A stretch of 64,000 nucleotides of DNA from Nocardioides baculatus (GTDB taxonomy: Bacteria > Actinomycetota > Actinomycetes > Propionibacteriales > Nocardioidaceae), in NCBI RefSeq assembly GCF_016735675.1, contig NZ_JAERSG010000001.1:992001-1056000 (forward strand). Direction: 5' to 3'. The notes beneath the pieces were generated by a model. The model ran no database searches. It was not told the origin of the DNA and was given only the letters and a program-made list of their open reading frames with translations. Positions 1-64,000 of the stretch are shown here, piece after piece (the stretch's first letter is position 1; every line of letters begins with the position of its first letter). A program made the position numbers and the translations under genes.

Positions 1-561
1 CGCCTCGCCTGCGATCGCGCCGCCCTCGTCGACGACGAGCCAGGGCGTGACACCACGCTCGCGGAGCACCTCCACCGCCTCGACGGCGGCCGTGCCGCTG
101 ACCTCCTCGTCGCAGCCGAAGGACAGCCAGACGTCCTGCGCGGGCACGTGCCCGGCCTCGAGCAGCGACTCGACGGCCTCGCAGATCCCGACCACGCAGC
201 CCTTGTCGTCGAGGGTGCCGCGGCCCCAGATCGCCGGTCCGGTGGGGGACCCGTGGATCTCGCCGCCGAACGGGTCGTGCTGCCACGGTGCGTCCGCGTC
301 GACGGGGACTACGTCGAGGTGGGCCATCAGCACGACCGGTCGGTCGGCGCTGGCGCCGGGCCAGTTGAAGAGGAGCCCGTGCGTGCCGACGATGGTGAGC
401 GTCAGCCGCTCGTGCAGGAGCGGGAACTGGGTCTTCAGCTCGGCGAGCAGCCGGTCGAACGCCTCCGGGTCGACGCGGCTGGGGTCGCGGTCGGAGACGG
501 TCGGGATGCGGACGAGGGCCTGCAGGGCCGTCACCACGCGCGTCTCGACGGGCACGGTCAT
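1..561 (-). CDS. M20 family metallopeptidase (3' end beyond window)
   Basis: The reverse-strand frame opens with MTVPVETRVVTALQALVRIPT and is still open at base 1, so only about 187 N-terminal residues are visible. It carries the M20 (carboxypeptidase/acylase-type) signature: a metal-binding stretch MAHLDVVPVD at about residue 82, followed by a WGRGTLDDKG stretch (usually G-R-G-x-x-D-x-K-G) and the catalytic-glutamate region FGCDEEVSG. Proteins of this type hydrolyse peptide or N-acyl amide bonds with two zinc ions. The start codon overlaps the stop of the upstream nitroreductase by 4 bases (ATGA), so the two are probably translated from one message. The substrate cannot be told from the visible part; the resemblance is to PM20D1/carboxypeptidase S-like enzymes. 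Confidence 0.85.
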   Translation of the reverse strand, partial: MTVPVETRVVTALQALVRIPTVSDRDPSRVDPEAFDRLLAELKTQFPLLHERLTLTIVGTHGLLFNWPGASADRPVVLMAHLDVVPVDADAPWQHDPFGGEIHGSPTGPAIWGRGTLDDKGCVVGICEAVESLLEAGHVPAQDVWLSFGCDEEVSGTAAVEAVEVLRERGVTPWLVVDEGGAIAGEA

Positions 562-1184
562 GGGCTGACCGTAGTGCCCCACTGGCCGCGGTGGACGACA
601 TTGGTACGCCGTTCGCGCCGGGCCGCCGACCCCTGCGAGCCCGTGTCCTCGTCCCGGTGGCCGACCGTGATCGCGCCGACCGGCGTGTGGTCGGCGGGGA
701 TGCTGAACGCCGAGCGGAGGTCGTCGACGTACTCGCCGGGCACGCCGAAGAAGCACGCACCGAGTCCTTCGTCGACGGCCGTCTGGAGGATCAGCAGCGA
801 GGCCATCCCGGCGTCGACGTACCAGTAGGGAACCGGCCAGCGGTCCTCGCTGCGGTCGGTCCAGCCCTTGTCGGGCTCGGCGTAGCGGTCGAGGTAGGCA
901 TCCTTGGACGCGAGCGGCACGATCACGACCGGCGCCGTGCGCATGCCGTCGAGCCAGGTGTTGGGCCGGGCGTGGGCGCCGGTCGACCGCGCGCCCGTCG
1001 CCCACCAGAAGAGGTCGACGTCGGTCGGGGTGTCGAGCACGAGGAACGCCCAGCCCTGGCTGAAGCCGGCGTTGGGCGCCCGCTGCGCGTGCTCGAGCAT
1101 CCGGTCGACCGCGGCAGGGTCCACCGGCTTCGACGAGTAGCGACGGATCATCCGCCGGCGGCGCACGACGTCACGGAACTCCAT
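558..1184 (-). CDS. nitroreductase family FMN-dependent oxidoreductase
   Basis: This 208-residue protein starts MEFRDVVRRRRMIRRY, the usual nitroreductase N-terminus whose Arg residues contact the FMN phosphate. It then has RAPNAGFSQGWAFLV, where family members bind flavin, and a C-terminal GACFFGVPGEYVDDLR...PVGAITVGH block that completes the flavin pocket. Such proteins are dimeric and reduce nitro compounds, quinones or related electrophiles using NAD(P)H; the real substrate is unknown. I chose the ATG at 1184 because residues further upstream do not resemble the family. The stop overlaps the M20 peptidase start by 4 bases. The promoter presumably lies in the divergent 1185-1340 spacer, which has repeated GTCTC/GAGAC words. 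Confidence 0.88.
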   Translation of the reverse strand: MEFRDVVRRRRMIRRYSSKPVDPAAVDRMLEHAQRAPNAGFSQGWAFLVLDTPTDVDLFWWATGARSTGAHARPNTWLDGMRTAPVVIVPLASKDAYLDRYAEPDKGWTDRSEDRWPVPYWYVDAGMASLLILQTAVDEGLGACFFGVPGEYVDDLRSAFSIPADHTPVGAITVGHRDEDTGSQGSAARRERRTNVVHRGQWGTTVSP

Positions 1185-1243
1185 GGCTCCATCATCGCGG
1201 AGCAGGAGGTGGTGGAAGTTCAAGATCCATCGGTGGTTGAGGT

Positions 1244-1287
1244 GCGAGACGGAGCGGGTCTCGCCACCGCGTCTCATATCCGAGACG
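1244..1287. promoter_or_regulatory. possible operator: two GTCTC/GAGAC inverted repeats
   Basis: The 156-bp divergent spacer between the nitroreductase and the hut-linked amidohydrolase holds GCGAGAC (1244-1250) facing GTCTCGC (1258-1264), then CGTCTC (1270-1275) facing GAGACG (1282-1287). Four copies of one half-site within 44 bp is what a dimeric repressor site often looks like. The binding protein is unknown, and no regulator gene sits beside it. Confidence 0.4.
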
Positions 1288-1340
1288 AGTTGCCGACGTG
1301 GCGCGTTGACCGGGGTCGGTGATGCCGGTGGACTGCTCGC

Positions 1341-2555
1341 ATGCCCGCCAGCCGAGACTTCGAGGAGATGTGGCGCGACCTCGCACCGGTCGGCCGGTCC
1401 GCCTCCTCCGGCGGCTACTACCGCCAGCCCTGGGCGTCCGCCGAGACCGAGCTGCGGGCGTGGTTCGTCGAGCAGTGCGCGGCGCGCGGGCTCACCGTCG
1501 AGACCGACGGCATCGGCAACCAGGTCGCCTGGTGGGGTGACGGCGAGGGGCCGGGCGTCCTCACCGGCTCGCACCTCGACTCCGTCCTCGACGGCGGTGC
1601 GTACGACGGCCCGCTGGGCGTCGTGTCCGCCCTGGCGGCGCTCGACGCCCTGCGCGACCGGGGCGTCACGCCGGCGCGCCCGATCGGGATCGGCGTCTTC
1701 GTGGAGGAGGAGGGCTCACGGTTCGGCCGGGCCTGCCTCGGCTCACGGCTGGTGACCGGCGCGACCACGTGGGACCAGGCGAAGGAGCTGACCGACCGCG
1801 ACGGCGTCTTCCTCGCCGACGCGATCGCCGGCGCCGGGCTGGACCCGTCGGCGGGGCTGCTCTCGCTGGATCGCGTGGGCACCTTCGTGGAGCTCCACGT
1901 CGAGCAGGGCCGCGACCTCGTGGACCGCGACGTCGCCGTCGGGCTGGCGAGCGAGATCTGGCCGCACGGGCGCTGGCGCTTCGACTTCGCGGGCCAGGCC
2001 AACCACGCCGGCACCACGCGGATGGAGGACCGGCACGACCCGATGCTCACCTATGCGATGACCGCGCTCGCCGCCAACAAGCAGGCCCGCCTCGCGGGCC
2101 AGCGCGCGACCTTCGGTCGCCTCGCGGTCGAGCCCAACGGCACCAACGCGGTGCCGTCGCTGGTGACCGCCTGGCTCGACGCCCGCGCCTCGTCGGACGA
2201 TGCCCTCGCGTCCCTGGTGGCCGAGGTTCAGCGGCAGGCCGACGACCGGGCCGGTCGCGACGGCACCTCGCTGGTCGTGACCCCGGAGTCGGTGTCCGGG
2301 TCGGTCGTCTTCGACGCCGACCTGGCCGCCCGCCTGGCCGCGCTCGGCGGCTGGCCGGTCATCCCGACGCAGGCCGGCCACGACGCCGGCATCCTCTCCG
2401 CCGCCGGCATCTCGACGGCCATGGTCTTCGTCCGCAACCCGACGGGCATCTCGCACTCGCCCGACGAGCACGCCGGGACCGCTGACTGCCTGGCCGGGGT
2501 CGAGGCGCTGGCCGACGTGCTGGCCGAGCTGGCCGGCAGCGCGGACCTCGCATGA
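1341..2555 (+). CDS. M20 amidohydrolase (allantoate/N-carbamoyl amino acid hydrolase-like) in hut operon
   Basis: This 404-residue protein has the whole M20 amidase set: GSHLDSV (first metal His/Asp), GGAYDGPLGV (bridging Asp), FVEEEGSRFG (catalytic and metal Glu), ELHVEQG (His of the lid/metal region), and a closing GISHSPDE with the last metal His. The family splits carbamoyl or acyl groups from small amino-acid derivatives such as allantoate or N-carbamoyl amino acids. The gene overlaps hutF by 4 bases (ATGA), and no purine-catabolism gene is nearby. HutF yields N-formylglutamate and no HutG is in view, so this enzyme may instead deformylate N-formylglutamate. That role is inference; the family call is solid. 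Confidence 0.85.
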   Translation: MPASRDFEEMWRDLAPVGRSASSGGYYRQPWASAETELRAWFVEQCAARGLTVETDGIGNQVAWWGDGEGPGVLTGSHLDSVLDGGAYDGPLGVVSALAALDALRDRGVTPARPIGIGVFVEEEGSRFGRACLGSRLVTGATTWDQAKELTDRDGVFLADAIAGAGLDPSAGLLSLDRVGTFVELHVEQGRDLVDRDVAVGLASEIWPHGRWRFDFAGQANHAGTTRMEDRHDPMLTYAMTALAANKQARLAGQRATFGRLAVEPNGTNAVPSLVTAWLDARASSDDALASLVAEVQRQADDRAGRDGTSLVVTPESVSGSVVFDADLAARLAALGGWPVIPTQAGHDAGILSAAGISTAMVFVRNPTGISHSPDEHAGTADCLAGVEALADVLAELAGSADLA

Positions 2556-3856
2556 CGGCGTACCTCCTCGAGCGTGCCTGGCTGGGCGACCGGTTCCACG
2601 ACGACGTGCTGGTCGAGGTGGAGGACGGACGCTTCGCGTCGGTGACCCCCGACTCCGACCCGCCGCGCGCGATCCCGGTGCGCGGGCTCGTCGTGCCGGG
2701 CCTCGCCAACACCCACAGCCACGCCTTCCACCGGGCCCTGCGCGGTCGCACCCAGCGCGAGCGCGGCACGTTCTGGACCTGGCGCGACCAGATGTACGAC
2801 GTCGCCGCGCGGCTCGATCCCGACACCTACCTCGCCCTCGCGCGGGCGACGTACCGCGAGATGGCCGCGGCCGGGATCACCTGCGTCGGGGAGTTCCACT
2901 ACCTCCACCACCAGCCCGACGGCACGCCCTACGCCGACCCCAACGAGATGGGGCTCGCCCTGGTGCACGCGGCGCGCGAGGCGGGCATCCGGATCACGTT
3001 GCTCGACACGGTCTACCTGTCGTCCGGCTTCGGCGCCGCCCCCGAGGGGGCGCAGGTGCGCTACAGCGACGGGTCGGTCGCGTCCTGGGTGGACCGGGTG
3101 GATGCGCTGGTCGAGGGAGGCCACGCCCGCGTCGGTGCGGCGGTCCACTCCGTCCGCGCGGTCCCCGCTGCCGACCTCGACGCAGTCGCGGCGTGGGTGG
3201 GCGACCGGCCGCTGCACGTCCACGTCTCCGAGCAGGTCGCCGAGAACGACGCGTGCCTGGCGGCGTACGACGTCACCCCGACGCGGCTGCTCGCCGACCA
3301 CGGCCTGGTCGGGCCGACGACATCGCTGGTGCACGCCACCCACCTCACTGACGACGACGTCACCCTCATCGGCGGGGCGCGCGCCTACGCGGCGTTCTGC
3401 CCCACCACCGAGCGCGACCTCGGCGACGGCGTCGGGCCGTCGCGGCGGCTGCACGACGCCGGCGCCCGGCTGACCCTCGGGTCCGACAGCCACGCCGTGA
3501 TCGACCCGTTCGAGGAGATGCGCGCCGTCGAGCTCGACGAGCGGCTGGCCACCCAGCAGCGCGGCCACTGGACCGCCCAGGAGCTGCTGACGGCCGCCAC
3601 CACCGACGGTCACGCGTCGCTCGGCTGGGTGGATGCGGGCGCGATCGCCGTCGGGCAGCGGGCCGACCTGGTCGTGCTGGACCCGGCGTCCCCCCGCACG
3701 GCGGGCACCGGCCGCGACGAGAACACCGCCGTCTTCGCGGCCGCCGCCGAGGACGTACGTCGCGTGATGGCGGACGGCCGCTGGATCGCCGACGACGGCG
3801 ACCGCGCCGCCATCGGGCGCGAGCTCGACGACGTGATCGGGAGGATCAGGACATGA
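2552..3856 (+). CDS. hutF: formimidoylglutamate deiminase (HutF)
   Basis: This 434-residue metal-dependent amidohydrolase has, in order, [13 protein letters not shown] (metal HxH), [15 protein letters not shown] (metal His), LVHATHL and [16 protein letters not shown] (metal/catalytic Asp). The HVSEQ and [12 protein letters not shown] segments are typical of HutF as opposed to other cytosine-deaminase relatives. HutF converts N-formimino-L-glutamate to N-formyl-L-glutamate plus ammonia in the five-step histidine pathway. It lies between the M20 amidohydrolase (4-bp overlap) and hutI, so the order differs from the biochemical order, but all three probably share a transcript. A repeat-like 133-bp spacer separates it from hutI. 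Confidence 0.93.
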
Positions 3857-3989
3857 AGCTCACCCCACGACCTTCTTCTCCTCCGCAACACTTCACCCCA
3901 CAGCCTCCTGGTTCCCCCGCTGCGCTCCTCCACCACGAGCCTGCGGGGACCTCGAAGCGCTCCTCCGAACAACGCCGCAGGGACCCCGC
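3857..3989. repeat. intergenic repeat at hutF-hutI junction (long copy)
   Basis: The spacer shares blocks with the dnaJ-hspR spacer at 39287-39356: CACCCCACGAC-x-TTCTTC right after the stop codon, CCCCCGCT-x-CGCTCCTCC in the middle, and AACGCCGC-x-GGGA just before the next start. It is flanked by CATGA on both sides: hutF ends in ...ACATGA and hutI begins with ATGA. This is the picture expected if the element went into an original ATGA stop/start overlap. This copy is about 60 bp longer than the other and repeats a GCTCCTCC word internally. Confidence 0.65.
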
Positions 3990-5153
3990 ATGACGACCAC
4001 GGTGATCACCGGCATCGGCGAGCTCGTCACCAACGACCCCGGGCGGGAGGGGCTGCTCGGCCTCGTCCACGACGCAGCTCTGGTCGTCGAGGGTGGCCGC
4101 ATCGCCTGGGTCGGCCCGGCCGCCGAGGCACCTGAGGCCGACGTCCAGGTGGACGCCGGCGGCCGCGCCGTGATCCCCGGCTTCGTGGACAGCCACAGCC
4201 ACCTCGTCTTCGCCGGCGACCGGTCGGCGGAGTTCGAGGCCCGGATGACCGGCCAGCCCTACACGGCCGGCGGCATCCGCACGACCGTCGCGCGGACCCG
4301 CGCCGCCTCCGACGAGCAGCTGACCTCCCACGTCGCCCGGCTCGTCGCCGAGATGCGGGCGCAGGGCACGACCACCCTGGAGATCAAGAGCGGCTACGGG
4401 CTGTCGGTCCACGACGAGGCGCGCAGCCTCGCGGTGGCCCGCCAGTTCACCGAGGAGACGACCTTCCTCGGCGCCCACGTGGTGCCCGCCGACACCTCTG
4501 CCGAGGCGTACGTCGACCTCGTCACCGGCCCGATGCTGGCGGCCGCGGCACCGCACGCCCGGTGGATCGACGTGTTCTGCGAGGACGGCGCCTTCGACGT
4601 CGACCAGGCGCGCACCATCCTCGCCGCGGGGTCCGCCAGCGGCCTGCGCGGGCGGCTCCACGCCAACCAGCTGACGTACGGCGGCGGCGTGCAGCTGGCC
4701 TGCGAGCTGGGCCTGGTCGCGGTCGACCACTGCACCTTCCTCAGCCCGCTGGACGTCGAGTCGCTGAGGGACTCACGGACGATCGCGACGCTCCTGCCGG
4801 GCGTGGAGTTCTCCACCCGCCAGCCCTATCCCGACGCCCGCGGCCTGCTCGACGCCGGCGTACGGATCGCCCTCGCCAGCGACTGCAACCCCGGCTCGTG
4901 CTTCACCTCCTCGATGGCGCTGTGCATCGCGCTCGCGGTCCGCGAGATGCGGATGAGCCCGGCAGAGGCGCTGCACGCGGCGACCGCCATGGGTGCCGCC
5001 GCCCTCGACCGCGACGACGTCGGCGTGCTCGCCCCCGGCAAGGCCGCCGACCTCGTCCTGCTCGACGCCCCGTCCTACGTCCACCTGGCCTACCGCCCGG
5101 GCGTCCCGCTCGTGGCGGGGGTCTGGCAGGCCGGCCGCCCCACGCTGGGGTAG
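3990..5153 (+). CDS. hutI: imidazolonepropionase (HutI)
   Basis: This 387-residue amidohydrolase has [16 protein letters not shown] (metal HxH), [14 protein letters not shown] (substrate-binding Arg region), [32 protein letters not shown] and [15 protein letters not shown] (metal Asp and active-site loop). All are characteristic of HutI, which opens the ring of 4-imidazolone-5-propionate to give N-formimino-L-glutamate, the substrate of HutF just upstream. The TAG stop lies inside the first arm of a strong inverted repeat (5147-5249), which may end this transcript. hutH and hutU are not in the window. Confidence 0.95.
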
Positions 5154-5355
5154 TCCACCGGGAAACGGTCGTCGGGCGTGCCGGGGTAGTCCACCGGCAA
5201 ACGGTCGTCCAGGCGGCCTCGGGACAGCCCTTTCCCGGTGGACTACCCCGGCCCCCGGCTACCTCAGACGTCCGTCGTACGCCGTCCGCGCACCGATCTG
5301 AGGTAGCCAGCCACGCGTAGATAGGGCACCTGCCCGATGTCCGGGCCTACCTCAG
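5147..5355. repeat. stacked direct and inverted repeats downstream of hutI
   Basis: GGGGTAGTCCACCGGGAAA (5147-5165, containing the hutI stop) is repeated with one change at 5183-5201; both copies are followed by CGGTCGTC. The perfect reverse complement of the first copy stands at 5231-5249, so either copy can pair with it. Next comes a second perfect 12-bp inverted repeat, GGCTACCTCAGA (5257-5268) with TCTGAGGTAGCC (5297-5308), and a third CCTACCTCAG at 5346-5355 that could compete for the same partner. A transcription terminator for hut and/or a leader with alternative folds for the following small gene would fit. Confidence 0.7.
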
Positions 5356-5364
5356 CGACGGAAT

Positions 5365-5401
5365 CTCTTCTCACGGTCCACCACGGGACCGCCGAGAAGA
5401 G
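5365..5401 (+). promoter_or_regulatory. 5' hairpin overlapping the Shine-Dalgarno of the 39-aa gene
   Basis: CTCTTCTC (5365-5372) pairs perfectly with GAGAAGAG (5394-5401), and inside it CGGTCC (5374-5379) pairs with GGACCG (5386-5391), leaving a 6-nt loop. The outer 3' arm runs into the purine-rich ribosome binding site GAGAAGAGGAGAAG just before ATG 5411. Folding would partly hide that site. This suggests control of translation, but the signal is unknown. Confidence 0.5.
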
Positions 5402-5410
5402 GAGAAGCAC

Positions 5411-5530
5411 ATGTTCACGACCGACAGCTTCCTGGGTGCCGAGATCAAGTACCGCCAGGAGAAGGTCCGCCAGGACTACCGGCCGCGCCGCTGGATCCGC
5501 CGCGACGACGTCGCGACCACGCAGAAGTGA
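5411..5530 (+). CDS. 39-residue basic small protein
   Basis: ATG 5411 lies 6-8 nt after a strong AGAGGAGAAG ribosome site and opens a 39-codon frame beginning MFTTDSFLGAEIKYRQEK and rich in Arg, Lys and Asp (RQDYRPRRWIRRDD). There is no signal peptide or membrane segment; it should be a soluble, partly helical, positively charged peptide. Its stop overlaps a GTG that can start the LuxR regulator (GTGA), so the two genes may be translationally coupled. I do not recognise a family with confidence. The ribosome site, the hairpin before it and the overlap together support a real gene. Confidence 0.65.
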   Translation: MFTTDSFLGAEIKYRQEKVRQDYRPRRWIRRDDVATTQK

Positions 5531-8514
5531 CGCGCGGCGCGATCGGCGCCGGGGTGTCGGAGCGGCACGACACAATGTCGTCCGTGCCGGCGCTGAGGAC
5601 CACCGATCTCATCGGACGCGATGCCGAGCTGGAGCAGCTGAGCTCCCAGCTCGGCATTCGTGCGTCCGGAGGTGCCGCGCCCACCGAGCAGTCCGTCCGC
5701 GCGATGCTCGTCGCCGGCGACGCAGGCGTCGGCAAGACCCGCGTCCTGATGGCGCTCCGCGACGCCGCGATCGAGGCGGGTTGGCACGTGGTCGCCGGCC
5801 ACTGCCTCGACCTCGCCGACAGCTCCCTTCCCTACCTCCCCTTCTCCGAGATCCTCGGCCGCGTGATGGCCGACCAGCCCGACGTCGCGAGCCGCGTCCT
5901 CGACCAGCACCCCACTCTCGCCCGGCTCCAGCCGGGCCGCCGGATCCGCAGCAGCGAGACCGCGTCGGGCGACCAGGCCCTCGACCGCGGCAACGTCTAC
6001 GACGCGTTCGGCGACCTCCTCGCCGCCGTCGCTCACGACGCGCCCGTCCTCGTCGTGGTCGAGGACGCCCACTGGGCCGACGAGTCCACCCGCGACATGC
6101 TCAGCTTCCTCTTCTCCCGGCCCGTCCCCGGCGTCTCGCTCGTCGTCTCCTACCGCGCCGACGACCTCCACCGGCGCCACCCGCTCCGCCGCCAGGTCGC
6201 CGAGTGGATGCGTCTGCGGGGCGTCGACCGGCTCCAGGTCGAGCCGCTCCACGACGACGACGTACGCCTCCTCGTGCGCGCGCTGCACCCCTCGACCATG
6301 TCGGAGGCGGAGTACGTCTCGATCGTCGACCGGGCCGAGGGCAACCCGTTCTTCATCGAGGAGCTCGTCGGCGCCGCGTGGTCCGGCCAGGTGCCCGGCG
6401 AGCTCGCCGACGTGCTGCTCGTCCACCTCGACCGCCTCGACGACACCACCCGCCAGGTCGTGCGGCTGGTCTCGGTCGCCGGGCGGCAGGTCAGCCACGA
6501 GCTGCTGGCCGCGGTGTCCGACCTCGGGGCCGCCGAGCTCGAGACCGCGCTCCGCAACGCCGTCGAGTCCCACGTGCTCGTCGCCTCGCGCGGTGGCACC
6601 TACGCCTTCCGCCACGCCCTGCTCGGCGAGGCGGTCTACGACGACCTGCTCCCGGGCGAGCGGATCCGGCTCCACGCCGACTTCGTCTCGGCGCTGGGCG
6701 AGGGACGCGCCGTCGGTACGGCGGCGGAGCTGGCGCAGCACGCCCGCCGGGCCGACGACCGGCCGGTCGCCGTCCACGCCTCCATCGAGGCCGGCGAGGA
6801 GGCGCTCGCCGTCGGCGGTCCGTCCGAGGCGGCCACCCACTTCCTCGACGCCCTCGAGCTGATCGACACGGCGCGCACCGCGGTCCCCGGCGTCGACGCC
6901 GTCGCACTCACCCGACGGTGTGCCGACGCACTCATCGCTGCCGGCCGGGTGCCCAAGGCGGTCAAGGTGCTCCGGGCCCGCCTGGCGACCCTGCCGGGCG
7001 ACGGCTCCGACCTCGACCGCGGCCAGCTGCTGACGTCGCTCGCCTCGGCCCAGCTGCTCACCGACACCACCGACTCCCCGCGTGAGACCTCGGCCGAGGC
7101 GGTCGCGCTGCTGCGCGGCGCGGCGCCCAAGCTGCTGGCGCGCGCCCTCCTCGTGCACGCCCAGAGCCTCGGCAGCTGGCACACCGACGACGCGCGGTCG
7201 GTCGCGCTGGAGGCGCTCGAGATCGCCGAGCGCAACGACCTCACCAGCCTTGCTGTCGAGCTGCACACGACGGTCGCCGGACTCGACCCCGACGGTGGAT
7301 CGAGTGCCAGCGCGGGCTGGCGCTCGGCGGCCGACCGGGCCCGTCGCGCCGGCCTGCTCGAGCCCGAGCTCCGCGCGCTCTACCTCCTCGGTCGGCTGCA
7401 CCAGGACGAGGGCGACATCGACTCCGCCATCGAGGTCTACCGCGAGGTGATCGAGCGCAGCGAGGTCGGTGGCCTCGCCTGGTCGCCCTACCCCGCCGAG
7501 GCGCGGCTCCTGCTCGCGGTGGCGCTGACCCACCAGGGTCGCCTCGACGAGGCCTGGGACCTGCTCGACGTGAGCGGGCAGAACCCGCCGATGGTCTTCG
7601 AGTGGCTCTACTTCGCCCACCAGATGCTGATCCTCATCGGCATCCGCGGCGAGCCCAAGCCCAAGGCGCTCGAGCGGCTGCGCGACTACTGGGGCACCGA
7701 CGGTCTCACCGCCATCTCCTCGGGGAGCGCCGAGCTGCTGCGGGCGACGGCGGCCGGCGACGCCGCCACCGCGGTCGAGGTCTACGACCACGTGGTGGAG
7801 ACGGTCGTGCCGCTGTGGCACGACTGGTTCCAGGCGCGGCTCCGGCTCGCCACGCTCGTCGTGGCCGCGCTCGCCAACGCGGCGCCGCGGCAGTCGGCCG
7901 ACGAGCGTGGGTCGGCGCGCGTCGACGTCGAGCGGATGGTCGCCGACGGCGGCCGGGTGATCGACTTCTACGCCCCCTACGACGGCAGCCACGGCCCGGA
8001 GTACCACATGTGGGTCGCCCGCCGGACCGCCGAGCACCTGCGCTGGCGCTGGCTCGCGCAGGTCGATCCGCCGTCGGGCGACGAGCTCGTCGCCGCGTGG
8101 CGGGCAGCCGAGGAGGCGGCCGTCGCCTACGGCAGCGTGCCTGAGATCGCCCAGGCGCGCGTGCGGCTGGCAGGGGTGCTCCGCGCCACCGGCGATGCGG
8201 GCGCAGCGCGCGAGCTGGCCGACCTGGCCCGCGACGCGGCGCACGCGATGGGCGCCCGCCCGCTGCTCGACGAGCTCACCGCGCAGGGCTCGGCGCCCGC
8301 CCCGGCGACCGCGACCGGCGAGGTGGCGCTCACGCCGCGCGAGTCCGAGATCCTCGCGCTCGTCGCCGAGGGCCGGAGCAACGGCGAGATCGGCAAGCAG
8401 CTCTTCATCAGCACCAAGACCGTCTCGGTGCACGTCTCCAACGTGCTCGCCAAGCTCGACGCCGCCTCGCGCACCGAGGCCGCGGCCGTCGCCCGGCGCC
8501 GCGGCCTGATCTGA
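5527..8514 (+). CDS. large LuxR-family regulator with AAA ATPase domain
   Basis: This 995-residue protein has a P-loop GDAGVGKTR at about residues 64-72, a Walker B-like VLVVVEDAHWADEST near residue 180, a long helical middle part like the TPR region of these regulators, and a C-terminal LuxR/GerE helix-turn-helix beginning LTPRESEILALVAEG (about 930-995). It is a LAL/MalT-like STAND regulator, whose DNA binding is usually gated by ATP and a ligand. The GTG start at 5527 overlaps the stop of the 39-aa gene; an alternative ATG at 5575 gives MSSVPALRTTDLIGRD, which fits the family start equally well. The target genes are unknown. Confidence 0.9.
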   Translation: MTRGAIGAGVSERHDTMSSVPALRTTDLIGRDAELEQLSSQLGIRASGGAAPTEQSVRAMLVAGDAGVGKTRVLMALRDAAIEAGWHVVAGHCLDLADSSLPYLPFSEILGRVMADQPDVASRVLDQHPTLARLQPGRRIRSSETASGDQALDRGNVYDAFGDLLAAVAHDAPVLVVVEDAHWADESTRDMLSFLFSRPVPGVSLVVSYRADDLHRRHPLRRQVAEWMRLRGVDRLQVEPLHDDDVRLLVRALHPSTMSEAEYVSIVDRAEGNPFFIEELVGAAWSGQVPGELADVLLVHLDRLDDTTRQVVRLVSVAGRQVSHELLAAVSDLGAAELETALRNAVESHVLVASRGGTYAFRHALLGEAVYDDLLPGERIRLHADFVSALGEGRAVGTAAELAQHARRADDRPVAVHASIEAGEEALAVGGPSEAATHFLDALELIDTARTAVPGVDAVALTRRCADALIAAGRVPKAVKVLRARLATLPGDGSDLDRGQLLTSLASAQLLTDTTDSPRETSAEAVALLRGAAPKLLARALLVHAQSLGSWHTDDARSVALEALEIAERNDLTSLAVELHTTVAGLDPDGGSSASAGWRSAADRARRAGLLEPELRALYLLGRLHQDEGDIDSAIEVYREVIERSEVGGLAWSPYPAEARLLLAVALTHQGRLDEAWDLLDVSGQNPPMVFEWLYFAHQMLILIGIRGEPKPKALERLRDYWGTDGLTAISSGSAELLRATAAGDAATAVEVYDHVVETVVPLWHDWFQARLRLATLVVAALANAAPRQSADERGSARVDVERMVADGGRVIDFYAPYDGSHGPEYHMWVARRTAEHLRWRWLAQVDPPSGDELVAAWRAAEEAAVAYGSVPEIAQARVRLAGVLRATGDAGAARELADLARDAAHAMGARPLLDELTAQGSAPAPATATGEVALTPRESEILALVAEGRSNGEIGKQLFISTKTVSVHVSNVLAKLDAASRTEAAAVARRRGLI

Positions 8515-8548
8515 CGGCGAACCGTTTCGCACGTCCCCGAGCGGGTAG

Positions 8549-8566
8549 GAGATCGGCACCGATCTC
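8549..8566. promoter_or_regulatory. 8-bp perfect hairpin upstream of secreted HECAH protein
   Basis: GAGATCGG (8549-8556) and CCGATCTC (8559-8566) form a perfect palindrome in the 70-bp gap between the LuxR gene and the secreted protein gene. It could be an operator or part of a weak terminator. With a 2-nt loop an RNA hairpin would lose its innermost pair. Confidence 0.35.
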
Positions 8567-8584
8567 GAGACACGGGGAGCACCC

Positions 8585-9655
8585 ATGCACGTACGCCGTC
8601 GCCTGACCGTCGCCGTCGCCACCACCGCCCTGACCCTCGCCGGCGCGCTCGTCGGCGCGGCGCCTGCCGGGGCCACCGCTGACCGCGAACCGGACGCCGC
8701 GCTCACCACGGACGTACGCACGCCGACCCCGCCGGTGCTCAGCGGGGCGACCACGGCGCGGACGCGGGCAGGGCTCCCGACCTCGAGGCGTGCGGCACGC
8801 CCGCTCTTCGCGTTCTGGGGCCAGAAGTACAACCGGATCGACGGCTTCCCCTACCAGACGGGCGTGCGGGGCTCCGGCACGAGCATCCAGCTCGGGGTGG
8901 CGTGGAAGACCTACCGCGGGGTGAGGCCGATCCTGCCCAGGAAGGTGTTCGTCCAGGCGCGGATCGACGGCGGCTCGTGGGCCAAGGTCTCCGGCGCCCG
9001 GGGCAGGATCGGCAAGAGGGGCTACGTGCTGGCCCAGGTGCCGGCCCACGTCGTGCCGGCCGGCGTGGCGGCGCAGACGGTCGACTACCGCCTCAAGACC
9101 AAGAAGATCACCTCCGGTCCGCGCAAGGCCCGGCGCAGCGTGACGTCCAAGCCGGTCTCGGTGCGCTTCGAGAACCAGGCGATGTACACCGGCGACCAGG
9201 CCCGCTTCTACGCACCGATCGCCAACCTGTGCCCCAACGCCAGCGTCACCCTCGACACCGACCACACCATCGCCGAGAAGCGCGAGGCGGTCTTCTCCTT
9301 CCAGTACGGCATCGCCATCGACGTCGAGGAGATCAACGCCGTCACCGACGAGTCGGAGGCCTCCAAGCTGGCGGTCGCCATCCACGAGTGCGCCCACTGG
9401 CGGCAGTTCTACAACTGGGGCGGCACCCTCAAGGGCTACCGCGCCATGGAGAAGCGGTCCGGCGAGATCTTCGTCGCAGACGCCAACCCCAACGGCCCGA
9501 CGCCGCCCAACGCGTCCGACTGGGCGCCGCTCGAGCACGCCGCCGACTGCGCGACGTTCCTCGTGACCTCGGGTGCCGAGCGCACCTACGGGGGCTACTG
9601 CAACCCCACCGAGAACGCCGCCGCGGGCCTGCTCTGGCAGGGTCAGAGGTACTGA
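8585..9655 (+). CDS. secreted putative zinc metallopeptidase (HECAH)
   Basis: ATG 8585 follows GGGGAGCACCC. The 356-residue product starts with a clear Sec signal (Arg-rich n-region, then VAVATTALTLAGALVGAAPAG, cleavage near residue 32). The C-terminal third contains AIHECAHWRQF, an HExxH zinc motif with Cys and Ala inside, and downstream EHAADCATFL, which could supply the third ligand. The region before it (FENQAMYTGDQARFYAPIANLCPNA) resembles secreted actinobacterial proteins annotated only as hypothetical. Peptidase activity is inferred from the HExxH motif; no family name can be given. It stands alone between the LuxR gene and a sucrase/ferredoxin-like gene. Confidence 0.75.
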   Translation: MHVRRRLTVAVATTALTLAGALVGAAPAGATADREPDAALTTDVRTPTPPVLSGATTARTRAGLPTSRRAARPLFAFWGQKYNRIDGFPYQTGVRGSGTSIQLGVAWKTYRGVRPILPRKVFVQARIDGGSWAKVSGARGRIGKRGYVLAQVPAHVVPAGVAAQTVDYRLKTKKITSGPRKARRSVTSKPVSVRFENQAMYTGDQARFYAPIANLCPNASVTLDTDHTIAEKREAVFSFQYGIAIDVEEINAVTDESEASKLAVAIHECAHWRQFYNWGGTLKGYRAMEKRSGEIFVADANPNGPTPPNASDWAPLEHAADCATFLVTSGAERTYGGYCNPTENAAAGLLWQGQRY

Positions 9656-9682
9656 CCGCGACCCGTCGGCAACACTGGAGCC

Positions 9683-10453
9683 GTGCCTGACTTCCGCTGC
9701 TCCTTCGCGAGCCTCGAGGACGCGGAGCCGATCGTCGGCACCGCGCCGACCGACCCCGAGATCCTGCTCGTCGAGTGCCCCGGCCCGTGGGGCCGCGAGG
9801 CCGTCACCGACAACCGGCTGCCCGAGGCCGTGCGCGAGCACCTCGGTGGCCTGGACCTCAAGGTGTTCCTGCTGCGTCGGTACGACGGCAGTGCCGGTCC
9901 CGGCACCAGGGTCTTCCACGCCACCGCCACCGCCGAGGGCTACGACGTCCGCGGCACGGTGCTCGAGCGTCCGGACGACCTCCTCGACCTCGACCTCGGC
10001 CGAGATTCCACGAGCCTGACGGCGTACGACGGTCCGCTCTGGCTGGTGTGCACCAACGGCAAGCGCGACCGCTGCTGCGCCGAGCTCGGCCGGCCGATCG
10101 CCGGGCTGCTCAGCCAGGAGTGGCCCGAGGGCACGTGGGAGACCACGCACCTCGGCGGGCACCGCTTCTCCGGCACGCTGCTCGCGCTGCCGAGCGGCCT
10201 GACCCTGGGGCGCCTCGACACCGCCACCGCGCTTGCTGCCTGCGAGGCCGTCGAGCGCGGGGAGGTGCCGACCGAGTGGGTCCGCGGTCGCGCGGGCCGT
10301 TCCGGTGCCGAGCAGGCGCGCGAGCTGCACGTGCTCGCGGGCGGCGATCCGACCGACGAGGTCGTGGCGGTGCCCGGACCGGCGCGACGCCAGTCGTGCG
10401 GGGACGACAAGGTCAAGGGGACGACGCACTACGAGGTGCGCAGGTCGCGGTGA
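9683..10453 (+). CDS. sucrase/ferredoxin-like protein (thioredoxin-fold, probable [2Fe-2S])
   Basis: This 256-residue protein belongs to the Suc_Fer-like family. It has LLVECPGPWGREAVTDNRLP near the N-terminus, then LVCTNGKRDRCCAELGRPIA with the Cys-x7-Cys-Cys cluster motif, and HLGGHRFSGTLLALPSGL. Members have a thioredoxin-like ferredoxin fold; the partner of this one is unknown. The GTG start follows an AACACT box (9671-9676) by 6 nt, so it may be leaderless. A paralogue with the same motifs lies at 19778-20656, coupled there to an Fe(II) oxygenase. Transcription probably ends at the perfect hairpin at 10460. Confidence 0.85.
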   Translation: MPDFRCSFASLEDAEPIVGTAPTDPEILLVECPGPWGREAVTDNRLPEAVREHLGGLDLKVFLLRRYDGSAGPGTRVFHATATAEGYDVRGTVLERPDDLLDLDLGRDSTSLTAYDGPLWLVCTNGKRDRCCAELGRPIAGLLSQEWPEGTWETTHLGGHRFSGTLLALPSGLTLGRLDTATALAACEAVERGEVPTEWVRGRAGRSGAEQARELHVLAGGDPTDEVVAVPGPARRQSCGDDKVKGTTHYEVRRSR

Positions 10454-10459
10454 CGTGTC

Positions 10460-10503
10460 CCGGCGCCGGGCGGTGCTAGGAGGCGGAACCCGCCCGGCGC
10501 CGG
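10460..10503. terminator. bidirectional terminator hairpin
   Basis: A perfect 14-bp stem, CCGGCGCCGGGCGG (10460-10473) with CCGCCCGGCGCCGG (10490-10503), lies between two convergent genes that end at 10453 and 10513. There is no clear U-tract, which is common in high-GC actinobacteria. Confidence 0.75.
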
Positions 10504-10512
10504 AGTCTGTGG

Positions 10513-11382
10513 TCAGCCCTTCTCCGCCCCCGCCGTACCTCCCCGCACGAGGTACTTCTGGAAGACGAAGAAGACGATCGCGACCGGGATGGTCATCAGC
10601 AGCGCCGCGGCCATCGAGATCGGGTACTGCTTGCCCGACCCGAGCTGACCGCTCGTCAGCGTCCCGACGCCCTTGGTGAGGGTGAAGAGGTCGGGGTCCT
10701 GGCTGGCGACCAGGAAGTGGGGCAGCTCGTTCCAGGAGCCCTGGAACGACAGGATCGTCAGGAGGATGAGCGCGGGACGGGCCATCGGCAGCACGACGGA
10801 CCAGAAGATCCGGAACGTGCTGGCGCCGTCGATCCGCGCCGCCTCCTCCACGGACTCGGGAATCGTCTCGAAGAACTGCTTCATGATGAAGACGCCCGCG
10901 GCGTCGACCAGCAGGGGCAGCACCAGCGCCGGCCACGTGTTGTAGATCCCGAGGTAGTTGAGCACGAGGAACTTCGGGATCAGCAGGATGACGCCCGGCA
11001 CCGCCATCACCGCGAGGATCGCGGTGAAGACCGCTCCGCGGCCGCGGAACTTGATCCGTGCGAGGGCGTAGCCGGCGAGCGAGCACAGGAAGACCCGGCC
11101 CGCCGTGACCAGCACGGTCACGATGACGGAGTTGCGGAACCAGAGCGGGAAGTCCTTCTCGGCCAGCTCGCCGTAGGCACCCGTGGAGAACGGGTCCGGG
11201 ACGAGGGACAGGGGATTGGCCACCGCGTCGGTGTTGGTCTTGAACGACGTCGTGACCTGCACCAGGAACGGGTAGAGGTAGACGAAGGCGAAGAAGAGCA
11301 GGACGGCGTAGCCGAGGAACAGCCACAGGGCCGTCCGGTCGCGGACCATCGGCTTGGCCGACGGGGAGGACGTGGTGCTCAT
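10513..11382 (-). CDS. carbohydrate ABC transporter permease (MalG/MsmG type)
   Basis: This 289-residue inner-membrane protein has six predicted hydrophobic segments and the EAA loop PESVEEAARIDGASTFRIF...LPMARPAL, where the permease docks on the ATPase. It is the second permease of a CUT1 sugar importer. The N-terminus MSTTSSPSAKPMVRDRTALW is cytoplasmic. Its start overlaps the stop of the MalF-type gene by 4 bases. No ATP-binding subunit is encoded here, so a shared MsiK-like ATPase elsewhere in the genome is likely, as in Streptomyces. Confidence 0.93.
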   Translation of the reverse strand: MSTTSSPSAKPMVRDRTALWLFLGYAVLLFFAFVYLYPFLVQVTTSFKTNTDAVANPLSLVPDPFSTGAYGELAEKDFPLWFRNSVIVTVLVTAGRVFLCSLAGYALARIKFRGRGAVFTAILAVMAVPGVILLIPKFLVLNYLGIYNTWPALVLPLLVDAAGVFIMKQFFETIPESVEEAARIDGASTFRIFWSVVLPMARPALILLTILSFQGSWNELPHFLVASQDPDLFTLTKGVGTLTSGQLGSGKQYPISMAAALLMTIPVAIVFFVFQKYLVRGGTAGAEKG

Positions 11383-12482
11383 GAAGCACCTCCTGCGGGT
11401 GCGTTGGCGTGCGCCTTCTTCGTCCGCTTCTCCGCCCGCTTGGTGGCGATCGCGTCCCTGTCACGGAACAGGAACCGCTGGAACGAGGTCATCGCGAAGA
11501 TGATGAGGAACAGCACGAACGCCATGGCTGCTGCGATGCCCCACTTCTGGTTGTCGAAGGCGTAGGAGTACGACAGGTACGCCGGGGTGAGGGTCGACTT
11601 GCCCGGCCCGCCCTGCGTCATGACGTACACCTGGTCGAAGACCTGCCACGTGCCGATCAGGCCGAGCGTGGTCACCAGCAGCATCGTCGGTCGCAGGTGG
11701 GGGAGCGTGACGTTGCGGAACACGCCCCACGCACCGGCGCCGTCGATGCGGGCGGCCTCCTCGACCTCGACAGGCAGGTCCTGGAGGGCGGCGAGGAACA
11801 TCAGCATGAAGGTGCCGGCGGTCGTCCAGACGACCAGCATGATGATCACCGAGAGCGCGACGCTCGGCCCGGAGATCCACTGCCACCAGGTGAGCCCGAG
11901 CACGCCGCTGCCGGTGAGCGCCGACGGCGGGTCCGCGGTGCTCCAGAGGCCGAGGCCGTCACCGAGCAGGTGGAACAGCCCGCGCGAGTCGTTGAACCAC
12001 GTCGGCCCGTCGATGCCGATCGCGTCGAGCATCGAGTTGACCACGCCGGTGCCGCTGAAGAGGAACAGGAACACCAGGCTGATCGCGACCGAGCTGACGA
12101 CCGACGGGAAGTAGAAGGCGGTGCGGAAGAAGCCGACCGCCTTCAGCAGCCGCTGGTTGAGCACGAGGGCGAGGAACAGCGCGAACGCCGTCTGCAACGG
12201 CACCACGAGCAGGACGTAGAAGAAGTTGTTGCGCAGCGAGGTCATGAAGTCCGACCTCGTCAACCCGCCCTGCTCGCCGACCAGCTCGCGGTAGTTGTCC
12301 GCACCGACGAACCCGATGCCCGAGGCGAACGGGCTGCCACGACCGTTCCAGTCGGTGAACGACACCCACAGCGCCATCGCCACCGGCACCGCGAGGAAGA
12401 GACCCAGCACGACCAGGGTGGGGGAGACGAACGTCCACCCCGCCAGGGCCTGGCCGCGCCGGATGCTCCTGTCCCGACTCAC
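11379..12482 (-). CDS. carbohydrate ABC transporter permease (MalF/MsmF type)
   Basis: This 367-residue membrane protein starts at GTG 12482 (VSRDRSIRRGQALAGWTF), overlapping the binding-protein stop (GTGA); the frame is open upstream, but that part overlaps the binding-protein gene. The EAA motif is VEVEEAARIDGAGAWGVFRN...LPHLRPTM. The protein has the extended periplasmic loop typical of MalF-like subunits (GRGSPFASGIGFVGADNYREL). It pairs with the MalG-type subunit just downstream to form the channel. Confidence 0.92.
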   Translation of the reverse strand: MSRDRSIRRGQALAGWTFVSPTLVVLGLFLAVPVAMALWVSFTDWNGRGSPFASGIGFVGADNYRELVGEQGGLTRSDFMTSLRNNFFYVLLVVPLQTAFALFLALVLNQRLLKAVGFFRTAFYFPSVVSSVAISLVFLFLFSGTGVVNSMLDAIGIDGPTWFNDSRGLFHLLGDGLGLWSTADPPSALTGSGVLGLTWWQWISGPSVALSVIIMLVVWTTAGTFMLMFLAALQDLPVEVEEAARIDGAGAWGVFRNVTLPHLRPTMLLVTTLGLIGTWQVFDQVYVMTQGGPGKSTLTPAYLSYSYAFDNQKWGIAAAMAFVLFLIIFAMTSFQRFLFRDRDAIATKRAEKRTKKAHANAPAGGAS

Positions 12483-13744
12483 TGAAGCTCCGCCTCGGCG
12501 TTCTTCTGGAAGGACTCGAGGATGTCCTCGACGTCGGCGGTCCTGAGCTGCTCGAGCTGCGAGTCGAGGTCGGCCACGACCGGGCCGAGACCGGGCAGGT
12601 TGACCGGGCCCTGGCCGTAGTCGCCGCCCGCGATGAACGGCGCGTCCTCGGGGAACTGCTCGACGTAGTCGGCCTGGGCGGCCTCGCGGCTCGGCATGAC
12701 GCCGAAGGCGTCGGCGTTGGTCAGCTGCTGCTCCGGGGTGGTCATGGCCTCGACGAAGTCGACGGCCGCCGCCTGGTTCTCCGAGTCCGCGGCGATGCCC
12801 CAGCACTGGGTGAAGAGCAGGGTGCCCTTGCCCGCGGGGCCCTCGGGCAGCTCGGCGACGGTGTACTCGACGTCGGGGTAGTCGTTCTCCATCGCGCCGC
12901 GGATCCAGTTGCCCTCGATGGTCATCGCGGCCTTCTGGGTGCCGAAGGCCTCACCGCCCCAGCCGGCGTCGACGTCGGGGGCCAGCACGGCCTCACCGCC
13001 GTCGAGCATGCTCTGGACGTACTCCAGCGCCTCGGCGTTGCTCGGCTCGGTCGCTGTGGCCTCGCCGGACTCGGCGTCGACCCAGAACCCGCCGTTCTGC
13101 ACGAGGAACGCGCCGACGCGGTCACGGCCGATGCTGAGCGCCAGTCCGGCCTGGTCGGGCGTGGTCAGCTTCTTCGCGACGGCCTGGAGCTCGTCCCAGG
13201 TGGTGGGGATGTCGGCGTCGGTGAGGCCGGCCTTCTTCCACGCCGCGGTGTTGATCTCGAGCGCGAGCGTCGAGAAGTCCTTGGGTGCGCAGTAGGCCTC
13301 GCCGTCGAGCGTGAACGAGTCGACGAGGTTGGGGTAGAAGTCGTCGGCGTCGGCCAGCTGGTCCATGTAGGGGTAGAGGTTGCCGGCCTCGGCGTAGTCG
13401 CCGAAGACGCCCGCGTCGACGTAGAAGAGGTCCGGCGGGTTGCCGCCGGCGAAGCCCTGCGAGAGCTGCTGCGCGAGGTCGTTCGCCACGACGACCTCGA
13501 CCTCGTTGCCGCTCTCCTCGGCCCACGCGTCGGCGGCGTCCTGGACGGCCTGGGTCTCCGCGTCGCCGCTGGAGCCGATCAGCACCTGGAGCTTCGCTGG
13601 ACCGTCACCGGACGAGGCGGGCTCGTCGGAGCCGTTCTCCTCGAAGCCGCCACCGCCGCAGGCGGCGAGCGCGATCGAGGAGCCGAGGGCCAGTGCGACG
13701 AGGGACGTACGACGGCGGCGCGAGGGGGAAGACACGGGGGACAT
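12479..13744 (-). CDS. sugar ABC transporter solute-binding lipoprotein
   Basis: The 421-residue product begins MSPVSSPSRRRRTSLVALAL and has a lipobox SIALAAC|GG, so it is exported and lipid-anchored outside the membrane. The rest matches family-1 solute-binding proteins: LQVLIGSSGDAETQ at the start of the mature part, GNPPDLFYVDAGVFGDYAE, and AAMTIEGNWIRGAME. ATG 13744 is chosen because AAGGAG lies 7 nt before it; an ATG five codons upstream is less well placed. It is probably expressed with the two permeases, and lies 46 nt after the lacI-type regulator on the same strand. Confidence 0.93.
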   Translation of the reverse strand: MSPVSSPSRRRRTSLVALALGSSIALAACGGGGFEENGSDEPASSGDGPAKLQVLIGSSGDAETQAVQDAADAWAEESGNEVEVVVANDLAQQLSQGFAGGNPPDLFYVDAGVFGDYAEAGNLYPYMDQLADADDFYPNLVDSFTLDGEAYCAPKDFSTLALEINTAAWKKAGLTDADIPTTWDELQAVAKKLTTPDQAGLALSIGRDRVGAFLVQNGGFWVDAESGEATATEPSNAEALEYVQSMLDGGEAVLAPDVDAGWGGEAFGTQKAAMTIEGNWIRGAMENDYPDVEYTVAELPEGPAGKGTLLFTQCWGIAADSENQAAAVDFVEAMTTPEQQLTNADAFGVMPSREAAQADYVEQFPEDAPFIAGGDYGQGPVNLPGLGPVVADLDSQLEQLRTADVEDILESFQKNAEAELQ

Positions 13745-13790
13745 GTGGAGCTCCTTCATCGGGGGATCTGCGGACGGTGCGGGAGGGAGG

Positions 13791-14804
13791 TCAGGCGGGC
13801 AGGTGGAGCACGGGTGGCACGAGGACTCCTCGCGCCGGTCGGTCGGGGGTCTCGAAGCGGCCGGTGAGCAGGTCGATGCAGAGGTGGGCGGCCTGGTCGA
13901 TCGGCTGGGCGACGCTGACGAGGCCGAGGGCCGCCGCGACGGGGGTGGCGTCGAAGCCGACGACGGTCGCGGGGGTGCCGCCGCCGGCCGCCGCCACGGC
14001 GGCGCGGTGCGCGCCGAGCGCGAGGGTGTCGCTCGCGCACACGATCGCGTCCGGGGCGTCGGCGCCGGAGAGGAGGGACGCCACGGCCGCCTCGGCGGCA
14101 GCGGCGTCGTTGAGGCTGCGTGCCTCGACGGGCGCACCGAGCCCGGCGGCCTCGACGGTCTCGAGCCAGCCACGGCGCCGGTCGCTCCCGGTGCTGGGCT
14201 CGGCGCCGTCGCCGGGCCAGCCGAGGTAGGCGATCGAGCGCCGGCCGAGGTCGAGCAGGTGCTGCACGGCGAGGCCGGTGCCCCGCGCGCCGTCGACGTC
14301 GACCCAGTCGTGCGGCTCGTCGTCGTGGCCCCAGGGGCGACCGAACGCGCAGAACGTCGTACCGCTGCCGGAGAGGTAGGCGGGTCGCTGGTCGTCGGCA
14401 CTGGTCGCGGTGAGCACCACGGCGTCGGCGGCACCGGTCTGCACGAGGTCGTCGATGATCTCCAGCTCGGCGGCCTCGTCGGCCGGCTGCGCGTAGAGCA
14501 CCACCCGCAGGCCGTTGTCCTGACCCGCCTCCGCGAGCCCGTGGTAGAACGCGTCGAGGACCAGCCCGGAGATGCCGTCCTGCTGCCGCTCGGCGCGTAC
14601 GGCGATCGCGTGGGCGCGGCGGGTGGCGAGCTGGCGGGCCGGCAGCGACGGCCGGTAGCCGCTCTCGCGGATCGCGGCCAGCACGCGCTCGCGGGTGGCC
14701 TCGGCCACGCGGGCCGGGTGGCGCAGGACGTTGGAGACGGTCTGGCGCGAGACCCCCGCGCGGGCGGCGACCGAGTCGAGGGTGGCGGGCTCGTGGGCTG
14801 CCAT
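13791..14804 (-). CDS. LacI-family transcriptional regulator
   Basis: This 337-residue protein has the LacI headpiece at its N-terminus (ATLDSVAARAGVSRQTVSNVL, followed by a hinge helix near ARQLATRRAHAI), then a periplasmic-binding-protein-like ligand domain ending in DRPARGVLVPPVLHLPA. It is the first gene of the transporter transcript. Two perfect TTTGAGCGCTCAAA palindromes lie 75-105 bp upstream of its start, in the divergent promoter region; the central CG fits LacI-family operators. It most likely represses both directions until a sugar or oligosaccharide binds. Confidence 0.93.
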   Translation of the reverse strand: MAAHEPATLDSVAARAGVSRQTVSNVLRHPARVAEATRERVLAAIRESGYRPSLPARQLATRRAHAIAVRAERQQDGISGLVLDAFYHGLAEAGQDNGLRVVLYAQPADEAAELEIIDDLVQTGAADAVVLTATSADDQRPAYLSGSGTTFCAFGRPWGHDDEPHDWVDVDGARGTGLAVQHLLDLGRRSIAYLGWPGDGAEPSTGSDRRRGWLETVEAAGLGAPVEARSLNDAAAAEAAVASLLSGADAPDAIVCASDTLALGAHRAAVAAAGGGTPATVVGFDATPVAAALGLVSVAQPIDQAAHLCIDLLTGRFETPDRPARGVLVPPVLHLPA

Positions 14805-14878
14805 GGCGGTCCTCCTCGTCTCGTCCGGCCAGCGGCCGGTCGGGGGTGGTGGCGGGCGGGGCTGCGGCCCACTACTGT

Positions 14879-14910
14879 GTTTGAGCGCTCAAATGTTTGA
14901 GCGCTCAAAC
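14879..14910. promoter_or_regulatory. tandem LacI-type operators
   Basis: Two perfect 14-bp palindromes TTTGAGCGCTCAAA lie at 14880-14893 and 14896-14909, centre to centre 16 bp apart, in the 190-bp region between the regulator and the debranching-enzyme gene. The second extends to a 16-bp palindrome (14895-14910). Confidence 0.88.
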
Positions 14911-14994
14911 CGTAACGCACGTCACACTCGGTGTCACCCCCTCACGCGTTCGATCAGCTCGTCCCCGACTCGTCCCCCACCGGAAGGGCCCCAG

Positions 14995-17046
14995 ATGCAT
15001 CCCGACGAGGCGCCGCAGCAGCCGTGGCTCCACGACCTGTCCCTCACCCTCGCCGCCCCGACGCAGGTGTGGTCGGCCGCCGACGGGCAGATCGCGGGCC
15101 GGGGACTGGCGGGCGTGCACCACGGCGAACGGCGGGTGCTGAGCCTGCTCGTGCTCGACGTCGACGGCCGTGAGCCCGCAGCGGTCGCCTCGCACAGCGC
15201 GCGCGGCGACTCCACGTCGTACGTCGCCGTGCCGCGCCACCTCGGGGACCCCGGTCCCGACCCCACGGTGCGGGTGGAGCGGCAGCGCGACGTCGAGCCG
15301 GGACTGGTCCGGGAGCGCTACACGGTCTCGAGCACGGCGGCCGAGCCGGTGACCTGCACGCTCGGACTGCTCGTCGGCGCCGACCTCGCATCGCTCGACG
15401 CGGTCAAGGGCGGCGCCGGTCGTCCGGCCGTGGCGCCGGACGGCGTGGGTGGCCCGGTGCTCACCTGGCACGCGGGCTCGCTGCGCGCGGTGCTTCGCGT
15501 GCCCGGCGCCCACACGACGCGCGAGGGCGACCATGCCCGCGCCACCTGGGACCTCGTCGTCCCTCCCGGGCAGTCGGTCACCCACGAGCTCCTGCTGACC
15601 CTCGACGACAGCCGTGCGGCCGTGACGGCACCCTCCCGCGAGGCCGGCTGGAGCCGGGTCGAGGTGCAGAGCGCGGACCGACGCCTCGCGCCTGTGGTGG
15701 AGCGCTGCCTCGACGACCTGCGGCTGCTGCGGCTCGCCGCTCCCGGAGCGGACGGCGTCGAGGAGGAGTTCGTCGGCGCCGGCGCCCCCTGGTTCCTCAC
15801 CCTCTTCGGCCGCGACAGCCTCTGGACGGCGCGGATGCTGCTGCCCGTCTCCACCGACCTGGCCATGTCGACGCTGCGGCTGCTGGCACACCGCCAGGGC
15901 ACCCGCACCGACGACGCGACCGCCGAGGAGCCCGGGAAGATCCTGCACGAGGTGCGTTCGGCGGGCTTCAGCCTCAACGAGGCCGACGACGACGGCGGCG
16001 ACCGGCACCTGCCGCCGGTCTACTACGGCACCATCGACGCGACCCCGCTCTGGGCGCTGACCCTCCACGACGCGTGGCGGTGGGGTGCTCCCGCCGACGA
16101 GGTCGAGCGACTGCTGCCCGCGCTCGAGCGCGCCCTCGCGTGGCAGGTCGAGCACGGCGACGCCGACGGCGACGGCCTCCTCGAGTACGTCGACCGCTCC
16201 GGGCACGGCCTGTCCAACCAGGGCTGGAAGGACTCCGGCGACGCGGTGCGCCGCAGCGACGGCTCGCGGGCCAGCTCGCCGCTCGCCCTGTCCGAGGTGC
16301 AGGGCTACGCGTACGCCGCCGCCGTGCACGGGGCCGACCTGCTCGACGCCTTCGGCCGACCGGGCACCGACCGGTGGCGGGAGTGGGCCGAGCGGCTGCG
16401 CCGGGAGTTCGCGCAGCGCTTCTGGGTCGAGGACGCGCTCGGCGCGTTCCCGGCGATCGCGCTCGACCGCGACAAGCGCCCGGTCGTCTCGCTGACCAGC
16501 AACATCGGCCACCTGCTCGGCACCGGCATCCTCGACCCGGACGGGGTGGACCTCGTCGCGCGGCGGCTCGTCGGGCCCGACATGCTCTCGGGCTTCGGCA
16601 TCCGCACGCTGTCGACGCAGGCCGCCGGCTACTCGCCGACCGGCTACCACGTCGGCTCGGTGTGGCCCCACGACACGGCGATCTGCCTGGCCGGGCTCGC
16701 CGCCGAGCAGCGGCCCGAGACCGGCCCCGTCGCCGACGCGCTGCTCGCCGCCCTGACCGCCTTCGACGGCCGGCCGCCCGAGCTGTTCGCGGGCGACGCG
16801 CGCTCGGCGCAGCCGGCGCCGTTGCCCTATCCCGCTGCCTGCCGGCCCCAGGCGTGGTCGGCGGCGTCCGCGCTGTCGCTCGTCTCCTCGGTCCTGGGCC
16901 TCCGGCCCGGTCGCGACGGGCTCGTCGTCGACCCGGTGCAGCCGTGGTCGTTCGGGTCCACCCGGATCTCCGGGCTCGGCACCCACGGCCGGCCGGTGGA
17001 CATCGAGGTCTCGGCCGACGGGACGCAGGCGACCGTCGGGGCATAG
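14995..17046 (+). CDS. amylo-alpha-1,6-glucosidase / glycogen debranching-type enzyme
   Basis: The 683-residue protein starts MHPDEAPQQPWLHDLSLTLA after GGAAGGGCCCC; the open frame extends upstream, but that part would run across the operators. The N-terminal domain (about 20-270, beta-rich, QVWSAADGQIAGRGLAGVHHGERRVLS) matches the debranching-enzyme N-terminal domain. The C-terminal part is an (alpha/alpha)6 glycosidase: APWFLTLFGRDSLWTARM, NQGWKDSGDAVR and GYHVGSVWPHDTAICLAG hold the likely acid/base residues. No signal peptide is visible, so it acts in the cytoplasm. With the neighbouring CUT1 importer this suggests uptake and breakdown of an alpha-glucan-derived oligosaccharide, but the exact sugar is unknown. 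Confidence 0.88.
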   Translation: MHPDEAPQQPWLHDLSLTLAAPTQVWSAADGQIAGRGLAGVHHGERRVLSLLVLDVDGREPAAVASHSARGDSTSYVAVPRHLGDPGPDPTVRVERQRDVEPGLVRERYTVSSTAAEPVTCTLGLLVGADLASLDAVKGGAGRPAVAPDGVGGPVLTWHAGSLRAVLRVPGAHTTREGDHARATWDLVVPPGQSVTHELLLTLDDSRAAVTAPSREAGWSRVEVQSADRRLAPVVERCLDDLRLLRLAAPGADGVEEEFVGAGAPWFLTLFGRDSLWTARMLLPVSTDLAMSTLRLLAHRQGTRTDDATAEEPGKILHEVRSAGFSLNEADDDGGDRHLPPVYYGTIDATPLWALTLHDAWRWGAPADEVERLLPALERALAWQVEHGDADGDGLLEYVDRSGHGLSNQGWKDSGDAVRRSDGSRASSPLALSEVQGYAYAAAVHGADLLDAFGRPGTDRWREWAERLRREFAQRFWVEDALGAFPAIALDRDKRPVVSLTSNIGHLLGTGILDPDGVDLVARRLVGPDMLSGFGIRTLSTQAAGYSPTGYHVGSVWPHDTAICLAGLAAEQRPETGPVADALLAALTAFDGRPPELFAGDARSAQPAPLPYPAACRPQAWSAASALSLVSSVLGLRPGRDGLVVDPVQPWSFGSTRISGLGTHGRPVDIEVSADGTQATVGA

Positions 17047-17066
17047 TCGGTGGCCCCTGACAGGGT

Positions 17067-18296
17067 GTGGAGGTGCCCTCCCTCCCGCCCCTGCCGTCGG
17101 TCGACGACACCGACGCCGTCGTGGCGTGGGTCGCCGCCCACCTGGGCCACCTGACGCTGGAGGGCCCCGACGGCGTACGACCCGGTGGCCACCGCGGCGG
17201 GCAGGCGGCGGCCGACCGGGCACTCGCGACGCTCGACATCACGGGCTACGCACGCTCGCGGTCGGTGGTGCTGCCGGAGGAGCGGCGCGGGGCGAGCCGG
17301 ATGTCGCCCTACGTCCGACACGGGCTGCTGAGCCTGCCGGAGATGTGGGACGCCGTCGCGGACGCCCCCTCGGGCGATCGCCGGCGCTATCGCGACGAGC
17401 TGCTGTGGCAGGAGTTCGCGCGCCACCTCTATGCCGGCCTCGGCCCGGGCCTCGCCGAGCCGCTCCGCCGGCAGCAGCCGCGTCCCCAGGGGCCGGCCGA
17501 CCGGGACGAGGAGATGGCCTGCGTGTCCTGGCTGCGGCGTGGGCTCGAGGACGACGGGTGGCTCGTCAACCAGACCCGCATGTGGTGGGCCTCGCACTGG
17601 GCGGTCCGGCGCGGTCGCGACTGGCGCGAGGGCGAGGACGACTTCTTCCGCCACCTCCTCGACGGCTCCCGCGCGGCCAACAGGCTGGGCTGGCAGTGGA
17701 CCGTCGGCACCGCGACCGGCAAGCCCTACGGCTTCAGCCGGTGGCAGGTCGAGAAGCGCGCACCGCAGCTGTGCCGCTCGTGCCCGCTGAGCGCCGCCTG
17801 CCCGATCCAGGGCTGGCCGGACGCGACGTCCGGGCCACGCTTCGCGTCCTACGACGGCGGGCAGGGCGTGGTCGGTGCGCCGGGCCCGGGACCGAGCGAC
17901 GTCGTCACCGACGGCATGCCGACCGCCGTGTGGCTCACGGCCGAGTCGCTCGGCGACGCGGATCCGGCGCTCGCCGCGCATCCCGACCTCCCTGCGGTCT
18001 TCGTCTTCGACGAGCCGCTCCTGCGCCGGCTCCACCTCTCGGGCAAGCGGCTGGTGTTCCTGGCCGAGTGCCTGGCCGACCTGGCGTCGCGACGCAACGT
18101 CGACCTACGCCTCGGGCGGGTGCCGGACGAGCTCGCCGGGACCGCGCTCGCCGTGACCTTCGCCCCCGTGCCAGGCTTTGCCGTCCGTGCCGCGTCCGTG
18201 CGGCTCGCGGAGGTGCACCCGTGGCCGTGGCTGGAGCGGCCGGCCGGTCAGCGCCTCACGTCCTACAGTGCGTGGCGCAAGGGGATCCGGCGCTGA
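17067..18296 (+). CDS. cryptochrome/photolyase-family protein with apparently permuted domains
   Basis: Residues about 40-235 match the FAD-binding half of photolyases: GASRMSPYVRHGLLS (classical SRLSPYLHFG), RDELLWQEFARHLY, LVNQTRMWWASHWAV, and FFRHLLDGSRAANRLGWQW. In ordinary photolyases an alpha/beta antenna domain comes first. Here an equivalent stretch follows at about 287-402: VWLTAESLGDADPALAA, AVFVFDEPLLRRL, RLVFLAECLADL and a closing LTSYSAWRKG. This reads as a circular permutation. A C-x2-C-x5-C motif (residues 236-245) plus C152 could bind a 4Fe-4S cluster, as in bacterial FeS photolyases. GTG 17067 or 17073 is the start. DNA repair or light sensing is inferred. Confidence 0.8.
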   Translation: MEVPSLPPLPSVDDTDAVVAWVAAHLGHLTLEGPDGVRPGGHRGGQAAADRALATLDITGYARSRSVVLPEERRGASRMSPYVRHGLLSLPEMWDAVADAPSGDRRRYRDELLWQEFARHLYAGLGPGLAEPLRRQQPRPQGPADRDEEMACVSWLRRGLEDDGWLVNQTRMWWASHWAVRRGRDWREGEDDFFRHLLDGSRAANRLGWQWTVGTATGKPYGFSRWQVEKRAPQLCRSCPLSAACPIQGWPDATSGPRFASYDGGQGVVGAPGPGPSDVVTDGMPTAVWLTAESLGDADPALAAHPDLPAVFVFDEPLLRRLHLSGKRLVFLAECLADLASRRNVDLRLGRVPDELAGTALAVTFAPVPGFAVRAASVRLAEVHPWPWLERPAGQRLTSYSAWRKGIRR

Positions 18297-18396
18297 CCCG
18301 GTCGCCCGCAAGGGTGTGGGCCGGCCCAACCCCGCAGGACGAGACTCGACGTACGACCCGGGGCGGACCGTCCGTCGCGGCCCGCGAGGAGGAACC

Positions 18397-18663
18397 ATGA
18401 CGACCACTCCCGACAACCCGCTCGGCGACGACGAGATGACCACCGAGGGCGTCGACCCCACAGGCGTCGCGGCCGGTCCCGGCGCCGACGCCGACGGCAC
18501 CGACGGCGACTCGTCCGACGGCGACTCGACGGACGCCACGGACGGCGACTCCACGGACGCGGACGGCACGGACGGCGCGGACGCCGACGGCACCGACGGT
18601 GACTCCACCGACGCGACCGACGGCGACGCTGGCGACGCCGACGGCACGGACGGCGCGTCCTGA
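18397..18663 (+). CDS. acidic Asp/Gly/Thr repeat protein
   Basis: ATG 18397 follows an excellent AGGAGGAACC ribosome site. The 88-residue product begins MTTTPDNPLGDDEMTTEGVD and then consists almost only of D, G, T, S and A in irregular units such as DGTDGDS, DSTDATDGD and DADGTDGA. It has no Lys or Arg, so it is extremely acidic and should be disordered; Asp-rich repeats of this sort may bind calcium. There is no signal peptide. Its stop TGA overlaps the region where the JmjC oxygenase starts, so the two are tightly linked. Function unknown. Confidence 0.8.
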   Translation: MTTTPDNPLGDDEMTTEGVDPTGVAAGPGADADGTDGDSSDGDSTDATDGDSTDADGTDGADADGTDGDSTDATDGDAGDADGTDGAS

Positions 18664-19781
18664 GCGCACTCGACCGGCTGACCGGAGACGCCCAGACCTT
18701 CATCGACAAGGTCTGGGCGTCGTCGGTGCACGTGCACCGCACCGACGCCGGGCTCGGCGCGTCGGTGCTCTCGCTCGCCGACGTCGACCACCTGCTGACC
18801 GAGACGGCGATCCGCACGCCCGCCGTGCGGGTGGCGCACGACGGATCGGTCCTCGCGGAGTCGCGCTTCACCCGCGGCGGCAGCCTCGCCGGCAAGCCGC
18901 TGACCGGTCTCGTGGACCCGGTGAAGCTGATGCGCCTGCACGACGAGGGCGCCACCATCGTGCTCCAGGGCCTCCAGCGCTACTGGACCCCGGTCGCCGA
19001 CCTCGTCGCCGAGCTCGAGCTCGAGCTGGGGCACCCCTGCCAGGCCAACGCCTACCTCACGCCGCCCGGCGCGCAGGGCTTCGCAGTGCACACCGACTCG
19101 CACGACGTGTTCGTGATGCAGACCCACGGGACCAAGCTGTGGGAGATCCACGGCGACGGCGGACCGGGTGAGCTGCTGCTCGAGCCCGGTGTCGTGGCCT
19201 ACCTCCCGACCGGCACGCCCCACGCCGCCCGCGCGCAGGAGGCCGTGTCGCTCCACCTGACCATCGGCATCAACCAGGTGACGTGGCGGCACCTGGTCTC
19301 GCGCCTGATCGACGAGGTCATCGCCGACGTGGCCGACGACCACCTGCCCGCGGGCTACCTCGACGACCCCGACCGGTTGTCGGGCGAGCTCGCCGAGCGG
19401 CTCGCGGCCGTCGCGGACGACGTACGACGCCTCGATGCCCCGGTGGCTGCCCGGGCGCAGGCCGAGCGGTTCCTCAGCGGCCGACCGCCCCGGATGGCCG
19501 GCGCGCTCCTCGACCGCGAGGCGCTGGCGCGCGGGATCTCGGCCGGCACGACGCTGCGCCGTCGCACCGGGCACCCGTGCGAGGTCGTGCCCGACGGCGA
19601 CACGCTCCGGCTGCTGCTCGGCGACCGCGTGCTGCGCGTGCCCGGACGTTTGCGCGAGGCCGTCGGGGTGGTCGAGAGCTCGCGCTCGCTCACCCCCGCC
19701 GACCTGCCTCTCGACCCCGACAGCGCGCTCGTCCTGTGCCGACGGCTGGTGCGGGAGGGCCTGCTCGAGGTCGTCCGGTGA
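18660..19781 (+). CDS. JmjC/cupin-4 family Fe(II)/2-oxoglutarate oxygenase
   Basis: The fold signature is a cupin/JmjC core: NAYLTPPGAQGFAVHTDSHDVFVMQ (iron ligands His144 and Asp146 in this numbering), a TKLWEIHG strand and PTGTPHAAR (third ligand, His188). It resembles ribosomal oxygenases of the RoxA/YcfD group, which hydroxylate a protein residue. No ATG or GTG precedes the GTG at 18726 in this frame after the stop at 18600, yet ALDRLTGDAQTFIDKVW just before it looks like the family N-terminus. I therefore place the start at CTG 18660, overlapping the upstream TGA; GTG 18726 is the alternative. It overlaps the next gene by 4 bases. Confidence 0.8.
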   Translation: MSALDRLTGDAQTFIDKVWASSVHVHRTDAGLGASVLSLADVDHLLTETAIRTPAVRVAHDGSVLAESRFTRGGSLAGKPLTGLVDPVKLMRLHDEGATIVLQGLQRYWTPVADLVAELELELGHPCQANAYLTPPGAQGFAVHTDSHDVFVMQTHGTKLWEIHGDGGPGELLLEPGVVAYLPTGTPHAARAQEAVSLHLTIGINQVTWRHLVSRLIDEVIADVADDHLPAGYLDDPDRLSGELAERLAAVADDVRRLDAPVAARAQAERFLSGRPPRMAGALLDREALARGISAGTTLRRRTGHPCEVVPDGDTLRLLLGDRVLRVPGRLREAVGVVESSRSLTPADLPLDPDSALVLCRRLVREGLLEVVR

Positions 19782-20656
19782 CGGCGTTCCGCTGCGCCGC
19801 CGCGAGCGAGGCCCGCGGCGACGACCTCGCCGGCACCGCCTCGACCGTGCGCAGCTTCCTGCTCGTCGAGCATGCCGGGTCTTGGGGCAGCGACGCACTC
19901 CGCGACGCCCGCCTGCCCGACGGCCTCGGGGCGCACCTCGCCGCGGAGGGCCGGCGGCACCGGGTCCGGGTCCTGCTCGTACGCCGTCACGGTCGGCGGG
20001 ACCAGGACGGCGTCCGCGTCTTCGCGGCCCGTGCCGCAGGCCCCGACTCGTGGCTGGAGTCGGCGACCCTCGACTCCGTCGAGGAGGTCCGCGACCTCGA
20101 CCTCGCCGCACTCGGTTCCGGTCGCTCGCCCGGTCTCGCGCCGCATGCCGGCCCCGTGCTGGCGGTGTGCACCCACGGCCGTCACGACGCCTGCTGCGCC
20201 GAGCGCGGCCGGCCCCTCGCCGCCGCGCTGGCGGACAGTCCGCACGCCGAGACGGTCTGGGAGTGCTCGCACGTCGGCGGTGACCGGTTCGCCGGCAACC
20301 TGCTCGTGCTGCCGCGCGGCCTCTACTACGGTCGCCTCGACCCCGCCTCGGTGCTCGGTGTCGCCGACGCCCTCGCGGCCGGCCACCTGGAGCTCGACCA
20401 CCTCCGTGGGCGGTCCGACCGGGCGATGCCGGTGCAGGCCGCCGAGATCGAGGTGCGGCGTCGGTTCGGCCTCGCCGGCCTCGACGACGTACGCCCGACG
20501 GGAGCCCGTGGCGACGGTGACCTGACCTCCGTCACCCTCGACGCCGCCGGACGCGAGGTCACCGTGCAGGTGCGACGGGTGCTCGAACCCGCGCAGCAGC
20601 TGACCTGCGGCGCGCTGCGTGACAACCCGGTGCCGCGCTTCGTCGTGGAGGGTTGA
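19778..20656 (+). CDS. sucrase/ferredoxin-like protein, second paralogue
   Basis: This 292-residue Suc_Fer-like protein starts at GTG 19778, overlapping the oxygenase stop (GTGA). Motifs: FLLVEHAGSWGSDAL, AVCTHGRHDACCAERGRPLA (Cys-x7-Cys-Cys, likely [2Fe-2S] ligands), CSHVGGDRFAGNLLVLPRGL and VQVRRVLEPAQQLTCGALRD. It differs from the 9683-10453 paralogue by a longer C-terminal region with a conserved-looking Cys. Coupling to a non-haem iron oxygenase suggests, but does not prove, an electron-transfer or iron-related role for the pair. Confidence 0.88.
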   Translation: MTAFRCAAASEARGDDLAGTASTVRSFLLVEHAGSWGSDALRDARLPDGLGAHLAAEGRRHRVRVLLVRRHGRRDQDGVRVFAARAAGPDSWLESATLDSVEEVRDLDLAALGSGRSPGLAPHAGPVLAVCTHGRHDACCAERGRPLAAALADSPHAETVWECSHVGGDRFAGNLLVLPRGLYYGRLDPASVLGVADALAAGHLELDHLRGRSDRAMPVQAAEIEVRRRFGLAGLDDVRPTGARGDGDLTSVTLDAAGREVTVQVRRVLEPAQQLTCGALRDNPVPRFVVEG

Positions 20657-20706
20657 GTGCCCCGGCGGTAGCAGTCGCCAGAGGGCTGCGCACTCGACCC
20701 AGGGCT

Positions 20707-21702
20707 CTAGCCGAGCCGGTCCTTCAGGTTCACCGGCTGCCAGTCGGTCTGCTCGACGACCAGGCGCGGCTTGCCCTGCTCGGCCGCCTCGAGGTCGCGG
20801 GCGGCGCGGTTGGCCTGCGCCTGCTCCCGGTCGGCGACGCGCTCCGCGTCGAGGGCCTCGGTGCGGGCCTCGACGAGCTCGCGGTGGAGCGCCTGGACCT
20901 TGGCCGACTGGGCCGTGATCTCCTCGGGCGACTTCTCGGCGAGCACCATCTTCTCGAGGTCGTCGAGCGCGGACTGCTCGCGCCGCTTGAGCACGTCGAC
21001 CGTGTGGCGGGCGGCGTCGGCGGCGTGGTTGGCCTGGACCGCCTCCATCGCCTCCTCGGCGGCCTCGCGCCGCAGGTCGCCGAACTTCACCTGGTGGGCG
21101 TTGGCGGCGACGAGCTTCTGCTTGTCCTTGTCGGGGTGCACGTCGGCGTAGTCCGCCAGTGCCTTGACGAGCTCGCGGGTGCTGGCCCGGCGCGCGTCGC
21201 GCAGCTCGATCTTGAGGTCGAAGCAGGCCTGATAGGTCTTCCAGTCCCGCTCCCAGGCGTTCATCTCCTTCTCGGGAGCGTCGCCGGCGATCGTCTCGAC
21301 GGGCGGCCAGATGCGGTTGTCCCGCACCTCGAGTCCATGGGAGGAGGCGTAGGCCCGGAGCTCCTGGAGGCCGTCGCGGTGGCGGCGGAGCACGTCGGAG
21401 TAGGCATTGATCGCGCGTCCGAGGCCGCGGAGGTTGTCGCGGACGGTCACCGACTCCTCGTGGCGACGACCGGCCCGCTCACGCAGCGTGTCGGCGGCCT
21501 CGCCGGCGAAGACGTCCTCGGACAGGCCGGCGGTGCGCTCGAAGGCATCGACGGCGAGCTCGACCTTGGTGGCGAGGTGGCGCACCGAGTCGCCGTACTT
21601 GTCGACCTCGCCCGGCTCGGTCCAGTGGTAGTGGCAGCCGATCGGGTCGCCGAACTTCAGCTCGGACTGCTGGGTCTCGATGCGGTCGACGAGCACCTTC
21701 AT
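20707..21702 (-). CDS. helical protein with T7SS-substrate-like N-terminal domain
   Basis: The 331-residue product starts MKVLVDRIETQQSELKFGDP at ATG 21702, overlapping the upstream gene's stop by 4 bases. Residues about 20-125 look like the helical hairpin of actinobacterial type VII secreted polymorphic proteins: GDPIGCHYHWTEPGEVDKYG, then VFAGEAADTLRERAG as a W-x-G-like turn and a second long helix. Residues about 150-310 are a charged coiled-coil region (EEAMEAVQANHAADAARHTV...). The tail KPRLVVEQTDWQPVNLKDRLG is short and shows no toxin domain. No Sec signal is visible. It may be a substrate, chaperone or structural partner of a T7SS; the evidence is fold-like resemblance only. Confidence 0.65.
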   Translation of the reverse strand: MKVLVDRIETQQSELKFGDPIGCHYHWTEPGEVDKYGDSVRHLATKVELAVDAFERTAGLSEDVFAGEAADTLRERAGRRHEESVTVRDNLRGLGRAINAYSDVLRRHRDGLQELRAYASSHGLEVRDNRIWPPVETIAGDAPEKEMNAWERDWKTYQACFDLKIELRDARRASTRELVKALADYADVHPDKDKQKLVAANAHQVKFGDLRREAAEEAMEAVQANHAADAARHTVDVLKRREQSALDDLEKMVLAEKSPEEITAQSAKVQALHRELVEARTEALDAERVADREQAQANRAARDLEAAEQGKPRLVVEQTDWQPVNLKDRLG

Positions 21703-22001
21703 GACGGCTTCACCTGGTCGAGCTGGAGCGCGACGTGGGCGGCCTGCTCGACCATCGAGTCGAGCTCGTCGAAGTCGATGATCGAGTCGTCGATCGCTTG
21801 CGCGATGTTGCGGCAGCGCGTGGCGATCTGCTCGGCGTCCTCGACGAGGCTGCGGACGCCCTCGACCATCAGGTCGCGCCACGGGAAGTCGTCGGCCGGG
21901 TGGTCGACGTCGCCGAGCGCGGACCTCAGGTCCTCGCGGGCGGAGTCCAGCTCTGCCTTGGCGCCGCGCAGCGCCCGCTGGTTGATGGCGATCGGCCTCA
22001 T
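21699..22001 (-). CDS. small helical WXG100-like protein
   Basis: This 100-residue, mostly helical protein starts MRPIAINQRALRGAKAELDS and has a central turn DDFPWRDLMVEG between two amphipathic helices, the size and layout of ESAT-6/WXG100 proteins, although W-R-D replaces the usual W-x-G. There is no Cys and no signal peptide. Overlap of 4 bases with the 331-residue gene suggests equal expression and perhaps a heterodimer, as WXG pairs form. No EccC-type ATPase lies in the window. Confidence 0.6.
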   Translation of the reverse strand: MRPIAINQRALRGAKAELDSAREDLRSALGDVDHPADDFPWRDLMVEGVRSLVEDAEQIATRCRNIAQAIDDSIIDFDELDSMVEQAAHVALQLDQVKPS

Positions 22002-22089
22002 GGCGACCTTCTGCCCCGATGAACGGCGGCGAAACCCGAAGTCGTGAAGTTGTGAACCAGATCGCTCGGAGGTCTGGACCGGCCCCGGC

Positions 22090-22863
22090 TCAGACGTGGC
22101 CGCTGAGCTGGGCGAGCCGGAGCTCGAGCCTGCCGAGCAGGTCGGCGGCCGCCCGGTCGGACTTCTTGCCGCCCCCCTGCGCGGAGACCGGGAGCACGTC
22201 GATCGAGAGCCTCGCGCCGCCCGCGAGCGCGCGGAGCTCGTCGAGCTTGTCGCCGAACGGCGAGCCGCTGCCGGGGGAGTAGTAGTCGACCGCCGCCTCG
22301 ACGTCGTCGGCGAACAGGTCGGCCTTCGTCACCGCGATGACCAGCCACGTCGGGCGGTCGCGGCGCACGGCCATGCTGGCGATCCGGTGGGCGGTGATCG
22401 ACCAGTCCTCCAGCTCGGCGGCCAGCTGCTCCTCGCGGGTCGCCGCGGCCGTGCCGCTCGTGCCGCCCGTACGCCGCGGGGTCGCGTAGCCGTTGGCGAC
22501 GACGTGCAGCACGCCGTCGACCGGCTCGTCGTGGAAGACCTCGTCGAGGGCGCCGAGGCGGGTCGCGGCGTTCTCGCCCGGCACCACCCGGAACCGGTAG
22601 CCGCGCATCCGCGGGTCCCGGCGCGTACGCCGCTCCATCACCGCCGAGCCCACGTCCTGGCCGCCCTCGGCGCTCGCGCGGCGCGACAACCGGTCGGCCA
22701 GCCGGGTCTTGCCGACGCCGGTCATCCCGGTGACGGCGACGGTCGGGTAGCGGTGCCGGAGCAGGCGGGACGCGCGCTCGGGCGCCTGGGAGAGTGCGGC
22801 GAGGGCGCCGGTGGCGATCGTCGTACCGATGGCTGCCTTGCCGTGTCGCAACGGTGACTGCAT
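22090..22863 (-). CDS. P-loop GTPase-like protein
   Basis: From ATG 22863 (MQSPLRHGKAAIGTTIA) the protein has 257 residues. It carries a P-loop VTGMTGVGKTRL at about residue 45, a Walker B-like stretch VDGVLHVVANG, and the guanine-specificity motif VIAVTKADLF (TKxD) near residue 180, ending in DVLPVSAQ, which resembles the G5 motif. These mark a TRAFAC-class GTPase. An in-frame ATG at 22911 could add 16 residues. A hydrophobic stretch near the N-terminus (AAIGTTIATGALAAL) may touch the membrane. It is 88 nt upstream of the helical pair on the same strand, so it may belong to the same system. Confidence 0.75.
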   Translation of the reverse strand: MQSPLRHGKAAIGTTIATGALAALSQAPERASRLLRHRYPTVAVTGMTGVGKTRLADRLSRRASAEGGQDVGSAVMERRTRRDPRMRGYRFRVVPGENAATRLGALDEVFHDEPVDGVLHVVANGYATPRRTGGTSGTAAATREEQLAAELEDWSITAHRIASMAVRRDRPTWLVIAVTKADLFADDVEAAVDYYSPGSGSPFGDKLDELRALAGGARLSIDVLPVSAQGGGKKSDRAAADLLGRLELRLAQLSGHV

Positions 22864-22931
22864 GGGCCCATCCTGCCTGCCGGGTGCGCGGACCGCCCGT
22901 CGGTTGGCCATGCCACCGGCCATCTTGGACA

Positions 22932-23483
22932 ATGGCGGGCATGGCCCCCCGTGATCGCGAGAAGGACCGCCCCGTGCTCATGGGGCTGCTCGCTCTCGTG
23001 GGCGTGGCCGTGGCGATCGGCCTGCTCGGCGGGCTCGCGGTGATGGTCGGCGTGAAGGCGACCGGCCTCGACGGATCGTCGAGCGCCACGGACAGCAGCG
23101 CCAGCCCGTCGACGTTCAACCTGCCCAAGCCCACCGAGACCGACGAGTCGATCCCGCCCCCCGACGAGTCGGACGAGCCGACCGCCGGCGAGTCGACGTC
23201 GGAAGCGCCCGCCGAGCCCATCTCGCTCACCGTCGCGCAGCAGTCGGTGAGCCCCATGCAGAACATCGACATCACCGGCACCTACCAGGCCGGTGAGGGG
23301 GCCGTCCTCCAGGTGCAGCGCTTCGAGAACGGCGCGTGGTCGGACTTCCCGGTGACCGTGTCGGTGACCGGCGGCACCTTCAGCACCTACGTCCAGACGG
23401 CCCAGGTCGGTCCGAACCGGTGGCGCGTGGTCGACACCGACTCCGAGGCGATCTCCAACGAGGTCACCGTCACCGTCGGCTAG
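22932..23483 (+). CDS. membrane-anchored protein with extracellular Ig-like domain
   Basis: This 183-residue protein starts MAGMAPRDREKDRPVLMGLL, with one transmembrane helix at about 17-38, followed by a Ser/Thr/Glu/Pro-rich linker (about 50-95) and a C-terminal beta-sandwich-like part (ISLTVAQQSVSPMQNIDITGTYQAGEGAVLQVQRFE...). The orientation would place the C-terminal domain outside the cell. The start is set by ATG 22932 (or 22941); CATCTT 5 nt upstream could be the -10 box of a leaderless transcript. It is divergent from the GTPase gene and its end overlaps the convergent MFS gene by 14 bp. Function unknown. Confidence 0.7.
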   Translation: MAGMAPRDREKDRPVLMGLLALVGVAVAIGLLGGLAVMVGVKATGLDGSSSATDSSASPSTFNLPKPTETDESIPPPDESDEPTAGESTSEAPAEPISLTVAQQSVSPMQNIDITGTYQAGEGAVLQVQRFENGAWSDFPVTVSVTGGTFSTYVQTAQVGPNRWRVVDTDSEAISNEVTVTVG

Positions 23484-24696
23484 CGGCCAGCGTCTCGGTC
23501 GTCGTACGGCGCTCGCGGTCCACGCGGCCCGTCCAGTAGCCGACCCACCCCGCGCCGGCGAGGCCGAGCGCGCCGAGCGTGAGGCAGGCGACGGCCAGCG
23601 GCGCGACCGCCGCGACCGCGCTGACCAGCAGCGGCCCGCCGGAGTTGCCGATGTCACCGCAGAGGCGCCAGGCGCCGAGGAACTGCGAGCGTCCGAGCTC
23701 CGGTGACGCGTCCGCGCCGAGCGTCATCACGATGCCGGCGCCGAGCCCGTTGCCGGCGGCGATGAGCGCCATCACGAGCGCGACGGACCACGCCGACCCC
23801 GCGAGCGGCAGGACCAGGCAGGCGATCGCCATCGACAGCACCACCGGCACGGCGACCACCCTCCGGCCGCGCGTGTCCATCAGGAAGCCACCGGGCCACA
23901 TCAGTGCCACGTCGAGCGCTGCGGCGAAGGCGAAGATCAGCGAGGTCGTCGAGGCCGACAGCCCGATGTGGTCGGCCCACAGCGGCAGCAGGCTGAGCCG
24001 CAGCGAGCGGCTCATGCCGAGGATCACCACGGCGCTGCCGAGCGTCGCGAGCACGCGCCGGTGCGAGGTGATGACGGACCACACGCTGACGTGGCCGGTC
24101 TCCTTCGCGGCCAGGCGCTTCTCCTCGCCGAGGTCGGGCATCGTCGCGGCGAGGAGTGCGGCGCAGACCGACATCGCTGCGCCCAGCCAGAAGACGCTGG
24201 CCAGGCCGCTCAGCGCGATGAGGCCCGCGCCGATCAGCGGCCCGATGAGGACGCCGACGCGGTAGGAGCCACCGAGGAACGACATCGCCCGCGCCCGGTG
24301 GGTGGCCGGGACGACGTCGATCATGAAGCCCTGCCGGGCGATCAGGAACATCGTCCAGCACATGCCGCTCAGCACGACGGCGACCGCCAACCCGGCGACC
24401 GAGTCCGTGACGGCGGCGAGGGTCATCGCCCCGGCGTCGGCGAAGCCGGCCGCCACGAGCGCCCGCCGCTCGCCGATCCGCGCCACCAGCGCACCCGCGG
24501 GCAGGCTGGCGACGAGCATGCCGACGCTGGTCAGCGCGACGATCGCGGCCGCCATGCTCACGTCGGCGCCGAGGTCGCGCGCGCGCAGCGCGAGCACCGG
24601 CATCATCGCGCCGTGCCCGATCGCGGAGACGATCGAGGGACCGTAGGCCACGAGCCAGATGTCGCGGAACCTGAAGTCCTGCGTCCCCGAGCTCAT
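23470..24696 (-). CDS. MFS transporter
   Basis: This 408-residue integral membrane protein has about twelve hydrophobic segments. The cytoplasmic loop between helices 2 and 3, GALVARIGERRAL, matches the MFS motif A (GxLaDrxGrkxxl), and MDTRGRRVVAVPV is its second-half equivalent. The N-terminus is MSSGTQDFRFRDIWLVAYGP. It resembles drug or metabolite exporters of the DHA1 type, but the substrate cannot be inferred. Confidence 0.88.
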   Translation of the reverse strand: MSSGTQDFRFRDIWLVAYGPSIVSAIGHGAMMPVLALRARDLGADVSMAAAIVALTSVGMLVASLPAGALVARIGERRALVAAGFADAGAMTLAAVTDSVAGLAVAVVLSGMCWTMFLIARQGFMIDVVPATHRARAMSFLGGSYRVGVLIGPLIGAGLIALSGLASVFWLGAAMSVCAALLAATMPDLGEEKRLAAKETGHVSVWSVITSHRRVLATLGSAVVILGMSRSLRLSLLPLWADHIGLSASTTSLIFAFAAALDVALMWPGGFLMDTRGRRVVAVPVVLSMAIACLVLPLAGSAWSVALVMALIAAGNGLGAGIVMTLGADASPELGRSQFLGAWRLCGDIGNSGGPLLVSAVAAVAPLAVACLTLGALGLAGAGWVGYWTGRVDRERRTTTETLAASRR

Positions 24697-24724
24697 CGCC
24701 CCATCCTCTCAAGGTGCCGCGCCG

Positions 24725-24784
24725 GCGGTGCGTGAGGAGGACCCACAGTCCTTGGCGGCCCCCTCACACACCGCTCAGTGCAGG
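24725..24784. terminator. inverted repeat downstream of aldo/keto reductase gene
   Basis: GCGGTGCGTGAGG (24725-24737) pairs with CCTCACACACCGC (24772-24784) with one mismatch. It begins just after the reductase stop (24786, minus strand) and ends before the MFS start. The loop is long (34 nt), so a terminator role is tentative. Confidence 0.4.
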
Positions 24785-24785
24785 A

Positions 24786-25628
24786 TCAGGGGATCCAGTC
24801 GAAGGTGTCGGGGTTGGGGCCCATCCGGCCGGCCTCGCCGCTGTCGAGCTCGTCGATGGCGGCCATGTGGGTCGGCTCGAGCTCGAAGTCGAAGATCTCG
24901 AAGTTCTGCTTCATCCGGTCGGCATTCATCGACTTCGGGAAGATGATGTCGCCCCGCTGCACGTGCCAGCGCAGCGTGACCTGGGCCGGCGTACGGCCGA
25001 CGAGGGAGGCGATCTCGCCGATGGTGTCGTCGTCGACGACCTTGCCCTGCGCGATCGGCGACCACGCCTCGGTCAGGATGCCGTGCGCCTTGTTGGCGGC
25101 GCGCACGTCCTCGTTGGCGAAGAACGGGTGCACCTCGACCTGGTTGACGACTGGCACGACGCCGGTCTCCTCGACGATGCGGTCGAGGTGGGCGGGCTGG
25201 AAGTTCGAGACGCCGATGCTGCGGGTCTTGCCGGCCTCCTGTGCCTCGATCAGCGCACGCCAGGTCTGCACGAAGTCACCGTCGTAGCGCGTGGGGAGCG
25301 GCCAGTGGATGAGGAAGAGGTCGACCTGTTCGAGGCCGAGCCGCTCCAGCGAGGCGTCGATCTCGCGACGCGCGTCGTCAGGGAGGTGGAAGGTGTTGTT
25401 GAGCTTCGTCGTGACGTAGAGGTCGTCGCGGTCGAAGCCGGACTCGCGGATCGCCTCGCCGACGCCCGCCTCGTTGCCGTACATCTGTGCGGTGTCGATG
25501 TGGCGGTAGCCGGCGTCGAGCGCCTTCGTGACCGTGGCCGCGGTCTCGGGCGGCGGCACCTGGAAGACACCGAAGCCGAGCTGGGGGATGGACGTGCCGT
25601 CGTGGAGCGTGAGGTTCGGAACAGTCAT
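24786..25628 (-). CDS. aldo/keto reductase (2,5-diketo-D-gluconate reductase-like)
   Basis: This 280-residue TIM-barrel reductase starts MTVPNLTLHDGTSIPQLGFG. The catalytic tetrad is visible: Asp in HIDTAQMYGNE, Tyr in the same segment, Lys in VTTKLNN and His in FLIHWPLP. GVSNFQPAHLDRI and IIFPKSMNADRMKQN are the NADPH-binding signatures. The proteins reduce aldehydes and ketones; in actinobacteria such copies are usually broad-specificity. The frame extends upstream, but only the ATG at 25628 fits the family. It is divergent from the M3 peptidase gene. Confidence 0.92.
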   Translation of the reverse strand: MTVPNLTLHDGTSIPQLGFGVFQVPPPETAATVTKALDAGYRHIDTAQMYGNEAGVGEAIRESGFDRDDLYVTTKLNNTFHLPDDARREIDASLERLGLEQVDLFLIHWPLPTRYDGDFVQTWRALIEAQEAGKTRSIGVSNFQPAHLDRIVEETGVVPVVNQVEVHPFFANEDVRAANKAHGILTEAWSPIAQGKVVDDDTIGEIASLVGRTPAQVTLRWHVQRGDIIFPKSMNADRMKQNFEIFDFELEPTHMAAIDELDSGEAGRMGPNPDTFDWIP

Positions 25629-25690
25629 ACCTGTCTCTACCCGTCGACCTCGCTCCGTATTCCGCTGGACGTGAGGTCGTGGACGGGTCC

Positions 25691-25705
25691 TAGGCTCGGA
25701 GCGTG
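25691..25705 (+). promoter_or_regulatory. -10 box of leaderless M3 peptidase gene
   Basis: TAGGCT (25691-25696) ends 6 nt before GTG 25703. In actinobacteria a TANNNT box at this distance typically means transcription starts at the first base of the start codon; no ribosome site precedes it. Confidence 0.6.
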
Positions 25706-27625
25706 ACCCACGACACCGCATCCGCCCCCGTTCCCCTCCAGCTCCCCGGCTCCGGCGACTGGCTCGCGTGGGTGGCCGAGCGGACCGAGGGCCAGCTCGC
25801 CGAGGCCAAGCGACACGTCGCGGAGGTCAAGGCCGGCGACGGCGACGTCCTGGCGGCGTGGAACCGCGCCGAGACCGCGATCGCCAACGCCGAGGTCGCG
25901 CACCTCTGGTCCGAGGTCCACCCCGATGCCGCCGTCCGCGACCGCGCCGACGAGCTCAGCCAGGAGGTGCAGAAGTACGTCACCGAGCTCGGGCAGGACC
26001 GCGACCTCTTCGCCGTCCTCGACGCCCTGCCCACCGAGGGCCTCGACGACGATGCCCGCCGGGTCCTCGAGCACACGCTCCGCGACTTCCGCCGCGCCGG
26101 TGTGGACCGGGACGACGCGACCCGCGACCGGCTCCGCGAGCTCAGCGAGACCGGCGTGAAGCTGTCCCAGGACTTCGGCCGCAACATCCGCGACGACGTC
26201 CGCTCGATCCGCATCGCGCCGGAGCGGCTGGCCGGACTCCCCGACGACTACCGCGAGGCGCACCCGGCCGGCGACGACGGGCTCGTGACCATCACCACCG
26301 ACTACCCCGACCTCGTCCCGTTCACCACCTTCGGCTCCGACGGTGAGGCCCGCCACGAGCTGGCCCTGGCGCAGAACAACGTCGCCTGGCCCGCCAACGA
26401 CCGGGTGCTGCAGGACCTCCTCGCCGTTCGCCGCGAGACCGCCGCGCTGCTCGGCTACGCGTCGTGGCCCGACTTCGACACCGAGGTCAAGATGATCGGC
26501 AGCGGCCAGGCCGTCGCCGACTTCATCGAACGCATCAGCGCCGCGGCCGTCGAGCGCGCCGAGGAGGAGGTCGCGGTCCTGCTGGAGCGCAAGCGGGTCG
26601 ACGACCCGGGCGCCGACACCGTGGCGACCTACGACTCGCGCTACTACGCCGAGCTCGTGCGCCGTGAGCAGTACGACGTCGACGGCCAGGTCGTGCGCAC
26701 GTACTTCCCGTTCGAGCAGGTCCGCCAGGGCCTCCTCGACGTCACCAGCCGGCTGTTCGGCCTCGAGTGGACCCCGGTCTCCCGCGAGGACGCCGGCATC
26801 TGGCACGACGAGGTCGCGAGCTACGACGTCGGTCTCGACGGCCGCCGCATCGGGCGCATCCACCTCGACCTCCACCCGCGCGAGGGCAAGTTCAAGCACG
26901 CCGCACAGTTCGACATGGTCAAGGGCGTCGCCGGCCACCAGCTCCCCGAGGGCGTGCTGGTCTGCAACTTCGCCCGCGGCCTGATGGAGCACGACGAGGT
27001 CGTCACCCTGTTCCACGAGTTCGGCCACCTCGTCCACCACGTCCTCGGTGGCCAGGGCCAGTGGGTGCAGTTCTCGGGGGTCGCCACCGAGTGGGACTTC
27101 GTCGAGGCCCCCAGCCAGATGCTCGAGGAGTGGGCCTGGGACGCCGACGTGCTCGCGACCTTCGCCCGCAACGCCGCAGGGGAGACGATCCCGGCCGAGC
27201 TGGTCGCGGCGATGCGCCGGGCCGACCAGTTCGGCAAGGGCATCTACGCCGTGCACCAGATGTCCTACGCCGCCCGGTCCTACTTCTTCCACGCCGGCCA
27301 GCACGACGACCTCACGGCCTACGGCGACGAGCTCCAGCGCCGCTACTCGGTCTTCCCGCCGCTCGAGGGTGCGCACATGCACTGCGCCTTCGGCCACCTC
27401 GACGGCTACTCGTCGGGTTACTACACCTACATGTGGTCGCTCGTGATCGCGAAGGACCTGTTCTCGGCCTTCGACGCAGGCGACATGTTCGCCCCCGACG
27501 TCGCCCACGCCTACCGCGACAAGGTGCTCGGCATGGGCGGTCGCAAGGACGCGGCCGACCTCGTCGCCGACTTCCTGGGCCGGCCCTACTCCTTCGACAG
27601 CTGGGCTGCCTGGCTCGCTGAGTGA
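25703..27625 (+). CDS. M3 family oligopeptidase (thimet/PepF-like)
   Basis: This 640-residue cytoplasmic protein has the zinc motif LFHEFGHLVHH at about residue 438 with the third ligand in SQMLEEWAWD, as in thimet oligopeptidase and Dcp. The N-terminal two thirds are helical (RDFGRNIRDDVRSIRI-like stretches) and the C-terminal YSSGYYTYMWSLVIAKDLF is the typical M3 end motif. These enzymes cut short peptides. The start GTG is supported by the leaderless promoter just before it. It is monocistronic between divergent and convergent neighbours. Confidence 0.93.
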   Translation: MTHDTASAPVPLQLPGSGDWLAWVAERTEGQLAEAKRHVAEVKAGDGDVLAAWNRAETAIANAEVAHLWSEVHPDAAVRDRADELSQEVQKYVTELGQDRDLFAVLDALPTEGLDDDARRVLEHTLRDFRRAGVDRDDATRDRLRELSETGVKLSQDFGRNIRDDVRSIRIAPERLAGLPDDYREAHPAGDDGLVTITTDYPDLVPFTTFGSDGEARHELALAQNNVAWPANDRVLQDLLAVRRETAALLGYASWPDFDTEVKMIGSGQAVADFIERISAAAVERAEEEVAVLLERKRVDDPGADTVATYDSRYYAELVRREQYDVDGQVVRTYFPFEQVRQGLLDVTSRLFGLEWTPVSREDAGIWHDEVASYDVGLDGRRIGRIHLDLHPREGKFKHAAQFDMVKGVAGHQLPEGVLVCNFARGLMEHDEVVTLFHEFGHLVHHVLGGQGQWVQFSGVATEWDFVEAPSQMLEEWAWDADVLATFARNAAGETIPAELVAAMRRADQFGKGIYAVHQMSYAARSYFFHAGQHDDLTAYGDELQRRYSVFPPLEGAHMHCAFGHLDGYSSGYYTYMWSLVIAKDLFSAFDAGDMFAPDVAHAYRDKVLGMGGRKDAADLVADFLGRPYSFDSWAAWLAE

Positions 27626-27656
27626 GCCGGGAGCAGGGCCGGCACGGTGAGGGGGA

Positions 27657-31197
<3,541 letters not shown>

Positions 31198-31289
31198 GAG
31201 TTCGGGCCCGAGGCCCGAGGATGGATTGGGTGTTGCGGACCACTGCACAAGTTCGCAATCGCGCGGATTAGCGTCAATGGACCTCGAAC

Positions 31290-31361
31290 TGCAGGTTCGT
31301 GCAGCGCGAGAACCTGCACCGTTCGGTCGACGATCGACACAACTGTCCGATCATCGGACAG
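31290..31361. promoter_or_regulatory. two palindromes upstream of the M4 protease
   Basis: TGCAGGTTC (31290-31298) faces GAACCTGCA (31310-31318), and CTGTCCGAT (31343-31351) faces ATCGGACAG (31353-31361), both perfect. They lie in the 204-bp spacer between the SGNH hydrolase stop and the M4 start. They may be operators for the protease gene or ends of the SGNH transcript. Confidence 0.4.
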
Positions 31362-31401
31362 CGAGGGAATCGCGTGGCCCGTGAGCGGATGGACGAACGG
31401 A

Positions 31402-32175
31402 TCAGCGGCTGAGGACGGCCGGCCGCGCGGGAGTCAGCGCGGCGATCCGGTCGGCAACGGTGTCGCCGAACTCGCGGTGACCGTCGGTCGTCAGGTGGAG
31501 CCGGTCCTCGAGGTAGGGCAGGTCGAGGTCGCTCGTACGGACGTAGGGCACGCCGTACTCCGCTGCGAGGCGGGCCAGGAGCGTGTCGACCCGCGGCACG
31601 GCCCGCGAGCGGGAGGGGGCGCCGGCCGGGCCGACGACCACGACACGGTGGCCGGCCAGGTCGGTCATCAGGTCACGGAAGCCGCGGTCGATCGCAGCCG
31701 TGGGCTGGTCGTAGTCGTTGAGGCCGCCCTCGACGACGACCAGCGACGGCCGCATCGCCAGGGCGGTGGCGGCGCGGTCGTGGAACGAGACGCGACCGCA
31801 GAGGCTCGCCCGGGCGCTGAAACCGGAGCCGGAGAACCCGGCGACATGGACCTCGCCCGGCAGCCGTTCGGCCCACGACTCGGCGAGGTCGTCCTGGCCG
31901 AGCCCGACGGACCACGAGTCGCCGATGACCAGGACCCGCTCACCGCTGCCGGTGACGATGCGCGTCCGCTCGCGTGCGTCGATGCGGTGCTGCTGGCAGC
32001 GGGTCGCACCGGCACCCGCGCGGTCGGCGACGTAGAACGCGATGAGGGCAGCGAGCAGCAGCACGACGACTGAGGCGCCGGTCAGCCGACGCAGGTTCCC
32101 CCGATGGAGCACGGTGAAAGTGTGCGGCCTCCTCGCCCGATGACGTAGCCGATTCGCCGAAAGTAGGGGGAACAT
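31402..32175 (-). CDS. membrane-anchored SGNH/GDSL hydrolase
   Basis: From ATG 32175 the protein has 257 residues. A transmembrane helix (ASVVVLLLAALIAFYV, about 36-51) follows a basic N-terminus, so the catalytic domain is outside. Block I VIGDSWSVGL holds the nucleophile Ser, GFSGSGFSA provides the Gly, GGLNDYDQP the Asn, and LTTDGHREFG the Asp/His pair. Members cleave esters, often acetyl or acyl groups on lipids or glycans; the substrate is unknown. The exact start is uncertain, as no ribosome site is clear. Confidence 0.85.
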   Translation of the reverse strand: MFPLLSANRLRHRARRPHTFTVLHRGNLRRLTGASVVVLLLAALIAFYVADRAGAGATRCQQHRIDARERTRIVTGSGERVLVIGDSWSVGLGQDDLAESWAERLPGEVHVAGFSGSGFSARASLCGRVSFHDRAATALAMRPSLVVVEGGLNDYDQPTAAIDRGFRDLMTDLAGHRVVVVGPAGAPSRSRAVPRVDTLLARLAAEYGVPYVRTSDLDLPYLEDRLHLTTDGHREFGDTVADRIAALTPARPAVLSR

Positions 32176-32199
32176 CAGGGTTGCGGGCACGCGCGCGAA

Positions 32200-32229
32200 G
32201 GGCCCGGCCGTCCGAGGACGACCGGGCCC
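32200..32229 (-). terminator. terminator-like hairpin after the Gly-rich protein gene
   Basis: GGGCCCGGCCGTCC (32200-32213) pairs with GGACGACCGGGCCC (32216-32229) with one mismatch. It lies 18 nt after the stop of the Gly-rich gene (32248) on the minus strand and before the SGNH start. Confidence 0.65.
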
Positions 32230-32247
32230 CACGCTGTGGTCAGCCGA

Positions 32248-34059
32248 TCAGGGGTTGATGCTCTTGACCGTCTCGCACCCGCCACCGCCGGTGTCGCGAC
32301 CGCCGCCGCCGTTGCAGACGTCCTTGCGTCCGCCCCCGCCGTTCAGCTTGTCGCCCTTGCCGCCGCCCTTCACGGAGTCGTTGCCGCCTCCGCCCCGGAG
32401 CGTGTCGCGGCCGCCGTTGCCCCGCAGCTTGTCCTTGCCGCCCTGGCCCACGATCTTGTCCTTGCCGGCCTGCCCGAAGAGGCTGTCGTTGCCGGCTCCG
32501 CCGCGGATGGTGTCGTTGCCGCCACCGCCGCAGACGATGTCGTTGCCGCCCAGCCCGCGGATCCGGTCGTTGCCCTGGAGGGCGCTGATCACGTCGCGGC
32601 CGGACGTGCCGACGAGGACGTCGTTGCCCGTGGTGCCGAGGATCGTCACGTCCTGGCCCCGGCACGTGCCCTTGTCGACGACCGGCGGCGGGGGCACCAC
32701 CTTGGGCACGCTCACGACGGTGCCGCCGTTGTTGTAGACGCCGGGCTCGATTCCCTGGCCGGCCTGACCGTTGACCTCGGCGGTGTCGCCGAGCCCGCCG
32801 GCCCCGCCGGTGACGGTGTTGCCCGCGAAGCTGGAGCCTTCGACCACGCGCACGGTGCCGCTGTTGTTGAAGACGGCGCCGCCGATGCCGGCCCCGCCGC
32901 CGCCTCCGCCGCCGAAGCTGTTGGCGCCGACGGCGCCGCCGCCGTTGCCGCCGCCGGTGCCACCAAGACCAGCGACCTCACCGTCGGAGGTGTCCCCGTT
33001 GGCGTCGGCACCGCCGCCGCCGCCGCCGAAGCCGCCGTTGCCGCCGGAGCCGTCCTCGCCGCCACCGCCGCCGCCGCCGCCGAAGCCGCCGATGCCGCCC
33101 TTCTTCATCACGATCTCGTTGTCGTTCTCGCCGGCGCCGCCGCCGCCGCCGCCGATGCCGCCGTTGCCGCCGTTGGCCTCGTCGGCGCCACCGCCGCCGC
33201 CGCCACCGAGGCCGCCGTCAGCACCGTTGGTGGGGACGCCGTCGTCGCCGCCCGCGCCGCCGTTCTCGACGCCGCCGACGCCCGGGTCGGTGGTCGGCGC
33301 GCCGCCGTCGCCCGTCGTACCGCCGCCGCCGCTGCCGTCCCCGGACTCGTTCGTCGGGCCGCCCGTGCCGCCCCAGCCGCCACCGCCGGCGGCGCCGTCG
33401 CCACCGTCCGTGCCGCTGTCGCCACCGTTGCCGCCCATGCCGCCACCGCCGGCGCCACCGCCGTCGTCCTCGCCGCCGGCGTTGATGGCACCGTCGCCGC
33501 CGTTGCCGCCCTGCGCGGTGTTGCCCGTGATGGAGCCGTCGATGGTCAGGGTGCCGAGGTTGAAGACGCCGCCGCCGAGGCCGGCGCCGCCGCCTCCACC
33601 GCCACCGTTGTCGCCCTCGCCACGGTCGGTCCCGCCGTTGCCGCCGCGGGCCAGACCGCCCGTGAGGGTCACCTCCTGCAGCGTGAGGTTGGCGCCCGCG
33701 GCCACCGTGACGAGCCGGAAGGCCGGAGCTGCGGGTGCGCGGCTGATGGTCGAGCCGTTGCCGTCGATGACCAGCTCGGAGGTGATCGTCGGGAGACCGG
33801 TCGGGCCGTAGTAGGTGTTGTCCACGGCGGTGAGCTGGTAGCCGCAGCCGGCCGTCAGCTCGAGGGTGTCCGCCCCGGCGCTGGCGTTGGCCGCGGTGAT
33901 CGCGGCGACCAGGGCAGGGGTGTTGCACGCGACCGGCACCGTGGCGGCAGCAGCGGTCTGCGCCGATCCCTGTGCCGGCGGTGAGAGAACCGTGGAGGCG
34001 AGCACGCCGCTGCTGGCGAGTGCCAGCAGCGAAGCCCGAGTGAGACGTGATCTGGTCAT
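32248..34059 (-). CDS. secreted Gly-rich protein with RTX-like C-terminal repeats
   Basis: This 603-residue protein has a Sec signal (MTRSRLTRASLLALASSGVLAS...). Residues about 40-130 look like the start of a right-handed beta-helix (LELTAGCGYQLTAVDNTYYG, LVIDGNGSTISRAP, LTLQEVTLTGGLA). About 300 residues of GGNGG/GGGGG repeats follow, giving strongly biased, C/G-repeat DNA. The C-terminus (about 455-603) has RTX-like units such as GTTGNDVLVG, GGGGNDTIRG and GQAGKDKIVG; the last units replace Asp by Lys or Arg, so calcium binding may be partial. Four to six Cys near the ends could form disulfides. It is likely a surface protein; function unknown. Confidence 0.82.
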   Translation of the reverse strand: MTRSRLTRASLLALASSGVLASTVLSPPAQGSAQTAAAATVPVACNTPALVAAITAANASAGADTLELTAGCGYQLTAVDNTYYGPTGLPTITSELVIDGNGSTISRAPAAPAFRLVTVAAGANLTLQEVTLTGGLARGGNGGTDRGEGDNGGGGGGGAGLGGGVFNLGTLTIDGSITGNTAQGGNGGDGAINAGGEDDGGGAGGGGMGGNGGDSGTDGGDGAAGGGGWGGTGGPTNESGDGSGGGGTTGDGGAPTTDPGVGGVENGGAGGDDGVPTNGADGGLGGGGGGGADEANGGNGGIGGGGGGAGENDNEIVMKKGGIGGFGGGGGGGGEDGSGGNGGFGGGGGGADANGDTSDGEVAGLGGTGGGNGGGAVGANSFGGGGGGGAGIGGAVFNNSGTVRVVEGSSFAGNTVTGGAGGLGDTAEVNGQAGQGIEPGVYNNGGTVVSVPKVVPPPPVVDKGTCRGQDVTILGTTGNDVLVGTSGRDVISALQGNDRIRGLGGNDIVCGGGGNDTIRGGAGNDSLFGQAGKDKIVGQGGKDKLRGNGGRDTLRGGGGNDSVKGGGKGDKLNGGGGRKDVCNGGGGRDTGGGGCETVKSINP

Positions 34060-34243
34060 GAAGGAGTCATCGCTTCCGATCCGGGTTCGTCGCTCCTCGC
34101 CGGCGACGACTGTGCCGCCGAGGGGCGACGCACCACAGCGGTACTCCGTTCTAGTCCCGTGCCCCGGGTGGTCGCCAGAGCCGCGACGCGTGGTCTAGTC
34201 ACCTGCCCCGCAGCCGATCGGCTGGACGGGGACCTCACGGCCC

Positions 34244-34259
34244 TAGGGTGTTCGCCGTG
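34244..34259 (+). promoter_or_regulatory. -10 box of leaderless GNAT gene
   Basis: TAGGGT (34244-34249) is followed after 7 nt by GTG 34257. The same box and spacing recur before 39831. This favours GTG 34257 over the GTG at 34248, which overlaps the box. Confidence 0.6.
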
Positions 34260-35072
34260 ACCCCCGACGACCTCCTGGCGGCGTACGACGACCAGCTCCG
34301 CACGGATGCGGAGATGGCCCGCGCGATCGAGGTGACCCGCGTGGGGCCGCTCCTGTGCGCGATCTTCGACCACGGCGGCTTCGTCAGCTACCGCGACCTC
34401 GGCGGCATCGACGGCGACGAGCTCGACGGGCTCATCGAGCGGGTGGTCGCGCACTACCGCGAGGACACCGACGTCGACTCGTTCGAGTGGAAGTCGCGCG
34501 GCCACGACCTGCCCGCCGACCTCGGGGAGCGGCTGGTCGCCCACGGCCTCGTCGCCGAGCCGGTCGAGACCGTGATGATCGGCGAGGCGTCGCTGCTCGC
34601 GGTCGACGTACCCCTCGAGGAGACGCCCGACGGCCCCGTCGTCGTACGACGCATCGTTCCCGGCCCGTCGGCGGCGGACGACGTGTCGCGGATGTTGGAG
34701 GCCCAGGAGTCGGTGTTCGGCACCGGTCGCGGCCCGTCGGTGGCCTCGTCCCTGGCCGAGCTCGAGTCGGACGCGTCGGAGCTCTGGATCGCCGAGGTCG
34801 GCGGCCGGGTGGTGTCGGGCGGCCGGCTGACGCCCGTCGAGGGCACCGAGTTCGCCGGCGTCTGGGGCGGCTCGACCCTGCCCGGGTTCCGCGGCCGCGG
34901 CATCTACCGCGCACTGGTCTCGGCCCGCGCGTCGTCCGCGCTGGACCGCGGGGTGCGGTTCATCCACTCCGACTGCACCGACATGTCGCGCCCGATCCTC
35001 GAGCGCTCCGGCCTCCGCGCGGTCACGACCACGACGCCCTACGTCTGGACGCGTCAGGCCAGAGGGGTGTAG
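34257..35072 (+). CDS. GNAT family N-acetyltransferase
   Basis: This 271-residue protein starts VTPDDLLAAYDDQLRTDAEM. The N-terminal half is less conserved; the C-terminal half has the GNAT core: SELWIAEVGGRVVSGGRLTPVEG, then GGSTLPGFRGRGIYRALVS with the R/Q-x-x-G-x-G/A acetyl-CoA loop, then GVRFIHSDCTDMSRPILERSG. The acceptor is unknown. The start was chosen by the leaderless promoter. The last 19 bases overlap the convergent Dabb gene. Confidence 0.85.
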   Translation: MTPDDLLAAYDDQLRTDAEMARAIEVTRVGPLLCAIFDHGGFVSYRDLGGIDGDELDGLIERVVAHYREDTDVDSFEWKSRGHDLPADLGERLVAHGLVAEPVETVMIGEASLLAVDVPLEETPDGPVVVRRIVPGPSAADDVSRMLEAQESVFGTGRGPSVASSLAELESDASELWIAEVGGRVVSGGRLTPVEGTEFAGVWGGSTLPGFRGRGIYRALVSARASSALDRGVRFIHSDCTDMSRPILERSGLRAVTTTTPYVWTRQARGV

Positions 35073-35347
35073 TCGATCTCGAGGAAGTCGGCGACCTCGG
35101 GCACCCATCGCTCGGCCACGAACGCGCGATGCACCGGGTGCTCGTCGTAGCCGGCGTACGCCTCCTCGTCGGCGAACTCCATCGAGAGGCCGAACGCGAA
35201 GTCGTTCTTCGCGCTGGTCTGCCGCAGCTGCTCGAACGCCTCGACCCCCGGGATGTCGGCCAGCGCCCGAGCGGCGGCGAGGAAGTCGAGCTCCTCGGCC
35301 GAGCCGGCGGCGTGGTGGAGGCGGAAGGCGACGGTGTGCCGGATCAT
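35054..35347 (-). CDS. stress-responsive alpha/beta barrel (Dabb) protein
   Basis: This 97-residue protein starts MIRHTVAFRLHHAAGSAEE and has the compact Dabb ferredoxin-like fold: a first strand IRHTVAFRL, a middle helix, FAFGLSMEFADEEAYAGYDEHPVHRAFV and a final strand VADFLEIDY. Such proteins form dimeric barrels; some are enzymes, most are uncharacterised. It lies just upstream of the dnaK promoter, in the other direction. Confidence 0.88.
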   Translation of the reverse strand: MIRHTVAFRLHHAAGSAEELDFLAAARALADIPGVEAFEQLRQTSAKNDFAFGLSMEFADEEAYAGYDEHPVHRAFVAERWVPEVADFLEIDYTPLA

Positions 35348-35443
35348 GCGGCCAAGGCTAGGCCTCGCGGAGGGGCCGGCTCGAAAATAGTCGCCGGATC
35401 CGGGAACACCTCGCCCCGCCATGCGTTGAACCACATGAACAGA

Positions 35444-35464
35444 CTTGAGTGAGATCGACTCAAC
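35444..35464. promoter_or_regulatory. HAIR (HspR-binding) site upstream of dnaK
   Basis: CTTGAGT-N7-ACTCAAC (35444-35464) matches the known HspR inverted repeat CTTGAGT-N7-ACTCAAG in all but the last base. It lies about 85 bp before the dnaK start. HspR is encoded as the last gene of this operon, which implies feedback repression together with DnaK. Confidence 0.9.
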
Positions 35465-35547
35465 TGTTTTGCCTCCTGGCTCGCAGCGCGGCAGGATGGC
35501 AGCAGCGCCAGCAGGCATCCACAGCATCTATGCAGGAGGTAACAACC

Positions 35548-37427
<1,880 letters not shown>

Positions 37428-37431
<4 letters not shown>

Positions 37432-38081
37432 CCGAGCGTCCCAGCGACCTCCCGGAGGGGGAGCCCACCGCGGCTCCCTCTCCGGAGGGCGCGCCCTCCG
37501 ACGAGGCCACCGGCTTCGGCGACGCGGCCGGCGAGATGACCGATGCCACCGAGGTCGAGGCCCAGGTCGAGGGCGACGCCGTCGCCGGCTCCGACCCGGG
37601 CACGGCCGAGGAGCAGGGCCGAGACGAGCGCCAGGAGCAGGACGAGGTCTCCGCCCTGCGCGGCAACGTCGCCAGCCTCACCAACGACCTCCAGCGGCTG
37701 CAGGCCGAGTACGCCAACTACCGCAAGCGCGTCGACCGTGACCGCCAGCAGGTCGCGGACTCGGCGTCCTACAAGGCGCTCACCCCGGTGATCGAGGTGC
37801 TCGACACGATCGACCGCGCCAAGGAGCACGGCGAGCTCGACGGCGGCTTCAAGACCGTCGCCGACCAGCTCGAGCGGGTCGTCGCTGCCTCAGGCCTGGT
37901 GCGCTTCGGTGCGGTCGGGGAGGCGTTCGACCCGACGCTCCACGAGGCGCTCAGCCACCTCGGCACCGAGGAGGGGGTCGAGGTGACGACCATCAAGCAC
38001 GTCGCCAAGGCCGGCTACACGATGGGCGACCGCGTCGTGCGCGCCGCCCAGGTCCTCGTGGTCGACCCCGTCGAGGGCTGA
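37428..38081 (+). CDS. grpE: nucleotide exchange factor GrpE
   Basis: This 217-residue protein has a long acidic, disordered N-terminus (about 1-75), the coiled-coil helix [30 protein letters not shown], and the beta-wing domain with [19 protein letters not shown] and [17 protein letters not shown], as in GrpE dimers that release ADP from DnaK. GTG 37428 overlaps the dnaK stop. The protein is longer than E. coli GrpE only through the acidic N-terminal extension, which actinobacterial homologues also have. Confidence 0.97.
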
Positions 38082-38116
38082 CCACCACGCGATGAGAGGG
38101 AGGAGGGGGTTCATCC

Positions 38117-39286
38117 ATGGCTGATGACGGCTTCAGGAACGACTGGGCGACCAAGGACTTCTACCAGGTCCTCGGCATCGCCCAGGACGCGAGCGCGGCC
38201 GACGTCAAGAAGGCCTACCGCAAGCTCGCCCGCGAGAACCACCCCGACTCCAACCCCGGCAACGCCGCCAAGCACGAGAAGTTCAAGGCGATCGCCGAGG
38301 CCTACGACGTCGTCGGTGACGACGCCAAGCGGAAGAAGTACGACGAGTTCCGCTCGCTCCAGTCCCGGGGCGGGTTCAACCCGGGCATGGGCGGCGGTGG
38401 CTTCCAGGGCGGTGGCTTCAACCTCGACGACCTGCTCCGCGAGCGGGGCGGTGGCGGTGGTCTCGGTGACATGTTCGGCGACCTCTTCGGCGGCGCCCAG
38501 CGGGGTCGCACTCAGCACCAGCAGCCCCGACCCCGCCGCGGCGCCGACGTCGAGAGCACGGCCACCATCGGGTTCACCGAGGCGCTCGACGGCGTCACGG
38601 TCTCGCTCCGGCTGACCTCCGACACGGCGTGCCCCACCTGCCAGGGCACGGGCGGCAAGCCCGGCACTCGGCCGCACATCTGCCCTCAGTGCGAGGGCGC
38701 GGGCTTCGTGGTGTCCGGCACCGGTGGCGCGTTCTCGATCAACGAGACCTGCCCCGGGTGTGGCGGGCGCCAGCTGGTGTACGACGAGGCGTGCCCGACC
38801 TGCCACGGCAGCGGGCGCGGCACGTCCGCCCGCACCATCCAGGCGCGGGTCCCGGCCGGGGTGAAGGACGGCGCGAGGATCCGGCTCAAGGGCAAGGGCT
38901 CGCCCGGCGACAACGGCGGTCCCGCGGGAGACCTCTTCGTCACGGTGAAGGTCGCGCCGCACCGCGTCTTCGGTCGCTCCGGCGACAACCTCACCCTCGA
39001 CGTGCCCGTCGCGTTCGACGAGGCGGCGCTCGGCGGCGAGGTGAAGATCCCGACCCTCGGCGGTCCGCCGGTGACGCTCAAGCTGCCGCCGGGCACGCCC
39101 AACGGACGCACCTTCCGGGTGCGGGGCAAGGGCGCCACCAAGAAGGACGGCTCCAAGGGCGACCTGCTCGCGACCGTGCAGGTGCAGGTGCCCGCCACGC
39201 TCGACCAGACGGCGCGCGAGGCCCTCGAGGCCTATCGTGCGGCCATGGCCGGTACGCCCCTGCGCGCAGGACTGTTCGACTCATGA
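38117..39286 (+). CDS. dnaJ: chaperone DnaJ (Hsp40)
   Basis: This 389-residue type-I Hsp40 starts at ATG 38117 after AGGGAGGAGG. The J domain is at about 10-75 with YRKLARENHPDSNPG (HPD motif); a Gly/Phe region follows (GGFNPGMGGGGFQGGGF); then four zinc-finger repeats CPTCQGTG, CPQCEGAG, CPGCGGRQ and CPTCHGSG. The third deviates from CxxCxGxG at its end. The C-terminal peptide-binding domain contains LDVPVAFDEAALGGEVKIPTL. It stimulates DnaK ATPase. The stop is followed by the junction repeat. Confidence 0.97.
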   Translation: MADDGFRNDWATKDFYQVLGIAQDASAADVKKAYRKLARENHPDSNPGNAAKHEKFKAIAEAYDVVGDDAKRKKYDEFRSLQSRGGFNPGMGGGGFQGGGFNLDDLLRERGGGGGLGDMFGDLFGGAQRGRTQHQQPRPRRGADVESTATIGFTEALDGVTVSLRLTSDTACPTCQGTGGKPGTRPHICPQCEGAGFVVSGTGGAFSINETCPGCGGRQLVYDEACPTCHGSGRGTSARTIQARVPAGVKDGARIRLKGKGSPGDNGGPAGDLFVTVKVAPHRVFGRSGDNLTLDVPVAFDEAALGGEVKIPTLGGPPVTLKLPPGTPNGRTFRVRGKGATKKDGSKGDLLATVQVQVPATLDQTAREALEAYRAAMAGTPLRAGLFDS

Positions 39287-39356
39287 GAACACCCCACGAC
39301 GTTCTTCGTCTCCCCCGCTTCGCTCCTCCGTCGCACAACGCCGCGGGGATCCCGAC
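39287..39356. repeat. intergenic repeat at dnaJ-hspR junction (short copy)
   Basis: The spacer begins just after the dnaJ stop (tcATGA) and ends at the hspR start (acATGA). It contains CACCCCACGACGTTCTTC, CCCCCGCTTCGCTCCTCC and AACGCCGCGGGGA, the same blocks as 3857-3989. Its ends are an imperfect inverted repeat: CCCCACGACGTT against AACGCCGCGGGG. The flanking ATGA copies look like a duplicated target inside a former stop/start overlap. Confidence 0.65.
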
Positions 39357-39779
39357 ATGAGCTCGCCGTTCGGAGCCCCCAGCCCCGAGGCCGCTGTGTA
39401 CGTCATCAGCGTCGCCGCGGAGCTGACCGGGCTGCACCCGCAGACCCTGCGCGCCTACGAGCGGATGGGCCTCATCGCGCCCGGTCGCACCGGTGGCGGC
39501 GGCCGGCGCTACTCCCACCGCGACCTCGAGCGGCTGCGCCAGATCGCCGACCTCACCAGCGCGGGCATCGGGATCGAGGGCGTCCGCCGGATCATGGCTC
39601 TCGAGCTCCAGGTCGACGCGCTGCGCGCCCGCAACGAGGAGCTGCAGGCCGAGGTCGAGGCGCTGCGCCACGGCCTCGCCGCCCGCGCCGCCGGCCAGTC
39701 GGCCATGCCCGCCAACAAGCTGCCGGTGCTGCACCAGTCCGTCGGCCAGTCCGTCGTCGTCTGGCGCCGCGGCACCTGA
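39357..39779 (+). CDS. hspR: heat-shock repressor HspR (MerR family)
   Basis: This 140-residue protein starts MSSPFGAPSPEAAVYVISVA. The MerR-type winged helix is VAAELTGLHPQTLRAYERMGLIAPGRTGGGGRRYSHRDLERL; the adjoining ADLTSAGIGIEGVRRIMALE matches HspR closely. A coiled-coil region LQVDALRARNEELQAEVEAL follows. HspR binds HAIR sequences; such sites precede dnaK (35444) and clpB (41918). The unusual 70-bp repeat before it replaces the expected overlap with dnaJ. Confidence 0.95.
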   Translation: MSSPFGAPSPEAAVYVISVAAELTGLHPQTLRAYERMGLIAPGRTGGGGRRYSHRDLERLRQIADLTSAGIGIEGVRRIMALELQVDALRARNEELQAEVEALRHGLAARAAGQSAMPANKLPVLHQSVGQSVVVWRRGT

Positions 39780-39817
39780 CGGCGACCACCGCTCCCACGG
39801 ATGTCCGCGCCGCCGCA

Positions 39818-39845
39818 TAGGGTCGGGGGCGTGATCACCCGATGA
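39818..39845 (+). promoter_or_regulatory. leaderless promoter with 4-codon mini-ORF ahead of the next gene
   Basis: TAGGGT (39818-39823) lies 7 nt before GTG 39831, the same spacing as the leaderless GNAT gene. But GTG-ATC-ACC-CGA is followed by TGA, and this stop overlaps ATG 39842 (ATGA). The transcript may thus begin with a tiny leader frame coupled to the 82-residue gene. Confidence 0.45.
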
Positions 39846-40090
39846 GCAAGATGGACAACCTGCGCGCGATGCGCGAGGCGAAGTACGCCGAGTCGCAGAA
39901 GCGTGCGGCCGCGGCCCCCGCCCGCCCGAAGGCGCCCGTGGCGCCGCCGGCCCCGGCGAAGACGGCAGGGGACCCCTTGGCCGAGGCGGTCGCATCGACC
40001 GACGAGGAGCTGTGCGGCCACCGCAACATGAGCGGTCGCACCTGCACGCGCGAGCGTGGCCACGCGGCCAAGAGCCACCGCTACAGCTAG
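39842..40090 (+). CDS. 82-residue basic protein with Cys/His C-terminus
   Basis: The product starts MSKMDNLRAMREAKYAESQK (basic helix), continues with an Ala/Pro-rich linker APARPKAPVAPPAPAK, and ends with ELCGHRNMSGRTCTRERGH followed by AAKSHRYS. Two Cys and three His in the last 25 residues could bind zinc. Similar small proteins with this tail occur in other actinobacteria as far as I recall, but no function is known to me. There is no ribosome site; see the leaderless mini-ORF before it. It is transcribed away from hspR's end and convergent with plsC. Confidence 0.75.
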   Translation: MSKMDNLRAMREAKYAESQKRAAAAPARPKAPVAPPAPAKTAGDPLAEAVASTDEELCGHRNMSGRTCTRERGHAAKSHRYS

Positions 40091-40104
40091 CCGGCGCGGT
40101 CGGC

Positions 40105-40869
40105 TCAGGCGCTGAGCGCCTCTTCCGGCACGCCGGTCGGGTGGGGCGCAGGCTCCTGGCGGAGCTCGGCGACCTGCGCCACCAGCACGGCCATCACCTC
40201 GTCCGCGACGCGGCGGACGGTCGCGTCGTCGACCGGTTGGTCGCCGCTGACGCCGGCGAGGCGTCGTACGTCGATGGGCGCGCCGACCGCGACCGCCACC
40301 CGCGGACGCAGGACGGTGTTGCGGAGCAGGCGGGCGACGATGCCGGTCCTGCCGACGACCTGCTGGGCGCCGACGAGGGCGACCGGTACGACGGGGGCGC
40401 CCGTGCGGAGCGCGAGCCGGACGGCGCCGGTCTTCGACCGCTCGGGCCAGTGCTGCGGGTCGCGGGTGATCCGCCCCTCGGGGAACAGCCCGACGGCCTC
40501 GCCGGCGTCGAGGGCCGTCGCGGCCGCGTCGAGCGAGCCGGCGGCCGAGGCCGTGCCGCGGAGCACGGGGATGAAGCCGAGCCGGCGGGCGAGCGGTCCG
40601 ACCAGGCCGGAGCGGAACACGCCACCGGTCGCCATCAGGCGCAGCGAGCGGCCCAGCCGTCGGCCGACGAGGGCGAGCAGGATCCCGTCGGCGAAGCTCG
40701 TGTGGTTGGCGACCACGATCACCGGTCCGTCGGGGAGCTCGGCGTCCGGGACCGCGCGGCGGGTGAGCTCGAGGCGGCTGACGGCGGAGACGACGGTGCC
40801 GAGGAGGCCGGCCGCGAAGGCGTAGAGAAGTGCGGCACGGAGACCGGGGCGCTGCCACGTGGGTTCCAT
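40105..40869 (-). CDS. 1-acyl-sn-glycerol-3-phosphate acyltransferase-like protein (PlsC family)
   Basis: This protein has about 254 residues from ATG 40869 (MEPTWQRPGLRAALLYAF); ATG 40887 is also possible. An N-terminal hydrophobic helix likely anchors it in the membrane. Motif I VVANHTSFAD (Asn-His-x4-Asp), motif II GFIPVLRG and motif III AVGLFPEGRITRD (FPEG) are those of PlsC-type acyltransferases, which move an acyl group onto lysophosphatidic acid or another alcohol. The genome probably has several such copies, so the exact acceptor is unclear. Confidence 0.88.
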   Translation of the reverse strand: MEPTWQRPGLRAALLYAFAAGLLGTVVSAVSRLELTRRAVPDAELPDGPVIVVANHTSFADGILLALVGRRLGRSLRLMATGGVFRSGLVGPLARRLGFIPVLRGTASAAGSLDAAATALDAGEAVGLFPEGRITRDPQHWPERSKTGAVRLALRTGAPVVPVALVGAQQVVGRTGIVARLLRNTVLRPRVAVAVGAPIDVRRLAGVSGDQPVDDATVRRVADEVMAVLVAQVAELRQEPAPHPTGVPEEALSA

Positions 40870-40917
40870 GCGCCGAGTGTCGTCCACCCGCGCCGCGTCG
40901 CGCGTGAGTATCCGGGT

Positions 40918-41703
40918 TCAGGTCCAGTGGCCCGGCCGGGCCAGGTCGTCGGGGAGGACTGTCGCGCCGTCGCCGACGGCCGCGTTGACCTGCGGCTGGG
41001 TGAGGAACAGGGAGCTCGCCAGGTCCGCACCACGGAGTTCGGCGCCGCGGAGGTCTGCGCCCAGCAGGTCGGCCTCGGTGAGGTCGCAGCCGGTGAGGTC
41101 CGCGCCGATCAGCAGGGCGCCGCGCAGCGAGCAACCGCGAAGGTCCCCGGTGATGCGCTTCCCGGCCAGGTCGCGGCGGGAGTGGTCGGCAGCGTCCGGC
41201 CAGCGTCGGCGTACGCGCACACTGGCGTGCGCGAGCAGCCGCCCGACCTGGTCGTGGACCTCGTCGAGGTCGACCGCGAGCAGGGTCTCGGGGTCGGCGG
41301 CGGTGAGCGTCTCGATCCGCCGGCGCGCCGCTGCGGCGTCGTCGTCGGGGCTGCGGCGAGCGACCTCGTCGAGGTGCACCAGCATCTCGTGCAGCAGCCG
41401 CATCACGGTGAGCACCGCGCCCATCTCGCCGCGGTTGCCGGCCTCGCGCCACGAGACGCCGGCGTAGGTGACCTGCGAGACCTGCTGGCCGGCGCCGAAG
41501 CACTCGAAGACCGTGCACCCGGGCCAGCCGTCCTCCCGCAGGGTGGTGTGGATGCCGCAGCGGTCGTCGTCGAGGAGGTTGAGGCAGGGCCGGCCGTTGG
41601 GCTTGTCGACGCCGAACCCCGCGTCGGCGGAGAAGGGGAGGAGCACGCAGCAGAGCGCGAAGCAGCTCGAGCAGTCAGACTTCAGCGTCCCCGGTGCAGC
41701 CAC
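40918..41703 (-). CDS. Cys-rich domain plus pentapeptide-repeat protein
   Basis: The 261-residue protein begins with a Cys-rich block of about 70 residues: CSSCFALCCVLLPFSADAGF, RPCLNL, DRCGIH, PGCTVFECFGAG; eight Cys at about 11, 14, 18, 19, 40, 49, 63 and 68. A helical middle part follows (LLHEMLVHLDEVARRS...), then pentapeptide repeats at about 175-235 (DLRGCSLRGALLIGADLTG, DLTEADLLGADLRG), which form a right-handed beta-helix. The Cys block could bind a metal or Fe-S cluster. I recall similar actinobacterial proteins, but no function. Confidence 0.78.
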   Translation of the reverse strand: MAAPGTLKSDCSSCFALCCVLLPFSADAGFGVDKPNGRPCLNLLDDDRCGIHTTLREDGWPGCTVFECFGAGQQVSQVTYAGVSWREAGNRGEMGAVLTVMRLLHEMLVHLDEVARRSPDDDAAAARRRIETLTAADPETLLAVDLDEVHDQVGRLLAHASVRVRRRWPDAADHSRRDLAGKRITGDLRGCSLRGALLIGADLTGCDLTEADLLGADLRGAELRGADLASSLFLTQPQVNAAVGDGATVLPDDLARPGHWT

Positions 41704-41727
41704 CGGAGGATGGTGTCATGCGACGGC

Positions 41728-41838
41728 TCAGTACCAGCTGTTCTGGATCGCGATCGCGTTCACCAGGCAGAGCGCGCCGAAGAGTGCAGCGATGATGCGG
41801 TTGTCGTCGAGGTACTTCGGCATCGTGAACAGGCCCAT
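41728..41838 (-). CDS. 36-residue single-span membrane microprotein (tentative)
   Basis: Reading from ATG 41838, the peptide MGLFTMPKYLDDNRIIAALF continues GALCLVNAIAIQNSWY: a short polar start and one hydrophobic helix (about 14-30). No ribosome site is visible; CACTCT 6 nt before the ATG could serve as a -10 box for a leaderless message. A start at the second Met (41823) would give 31 residues. It fills a gap between the pentapeptide gene and the clpB promoter and is divergent from clpB. It is reported as tentative, since composition alone supports it. Confidence 0.42.
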   Translation of the reverse strand: MGLFTMPKYLDDNRIIAALFGALCLVNAIAIQNSWY

Positions 41839-41917
41839 AGACCAAGAGTGCCCGGCTGTCCCAAGAATCAAACAATTGAAAAGTAAAGTCTTCCGCCGGT
41901 CGGCAAAGTTCCCCAGA

Positions 41918-41938
41918 GTTGAGGGGAATCGACTCAAC
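41918..41938. promoter_or_regulatory. HAIR-like HspR site upstream of clpB
   Basis: GTTGAGG-N7-ACTCAAC (41918-41938) keeps the TTGAG-N9-CTCAA core of the HspR repeat, as found before dnaK. It lies about 70 bp before the clpB start, consistent with the HspR regulon of Streptomyces and Mycobacterium, which includes clpB. Confidence 0.82.
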
Positions 41939-41959
41939 TTGTGGCGCGTTGGACCTGAT

Positions 41960-41976
41960 GGGACCACAGTGGTCCC
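41960..41976. promoter_or_regulatory. perfect palindrome between the HAIR site and clpB
   Basis: GGGACCACAGTGGTCCC (41960-41976) has 8-bp perfect arms around one base. It would lie in the clpB 5' leader or promoter; function unknown. Confidence 0.45.
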
Positions 41977-42006
41977 GGCCACGTGCTCGATCCAGGAGGA
42001 CCAGAG

Positions 42007-44589
42007 TTGAGTCAGTTCGGTGCCGAGAAGTTCACCACCCGCAGCCGCGCGGTGATCGAGGCCGCCCAGCTCGCCGCCACCACCGGTGGCAACGCCCACA
42101 CCGAGGCGATCCACCTGCTCGTCGCCCTCCTCCAGCAGGAGGACGGGTCCACCCGCAGCATGGTGATGAAGGCAGGTGTCGATCCGACCGACCTGCTCGC
42201 CCAGGCGGTCGCCGCCCAGCGCGCGCTGCCCAGCGCGACCGGGTCGACCGTCCAGCAGCCCAGCGCCTCCGCGGCGCTCACGCGCGTGCTCGCCTCCTCG
42301 CTCGACCTGGCGGGCTCGATGAAGGACGACTACGTCGCCACCGACCACCTGCTCGTCGCGCTCGCGACCGTCGAGTCGTCGGCGCAGAAGGTGCTCACCG
42401 ACGCCGGCCTCACCGCGGCCGGGCTGCGGGAGGCCATCACGGCCGTCCGCGGCAACCGCCGGGTGACCAGCGAGGCCGCCGAGGCGTCGTACGAGTCACT
42501 GGACAAGTACTCCGTCGACCTCACCCGGGCGGCGGAGGACGGCCGGCTCGACCCCGTCATCGGCCGCGACGCCGAGATCCGCCGGGTCGTGCAGGTGCTG
42601 TCGCGTCGGACGAAGAACAACCCCGTCCTGATCGGCGAGCCCGGTGTCGGCAAGACCGCCGTCGTCGAGGGGCTCGCGCAGCGCGTGGTCGCCGGCGACG
42701 TCCCCGACTCGCTCAAGGGCCGACGCGTCCTGTCGCTCGACCTGGCCGCGATGGTGGCCGGTGCGAAGTACCGCGGCGAGTTCGAGGAGCGGCTCAAGGC
42801 CGTGCTGGAGGAGATCAAGGACGCCGGCGGACAGGTCATCACGTTCATCGACGAGCTGCACACGGTCGTCGGCGCGGGCGCCGGTGGCGACTCCGCGATG
42901 GACGCCGGCAACATGCTCAAGCCGATGCTCGCGCGCGGCGAGCTGCACATGATCGGCGCCACGACGCTCGACGAGTACCGCGAGCGGATCGAGAAGGACC
43001 CGGCGCTGGAGCGCCGCTTCCAGCAGGTCTTCGTCGGTGAGCCCACGGTCGAGGACACGATCCAGATCCTGCGCGGCATCCAGGAGAAGTACGAGGCGCA
43101 CCACGGCGTACGCATCACCGACGCCGCGCTCGTCGCCGCCGCGACGCTGTCCGACCGCTACATCACCGGTCGCCAGCTGCCCGACAAGGCGATCGACCTC
43201 ATCGACGAGGCGTCGTCCCGCCTGCGGATGGAGCACGAGTCCTCGCCCGAGGAGATCGACCAGCTCCGGCGCCAGGTCGAGCGGCTCAAGATGGAGGAGT
43301 TCGCGCTCGCCAAGGAGACCGACGCCGCGTCGGTCGAGCGGCTCGACACGCTGCGCCGCGACCTCGCCGACCGCGAGGAGGAGCTGCGCGGGCTCGAGGT
43401 GCGGTGGGAGCGCGAGAAGGACCAGCTCCAGGGCGAGGGTGAGCTGCGGCGCCAGCTCGACCAGCTCAAGATCGAGGCCGAGAAGAAGCTGCGCGAGGGC
43501 GACCTCGCGGGGGCTTCGGAGATCAACTACGCCAAGATCCCCGAGCTCGAGAAGCAGATCGCCGAGGTCGAGAAGGCCGAGGCCGTCGACCTCGAGCCGC
43601 TCGTCGGCGAGGAGGTCGGTGCCGAGCAGATCGCCGACGTCGTCGAGGCGTGGACCGGGATCCCCACCGGCAAGATGCTGCAGGGCGAGACCGCCAAGCT
43701 CCTCGAGATGGAGTCGGTCATCGGCGAGCGGCTCATCGGGCAGCGCGCGGCCGTGACCGCGGTCAGCGACGCCGTACGCCGCTCGCGCGCCGGGATCGCC
43801 GACCCCAACCGGCCGACCGGGTCGTTCCTCTTCCTCGGGCCGACCGGCACCGGCAAGACCGAGCTCGCGAAGTCGCTGGCCGACTTCCTCTTCGACGACG
43901 AGCGGGCGATCGTCCGCATCGACATGAGCGAGTACAGCGAGAAGCACTCGGTGTCGCGGCTCGTCGGTGCCCCTCCCGGCTACGTCGGCTACGACGAGGG
44001 CGGCCAGCTGACCGAGGCCGTACGACGTCGCCCCTACAGCGTCGTGCTGCTGGACGAGGTCGAGAAGGCGCACCCGGAGGTGTTCGACATCCTGCTGCAG
44101 GTGCTCGACGACGGCCGGCTCACCGACGGGCAGGGCCGCACGGTCGACTTCCGCAACACGCTGCTGATCCTCACCTCCAACCTCGGCTCGAACTTCCTGG
44201 TCGACCCGTCGCTGGCGCCCGAGGTGAAGCACGAGTCGGTGATGGGCGTCGTGCGGGCGCACTTCAAGCCGGAGTTCCTCAACCGGCTCGACGAGGTCGT
44301 GATGTTCGACGCGCTGTCGAAGGACGACCTGGCCCGCATCGTCGACCTGCAGCTCGCGCTGCTCGAGCAGCGGCTCGCGGTCCGGCGGATCACCATCTCG
44401 GTGACCGACGCCGCGCGCGCCTGGCTCGCCGACACCGGCTACGACCCGGCCTACGGCGCACGGCCGCTGCGGCGGCTGATCCAGTCCGCCATCGGCGACC
44501 CGCTCGCGCGGAGCCTGATCGCCGGCGAGGTGACCGACGGCGGTTCGGTGACGGTCGACGTCGGTGAGGACGGGCTGGTCCTCCGCTGA
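42007..44589 (+). CDS. clpB: ATP-dependent disaggregase ClpB (Hsp100)
   Basis: This 860-residue protein starts at TTG 42007 ([20 protein letters not shown]), because AGGAGG at 41995-42000 is well spaced for it and the family N-terminus aligns there. Clp N-domain repeats occupy about 1-150. NBD1 has [15 protein letters not shown] (about 210) and [14 protein letters not shown]; the coiled-coil middle domain (about 400-525) distinguishes ClpB from ClpC; NBD2 has [14 protein letters not shown] (about 611). It works with DnaK to rescue aggregated proteins. The HAIR-like site upstream and the two-part hairpin after its stop frame a single-gene transcript. Confidence 0.97.
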
Positions 44590-44600
44590 GTGGGGACTGA

Positions 44601-44658
44601 CGTGTGGGAGTCACCGCTGGAGCGGTGACTCCCACACGATTGGGCCGTTGCAACGGCC
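44601..44658 (+). terminator. two-part terminator-like repeat after clpB
   Basis: A perfect 18-bp stem (44601-44618 with 44621-44638) starts 12 nt after the clpB stop; each arm holds GGGAGTCACCGC or its complement. Four bases later stands the perfect palindrome GGCCGTTGCAACGGCC (44643-44658). The same design recurs at 63938-63997 after another stop codon. Confidence 0.75.
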
Positions 44659-44691
44659 GGTCCGCGCAAGACTCCGCACACCTGAGGGTCG

Positions 44692-45165
44692 TCAGGCGGG
44701 GCCGTCCCAGTCCCAGCGGGGCATCGGGAGGTCGGCGGGGACGTCGTCGGCCGAGCCCGGCCAGGCCTGGAACGGCCCGAGCGCCGCCCAGGTGACGTAG
44801 TCGGTGAGGGCCGTGCGGAGTCGCGGGTCGTCGGGCACGCCCGCCTCGTCGAAGCTGTCGACGACGCACCGCACGAAGCGCGGGCTCGCCTCCTTCATGT
44901 AGTCGCCCTCGGCCGCGTGGAGTCGCTGCACGTGGGACTCGCTGCCGTCCATCGCCCCGGTGTAGGTCGCCGGTCCGCCCAGTGCCTCGGCCCAGTAGGC
45001 GGCCAGCCTCGTCGTGTGCTCGGGGTGGTTGTCGTCGTGGGAGAACGGGTGGTTGAGCAGCTCGTCGGCCAGGCAGCGCTCGTGGGTCGCCTCGGCCAGG
45101 CGCACGAAGACCTCCATGCCGCCGGTCGCCTCGTAGATCGTGGTCACGTCTCGATCGTCGTACAC
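44692..45165 (-). CDS. group II truncated haemoglobin (trHbO-like)
   Basis: This 157-residue protein starts MYDDRDVTTIYEATGGMEVF. The 2-on-2 globin pattern is visible: TIYEATGGMEVFVRLAEATH (helices A/B), LADELLNHPFSHDD, RLAAYWAEALGGPATYTGAMDG (helix E and loop), SHVQRLHAAEGD with the likely proximal His F8, and YVTWAALGPF with the Trp common in group II. Such globins bind O2 or NO or protect against oxidative stress. The C-terminus is longer than usual (PADLPMPRWDWDGPA). It is divergent from the secreted protein gene across a repeat copy. Confidence 0.9.
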   Translation of the reverse strand: MYDDRDVTTIYEATGGMEVFVRLAEATHERCLADELLNHPFSHDDNHPEHTTRLAAYWAEALGGPATYTGAMDGSESHVQRLHAAEGDYMKEASPRFVRCVVDSFDEAGVPDDPRLRTALTDYVTWAALGPFQAWPGSADDVPADLPMPRWDWDGPA

Positions 45166-45176
45166 ATCTCTCCGTC

Positions 45177-45266
45177 GGTCGAGAAGGGCGCCCTGCGCCC
45201 GTCACGAGACCCGTCTCCCGCGTGACGGGGTTTCGTGACGGGACTTCGTCCCTCCTCAACCAGCGG
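45177..45266. repeat. palindromic intergenic repeat, divergent copy
   Basis: This degenerate copy runs from GGTCGAGAAGGGCGCCCTGC through CCGTCACGAGACC, TTTCGTGACGGG and CTCAACCAGCGG. The order and core words match the copies at 46335-46427 and 54260-54357. It occupies most of the 173-bp region between the globin and the secreted protein genes. Confidence 0.6.
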
Positions 45267-45338
45267 TGTGTGTGGCAGGGTCGGGGCCACGCGCCCGGGT
45301 CTCTCGGAACTCCCGGGCACTTCTCTCGGGAGCACCAC

Positions 45339-46319
45339 ATGCATCGAACGACCATGTCCGCGCGCGCCCGCGCCGGCCGCCGTACCCTCGCCGCGACGCT
45401 CGTCGCGCTGCTCGTCGGAGTCCTGGCGCTGACGGCCGCCGCACCCGCCCAGGCGGCCAGCGCGTGGCCGATCACCAAGGCCGGGCAGCCGCGCAACAAC
45501 AACGCGATGGCCCTGCAGTACCTCCTGACCGCCCGGGGCTACCCGACGACCGCGGACGGCGTCTTCGGCAGCGGCACGACGGCCAACCTCCAGTCCTTCC
45601 AGTCGGCGCAGGGGATCTCGCCCGTCGACGGCATCGCCGGCAGCGGCACCTGGCCGCGGCTGGTCATCCAGGTCGCGCAGGGCTCGGCCGACACCAACGC
45701 GGTGAAGGCCGCGCAGACGCAGCTCAACAAGTACGGCGCGAACCTCGTCGTGGACGGCGTCTTCGGCTCGCGCACCCGCGCGTCCGTCGTCCAGTTCCAG
45801 GCCAACCGCGGCCTGTCGCAGACCGGCACCGTCGACCTCGCGACCTGGCAGGAGCTGCTCGGCTGGAGCCAGACCTACGACCAGACGCTCTGCTACGTCA
45901 CCGGCGGCTCGACCGCGTCATCGCTGATCCCGGCGCAGGTCGACAACGTGCAGCGGATCCTCACCGCGACCCGCAACGCCGGCGGCAACCGCAACGCGCA
46001 GATCATCGCGCTGATGACGGCGATGCAGGAGTCTCGCCTCTGCAACATCCAGTTCGGCGACCGCGACTCGCTCGGCCTCTTCCAGCAGCGGCCGAGCCAG
46101 GGCTGGTGCAGCGGCGGTACGGCCTGCGTCAACCCGACGTACGCCACGCAGGGCTTCCTCGGCGTCTCGGCCTACACGACCAACCCCGGCCTCTTCGACA
46201 TCTCCGGCTGGGAGACGATGGGCAAGACCTACGCCGCCGACAAGGTGCAGCGCTCCTGCTGCCCGACGGCGTACGCCCAGTGGGAGTCGATGGCCACGAC
46301 GCTGGCCGACACCTACTGA
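45339..46319 (+). CDS. secreted peptidoglycan-binding protein with lysozyme-like C-terminus
   Basis: From ATG 45339 (MHRTTMSARARAGRRTLAAT) the protein has 326 residues, with a Sec signal cleaved near AAPAQAAS. Two PG_binding_1 domains follow: AMALQYLLTARGYPTTADGV (about 60-110) and AAQTQLNKYGANLVVDGV (about 125-175). The C-terminal part has IALMTAMQESRLCNIQFGDR and DSLGLFQQRPSQGW, which resemble the catalytic-Glu region of lytic-transglycosylase/lysozyme folds, with paired Cys for disulfides. It is probably a cell-wall hydrolase or binding protein. GGGAGCACCAC precedes the start. Confidence 0.87.
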   Translation: MHRTTMSARARAGRRTLAATLVALLVGVLALTAAAPAQAASAWPITKAGQPRNNNAMALQYLLTARGYPTTADGVFGSGTTANLQSFQSAQGISPVDGIAGSGTWPRLVIQVAQGSADTNAVKAAQTQLNKYGANLVVDGVFGSRTRASVVQFQANRGLSQTGTVDLATWQELLGWSQTYDQTLCYVTGGSTASSLIPAQVDNVQRILTATRNAGGNRNAQIIALMTAMQESRLCNIQFGDRDSLGLFQQRPSQGWCSGGTACVNPTYATQGFLGVSAYTTNPGLFDISGWETMGKTYAADKVQRSCCPTAYAQWESMATTLADTY

Positions 46320-46334
46320 TCTCCCTTGCTCGCT

Positions 46335-46427
46335 CCGCTGGTCGAGGAGGTCGCGCCGCGACCGTCACGAGACCATGGCCCCACTGGCCGGGTCTCGTGA
46401 CAGGCACCAGGGCGCCTCGACCAGCGG
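46335..46427. repeat. palindromic intergenic repeat, canonical copy
   Basis: Outer arms CCGCTGGTCGAG and CTCGACCAGCGG are perfect inverted repeats. Inner arms CGTCACGAGACC and GGTCTCGTGAC also pair. The element lies between the peptidoglycan-binding protein and the CPBP protease genes and could form a large two-level stem-loop. Confidence 0.75.
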
Positions 46428-46480
46428 TTTCTCGACCAACGGCAAGGCTGCTCTCAGCCGGCTGAGGGATGCTGTCCTGC

Positions 46481-47314
46481 GTGAGTACGACGACCGCTGC
46501 CCGTCGCGCGTGGTGGCGACTCCCGGACACGCCGGTGCCCGGTGGTGTGCCGGAGCTGGCGAAGGCCCTGCTGTGGTGCGAGCTCGCGCTGGTCCTGCTC
46601 GTGTCGCTCGGCCGCTCGGCGGTCTACTCGGTGGTCAACCTCGTCGCGGCGCTCACGGCACCCGGGCCGCTGTCGGCGCAGGGGGCCAACCTCAACAACT
46701 CGCTCGCCCCCGAGCGGCCGTGGCTCGACCTGACCTACCAGCTGCTGCGGATCGGCTTCGCGCTCGTGCCCGTCGCGCTGGCGGCGTACCTCCTGGTCCG
46801 GTCGGGCTCGCGCCTCACCGAGGTGTGGGCCCGCGGCGGTCGCTGGGCGTCCCTCGGCGACCTCGGTCGCGGGGCGGTCCTCGCGCTCGGCGTCGGGTCG
46901 GTCGGCGTGGTGTTCTACCTCGCGACCTACGCCCTCGGCACCAACCTCACCGTCGTCGCGCAGTCGCTGCCGGGTGAGTGGTGGCAGGTACCGGTGCTCG
47001 TGCTCGCCGCCGCCGAGAACGCCGTGCTCGAGGAGTTCGTCGTGCTGGGCTTCGTGCAGGTGCGGTTGCGCCAGATCGGCTTCGGCGACACCGCAGCGAT
47101 CGGCCTGGCGGCGCTGCTGCGCGGGTCCTACCACCTCTACCAGGGCCTCGGCGGGTTCGTCGGCAACCTCGTCATGGGGCTGCTCTTCGGCTACCTGTTC
47201 CGCCGCTGGGGCCGGGTGATGCCGTTCGTGGTCGCGCACACGCTGCTCGACGTCGGCGCCTTCGTCGGGTACGCCGCCCTGGCCGGCCGTGTCGACTGGC
47301 TGCCGACGCTCTAG
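46481..47314 (+). CDS. CPBP family intramembrane metalloprotease
   Basis: From GTG 46481 the protein has 277 residues and about eight hydrophobic segments. The CPBP (CAAX protease/Abi) motifs are all there: NAVLEEFVVLGFVQVRL (E-E-x3-x-R-like motif 1), LLRGSYHLYQG (F/Y-x2-H, motif 2) and FVVAHTLLDVG (motif 3 His). A GATGCT box 7 nt before GTG 46481 suggests a leaderless transcript. Members process prenylated-type peptides or confer bacteriocin immunity; here the role is unknown. Confidence 0.88.
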   Translation: MSTTTAARRAWWRLPDTPVPGGVPELAKALLWCELALVLLVSLGRSAVYSVVNLVAALTAPGPLSAQGANLNNSLAPERPWLDLTYQLLRIGFALVPVALAAYLLVRSGSRLTEVWARGGRWASLGDLGRGAVLALGVGSVGVVFYLATYALGTNLTVVAQSLPGEWWQVPVLVLAAAENAVLEEFVVLGFVQVRLRQIGFGDTAAIGLAALLRGSYHLYQGLGGFVGNLVMGLLFGYLFRRWGRVMPFVVAHTLLDVGAFVGYAALAGRVDWLPTL

Positions 47315-48519
47315 CGGGCGGCGGCCTCAGCGGGCCGCGTCTCGGGGGCCGCGAGCCAGAGGGGGATCGCGAGCAGGCTGACGAGCGCGGTCGTCGCGAA
47401 CGCCCAGCCGAAACCCGACTGGTCGGCGATCAGGCCGACCAGGACCGGTCCCAGGATGGCGCCCGCGTCCTGCGACATCTGGAAGGTGCTCAGCACCGTG
47501 CCGCCGCTGCGTCCGGACCCCACGACGTCGGCCACGCTGGCCTGCTGGCCGGGGTTCACCAGCCCCGCGCCGATGCCGGAGAGCACCGACAGCACCAGCA
47601 GCACGACGAGCGAGTGGCTCAGCCCGAGCGGGCCGAGCGACAGGGCGGTGACGACGAGACCGGCGACGACGAGGGGGCGACGCCCGAGCGAGTCGGCGAG
47701 GCGCCCGGAGACCTGGAGGGTGGCGGCGGTGCCGGCCGCGGCGAGTGCGAGCGCGACGCCGGCCACCCAGGTGTCGTCGTGCACCGCCACCGCGAGCTGC
47801 GGCAGCACGGCCACGCGGACCCCGAAGTTGCACCAGCCGTTGGCGAAGCCCGAGCCCAGCGCGGCGACATAGGCCCGGTGCCCGAGCGCCTCGCCCAGCC
47901 GCATCGGCGGGTCCAGCGGGCCGGCGTGGTCGGCCGGTCGCAGGCGGGCGCCGCCGAGCCGCACGCCGACGAGCGCGGCCGCGGCGACCAGCGCGACGGC
48001 GTACACCACGAAGGGGACCCGGAGGCCGAAGCCCGCGAGGGCGCCACCGAGCACCGGGCCGACCATGCCGCCGATGAGGAACGCGCTGGCGTAGGCCGAG
48101 GAGACCCGGCCCCGGATGGCCGGCGGGGCCAGCCTGACCAGCAGTGCCATCGCGGAGACGGTGAACATCGTCGAGCCGATCCCGCCGAGCCCGCGCAGCA
48201 CCAGCAGCTGGACGTAGCTCTGCGAGAACGCCGTGGCCAGCGAGGAGGCGGCGACCACGAGCAGCCCGGCCAGGTAGACCGGACGCTCACCGAGGCGCTG
48301 GATCAGCGCACCGCCGGCGGGTGCGAAGACGAGGCGGAAGAAGGCGAAGGCCGAGACCACGACCGAGGCGGCGGCGACGCCGACGTCGAAGCTGCGCGCG
48401 TAGGCGGGCAGGACGGGGGAGACGAGTCCGAATCCGATCGCGATGAGGAAGGCGGCCGCGAGCAGGACCCGGATCTCCGCCGGCAGGGATGGGGTGCCGG
48501 CAGGCGTGCGGAGCTTCAC
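47311..48519 (-). CDS. MFS transporter
   Basis: This 402-residue membrane protein has twelve likely helices. It begins MKLRTPAGTPSLPAEIRVLL; GGALIQRLGERPVYLAGL is the motif A loop, and the duplicate in the second half is GRLADSLGRRPLVVAGLVV. It is similar to DHA1-type drug efflux proteins. The start overlaps the stop of the DoxX gene by 4 bases, so the two form an operon. The end overlaps the CPBP gene by 4 bases in convergent orientation. Confidence 0.9.
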   Translation of the reverse strand: MKLRTPAGTPSLPAEIRVLLAAAFLIAIGFGLVSPVLPAYARSFDVGVAAASVVVSAFAFFRLVFAPAGGALIQRLGERPVYLAGLLVVAASSLATAFSQSYVQLLVLRGLGGIGSTMFTVSAMALLVRLAPPAIRGRVSSAYASAFLIGGMVGPVLGGALAGFGLRVPFVVYAVALVAAAALVGVRLGGARLRPADHAGPLDPPMRLGEALGHRAYVAALGSGFANGWCNFGVRVAVLPQLAVAVHDDTWVAGVALALAAAGTAATLQVSGRLADSLGRRPLVVAGLVVTALSLGPLGLSHSLVVLLVLSVLSGIGAGLVNPGQQASVADVVGSGRSGGTVLSTFQMSQDAGAILGPVLVGLIADQSGFGWAFATTALVSLLAIPLWLAAPETRPAEAAAR

Positions 48520-48956
48520 TCGTGGACGTCGACCTCTTCGGTGGCGAGCTCCTCGGCGCGGCGCTCATCGGCGCGTCGGCCGAGCCAGCCCCCGCCCCAC
48601 AGCGCGACGAGCACGAGGACCGGCTGGAAGAAGAGGCGGATGAAGCGCGCCCGGTCGGTGTCGAGGCCGAACGCGTCGGTGCCCTCGACGTACTGCGCGA
48701 TGTTGCCCGGGAAGATCGCGACGAAGAACGCCGCGAGCAGCGCGCCGATCGTGCGGCGGTGCTGCGGCATCGCGACGAACGCACTGCCCAGGGCGATCTC
48801 GACGACGCCGGACCCGACGACGGTGAGGTCCTCGTCGATCGGGAACCAGTCCGGCACCTGCGCCTGGAACTCCGCGCGCTGCGTGGTCAGGTGGAGCACG
48901 CCCGCGGTGACCATGAAGCCGCCGAGCACGACGCGGCCGACTGTCTGAGCCTTCAT
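48516..48956 (-). CDS. DoxX-like membrane protein
   Basis: This 146-residue protein starts MKAQTVGRVVLGGFMVTAGV and has four predicted helices: VLGGFMVTAGVLHL, VVGSGVVEIALGSAFVA, IGALLAAFFVAIFPGNIAQY and LFFQPVLVLVALWGGGWLG. This layout fits DoxX/DUF4267-like quinone-associated or uncharacterised membrane proteins. The cytoplasmic tail is acidic (ADERRAEELATEEVDVHE). Overlap with the MFS gene suggests co-translation; the function is unknown. Confidence 0.8.
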   Translation of the reverse strand: MKAQTVGRVVLGGFMVTAGVLHLTTQRAEFQAQVPDWFPIDEDLTVVGSGVVEIALGSAFVAMPQHRRTIGALLAAFFVAIFPGNIAQYVEGTDAFGLDTDRARFIRLFFQPVLVLVALWGGGWLGRRADERRAEELATEEVDVHE

Positions 48957-48965
48957 GCCCCCAGC

Positions 48966-50378
48966 CTAGGCGGGCGGCAGGAGCACGCCCGGATTCATCA
49001 GCCCCGCGGGGTCGAGCGCAGCCTTGACCGCCCGCATCAGGTCGACCTCCACCTCACTCTTGTACGACGCCCCCGCGACGGCCTTCGTCCGACCGAGGCC
49101 GTGCTCGGCGCTGATCGAGCCGTTGCCGGCGGCGACGGAGTCGTAGATCGCCGTCGAGAGGTCGCGCTCCGCCGCGCGCAGGTCGTCGTCGCGACCCACC
49201 GGAGAGCTCAGGTTGTAGTGCAGGTTGCCGTCGCCGACGTGGCCGTAGGTCACCGGACGGACGCCCGGGAGGACCTCGTCGAGCACGGGACCGATCGAGC
49301 TCGCCCACGCGGCGAGGTCGGCGATCGGCAGGGTGACGTCGTGCTTGAGGGTCGCGCCCTCGACCTTCTGCGCCTCCGAGATCCCCTCGCGGAGTGCCCA
49401 GAGCGCGGACCGCTGGGCGGGGCTGCCGGCGATCGCCGCGTCGGTGGCGAGGTCGGCCTCGACAGCGGCGCCGAGAATCGCCTCCAGGGCACCGTCGAGG
49501 CCGTCTTCGGACGACGCTCCGGCCAGCTCGACCAGGACGTACCAGTCGCTCGGCCCGGCCAGCGGGTCGCTCGCCCCGGGGAGGTGGGTGAGGACGAGGT
49601 CGAGGGCCTGACGGTTCGCGATCTCGAAGGTCGCCAGGTGCGCGCCCGCGTGCTGCTGGGCGACGCCGAGCAGCGCCACTGCGGCGTCGACCGACGGCAC
49701 GGCCACCCACGCGGTCGCGTGCCGCGGCGTCGCCGGGAACAGCCGGAGGACGGCTCCGGTGATGACACCGAGCGTGCCCTCGGACCCGATGAAGAGGTCC
49801 TTGAGCGAGTAACCGGTGTTGTCCTTGCGCAGCGCCCGCAGCCCGTCCCAGACCCGGCCGTCGGGCAGCACGACCTCGAGGCCGAGCACGAGCTCGCGGG
49901 TCATGCCGTAGCGCAGGACCGCGGTGCCACCGGCGTTCGTGGCGAGGTTGCCGCCGATCGTGCAGCTGCCCTCCGAGCCCAGCGACATCGGGAAGAGCCG
50001 ACCCGCCCCGGCGGCCGCGGCCTGCACGTCGGCGAGCACGACCCCGGCGTCCACGGTGATCGTCCCGGCGACCGGGTCGACGTCGCGCACGGTGCGCATC
50101 CGGCCGAGCGACAGCACGACCTGGCCGCCGGAGGAGTCGGGCACGCCGCCGCCGACGAGCCCGGTGTTGCCGCCCTGCGGCACGATCGCGGCCCCGGCCG
50201 CGTGGCACGCGGCGACCACGTCGGCCACCTCGGCCGTCGATCCCGGCCGCACCACGGCGAGCGCCCGACCGGAGTGGACGCCCGTCCAGTCGACGACGTA
50301 CGCCGCCACGTCTGCGTCGTCGGTGAGCACGTGCTCCGCGCCGACGGCCGTACGGAGGTGGTCGAGCAGGTCGGTCAT
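48966..50378 (-). CDS. FAD-linked oxidase (GlcD/D-lactate dehydrogenase type)
   Basis: This 470-residue protein from ATG 50378 (MTDLLDHLRTAVGAEHVLTD) has a PCMH FAD domain: AIVPQGGNTGLVGGGVP, SLGSEGSCTIGGNLATNAGG and FIGSEGTLGVITGAVLRL. The FAD-oxidase C-terminal domain has VTYGHVGDGNLHYNL with two likely metal His and ISAEHGLGRTK. These enzymes oxidise 2-hydroxy acids (D-lactate, glycolate, D-2-hydroxyglutarate) and pass electrons on to a carrier. No iron-sulfur GlcF subunit is adjacent. It is 20 bp downstream of the AEC transporter. Confidence 0.92.
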   Translation of the reverse strand: MTDLLDHLRTAVGAEHVLTDDADVAAYVVDWTGVHSGRALAVVRPGSTAEVADVVAACHAAGAAIVPQGGNTGLVGGGVPDSSGGQVVLSLGRMRTVRDVDPVAGTITVDAGVVLADVQAAAAGAGRLFPMSLGSEGSCTIGGNLATNAGGTAVLRYGMTRELVLGLEVVLPDGRVWDGLRALRKDNTGYSLKDLFIGSEGTLGVITGAVLRLFPATPRHATAWVAVPSVDAAVALLGVAQQHAGAHLATFEIANRQALDLVLTHLPGASDPLAGPSDWYVLVELAGASSEDGLDGALEAILGAAVEADLATDAAIAGSPAQRSALWALREGISEAQKVEGATLKHDVTLPIADLAAWASSIGPVLDEVLPGVRPVTYGHVGDGNLHYNLSSPVGRDDDLRAAERDLSTAIYDSVAAGNGSISAEHGLGRTKAVAGASYKSEVEVDLMRAVKAALDPAGLMNPGVLLPPA

Positions 50379-50398
50379 GACAGGTCCCTCTTCGTGGA

Positions 50399-51310
50399 TC
50401 AGCCCAGCAGCACGGCGACGAGCAGCGCCACCGGCAGCGAGGCCAGCGTGGTGACAAGGATGGTCTCGCGCGCCACATCCTCGCCGACGCGGTAGCGGGT
50501 GGCGTGCAGGAAGATGTTCTGCGCGGTCGGGAGCGCGGCGGTGATCACGACGCCGAGCAGCACCCGGTCGTCGAGCCCGAGCGCCAGGCCGACCGACCAG
50601 GCGACCACCGGCATGACGACCAGCTTGAGCACGCTCGCCACCAGCACCTCCCCGTTGTGGCCGGCGCGGCCGAGGGGCGGGCTCAGCCTCAGCGCGGCGC
50701 CGTACGACATCAGCATCAGCGGGATCGCCGCCCCGGCCAGCATCTCCAGGGGCGACACGACGGCTGCGGGCAGCCGCCAGCCGGTGAGGGCGAGGACGAG
50801 GCCGACGACCGCGGCGATGGTCAGCGGGTTGGTGACGAGCCGGCGCAGCGCCTGCCCGACGCCCTCGCCGCGGCCGGTGATCCGGTCGAGCACGATGAGG
50901 GCGGCCGGCTGCACGACGAGCATCTGGACCAGGAGCGTCGGCACGACGACGGTGATGTCGCCGACGACGTAGGCGGCCATGGCGATGCCGAGGTTGCCGG
51001 CGTTGACGTAGGACGAGGTGAGCGCGCCGATCAGCAACGGCCCGGTCGACAGGCCCCAGCGGAGCCGCGCGACGACGACGTACGCCGCGAAGCACGCGCC
51101 GAGGGAGACGGTCGAGGCGACGAGGTTGGCCGCCGCCGCCTGGAGGTGGACCTGGCTGATCGTGACGACCATCAGGGCGGGGGAGGCGACGAAGAACGCG
51201 ATCTCGCCGAGGGTGCGCTGCGAGCGGCGGTCGAGGACGCCGGCGTGAGCGAGCCCGGCGCCGGCGGCGATGACGACGAGGATCGTCGTGAAGCCGATCA
51301 GCAGGTCCAT
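50399..51310 (-). CDS. AEC family permease (auxin efflux carrier-like)
   Basis: This 303-residue protein has about ten hydrophobic helices. Two five-helix halves, each with a broken helix, are typical of the AEC family: the N-half contains YVNAGNLGIAMAAYVVGD and the C-half VITAALPTAQNIFLHATRY. The family moves small carboxylates such as malate or malonate. The neighbouring hydroxy-acid oxidase on the same strand, 20 bp away, suggests it carries that enzyme's substrate or product. Confidence 0.87.
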   Translation of the reverse strand: MDLLIGFTTILVVIAAGAGLAHAGVLDRRSQRTLGEIAFFVASPALMVVTISQVHLQAAAANLVASTVSLGACFAAYVVVARLRWGLSTGPLLIGALTSSYVNAGNLGIAMAAYVVGDITVVVPTLLVQMLVVQPAALIVLDRITGRGEGVGQALRRLVTNPLTIAAVVGLVLALTGWRLPAAVVSPLEMLAGAAIPLMLMSYGAALRLSPPLGRAGHNGEVLVASVLKLVVMPVVAWSVGLALGLDDRVLLGVVITAALPTAQNIFLHATRYRVGEDVARETILVTTLASLPVALLVAVLLG

Positions 51311-51387
51311 GCGTGCACCTCCCCGGGTATCGCGCGATAGCGAGGTCGTCCTGTACGGCGCGACCGCAGCCCGGCAAGGATGTCGTG

Positions 51388-52323
51388 GTGACCTCCGACG
51401 CCCAGCACCCGCCCCAGGCCCGTGTCGTCCAGCTCGGAGGGCTGATGCCCTTCGTCCGCGAGTGGCTCGAGGAGCGGTACGCCGCCCCGGTGCTGGCCGA
51501 CCTCGCGCAACCCGCGGGCGTCGAGGTGGCGGTCGTCGGGGGCGGCGCCCCGGCAGGAGCCGCGGAGATGGACTCCCTGCCCGACCTGCGGGCGATCGTG
51601 AACTTCGGCGTCGGCTACGACAACGTCGACGTCGCTGAGGCCTCGCGCCGCGGCATCGTGGTCTCGAACACCCCGGACGTGCTGACCGACGCGGTCGCCG
51701 ACCTCGCGGCCTTCCTGGTCGTCGACGTGCTGCGCGGCATCACGGCGGCCGATCGCTTCGTCCGCAGCGGTGCGTGGGCTCGCGGCGAGAAGTTCCCGCT
51801 CACCCGCGACGTGCGCGGCGCGGTCGTCGGCGTGCTCGGGCTGGGGCGCATCGGCGCCGCCGCGGCGGAGCGGCTGGAAGCCTTCGGGGCCGAGGTCCAC
51901 TACCACTCGCGCAGCCCCAAGGACGTGGCCTGGACCTACCACGCCAGCCCGGTCGAGCTGGCGTCCGCGAGCGACGTGCTGGTGGTGCTGACGCCCGGCG
52001 GTGCGGGCACCGAGCACCTCGTCGACGCCGCCGTGCTCGACGCGCTCGGGCCGGAGGGCTACCTCGTCAACGTCGCCCGCGGCTCGGTGGTGGACGAGGT
52101 CGCGCTCGTCGCCGCGCTGGAGGACGGGCGCATCGCCGGTGCGGGGCTCGACGTGTTCGCGGACGAGCCGCACGTGCCCGAGGCCCTGCTCGCCCGCGAC
52201 GACGTCGTGCTGCTGCCGCACGTCGGCAGTGCGACGACCCAGACGCGCGAGGCGATGGGCCGGGTCGTGCTCGACAACGTCGACGCGTTCCTCGAGCGCG
52301 GCGAGCTGGTGACTCCCGTCTGA
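51388..52323 (+). CDS. D-isomer-specific 2-hydroxyacid dehydrogenase
   Basis: From GTG 51388 (AAGGA 8 nt before) the protein has 311 residues, starting VTSDAQHPPQARVVQLGGLM. NAD-binding GVLGLGRIGAAAAERL, catalytic Arg in VNVARGSVVDE, Glu in LDVFADEPHVPE and His in LLPHVGSATTQTR are all present, so it should be active on a 2-keto/2-hydroxy acid such as glyoxylate, hydroxypyruvate or a sugar-acid intermediate. It runs toward the enolase-superfamily gene, with a palindromic operator between them. Confidence 0.92.
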   Translation: MTSDAQHPPQARVVQLGGLMPFVREWLEERYAAPVLADLAQPAGVEVAVVGGGAPAGAAEMDSLPDLRAIVNFGVGYDNVDVAEASRRGIVVSNTPDVLTDAVADLAAFLVVDVLRGITAADRFVRSGAWARGEKFPLTRDVRGAVVGVLGLGRIGAAAAERLEAFGAEVHYHSRSPKDVAWTYHASPVELASASDVLVVLTPGGAGTEHLVDAAVLDALGPEGYLVNVARGSVVDEVALVAALEDGRIAGAGLDVFADEPHVPEALLARDDVVLLPHVGSATTQTREAMGRVVLDNVDAFLERGELVTPV

Positions 52324-52341
52324 CACGTCATCTCCTGGGTC

Positions 52342-52384
52342 TTGACGAACTCATGCGATGAGTTGCAAACTCATCATACAAGTT
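52342..52384 (+). promoter_or_regulatory. promoter with two tandem GntR-type operators
   Basis: A TTGACG -35 candidate (52342-52347) is followed at once by AACTCATGCGATGAGTT (52348-52364, perfect arms) and then AACTCATCATACAAGTT (52368-52384, imperfect). The operators are 20 bp apart, two helical turns. They probably control the dehydratase gene and its FadR-type GntR regulator. Confidence 0.75.
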
Positions 52385-52406
52385 GGTCACGACCCGAGGG
52401 AACCCC

Positions 52407-53582
52407 ATGACGCTCACCGCCACCCCTGATCTCGCCCCGCCCGCCTCCGCAGCTGCGACGAGCACGGGAGATCGCATCCGCAGCATCACCGTGTCGCACG
52501 TCGTGCTCCCGCTGCCCAACCCGGTCAGCGACGCCAAGGTGCTCACCGGTCGCCAGAAGCCGCTGACCGAGACCGTCATGCTCTTCGTCGAGCTCACCAC
52601 CGAGCAGGGCCTCGAGGGGATGGGCTTCAGCTACAGCAAGCGCGCGGGCGGCAAGGCGCAGTACGCCCACCTCAAGGAGGTCCTCGACGTCGCGATCGGC
52701 CAGGACCCCAACGACATCGCGAAGATCTACGAGTCGCTGATGTGGGCCGGTGCCTCCGTCGGCCGCTCGGGTGTCGCGACCCAGGCGGTCGCCGCGCTCG
52801 ACGTCGCGCTGTACGACCTCAAGGCCCGTCGCGCGGGCCTCCCTCTGGCCAAGCTGCTCGGCGCGCACCGCGACTCGTGCCGCGTCTACAACACCTCCGG
52901 CGGCTTCCTCCAGGCCTCGGTCGAGGAGATCAAGGAGAAGGCGACCGCCTCGATCGAGTCCGGCATCGGCGGCATCAAGATCAAGGTCGGCCAGCCCGAC
53001 TGGCGCGAGGACCTGCGCCGGGTCGCCGCCCTGCGCGAGCACCTCGGCGACGGACCGTTCATGGTCGACGCCAACCAGCAGTGGGACCGCGCCCGCGCCC
53101 GCCGGATGTGTCGCGAGCTCGAGCAGCACGACCTGGTCTGGATCGAGGAGCCGCTCGACGCCTGGGACCACGTCGGCCACGCCGACCTCTCGCGGACCTT
53201 CGACACCCCGATCGCGACCGGCGAGATGCTGACCTCGGTCGACGAGCACATGGGCCTGGTCAACGCCGGCTACCGCGGCATCGTGCAGCCCGACGCCCCG
53301 CGCATCGGCGGCATCACGCCGTTCCTGCGCTTCGCCACCCTCGCCGCGCACCACCGCCTCGACCTCGCGCCGCACTACGCGATGGAGATCCACCTGCACC
53401 TCGCGGCGACGTACCCCACCGAGCCGTGGGTCGAGCACTTCGAGTGGCTCAACCCGCTCTTCGAGGAGCGCATCGACATCCGCGACGGCCACATCTTCGT
53501 GCCCGACCGCCCGGGCCTCGGCTTCACGCTGACCGAGCGCATGCGCGAGCTGACCCTGGAGACGGCTACCTTCTCCGCATGA
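52407..53582 (+). CDS. enolase-superfamily sugar-acid dehydratase (talarate/galactarate dehydratase-like)
   Basis: This 391-residue protein starts at ATG 52407 after GAGGGAACCCC. The MR-subgroup catalytic pieces are GGIKIKVGQPD (Lys-x-Lys base), MVDANQQWD (metal Asp), WIEEPLDAWD and IATGEMLTS (metal Glu residues), QPDAPRIGGITP and APHYAMEIHLHL (His base region). These point to dehydration of a sugar acid, closest to L-talarate/galactarate dehydratase; substrate assignment is tentative. It overlaps the GntR gene (ATGA). The upstream hydroxyacid dehydrogenase ends only 83 bp earlier. Confidence 0.88.
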   Translation: MTLTATPDLAPPASAAATSTGDRIRSITVSHVVLPLPNPVSDAKVLTGRQKPLTETVMLFVELTTEQGLEGMGFSYSKRAGGKAQYAHLKEVLDVAIGQDPNDIAKIYESLMWAGASVGRSGVATQAVAALDVALYDLKARRAGLPLAKLLGAHRDSCRVYNTSGGFLQASVEEIKEKATASIESGIGGIKIKVGQPDWREDLRRVAALREHLGDGPFMVDANQQWDRARARRMCRELEQHDLVWIEEPLDAWDHVGHADLSRTFDTPIATGEMLTSVDEHMGLVNAGYRGIVQPDAPRIGGITPFLRFATLAAHHRLDLAPHYAMEIHLHLAATYPTEPWVEHFEWLNPLFEERIDIRDGHIFVPDRPGLGFTLTERMRELTLETATFSA

Positions 53583-54250
53583 CGACCCTCTCCGCGGGCG
53601 TGGTCGCCGGCCTCAAGGACAAGATCCTGGCCGGCGACCTCGCCCCCGGCGCCAAGCTGCCGTCCGAGTCGGAGCTCATCGAGGAGTACGCCGTCTCCCG
53701 CACCGTCGTACGCGAGGCGGTGACCCGGCTGCGGGCCGAGGGCCTCGTCGAGACCCAGCAGGGCCGCGGCTCCTTCGTGCTCGCGGTGCCCGAGGCGTCG
53801 TCGTTCCTCGTCGAGTCGTCGGCGATCCGCACGCAGGCCGACGTGATGGCGATGCTCGACTTCCGCATCGGCGTCGAGAGCGAGGCGGCCGCCCTGGCCG
53901 CGCGCGACCACGCGCCCGGCGACGTCGCGGCGATCGAGGAGGCGATGGCCGGCTTCGTGCGCGCCGGCCACGAGGGCGCCGTCGAGGCCGACTTCGCCTT
54001 CCACCTGGCCATCGCGAAGGCGACCGGCAACAGGTTCTACGTCGACCTGCTCGGCTCGCTCGGACCGATGATGATCATGCTGCCGCGCACCCGGCTGGGC
54101 GAGGCGTACTCGATGACCGACGCGAGCCACGTCGAGCGCGTCCAGCGCGAGCACGACAACGTCGCGGCCGCCGTCCTCGCCGGCGACGCCGAGACGGCCC
54201 GCGCCGCCATGCGCCTCCACCTCGGCAACACCCGCCGCCGCGTCACCTGA
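53579..54250 (+). CDS. FadR-type GntR transcriptional regulator
   Basis: This 223-residue protein starts MTTLSAGVVAGLKDKILAGD, overlapping the dehydratase stop. The GntR winged helix is KLPSESELIEEYAVSRTVVREAVTRL; the FCD ligand domain contains DFRIGVESEAAALAARDHA, DFAFHLAIAKATGN (metal-binding Asp/His) and HDNVAAAVLAGDAETARAAM (His). FCD proteins typically sense carboxylates through a metal. It probably binds the tandem operators at 52348 and 52368. Confidence 0.93.
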   Translation: MTTLSAGVVAGLKDKILAGDLAPGAKLPSESELIEEYAVSRTVVREAVTRLRAEGLVETQQGRGSFVLAVPEASSFLVESSAIRTQADVMAMLDFRIGVESEAAALAARDHAPGDVAAIEEAMAGFVRAGHEGAVEADFAFHLAIAKATGNRFYVDLLGSLGPMMIMLPRTRLGEAYSMTDASHVERVQREHDNVAAAVLAGDAETARAAMRLHLGNTRRRVT

Positions 54251-54259
54251 GCTGCTCCG

Positions 54260-54357
54260 CCGCTGGTCGAGGAGGTCGCGCAGCGACCGTCACGAGACCT
54301 GGTCGTCGGACGGGTGGGTCTCGTGACAGGCGCCAGGGCGCCTTCCTCGACCAGCGG
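54260..54357. repeat. palindromic intergenic repeat, canonical copy
   Basis: The same element as at 46335-46427: outer CCGCTGGTCGAG...TCGACCAGCGG, inner CGTCACGAGACC...GGTCTCGTGAC, with an extra CCTT near the right arm. It lies between two convergent genes (gntR and gudD) and could act as a terminator for both. Confidence 0.75.
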
Positions 54358-54363
54358 AGAGGA

Positions 54364-55629
54364 TCACCAGCGGGAGGTGTTGACCTCGAAGTCCGGGTGG
54401 ATCGAGCGCATGTAGACCGTGTCCTCGCGACGGCGTACGCCGCAGGAGAGGTACTGCTCGTGGAGCTCGCCGAGCCGGTCGCGGTCGAGCGTGACGCCGA
54501 GGCCGGGGGTGGTCGGGACGGCGACCGAGCCGCCCTCGAAGGACAGCACGCCGTCGGTGATGACGTCCTCGGTCTTCCACGGGTAGTGGGTGTCGCAGGC
54601 GTAGGTGAGGTTCGGCGTGGCCGCCGCGAGGTGGACCATGGCGGCGAGCGAGACGCCGAGGTGGGAGTTGCTGTGCATCGACAGCCCGAGCCCCCACACG
54701 TCGGTGATGCCGCCGAGGAGAGCGGACTTCTTCAGCCCGCCCCAGAGGTGGTGGTCCGACAGCACGACCTGGACCGCACCCTGCGCGATCGCGGGCGGCA
54801 GGTGCTCCATCGCGATGACGCACATGTTGGTCGCGAGGGGTACGTCGGTGCCGGCCGCGACCTCCGCCATGCCGCGGATGCCGGGGGTCGGGTCCTCGAG
54901 GTACTCGACCACCCCCGCCAGCCGGTCGGCCGCCCTCAGCGACGTCGACGGCGTCCACGCGCCGTTGGGGTCGAGCCGCAGCGGCAGGTCCGGGAAGGTG
55001 TCGCGCAGCGCCTCGATCGCCTCGCACTCCCGGTCAGGGTGGAACACGCCGCCCTTGAGCTTGAGCGAGCCGAAGCCCCAGCCGTCGACCATCCGGCGCG
55101 CCTGCGTGACCAGCTGGTCGGGGGTCAGCGCCTCGCCCCACGCGTCGTCGGGGAGGCCGGGGTGGCCGGCCCACTTGTGGAAGAGGTAGCCACTGAAGGG
55201 CACCCGGTCGCGGACGGCGCCGCCGAGCAGGTCGCTGACCGGCACGCCGGCCTCGTGGCCCTGGAGGTCGAGGCAGGCGACCTCGAAGGGGGAGTAGACG
55301 GTGTCGACGGCGGAGTCCACGTCGAGCATCCCGCCGAAGGACGCACCGCCGCCACCGGTCTCGCGACCGAGCACGTCGGTGACGAGCCGCCGCAGGCCGT
55401 GCAGGTCGTACGGGTCGTGGCCCGGCAGCACCTCCGCGACGGCCGACAGGCGCGCGAGGTGTGCCTCGTCGGCGTACGTCTCGCCGAGGCCGAGGAGCCC
55501 GGAGTCGGTGTGGACCTCGACGATCGCGCGCAGCGCGTAGGGCTGGTGGACGCCGACGACGTTGAGCAGCGGCGGGTCACCGAAGGCGACCGGCGTGACG
55601 ACGACCTGCGAGATGCGGCTCCGGCTCAC
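54364..55629 (-). CDS. gudD: glucarate dehydratase
   Basis: This 421-residue enolase-superfamily protein starts MSRSRISQVVVTPVAFGDPP. Typical GudD features: LLNVVGVHQPYALRAIVEVHT (N-terminal capping strand), FGSLKLKGGVFHPDRE (Lys-x-Lys base), LRLDPNGAWTP (metal Asp/Asn), YLEDPTPGIRGMAE, TNMCVIAMEHLPPA and LGLSMHSNSHLGVSLAAM (catalytic His). It converts D-glucarate (and L-idarate) to 5-keto-4-deoxy-D-glucarate. It is the last gene of the tct operon; its start overlaps the usp stop by 4 bases. The aldolase that follows in the pathway is not in view. Confidence 0.93.
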   Translation of the reverse strand: MSRSRISQVVVTPVAFGDPPLLNVVGVHQPYALRAIVEVHTDSGLLGLGETYADEAHLARLSAVAEVLPGHDPYDLHGLRRLVTDVLGRETGGGGASFGGMLDVDSAVDTVYSPFEVACLDLQGHEAGVPVSDLLGGAVRDRVPFSGYLFHKWAGHPGLPDDAWGEALTPDQLVTQARRMVDGWGFGSLKLKGGVFHPDRECEAIEALRDTFPDLPLRLDPNGAWTPSTSLRAADRLAGVVEYLEDPTPGIRGMAEVAAGTDVPLATNMCVIAMEHLPPAIAQGAVQVVLSDHHLWGGLKKSALLGGITDVWGLGLSMHSNSHLGVSLAAMVHLAAATPNLTYACDTHYPWKTEDVITDGVLSFEGGSVAVPTTPGLGVTLDRDRLGELHEQYLSCGVRRREDTVYMRSIHPDFEVNTSRW

Positions 55630-56027
55630 CGGGCCGGCTTCACGGCGAGGATCGGCACGTCGAGGTCGAGCAGCAGGCGCTGGGCGTCGCTGCCGGTGAC
55701 GAGCTTGCCGACCGGCGAGCGGCGGCGCAGCCCGATCACGACGAGCCGGGCCGACGTGCGGTCGACGACCTTCTGGAAGGTCTCGACGAGGTCGTCGCCG
55801 TGGTCCGCGTGGTCGACGGTCGCCGTCACCCCGGCGGCGGCTGCGCGGGCGACCAGGTCGGCGCCTGCGGCCTCGTCGATCAGCTCACCGTCGACGGTGC
55901 TGCGCCGGCGCGGGCTGTTGAGGACCACCACCTCGTCGCCGTGGGCGGCGGCCTCGGCGAGGCCGGCCTCGAGGGCCGCCTCGCCGACGGGGGACGGGAC
56001 GTAGCCGATCACGATCGTGCTGGTCAT
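55626..56027 (-). CDS. universal stress protein (UspA family) in tct operon
   Basis: This 133-residue protein starts [20 protein letters not shown]. It has the Usp fold with an ATP-binding-like loop near the end: VVIGLRRRSPVGKLVTGSDAQRL (G-x2-G-x9-G-S-like), as well as the N-terminal VPSPVGEAA strand-helix. It overlaps both tctA and gudD by 4 bases, so its dose is tied to the transporter. A single Usp inside tripartite tricarboxylate transporter operons recurs in actinobacteria; a regulatory role is assumed, not shown. Confidence 0.88.
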   Translation of the reverse strand: MTSTIVIGYVPSPVGEAALEAGLAEAAAHGDEVVVLNSPRRRSTVDGELIDEAAGADLVARAAAAGVTATVDHADHGDDLVETFQKVVDRTSARLVVIGLRRRSPVGKLVTGSDAQRLLLDLDVPILAVKPAR

Positions 56028-57562
56028 CGCAGGGAGTCCTCTCGGGGGGCGGGCTCGGTCTCGGCGGAGGTGGGCTCCGGGGTGTCGCGACGGAAGGCCT
56101 TCCTGATGAGCGGCATCGCGATCACCAGGACGACGAAGGCGAGGATCGTGCCGGAGATCGGCCGCGTCACGAAGCCGGTCGCGTCGCCGTCGAACAGCAG
56201 CATCGAGCGGCGGAAGCTCGACTCGATGAGCGAGCCCAGCACGAAGGCCAGCACGAGCGGGCCGGGCTCGAAGCCGGTCTTCTTCATCAGGTAGCCGATG
56301 ATCCCGAAGATGATCATCACGAAGATGTCGAAGACCGAGTTGTTGATCGTGTAGACGCCGAGGATCGTGATGAGCGCGGTGATCGGCGCCAGGATCGCGG
56401 GCCGGATCCGCAGGATCTTCACGAAGATGCCGACCAGCGGGATGCTCAGCAGCAGGAGGATCAGGTTGCCGATGTACATCGAGTTGATGACGCCCCAGAA
56501 CAGGTCGGGACGCTCGTCGATGAGCTGCGGGCCGGGCGTGACGCCGACGACCAGCAGGGCGGCGTAGAGCATCGCCATCGACGCGTTGGCCGGGATGCCG
56601 ATCGTGAGCAGGGGGATGAACGACGACGTCGCGGCGGCGTTGTTGGCCGACTCGGGTCCGGCGACTCCCTCGATCGCGCCGCGGCCGAAGCGCTCCGGCT
56701 TCTTGGCGATGCGCTTCTCGGCTGCGTACGCCGCCAGCGACGCCATCACCGCGCCGCCACCGGGCAGCACGCCGAGGAAGAAGCCGATGAGCGAGCCGCG
56801 ACCGATCGCGGGGCCGGCCTCCCTGAGGTCCTTGCGCGAGGGCCAGATGTTGGCGATCGCCGCGGGGACGTGGGGCTTCCCGTGCCGCTCCTCGAGGTTG
56901 TAGAGGATCTCGCCGACACCGAACAGGCCCATCGCGACGACGACGAAGTCGATGCCGCCCTCGAGGTTGAGGCTGCCGAAGGTGAAGCGGTCGGCGCTGG
57001 TGAAGCTGTCGCTGCCGACGGTGGCCAGGAGCAGGCCGACCGCGGCGGCGACGAGCGCCTTCACGGTGTTGCCGTTGCCGACCGTGGCGACCAGGAGCAC
57101 GCCGAGCAGTGCGAGGGCGGCGTACTCCGGCGGGCCGAAGTCGAGCGCGTAGCCGGCCACGACCGGGCCGAGGAGCGTGAGGCCGACGATCGAGATCGTG
57201 GCGCCGACGAAGGAGCCGATGGCGGCGATGCCGAGGGCCGTGCCGGCCTTGCCCTGCTTGGCCAGGGCGAAGCCGTCGAACACCGTGACGACCGAGCTGG
57301 CCTCGCCGGGGATGCGGAGGAGGACCGACGTGATCGTGCCGCCGTACTGGGCGCCGTAGTAGATGCCGGCGAGCATGATGATCGCCGAGACGGGGTCGTC
57401 GGCGTTGTAGGCGATCGGCAGGAGGATCGCCATCGTCGCCGCGGGTCCGAGGCCCGGCAGGACACCGATCAGCATGCCGATGACGACGCCGATGAAGCAG
57501 TAGAGCAGGTTGCTCGGCTGGGTGACGACGCCGAAGCCGTCGAGGAATGCGTTCCAGTCCAT
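56024..57562 (-). CDS. tctA: tripartite tricarboxylate transporter, large permease TctA
   Basis: This 512-residue membrane protein has about twelve helices; it starts [20 protein letters not shown]. Signature segments are [37 protein letters not shown] and [18 protein letters not shown], plus [18 protein letters not shown], all of the TctA family. It forms the channel with TctB and receives substrate from TctC, driven by an ion gradient. The end of the protein ([19 protein letters not shown]) is an acidic tail. Confidence 0.95.
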
Positions 57563-57580
57563 GGTGGTCTCCTCTCGCGC

Positions 57581-58135
57581 TCAGAAGGCGATCAGGTGGG
57601 GGAGCGGGATCTTCAGGCCGTAGAGGAACAGCACGTAGAAGGCCGCGGTGGTGGCGAGGGAGACGACGATCGTGCTGCGCCAGGACTCGCCGCCGAGGAA
57701 GCGGAGCCACACGATGCCGAGCAGGGCGGCCGGGATCTCGAAGCCGACGACGGGCAGCAGCACGCCGAGGGCCACGAACGTGGCGCCGCCCGCCAGCACG
57801 AGCAGGCTGGACCGGGTGAACTTCTCGGCGTCGTCAAGGTGCCGGCCGACGGCCAGCAGGACCGCGGCGAGGACGGCGATCAGGACGGACACCACGAAGG
57901 GCCACAACCCCGGGCCGGGCCGCCGGAGCGACCCGAGCCCGTAGCCGTACGCCAACCAGGCTCCGGCGAGCCCGAGGACGAGCACCACGACCGCCGCGAC
58001 GACCTGGTAGGACGGACCCCCCTGCGGCGGTCGCTCGTCGGCCAGGTCCCGGGCGACCTCGGCCTGGAGCTCGGCGAGGATGTCGTGCTCCCGGGCCTCG
58101 CCCGGTCGCGGTGCGGTCTCGCTCATGGTGGTCAT
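57581..58135 (-). CDS. tctB: tripartite tricarboxylate transporter, small permease TctB
   Basis: This 184-residue protein starts MTTMSETAPRPGEAREHDIL (ATG 58126 also possible) with an unusually long cytoplasmic head of about 45 residues. Four helices follow: VVAAVVVLVLGLAGAWLAYG, GLWPFVVSVLIAVLAAVLLA, LLVLAGGATFVALGVLLPVV and TIVVSLATTAAFYVLFLYGL. This is the TctB layout; such subunits support the TctA channel. It lies 18 bp before tctA and 31 bp after tctC on the same strand. Confidence 0.88.
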   Translation of the reverse strand: MTTMSETAPRPGEAREHDILAELQAEVARDLADERPPQGGPSYQVVAAVVVLVLGLAGAWLAYGYGLGSLRRPGPGLWPFVVSVLIAVLAAVLLAVGRHLDDAEKFTRSSLLVLAGGATFVALGVLLPVVGFEIPAALLGIVWLRFLGGESWRSTIVVSLATTAAFYVLFLYGLKIPLPHLIAF

Positions 58136-58166
58136 CTCTCGTGCGGGGGTGATGAGGGTCCGAGGG

Positions 58167-59168
58167 TCAGCTGGCGTCGCCCAGGTCGATGCCGTACTCG
58201 TCGACGAGGTCGGCGTAGCGCTGCTTGTCCTCCTCGAGCTGGGCGACGACCTCGTCGCCCGGGATCTCCATCGGGGTGAGGTTGTTCTGCTCGTTGAACG
58301 CCTGGTACTCGTCGGTCTCGAAGGTCGCCTGCATCGCCTCGGCGATCGCGTCCTGGACGTCCTGCGGAGTGCCCTTGGGGACGGTCATGAAGCGGTACTG
58401 CGCGACCTCGACGTCGAGACCCTGCTCCTGGGCGGTGGGCACGTCGGGGAGGAAGCCGACGCGCTCGGGGCCGAAGACGGTGATCGGCACGATCTTGCCG
58501 GAGTTGATGTTCTCGATCGCCTCGCCGACCTGGAGGCAGGCGGTGTCGACCTGGTTGCCGAGCAGGGCGGTGAGCGCGGGGGCGCCGCCGTCGAAGGGGA
58601 TCGCCTCGGCCGGGGTGTCGTTGACGTTGAAGGTCAGCGCGCATGCGAGCTGTGCGCCCGTGCCGACGCCCGTGGTGCCGTAGGTGACCTTGCCGTCGGC
58701 GTTCGCGAAGTCGTCGATCGAGGTGAAGCCCGAGCCCTTGCTCGCCACGAGGACGTAGTCGTCGCGCGAGACGCCCTGGACGACGTCGAAGTCGGCGATG
58801 TCGGTGACCTGGTCCTCGGGGACGGCGAGCGGGGTGATCGCGAAGAGCGAGGCGTTCTGCACCGAGATGGTCGAGCCGTCGGCCTTGGCCTTGGCGACCT
58901 CCGCGGCGGCGAGCGCGCCGTTGGCGCCCTCGCGGTTGATGACCGGGAAGCTGCCGCCGAGCTCGTCGGACAGCCCGCGCGAGATCTGGCGGCTGATCAG
59001 GTCGGAGGAGCCACCGGCCGACGCACCGACCGGCATGTTGACCGCACCGGTGGGGTAGTCGCCGCTGTCGCTGCCGCCGCCAGCGGTGTTCTGGACGCCG
59101 CCACAGGCGGTCAGGGCAAGGGCAGCGCCGGCGACGAGGGCCGCCAGGCTGAGGGTCTGCTTGCGCAT
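58167..59168 (-). CDS. tctC: tripartite tricarboxylate transporter substrate-binding lipoprotein TctC
   Basis: This 333-residue Bug/TctC protein has a lipoprotein signal MRKQTLSLAALVAGAALALT, then the lipidated Cys in LTAC|GG. The mature protein has MPVGASAGGSSDLISRQISR, VINREGANGALAAAEVAKAK and TVPKGTPQDVQDAIAEAM. Bug proteins bind carboxylates with two conserved loops; given gudD in the same operon an aldarate such as glucarate is the likely ligand. AAGGAG precedes the ATG. First gene of the operon; a LysR gene is divergent. Confidence 0.93.
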   Translation of the reverse strand: MRKQTLSLAALVAGAALALTACGGVQNTAGGGSDSGDYPTGAVNMPVGASAGGSSDLISRQISRGLSDELGGSFPVINREGANGALAAAEVAKAKADGSTISVQNASLFAITPLAVPEDQVTDIADFDVVQGVSRDDYVLVASKGSGFTSIDDFANADGKVTYGTTGVGTGAQLACALTFNVNDTPAEAIPFDGGAPALTALLGNQVDTACLQVGEAIENINSGKIVPITVFGPERVGFLPDVPTAQEQGLDVEVAQYRFMTVPKGTPQDVQDAIAEAMQATFETDEYQAFNEQNNLTPMEIPGDEVVAQLEEDKQRYADLVDEYGIDLGDAS

Positions 59169-59219
59169 CGTGGTGCTCCTTATGAGGGGTGTGACCACCG
59201 ACACTAGGTTTGTACGACG

Positions 59220-59245
59220 ATGCCGGTCCAAGCCCGATTCGGCAT
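59220..59245. promoter_or_regulatory. LysR-type binding palindrome between tctC and the LysR gene
   Basis: ATGCCG (59220-59225) and CGGCAT (59240-59245) form a perfect interrupted palindrome with a 14-bp spacer in the 112-bp divergent region. It is the only long symmetry there and a natural site for the neighbouring LysR protein. Confidence 0.55.
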
Positions 59246-59268
59246 GGACTGATCCAGCGAGAGCATCG

Positions 59269-59283
59269 TAACCTCGGCGCGTG
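59269..59283 (+). promoter_or_regulatory. -10 box of leaderless lysR-type gene
   Basis: TAACCT (59269-59274) ends 6 nt before GTG 59281; there is no ribosome site. The pattern equals that before the M3 peptidase gene. Confidence 0.55.
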
Positions 59284-60195
59284 ATCACCCTCGACCAGGT
59301 CCGTTCCTTCGTCGCCGTGGCCGAGGAGCTGCACTTCGGTCGCGCCGCGGAGCGGCTCCAGATGACCCAGCCGCCGCTCTCCCGGCAGATCCAGAAGCTC
59401 GAGAAGACCGTCGGGGCGCGGCTCCTCGAGCGCGACAACCGCCGCGTCGAGCTCACCGGTGCCGGCGCCGCGTTCCTCGACGAGGCCTACCGGCTGCTCA
59501 ACCTGGTGGAGGGGGCGGGCGACCTGGCCCGTCGCGTCGACGCGGGCGCCGCCGGCGTCGTACGACTCGGGTTCACCGCCGTCTCCGCGATCTCCATCCT
59601 CGGCCCGCTGCTGCGCCGGCTCACCGCCGAGCTGCCGGACGTCGAGGTGGTGCTGTCCGAGCGCGTCACCAACGCGCAGGTCGACGGCATCCGGCGCGGC
59701 GAGCTCGACATCGGGCTGGCCCGGCCGCCGTTCGACACCTCGCTCCTGCGCTCGCGCGTGGTGCTGCGCGAGCCGCTCGTCGCGGTCGTCCCGGCCGCCC
59801 ACCAGCTGGCCACCGCCGACCGCCCGCTCGCGCCCGAGGACTTCGACGGCGAGCCGGTGATCGGCTACCACCCCGACCAGTCGCGCTACTTCCACGAGCT
59901 GTCGGTGCGGTTCCTCGCCAACGCGCACCCGCGCATCGAGCAGCGGGTCCACCAGGTCCTGACCGCGATGCTGCTCGTCTCCGCCGAGCGCGGCATCACC
60001 CTGGCCCCCGCGTCGGCGGCGTCGCTGCACGTGGACGGCGTCGTCTTCAAGGACCTCGCCCAGCACGGCGGCGACACGCGGGTCGACGCCGACCCGGACC
60101 GGCCGGTCGAGCTGCACGCGATCTGGTCGCGCGAGGCGGTCACCCCGGTCGTACGGCGCGTGCTCGAGGTCGTCGCGGAGCGCGAGCACGGCTAG
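59281..60195 (+). CDS. LysR-family transcriptional regulator
   Basis: This 304-residue protein starts MITLDQVRSFVAVAEELHFG. The N-terminal winged helix has FGRAAERLQMTQPPLSRQIQKLE, followed by the linker helix RLLERDNRRVELTGAGAAFL. The ligand domain (about 95-295) contains VRLGFTAVSAISILGPLL and LDIGLARPPFD. It is divergent from tctC, so it most likely activates the tct-usp-gudD operon in response to an aldarate or a catabolite. The start follows a leaderless promoter. Confidence 0.93.
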   Translation: MITLDQVRSFVAVAEELHFGRAAERLQMTQPPLSRQIQKLEKTVGARLLERDNRRVELTGAGAAFLDEAYRLLNLVEGAGDLARRVDAGAAGVVRLGFTAVSAISILGPLLRRLTAELPDVEVVLSERVTNAQVDGIRRGELDIGLARPPFDTSLLRSRVVLREPLVAVVPAAHQLATADRPLAPEDFDGEPVIGYHPDQSRYFHELSVRFLANAHPRIEQRVHQVLTAMLLVSAERGITLAPASAASLHVDGVVFKDLAQHGGDTRVDADPDRPVELHAIWSREAVTPVVRRVLEVVAEREHG

Positions 60196-60277
60196 GTCAC
60201 GAGAGCGCGATTCCTCCCCTCAGGGGCCCTTCATCTGTGAAGGTGGGGGCGGTAGCGGGATCGAGCCAGGGGGCAAC

Positions 60278-62068
60278 GTGGCAGACGTGACAGCAGGGGG
60301 GCCAGACGGAGCGGTCCCGTGGGCCGACGAGCAGACGCGCCAGCATCTCCAGGTGCTGGTCGAGAGCGTCGCGACGCTGGCCGGGTTCGAGCAGTCGGCG
60401 ATCACGCTGCGCCGGAGCGAGGACTACCTGATCCTCGTCGCGGCGGGCGTCCCCGACGGCTTCGCCGGCACGCGGGTGCCGTTGTCGGCGATGGAGGAGG
60501 AGATGTCGCGCGCCGACGACTGGGGCGTGTGGCGCTACGTCCCGCACGAGCGCGTGAGCGCGGAGGTGCTGGCCTACAGCCACATCCCCGACGTCGTGCC
60601 GCTGGACGTCGAGGACGCGTGGCACCCGCTCGACATGCTCTTCGCCCCCCTCCACGACGACGACGGCGTGCTGCGAGGACTGCTGTCGGTCGACAGCCCC
60701 CGCAACGGCCGCAAGCCCGGTCCCGAGCAGATGAAGGTGCTCACCCAGTACGCCGGCGTCGCGCGCACGCTCGTGCTGCTCGCGCTGGAGCGGGAGACGC
60801 TCGCCGAGCGGGTCCGGATCACCGACGAGGCGCGCGGGATCGTGCGCCAGGCGCTCGGCGAGCCGTCGCTCGAGATGGTGCTGGAGGCCTGCCGCTCCGC
60901 GGTCACCGAGTGCTTCGACGCCATCGGCCTGTGGCTCACGGCGTTCCACGAGGACGGCGTGCAGGCCACGACGTCGTACGCCGTGGGCAACGACGCGACG
61001 CCGCCCTTCGCGGAGATCGACGATGTGGTGATCCGGCTGGCCCACCGCTACTGGACCGACCAGTACGTCGCGCACTTCTCGCACGCGCGGGCCGAGCACC
61101 CCGGCCTCCCGCAGGCGGACGCCGAGCGACTGCTCGCCTTCCTCGACCGGATCGGGATCGGCTCGGTGCTCTTCGTCCCGCTCGGGGCGGGCCCGGAGTG
61201 CCTCGGCTTCCTGGTGCTCACGCGGATCAGCGACACCCCGGAGTGGACGGCCGTCGAGCGCGACGCGGCGCTCGACATCGGCCGCGACCTCGGCCGCGCG
61301 GTCGCCAACGCCCGTCAGCTCGCTCGCGAGCGGGCCGTCGCCGACCACCTGCGACGCATCGACGGCTACCGCATGGAGATGGTCAACACCCTCGGCCACG
61401 AGCTGCGGACACCCCTGTTCTCGATGACCGCCAACCTCGAGCTGCTCGACGTCGACAACCTCGGCCCCGAGGACCGGCGCTCGGTCGCCGCGGCCAGTCG
61501 CGGCGCGGAGCGGATGCGCGCCGTCATCGAGGACCTGCTCACGATGGCGCAGATCGCCGACCCGGAGCGCGCGTTCGTGCCGGACCGGGTCGACCTGAGG
61601 GCGGTGCTGCTCGACGTCGCCGAGGAGTGCCGCCACGCCGCGGCTGCCAAGTCGCAGGACTGCCGCATCGACGCGCCCGAGGAGCCGGTCCTCGTCGCCG
61701 GCAGCCCCGACGAGCTGCACCGGATGCTCGCCAACCTCGCCAGCAACGCGATCAAGTACTCGCCGGAGGGCTCGGCGATCGACGTACGCCTCACGGCCGA
61801 CGACGACGTGGTCCGGGTGGCCTTCGCCGACGCGGGCATCGGGATCTCCGAGCCCGACCAGCGTCAGCTGTTCCGCGAGTTCTTCCGCTCCACCAACCCG
61901 CACGCCCTCGCCCGGCCCGGGACCGGCATGGGGTTGGCGATCGTCGACCGCATCGTGCGCCGCCACTCCGGGCAGGTCGACGTGGCGTCGCAGCTGGGCA
62001 AGGGCACGACCGTGTCGGTGACGCTGCCCGCGTTCGACCCCGACCTCAGCGGAGCGCCAGCGTCATGA
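60278..62068 (+). CDS. GAF-domain sensor histidine kinase
   Basis: This 596-residue soluble kinase starts at GTG 60278 after AGGGGG. Two GAF-like domains occupy about 25-185 and 205-345. The dimerisation helix has LGHELRTPLFSMT with phospho-His near residue 373. The ATPase domain has ANLASNAIKYSPEG (N box), FADAGIGISEPDQ (G1), LFREFFRS (F) and GTGMGLAIVDRIVRR (G2). There are no membrane segments, so the signal is cytoplasmic, perhaps redox or ligand. No response regulator is next to it. Confidence 0.93.
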   Translation: MADVTAGGPDGAVPWADEQTRQHLQVLVESVATLAGFEQSAITLRRSEDYLILVAAGVPDGFAGTRVPLSAMEEEMSRADDWGVWRYVPHERVSAEVLAYSHIPDVVPLDVEDAWHPLDMLFAPLHDDDGVLRGLLSVDSPRNGRKPGPEQMKVLTQYAGVARTLVLLALERETLAERVRITDEARGIVRQALGEPSLEMVLEACRSAVTECFDAIGLWLTAFHEDGVQATTSYAVGNDATPPFAEIDDVVIRLAHRYWTDQYVAHFSHARAEHPGLPQADAERLLAFLDRIGIGSVLFVPLGAGPECLGFLVLTRISDTPEWTAVERDAALDIGRDLGRAVANARQLARERAVADHLRRIDGYRMEMVNTLGHELRTPLFSMTANLELLDVDNLGPEDRRSVAAASRGAERMRAVIEDLLTMAQIADPERAFVPDRVDLRAVLLDVAEECRHAAAAKSQDCRIDAPEEPVLVAGSPDELHRMLANLASNAIKYSPEGSAIDVRLTADDDVVRVAFADAGIGISEPDQRQLFREFFRSTNPHALARPGTGMGLAIVDRIVRRHSGQVDVASQLGKGTTVSVTLPAFDPDLSGAPAS

Positions 62069-62504
62069 AGGTGCTGTTCGGGTCGGCGACGTAGGACCCG
62101 AACGGCTCGCACGGCGTGAAGCCGGCGCCTGCGTAGAAGGTCCGCGCCGGCACGAAGAAGTCCATGCTCCCGGTCTCGAGGGACACCCGCGCGACCCCGC
62201 GTCCGCGCGCATCCGCCAGCACGTGCGCGAGCATCCGGCTGGCGACCCCGGTGCCGCGGTGCGCCGGGTCGGTGCGCATGCTCTTGAGCTCCTCGTGCCG
62301 GTCGTCGAGCGCGGCGAGGGCCGCGGTGCCGACGATCGTGTCGCCGCTGGTCGCCACCCAGAGGCGTACGCCCTCTCGCTGGAGCGCGGAGAGGTCGAGG
62401 GCGTGGCGGCTCTCGGGCGGCGCCGTCGGCTCCATGTCGTCGAGGTGTGCCTGGAGGAACGCGGCCAGGCGCGGGTCGGCGAAGTCGGCTCGGGCGATCT
62501 GCAC
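62046..62504 (-). CDS. GNAT family N-acetyltransferase
   Basis: From GTG 62504 the protein has 152 residues (VQIARADFADPRLAAFLQAH). The acetyl-CoA loop is RTDPAHRGTGVASRMLAHVL (R-x2-G-x-G/A); ARVSLETGSMDFFVPARTFYAGAGF supplies the strand and helix after it, typical of YjgM/PA4866-like amino-acid or phosphinothricin acetyltransferases. The start is inferred from a CATGAT box 6 nt before it (leaderless). The gene overlaps the end of the kinase gene by 23 bp in convergent direction. Confidence 0.88.
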   Translation of the reverse strand: MQIARADFADPRLAAFLQAHLDDMEPTAPPESRHALDLSALQREGVRLWVATSGDTIVGTAALAALDDRHEELKSMRTDPAHRGTGVASRMLAHVLADARGRGVARVSLETGSMDFFVPARTFYAGAGFTPCEPFGSYVADPNSTFMTLALR

Positions 62505-62550
62505 GGACCCATCATGGACGCGCCGACCGGGTGGGTGCGACGGTGTGCGC

Positions 62551-63927
62551 ATGACGCGGACGCTCGACGTGGACTACCTCGTGGTGGGGGCCGGCGCGAT
62601 GGGGATGGGGTTCGTCGACACGCTCGTCGACCACTCCCCGTCCGCCAGGGTGGCGGTCGTCGACCGCCGGCACGCGGCGGGTGGGCACTGGCTGGAGGAC
62701 TACCCCTTCGTCCGGCTGCACCAGTCGTCGGCCTTCTACGGCGTCGCGTCGTCGGTGCTCGCGGGCGGTCGGAAGCAGGAGCGCGGGCCCGAGGCCGGGC
62801 TGCAGGTGCGGGCGTCGCAGCCGGAGATCGTCGACTACTACGCGCAGCAGGTCGAGCGGCTGCGGCAGACCGGTCGCGTCGAGGTGCTCACCGGGGCGTC
62901 GTACGCCGACCGGACGGTCGTGTCGCGCATCTCGGGGCAGTCGTGGGTCGTCCCGGACTCGTGCCGGATCGTGAACGCCCACCTGCTCGCTCCGAGCATC
63001 CCGGCCGAGTCGTCCCCGCCCTTCGCCGTCGCGGACGACGCGCGGGTAGTGACGGTCAACGACGTCGTGCGGCTGGAGGAGGCGCCGAGCCAGTACGTCG
63101 TCGTCGGCTCGGGCAAGACCGCCACCGACGCGTGCGTGTGGCTGCTCGGGCAGGGCGTCGATCCCGGCGCGATCTGCTGGGTGCGCCCGCGCGAGCCGTG
63201 GATGCTCAACCGGGCGCTGATCCAGCCCGACCCCGCCGTCTACCTCGGCGTGCCCGCGACGATGTGGGAGGCCTCGATCGCGTCGTCGTCGCTCGACGAG
63301 GTCTTCCTCCGGCTCGAGGACGCCGGCGTGATGATGCGGATCGACCGGTCCCTCACGCCGACGATGGCCAAGGCGCCGACCCTCGGCGAGTGGGAGCTCG
63401 AGCTGCTGCGGTCGATCGAGGACGTCGTACGCCACGGGCACCTGGCCTCGGTCTCCCGCGGGCTGCTGACCTTCCGCGACGGGTCGTCGGTGCGCGTCGC
63501 CGACGACGCCGTCGTGGTGCACTGCGCGGCCGACGGTCTGAAGAACCCGCCGCTCGTGCCGATCTGGTCGCCCGCCGAGATCACCCTGCAACCCGTCCGC
63601 GCGGGGTTCCCGTGCTTCGGTGCCGCGATCACCGGCTACGTCGAGGCGACCCGTCACGACGACGCCGAGAAGAACCGGTTGTGCCCGCCCTCGCGCTACG
63701 GCAACTCGCTCGAGCAGTGGGCCGAGATGAACGTCCGCGGCGCCCGCGCCGCCGCGGCCTTCGGCGCTGAGCCGGACATCGCCGCCTGGGCCAACACGGT
63801 CGCGGTCAACCCGGCCCGGATCCCGCCGGGCTATTCGTCACCTGAGCTGGACGTGGTCCGCGAGCGGCTTGCCGCCTCCACCGGGCCGGGCGTCGCGGCG
63901 CTGGCCCGGCTGGCGGGGATGGGCTGA
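62551..63927 (+). CDS. FAD-dependent NAD(P)-binding oxidoreductase
   Basis: This 458-residue protein starts MTRTLDVDYLVVGAGAMGMG, a dinucleotide-binding Gly-rich loop (GAGAMGMG). GGHWLEDYPFVRLHQSS follows the second strand, and a second Gly loop is QYVVVGSGKTATDACVWL, as in flavin monooxygenase-like and related oxidoreductases. The C-terminal part has VHCAADGLKNPP and CFGAAITGYVEATRHDDAEKN. It may be a monooxygenase or dehydrogenase; substrate unknown. A hairpin element follows the stop by 10 nt. Confidence 0.82.
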   Translation: MTRTLDVDYLVVGAGAMGMGFVDTLVDHSPSARVAVVDRRHAAGGHWLEDYPFVRLHQSSAFYGVASSVLAGGRKQERGPEAGLQVRASQPEIVDYYAQQVERLRQTGRVEVLTGASYADRTVVSRISGQSWVVPDSCRIVNAHLLAPSIPAESSPPFAVADDARVVTVNDVVRLEEAPSQYVVVGSGKTATDACVWLLGQGVDPGAICWVRPREPWMLNRALIQPDPAVYLGVPATMWEASIASSSLDEVFLRLEDAGVMMRIDRSLTPTMAKAPTLGEWELELLRSIEDVVRHGHLASVSRGLLTFRDGSSVRVADDAVVVHCAADGLKNPPLVPIWSPAEITLQPVRAGFPCFGAAITGYVEATRHDDAEKNRLCPPSRYGNSLEQWAEMNVRGARAAAAFGAEPDIAAWANTVAVNPARIPPGYSSPELDVVRERLAASTGPGVAALARLAGMG

Positions 63928-63937
63928 CTCGCGGGTC

Positions 63938-63997
63938 TGTCGGAGTCCCCGCTCGTGCGGGGACTCCGACACCTGGAGGCCTTTGCAAAGGCCTCCA
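63938..63997 (+). terminator. two-part terminator-like repeat at the window end
   Basis: A perfect 15-bp stem (63938-63952 with 63957-63971, arms containing GGAGTCCCCGC) follows the stop by 10 nt. After two bases a 24-bp perfect palindrome (63974-63997) is centred on TTGCAA. The same two-part design follows clpB at 44601-44658. Confidence 0.75.
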
Positions 63998-64000
63998 AGT

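Follow-up and report, generated by a model that had tools for sequence, protein, structure and literature searches.

The 70-bp spacer that separates dnaJ from hspR in Nocardioides baculatus is very probably a non-autonomous mobile repeat resembling the mycobacterial interspersed repetitive units (MIRUs), about 60 to 70 bp in length, that was inserted at the ATGA shared by the two genes and would be nearly silent for translation. The junction lies in a 64,000-nucleotide stretch of contig NZ_JAERSG010000001.1, which was analyzed as a whole and is referred to here as the window. Its features, in window coordinates, are as follows.

38117 to 39286, plus strand: dnaJ, the upstream gene, an open reading frame with Pfam domains DnaJ, DnaJ_C, and DnaJ_CXXCXGXG; its stop TGA is at 39284 to 39286.
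39283 to 39286, plus strand: left ATGA, where the dnaJ stop overlaps the mini-ORF start; read from the sequence and equivalent to the single overlap DTGA of the empty sites in relatives.
39287 to 39356, plus strand: probable inserted mobile hairpin repeat, 70 bp, between the two ATGAs (sequence, BLAST, covariance model, and empty sites).
39291 to 39355, minus strand (antisense to the genes): repeat core, match to covariance model R1 (74.3 bits, E = 7.2e-16).
39292 to 39303, plus strand: 5' hairpin arm CCCCACGACGTT (sequence; pair conservation and covariation).
39317 to 39323, minus strand (antisense): apical GCGAAGC; most family members have GCGNAGC here (sequence and alignment).
39337 to 39348, plus strand: 3' hairpin arm AACGCCGCGGGG (sequence; pair conservation and covariation).
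39283 to 39360, plus strand: bridging mini-ORF, encoding MRTPHDVLRLPRFAPPSHNAAGIPT, with its start in the left ATGA and its stop in the right ATGA.
39357 to 39360, plus strand: right ATGA, where the hspR start overlaps the mini-ORF stop (sequence and open reading frame).
39357 to 39779, plus strand: hspR, the downstream gene for a MerR-type repressor (open reading frame; Pfam MerR_1/MerR).

An earlier note on this DNA had described a 70-bp spacer with ATGA on both sides and an imperfect inverted repeat inside it, and both were confirmed, the spacer at exactly 39287 to 39356 and the repeat as the two arms listed above. The arms form 10 Watson-Crick pairs and two A.C mismatches, the latter being G.U or G.T on the opposite strand, where the apical GCGAAGC is also read; this heptamer is an unusually stable DNA mini-hairpin. 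The ATG-to-ATG distance is 74 nt (2 modulo 3), and the mini-ORF has 25 codons. Folding of this copy alone was not significant (z of −0.8 for sense RNA, −1.2 for antisense RNA, and −0.5 for antisense DNA); the evidence for structure comes from the family as a whole. No Rfam match for a structured RNA was found in the window.

A BLAST search with the spacer located about 40 copies in the genome, which is 4.23 Mb in size. From 37 of these copies, a covariance model (R1) was built, and its search of the same genome identified at least 44 copies with cores of 59 to 65 bp, spread over tens of loci. Within the window, R1 matched the spacer at 74.3 bits (E = 7e-16) and a second site, at 3895 to 3955, at 64.7 bits, while the next match reached 15.7 bits and nothing else exceeded 16. 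The claim that two such spacers were unlikely to arise by chance is borne out by these scores and by the dozens of genomic copies, and chance similarity was rejected as an explanation. Inverted-repeat copies elsewhere, on which the reading in the earlier note depended, are thus present by the dozen. Across the genus, R1 found copies in 113 of 147 genomes, with 0 to at least 37 in each; at the level of the order, matches came from 81 of 294 genomes, representing 6 of the 37 sampled genera and including another family. Among 396 genomes sampled across the phylum, the R1 matches were confined to the source genome and one marginal match of 40 bits. An exact 44-bp consensus occurred in many named Nocardioides, in Marmoricola endophyticus, and in two Microlunatus species, M. 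parietis and M. speluncae, each of which gave 13 matches. Overall, this dispersed repeat has a patchy distribution in Nocardioides and hardly occurs elsewhere in the phylum sample. Among the papers searched, none described a repeat of this kind from Nocardioides.

Variant arrangements were also seen. Tandem head-to-tail copies occur at four loci (L007, L145, L166, and L308), most of them separated by short junctions that contain DTGA. Marmoricola endophyticus (G544; L292, L295, L298, L301, L304, and L307) carries a related repeat that shares the family's ends (CACCCCACGAGA ... CCGCGGGGACCCCGG) but has a shorter, different loop and is embedded in longer repeated flanks, which suggests a wider superfamily.

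The second site in the window had been described as having the same block order as the dnaJ-hspR spacer. ATGA flanks it on either side as well, but it is a nested composite of double length and not a simple copy, with the following layout.

3857 to 3989, plus strand: composite (nested) copy between two amidohydrolase-family genes, flanked by ATGA at 3853 to 3856 and 3990 to 3993 (sequence and Pfam).
3853 to 3993, plus strand: bridging mini-ORF of the composite, distance 137 (2 modulo 3).
3895 to 3955, minus strand: inner element, the 64.7-bit match to model R1.

The flanking amidohydrolase-family genes are probably of the hut type. The inner core sits inside the loop of an outer copy (3861 to 3886 and 3958 to 3989), and the double-length nested form occurs here and at two further genomic sites. 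On the antisense strand, positions 3860 to 3989 fold into one long hairpin (−63.6 kcal/mol, z of −4.65), compared with a z of −0.51 for the sense strand. Three further repetitive tracts were recorded in the window: a cluster of 30-nt inverted repeats (GCCGGGGTAGTCCACCGG ... CCGGTGGACTACCCCGGC) at 5144 to 5252, around the end of the amidohydrolase gene at 3990 to 5153; a different repeat, CCGCTGGTCGAGGAGGTCGCGCAGCGACCGTCACGAGACC, in three copies (45172 to 45211, 46335 to 46374, and 54260 to 54299) of 83 to 98% identity that also have a GCGCAGC core; and a long low-complexity array of the GCC/GCCGCC type with 19 overlapping 126-nt matches at 32865 to 33692, probably a glycine-rich coding stretch.

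The comparison of the dnaJ-hspR junction across Nocardioides that the earlier note had proposed yielded 30 readable junctions, most of which are free of the insert and few occupied. The majority are plain overlaps (for example, TTCGAAGC-ATGA-GCAGCCC) in which a single ATGA or GTGA serves as stop and start, and the element is present in the source genome and four relatives (L109, L118, L121, and L122). As the junction in relatives is mostly a single overlap of this kind, the spacer is best read as an insertion that left DTGA on both sides, and the possibility of an ordinary conserved UTR was rejected on the same grounds, since the sites in relatives are mostly empty. Other occupied sites of the source genome gave a similar picture: J1, J2, and J7, and less cleanly J4 and J6, correspond to single DTGA overlaps in relatives, as in ACATGAGCCGCC of a relative against ACATGA-[element]-ATGAGCCGCC in the source genome. 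Split matches fitting filled sites were obtained for J2 and J5 in G074 and G083 from the matches alone, the sites themselves not being read; J5 is complex, and J3 had no usable ortholog. Our confidence in the repeat and in how it inserts is high, and the element has been mobile on an evolutionary time scale.

Traces of loss were sparse. One clear deletion footprint, a remnant without the hairpin, is present at the dnaJ-hspR junction of L110, and suggestive deletion remnants were noted at this junction in L104, L110, L119, L120, and L121. The general footprint of hairpin deletion (TGARCACCCCGCATGA) was found in just 2 of 147 genomes; clean loss between the ACCCC repeats is therefore rare, apart from the suggestive dnaJ-hspR remnants. 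The left and right D bases were AA in 33 copies, AG in 7, GA in 6, GG in 4, and TA in 2, and are only weakly matched. Because the two bases are not clearly correlated, they do not prove a strict target duplication of 4 bp, and one DTGA of the pair may belong to the element itself.

Orientation and reading phase were evaluated in 135 copies, 44 from the source genome and 91 from other genomes, with neighboring genes recognized by a simple codon-position GC test and not by a gene finder. The downstream gene was co-directional with the element in 126 of the 135 copies, and both neighbors were in 100. An xTGA was present at the left edge of 123 copies and at the right edge of 101, compared with 18 and 19, respectively, at control positions 60 nt away. 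Together with the recurring copies, these flanks uphold the view that the element inserts repeatedly at junctions where an ATGA serves as stop and start. A copy was called coupled when the mini-ORF opened by the left DTG terminates within the DTGA at which the next gene starts, and fused when it runs in frame into that gene. Among 87 copies with a co-directional upstream gene ending in DTGA at the edge, 52 were coupled, 26 were fused, and 9 were neither, three of the last running into a second tandem copy. When orthologous sites were grouped, 64 independent sites could be classified, as coupled (40), fused (17), out of phase (5), or other (2); one third would be expected to be out of phase (P = 3e-6), a bias that is partly inherited, as the canonical length of 65 nt is already 2 modulo 3. 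Coupled distances were 65, 68, 71, 74, and 92, and those of the three nested composites were 137 (the copy at 3857 in the window), 134, and 146. All are 2 modulo 3, indicating that changes in length step by three.

Flanks were also scored outside Nocardioides. In other genera and another family of the order, xTGA was present on the left in 15 of 17 copies and on the right in 13 of 17. For Microlunatus and Marmoricola, the left xTGA was absent in 10 of 22 copies, and one or both were absent in 11 of 22; several M. parietis copies adjoin genes on the opposite strand. The target is thus not an absolute requirement, and given the missing xTGA and the opposite-strand neighbors, target preference or selection appears to be looser in these two genera. 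At what is apparently one orthologous junction in several species (L014, L077, L079, and L084), the copies are joined in frame to the beginning of the downstream coding sequence, giving it a repeat-derived N-terminal extension conserved across these species.

The family alignment was then read for structure on both strands. Standard pairs filled 96.7% of pair cells on the antisense strand, compared with 84.6% on the sense strand. Six antisense pairs showed two-sided change, where 2.0 were expected in shuffles, and the antisense covariation score was 0.156, compared with 0.083 for shuffled and at most 0.077 for slid alignments; as the shuffles keep relatedness, these covariation figures are supportive and carry no probabilities. 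Among 40 distinct arm pairs, position 9 was seen as CG, AT, GC, and TA. With the two founder mismatch positions set aside, 13 wobbles fell on the antisense strand and 1 on the sense strand. The alignment thus indicates a hairpin that is kept by compensatory change and is better paired on the strand antisense to the genes. Strand-biased mutation pressure offers an alternative source of the wobble asymmetry. The element probably requires its antisense strand to be structured, in the simplest case as single-stranded DNA during movement, since an antisense transcript at all of these operons is less likely.

A single-stranded antisense hairpin is also what a palindrome of the REP/IS200 type, mobilized by a Y1 (HUH) transposase, would present, and the single imperfect hairpin, its strand asymmetry, the tetranucleotide flank, and the occurrence of solo and tandem copies do resemble REP elements and IS200/IS605 derivatives. 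Y1_Tnp (PF01797), however, was found in 0 of 147 genus genomes by a search whose controls were positive in E. coli and four others. This origin is highly improbable: it is already contradicted in the present hosts and would be viable only if the transposase was lost after the repeat had spread. The Y2 transposase family PF04986 was likewise matched in 0 of 147 genus genomes, with the control genomes also giving no match. The short, repeated sequence, its hairpin close to the ends, and DTGA on both sides would also fit an IS110 derivative or a classical MITE of a DDE transposase that duplicates a short target at DTGA. We nonetheless consider this origin rather unlikely, as the inverted repeat sits unevenly between the ends (about 3 nt inward from the left DTGA and about 7 nt from the right), no longer version with a transposase was seen, and an IS110 recombinase is absent from the high-copy genomes G010, G019, G021, G025, G030, and G042, each with at least 15 copies. 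An IS110 partner was rejected separately, as its presence does not track copy number in the genus. Confidence in any particular mobilizing enzyme is low.

The MIRU-like insertion that we favor would have proceeded as follows. The element would have entered the ATGA in which the dnaJ stop overlaps the hspR start, leaving an ATGA on both sides. The first ATG would then open the 25-codon mini-ORF, whose TGA overlaps the ATG of hspR, so that a ribosome leaving dnaJ would terminate and restart twice at −4 spacing, from dnaJ to the mini-ORF and from the mini-ORF to hspR. This spacing is the commonest in bacteria and among those most efficiently coupled (PMC12548453). Insertion would be nearly silent in translation, and a copy in frame elsewhere would add an N-terminal extension to the downstream protein. 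A putative trans-acting enzyme would recognize the hairpin of the antisense strand, most likely in single-stranded DNA. The bridging mini-ORFs are probably translated and the ratio of dnaJ to hspR expression is probably little changed by the insertion; our confidence in silent translational coupling through the mini-ORF is moderate.

The earlier note had instead suggested that the element may change how much HspR is made relative to DnaJ. A regulatory RNA acting as a processing site, attenuator, or translational brake could have that effect. The location within a heat-shock operon fits such a role, hairpins between cistrons can alter expression, and changes in the expression of downstream genes have been associated with copy number at MIRU loci (PMC3635867). 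Against this, the junction is occupied in few of the 30 read in the genus, the same element lies at dozens of unrelated genes, and the sense-strand fold is weak (z of −0.8), the antisense strand being the better paired. A dedicated regulatory RNA is thus improbable, and the suggestion that the element is placed to alter HspR relative to DnaJ is not supported by its distribution or by a phase that points to preserved coupling; an incidental effect on the HspR level is possible.

The closest parallel to the favored insertion is with MIRUs, described in PMC12548453 and PMC2734929 and characterized in a 2025 review as mobile, inserting at start codons, and carrying an internal ORF coupled at −4 spacing with minimal impact on genes (PMC12548453). 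Both families are of 40 to 100 bp with tens of scattered, apparently mobile, sometimes tandem copies, and both share start-codon insertion, an internal small ORF with −4 coupling, orientation in the direction of the genes, and a minimal effect on expression, which for the Nocardioides family is a prediction. They differ in host, the Nocardioides family belonging to Propionibacteriales, and no homology to the MIRU sequence emerged from a comparison made by description and through a phylum sample that perhaps lacks MIRU-bearing mycobacteria. They also differ in structure: the Nocardioides family has a covarying hairpin, whereas MIRUs are said, in the 1997 abstract of Supply et al., to lack dyad symmetry. 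REP/BIME elements with their RAYTs are similarly small, dispersed, imperfect palindromes with strand-asymmetric hairpins; unlike them, the Nocardioides repeat has no Y1 transposase in its genus and occupies stop-start overlaps with preserved frame instead of untranslated extragenic space. MITE, BOX, RUP, and ERIC elements share its non-autonomous, short, structured, intergenic, and insertion-polymorphic character, but the Nocardioides repeat inserts at gene-start DTGA with an open bridging frame, its palindrome lies away from the element ends, and it has no known parent transposon. Overall, the repeat constitutes a new family of the MIRU-like kind, distinguished by a covarying hairpin on the antisense strand. 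As a tentative extension, translation-transparent mobile elements might exist outside mycobacteria that use an enzyme other than Y1 HUH, a single-stranded antisense DNA hairpin, a start-codon target, and a length tuned to close the mini-ORF, with MIRUs as an independent example of the same strategy.

To our knowledge, how MIRU-type repeats move and survive inside operons has been an open question since 1997. The Nocardioides family offers more than 100 copies, clean empty and filled sites in soil bacteria that are not known to be pathogenic, and a hairpin whose required strand appears legible from compensatory changes, and its phase statistics provide indirect evidence for translation of the bridging mini-ORFs. 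Annotators should also be aware that, in Nocardioides genes, certain short ORFs and extensions of the N terminus derive from the repeat.
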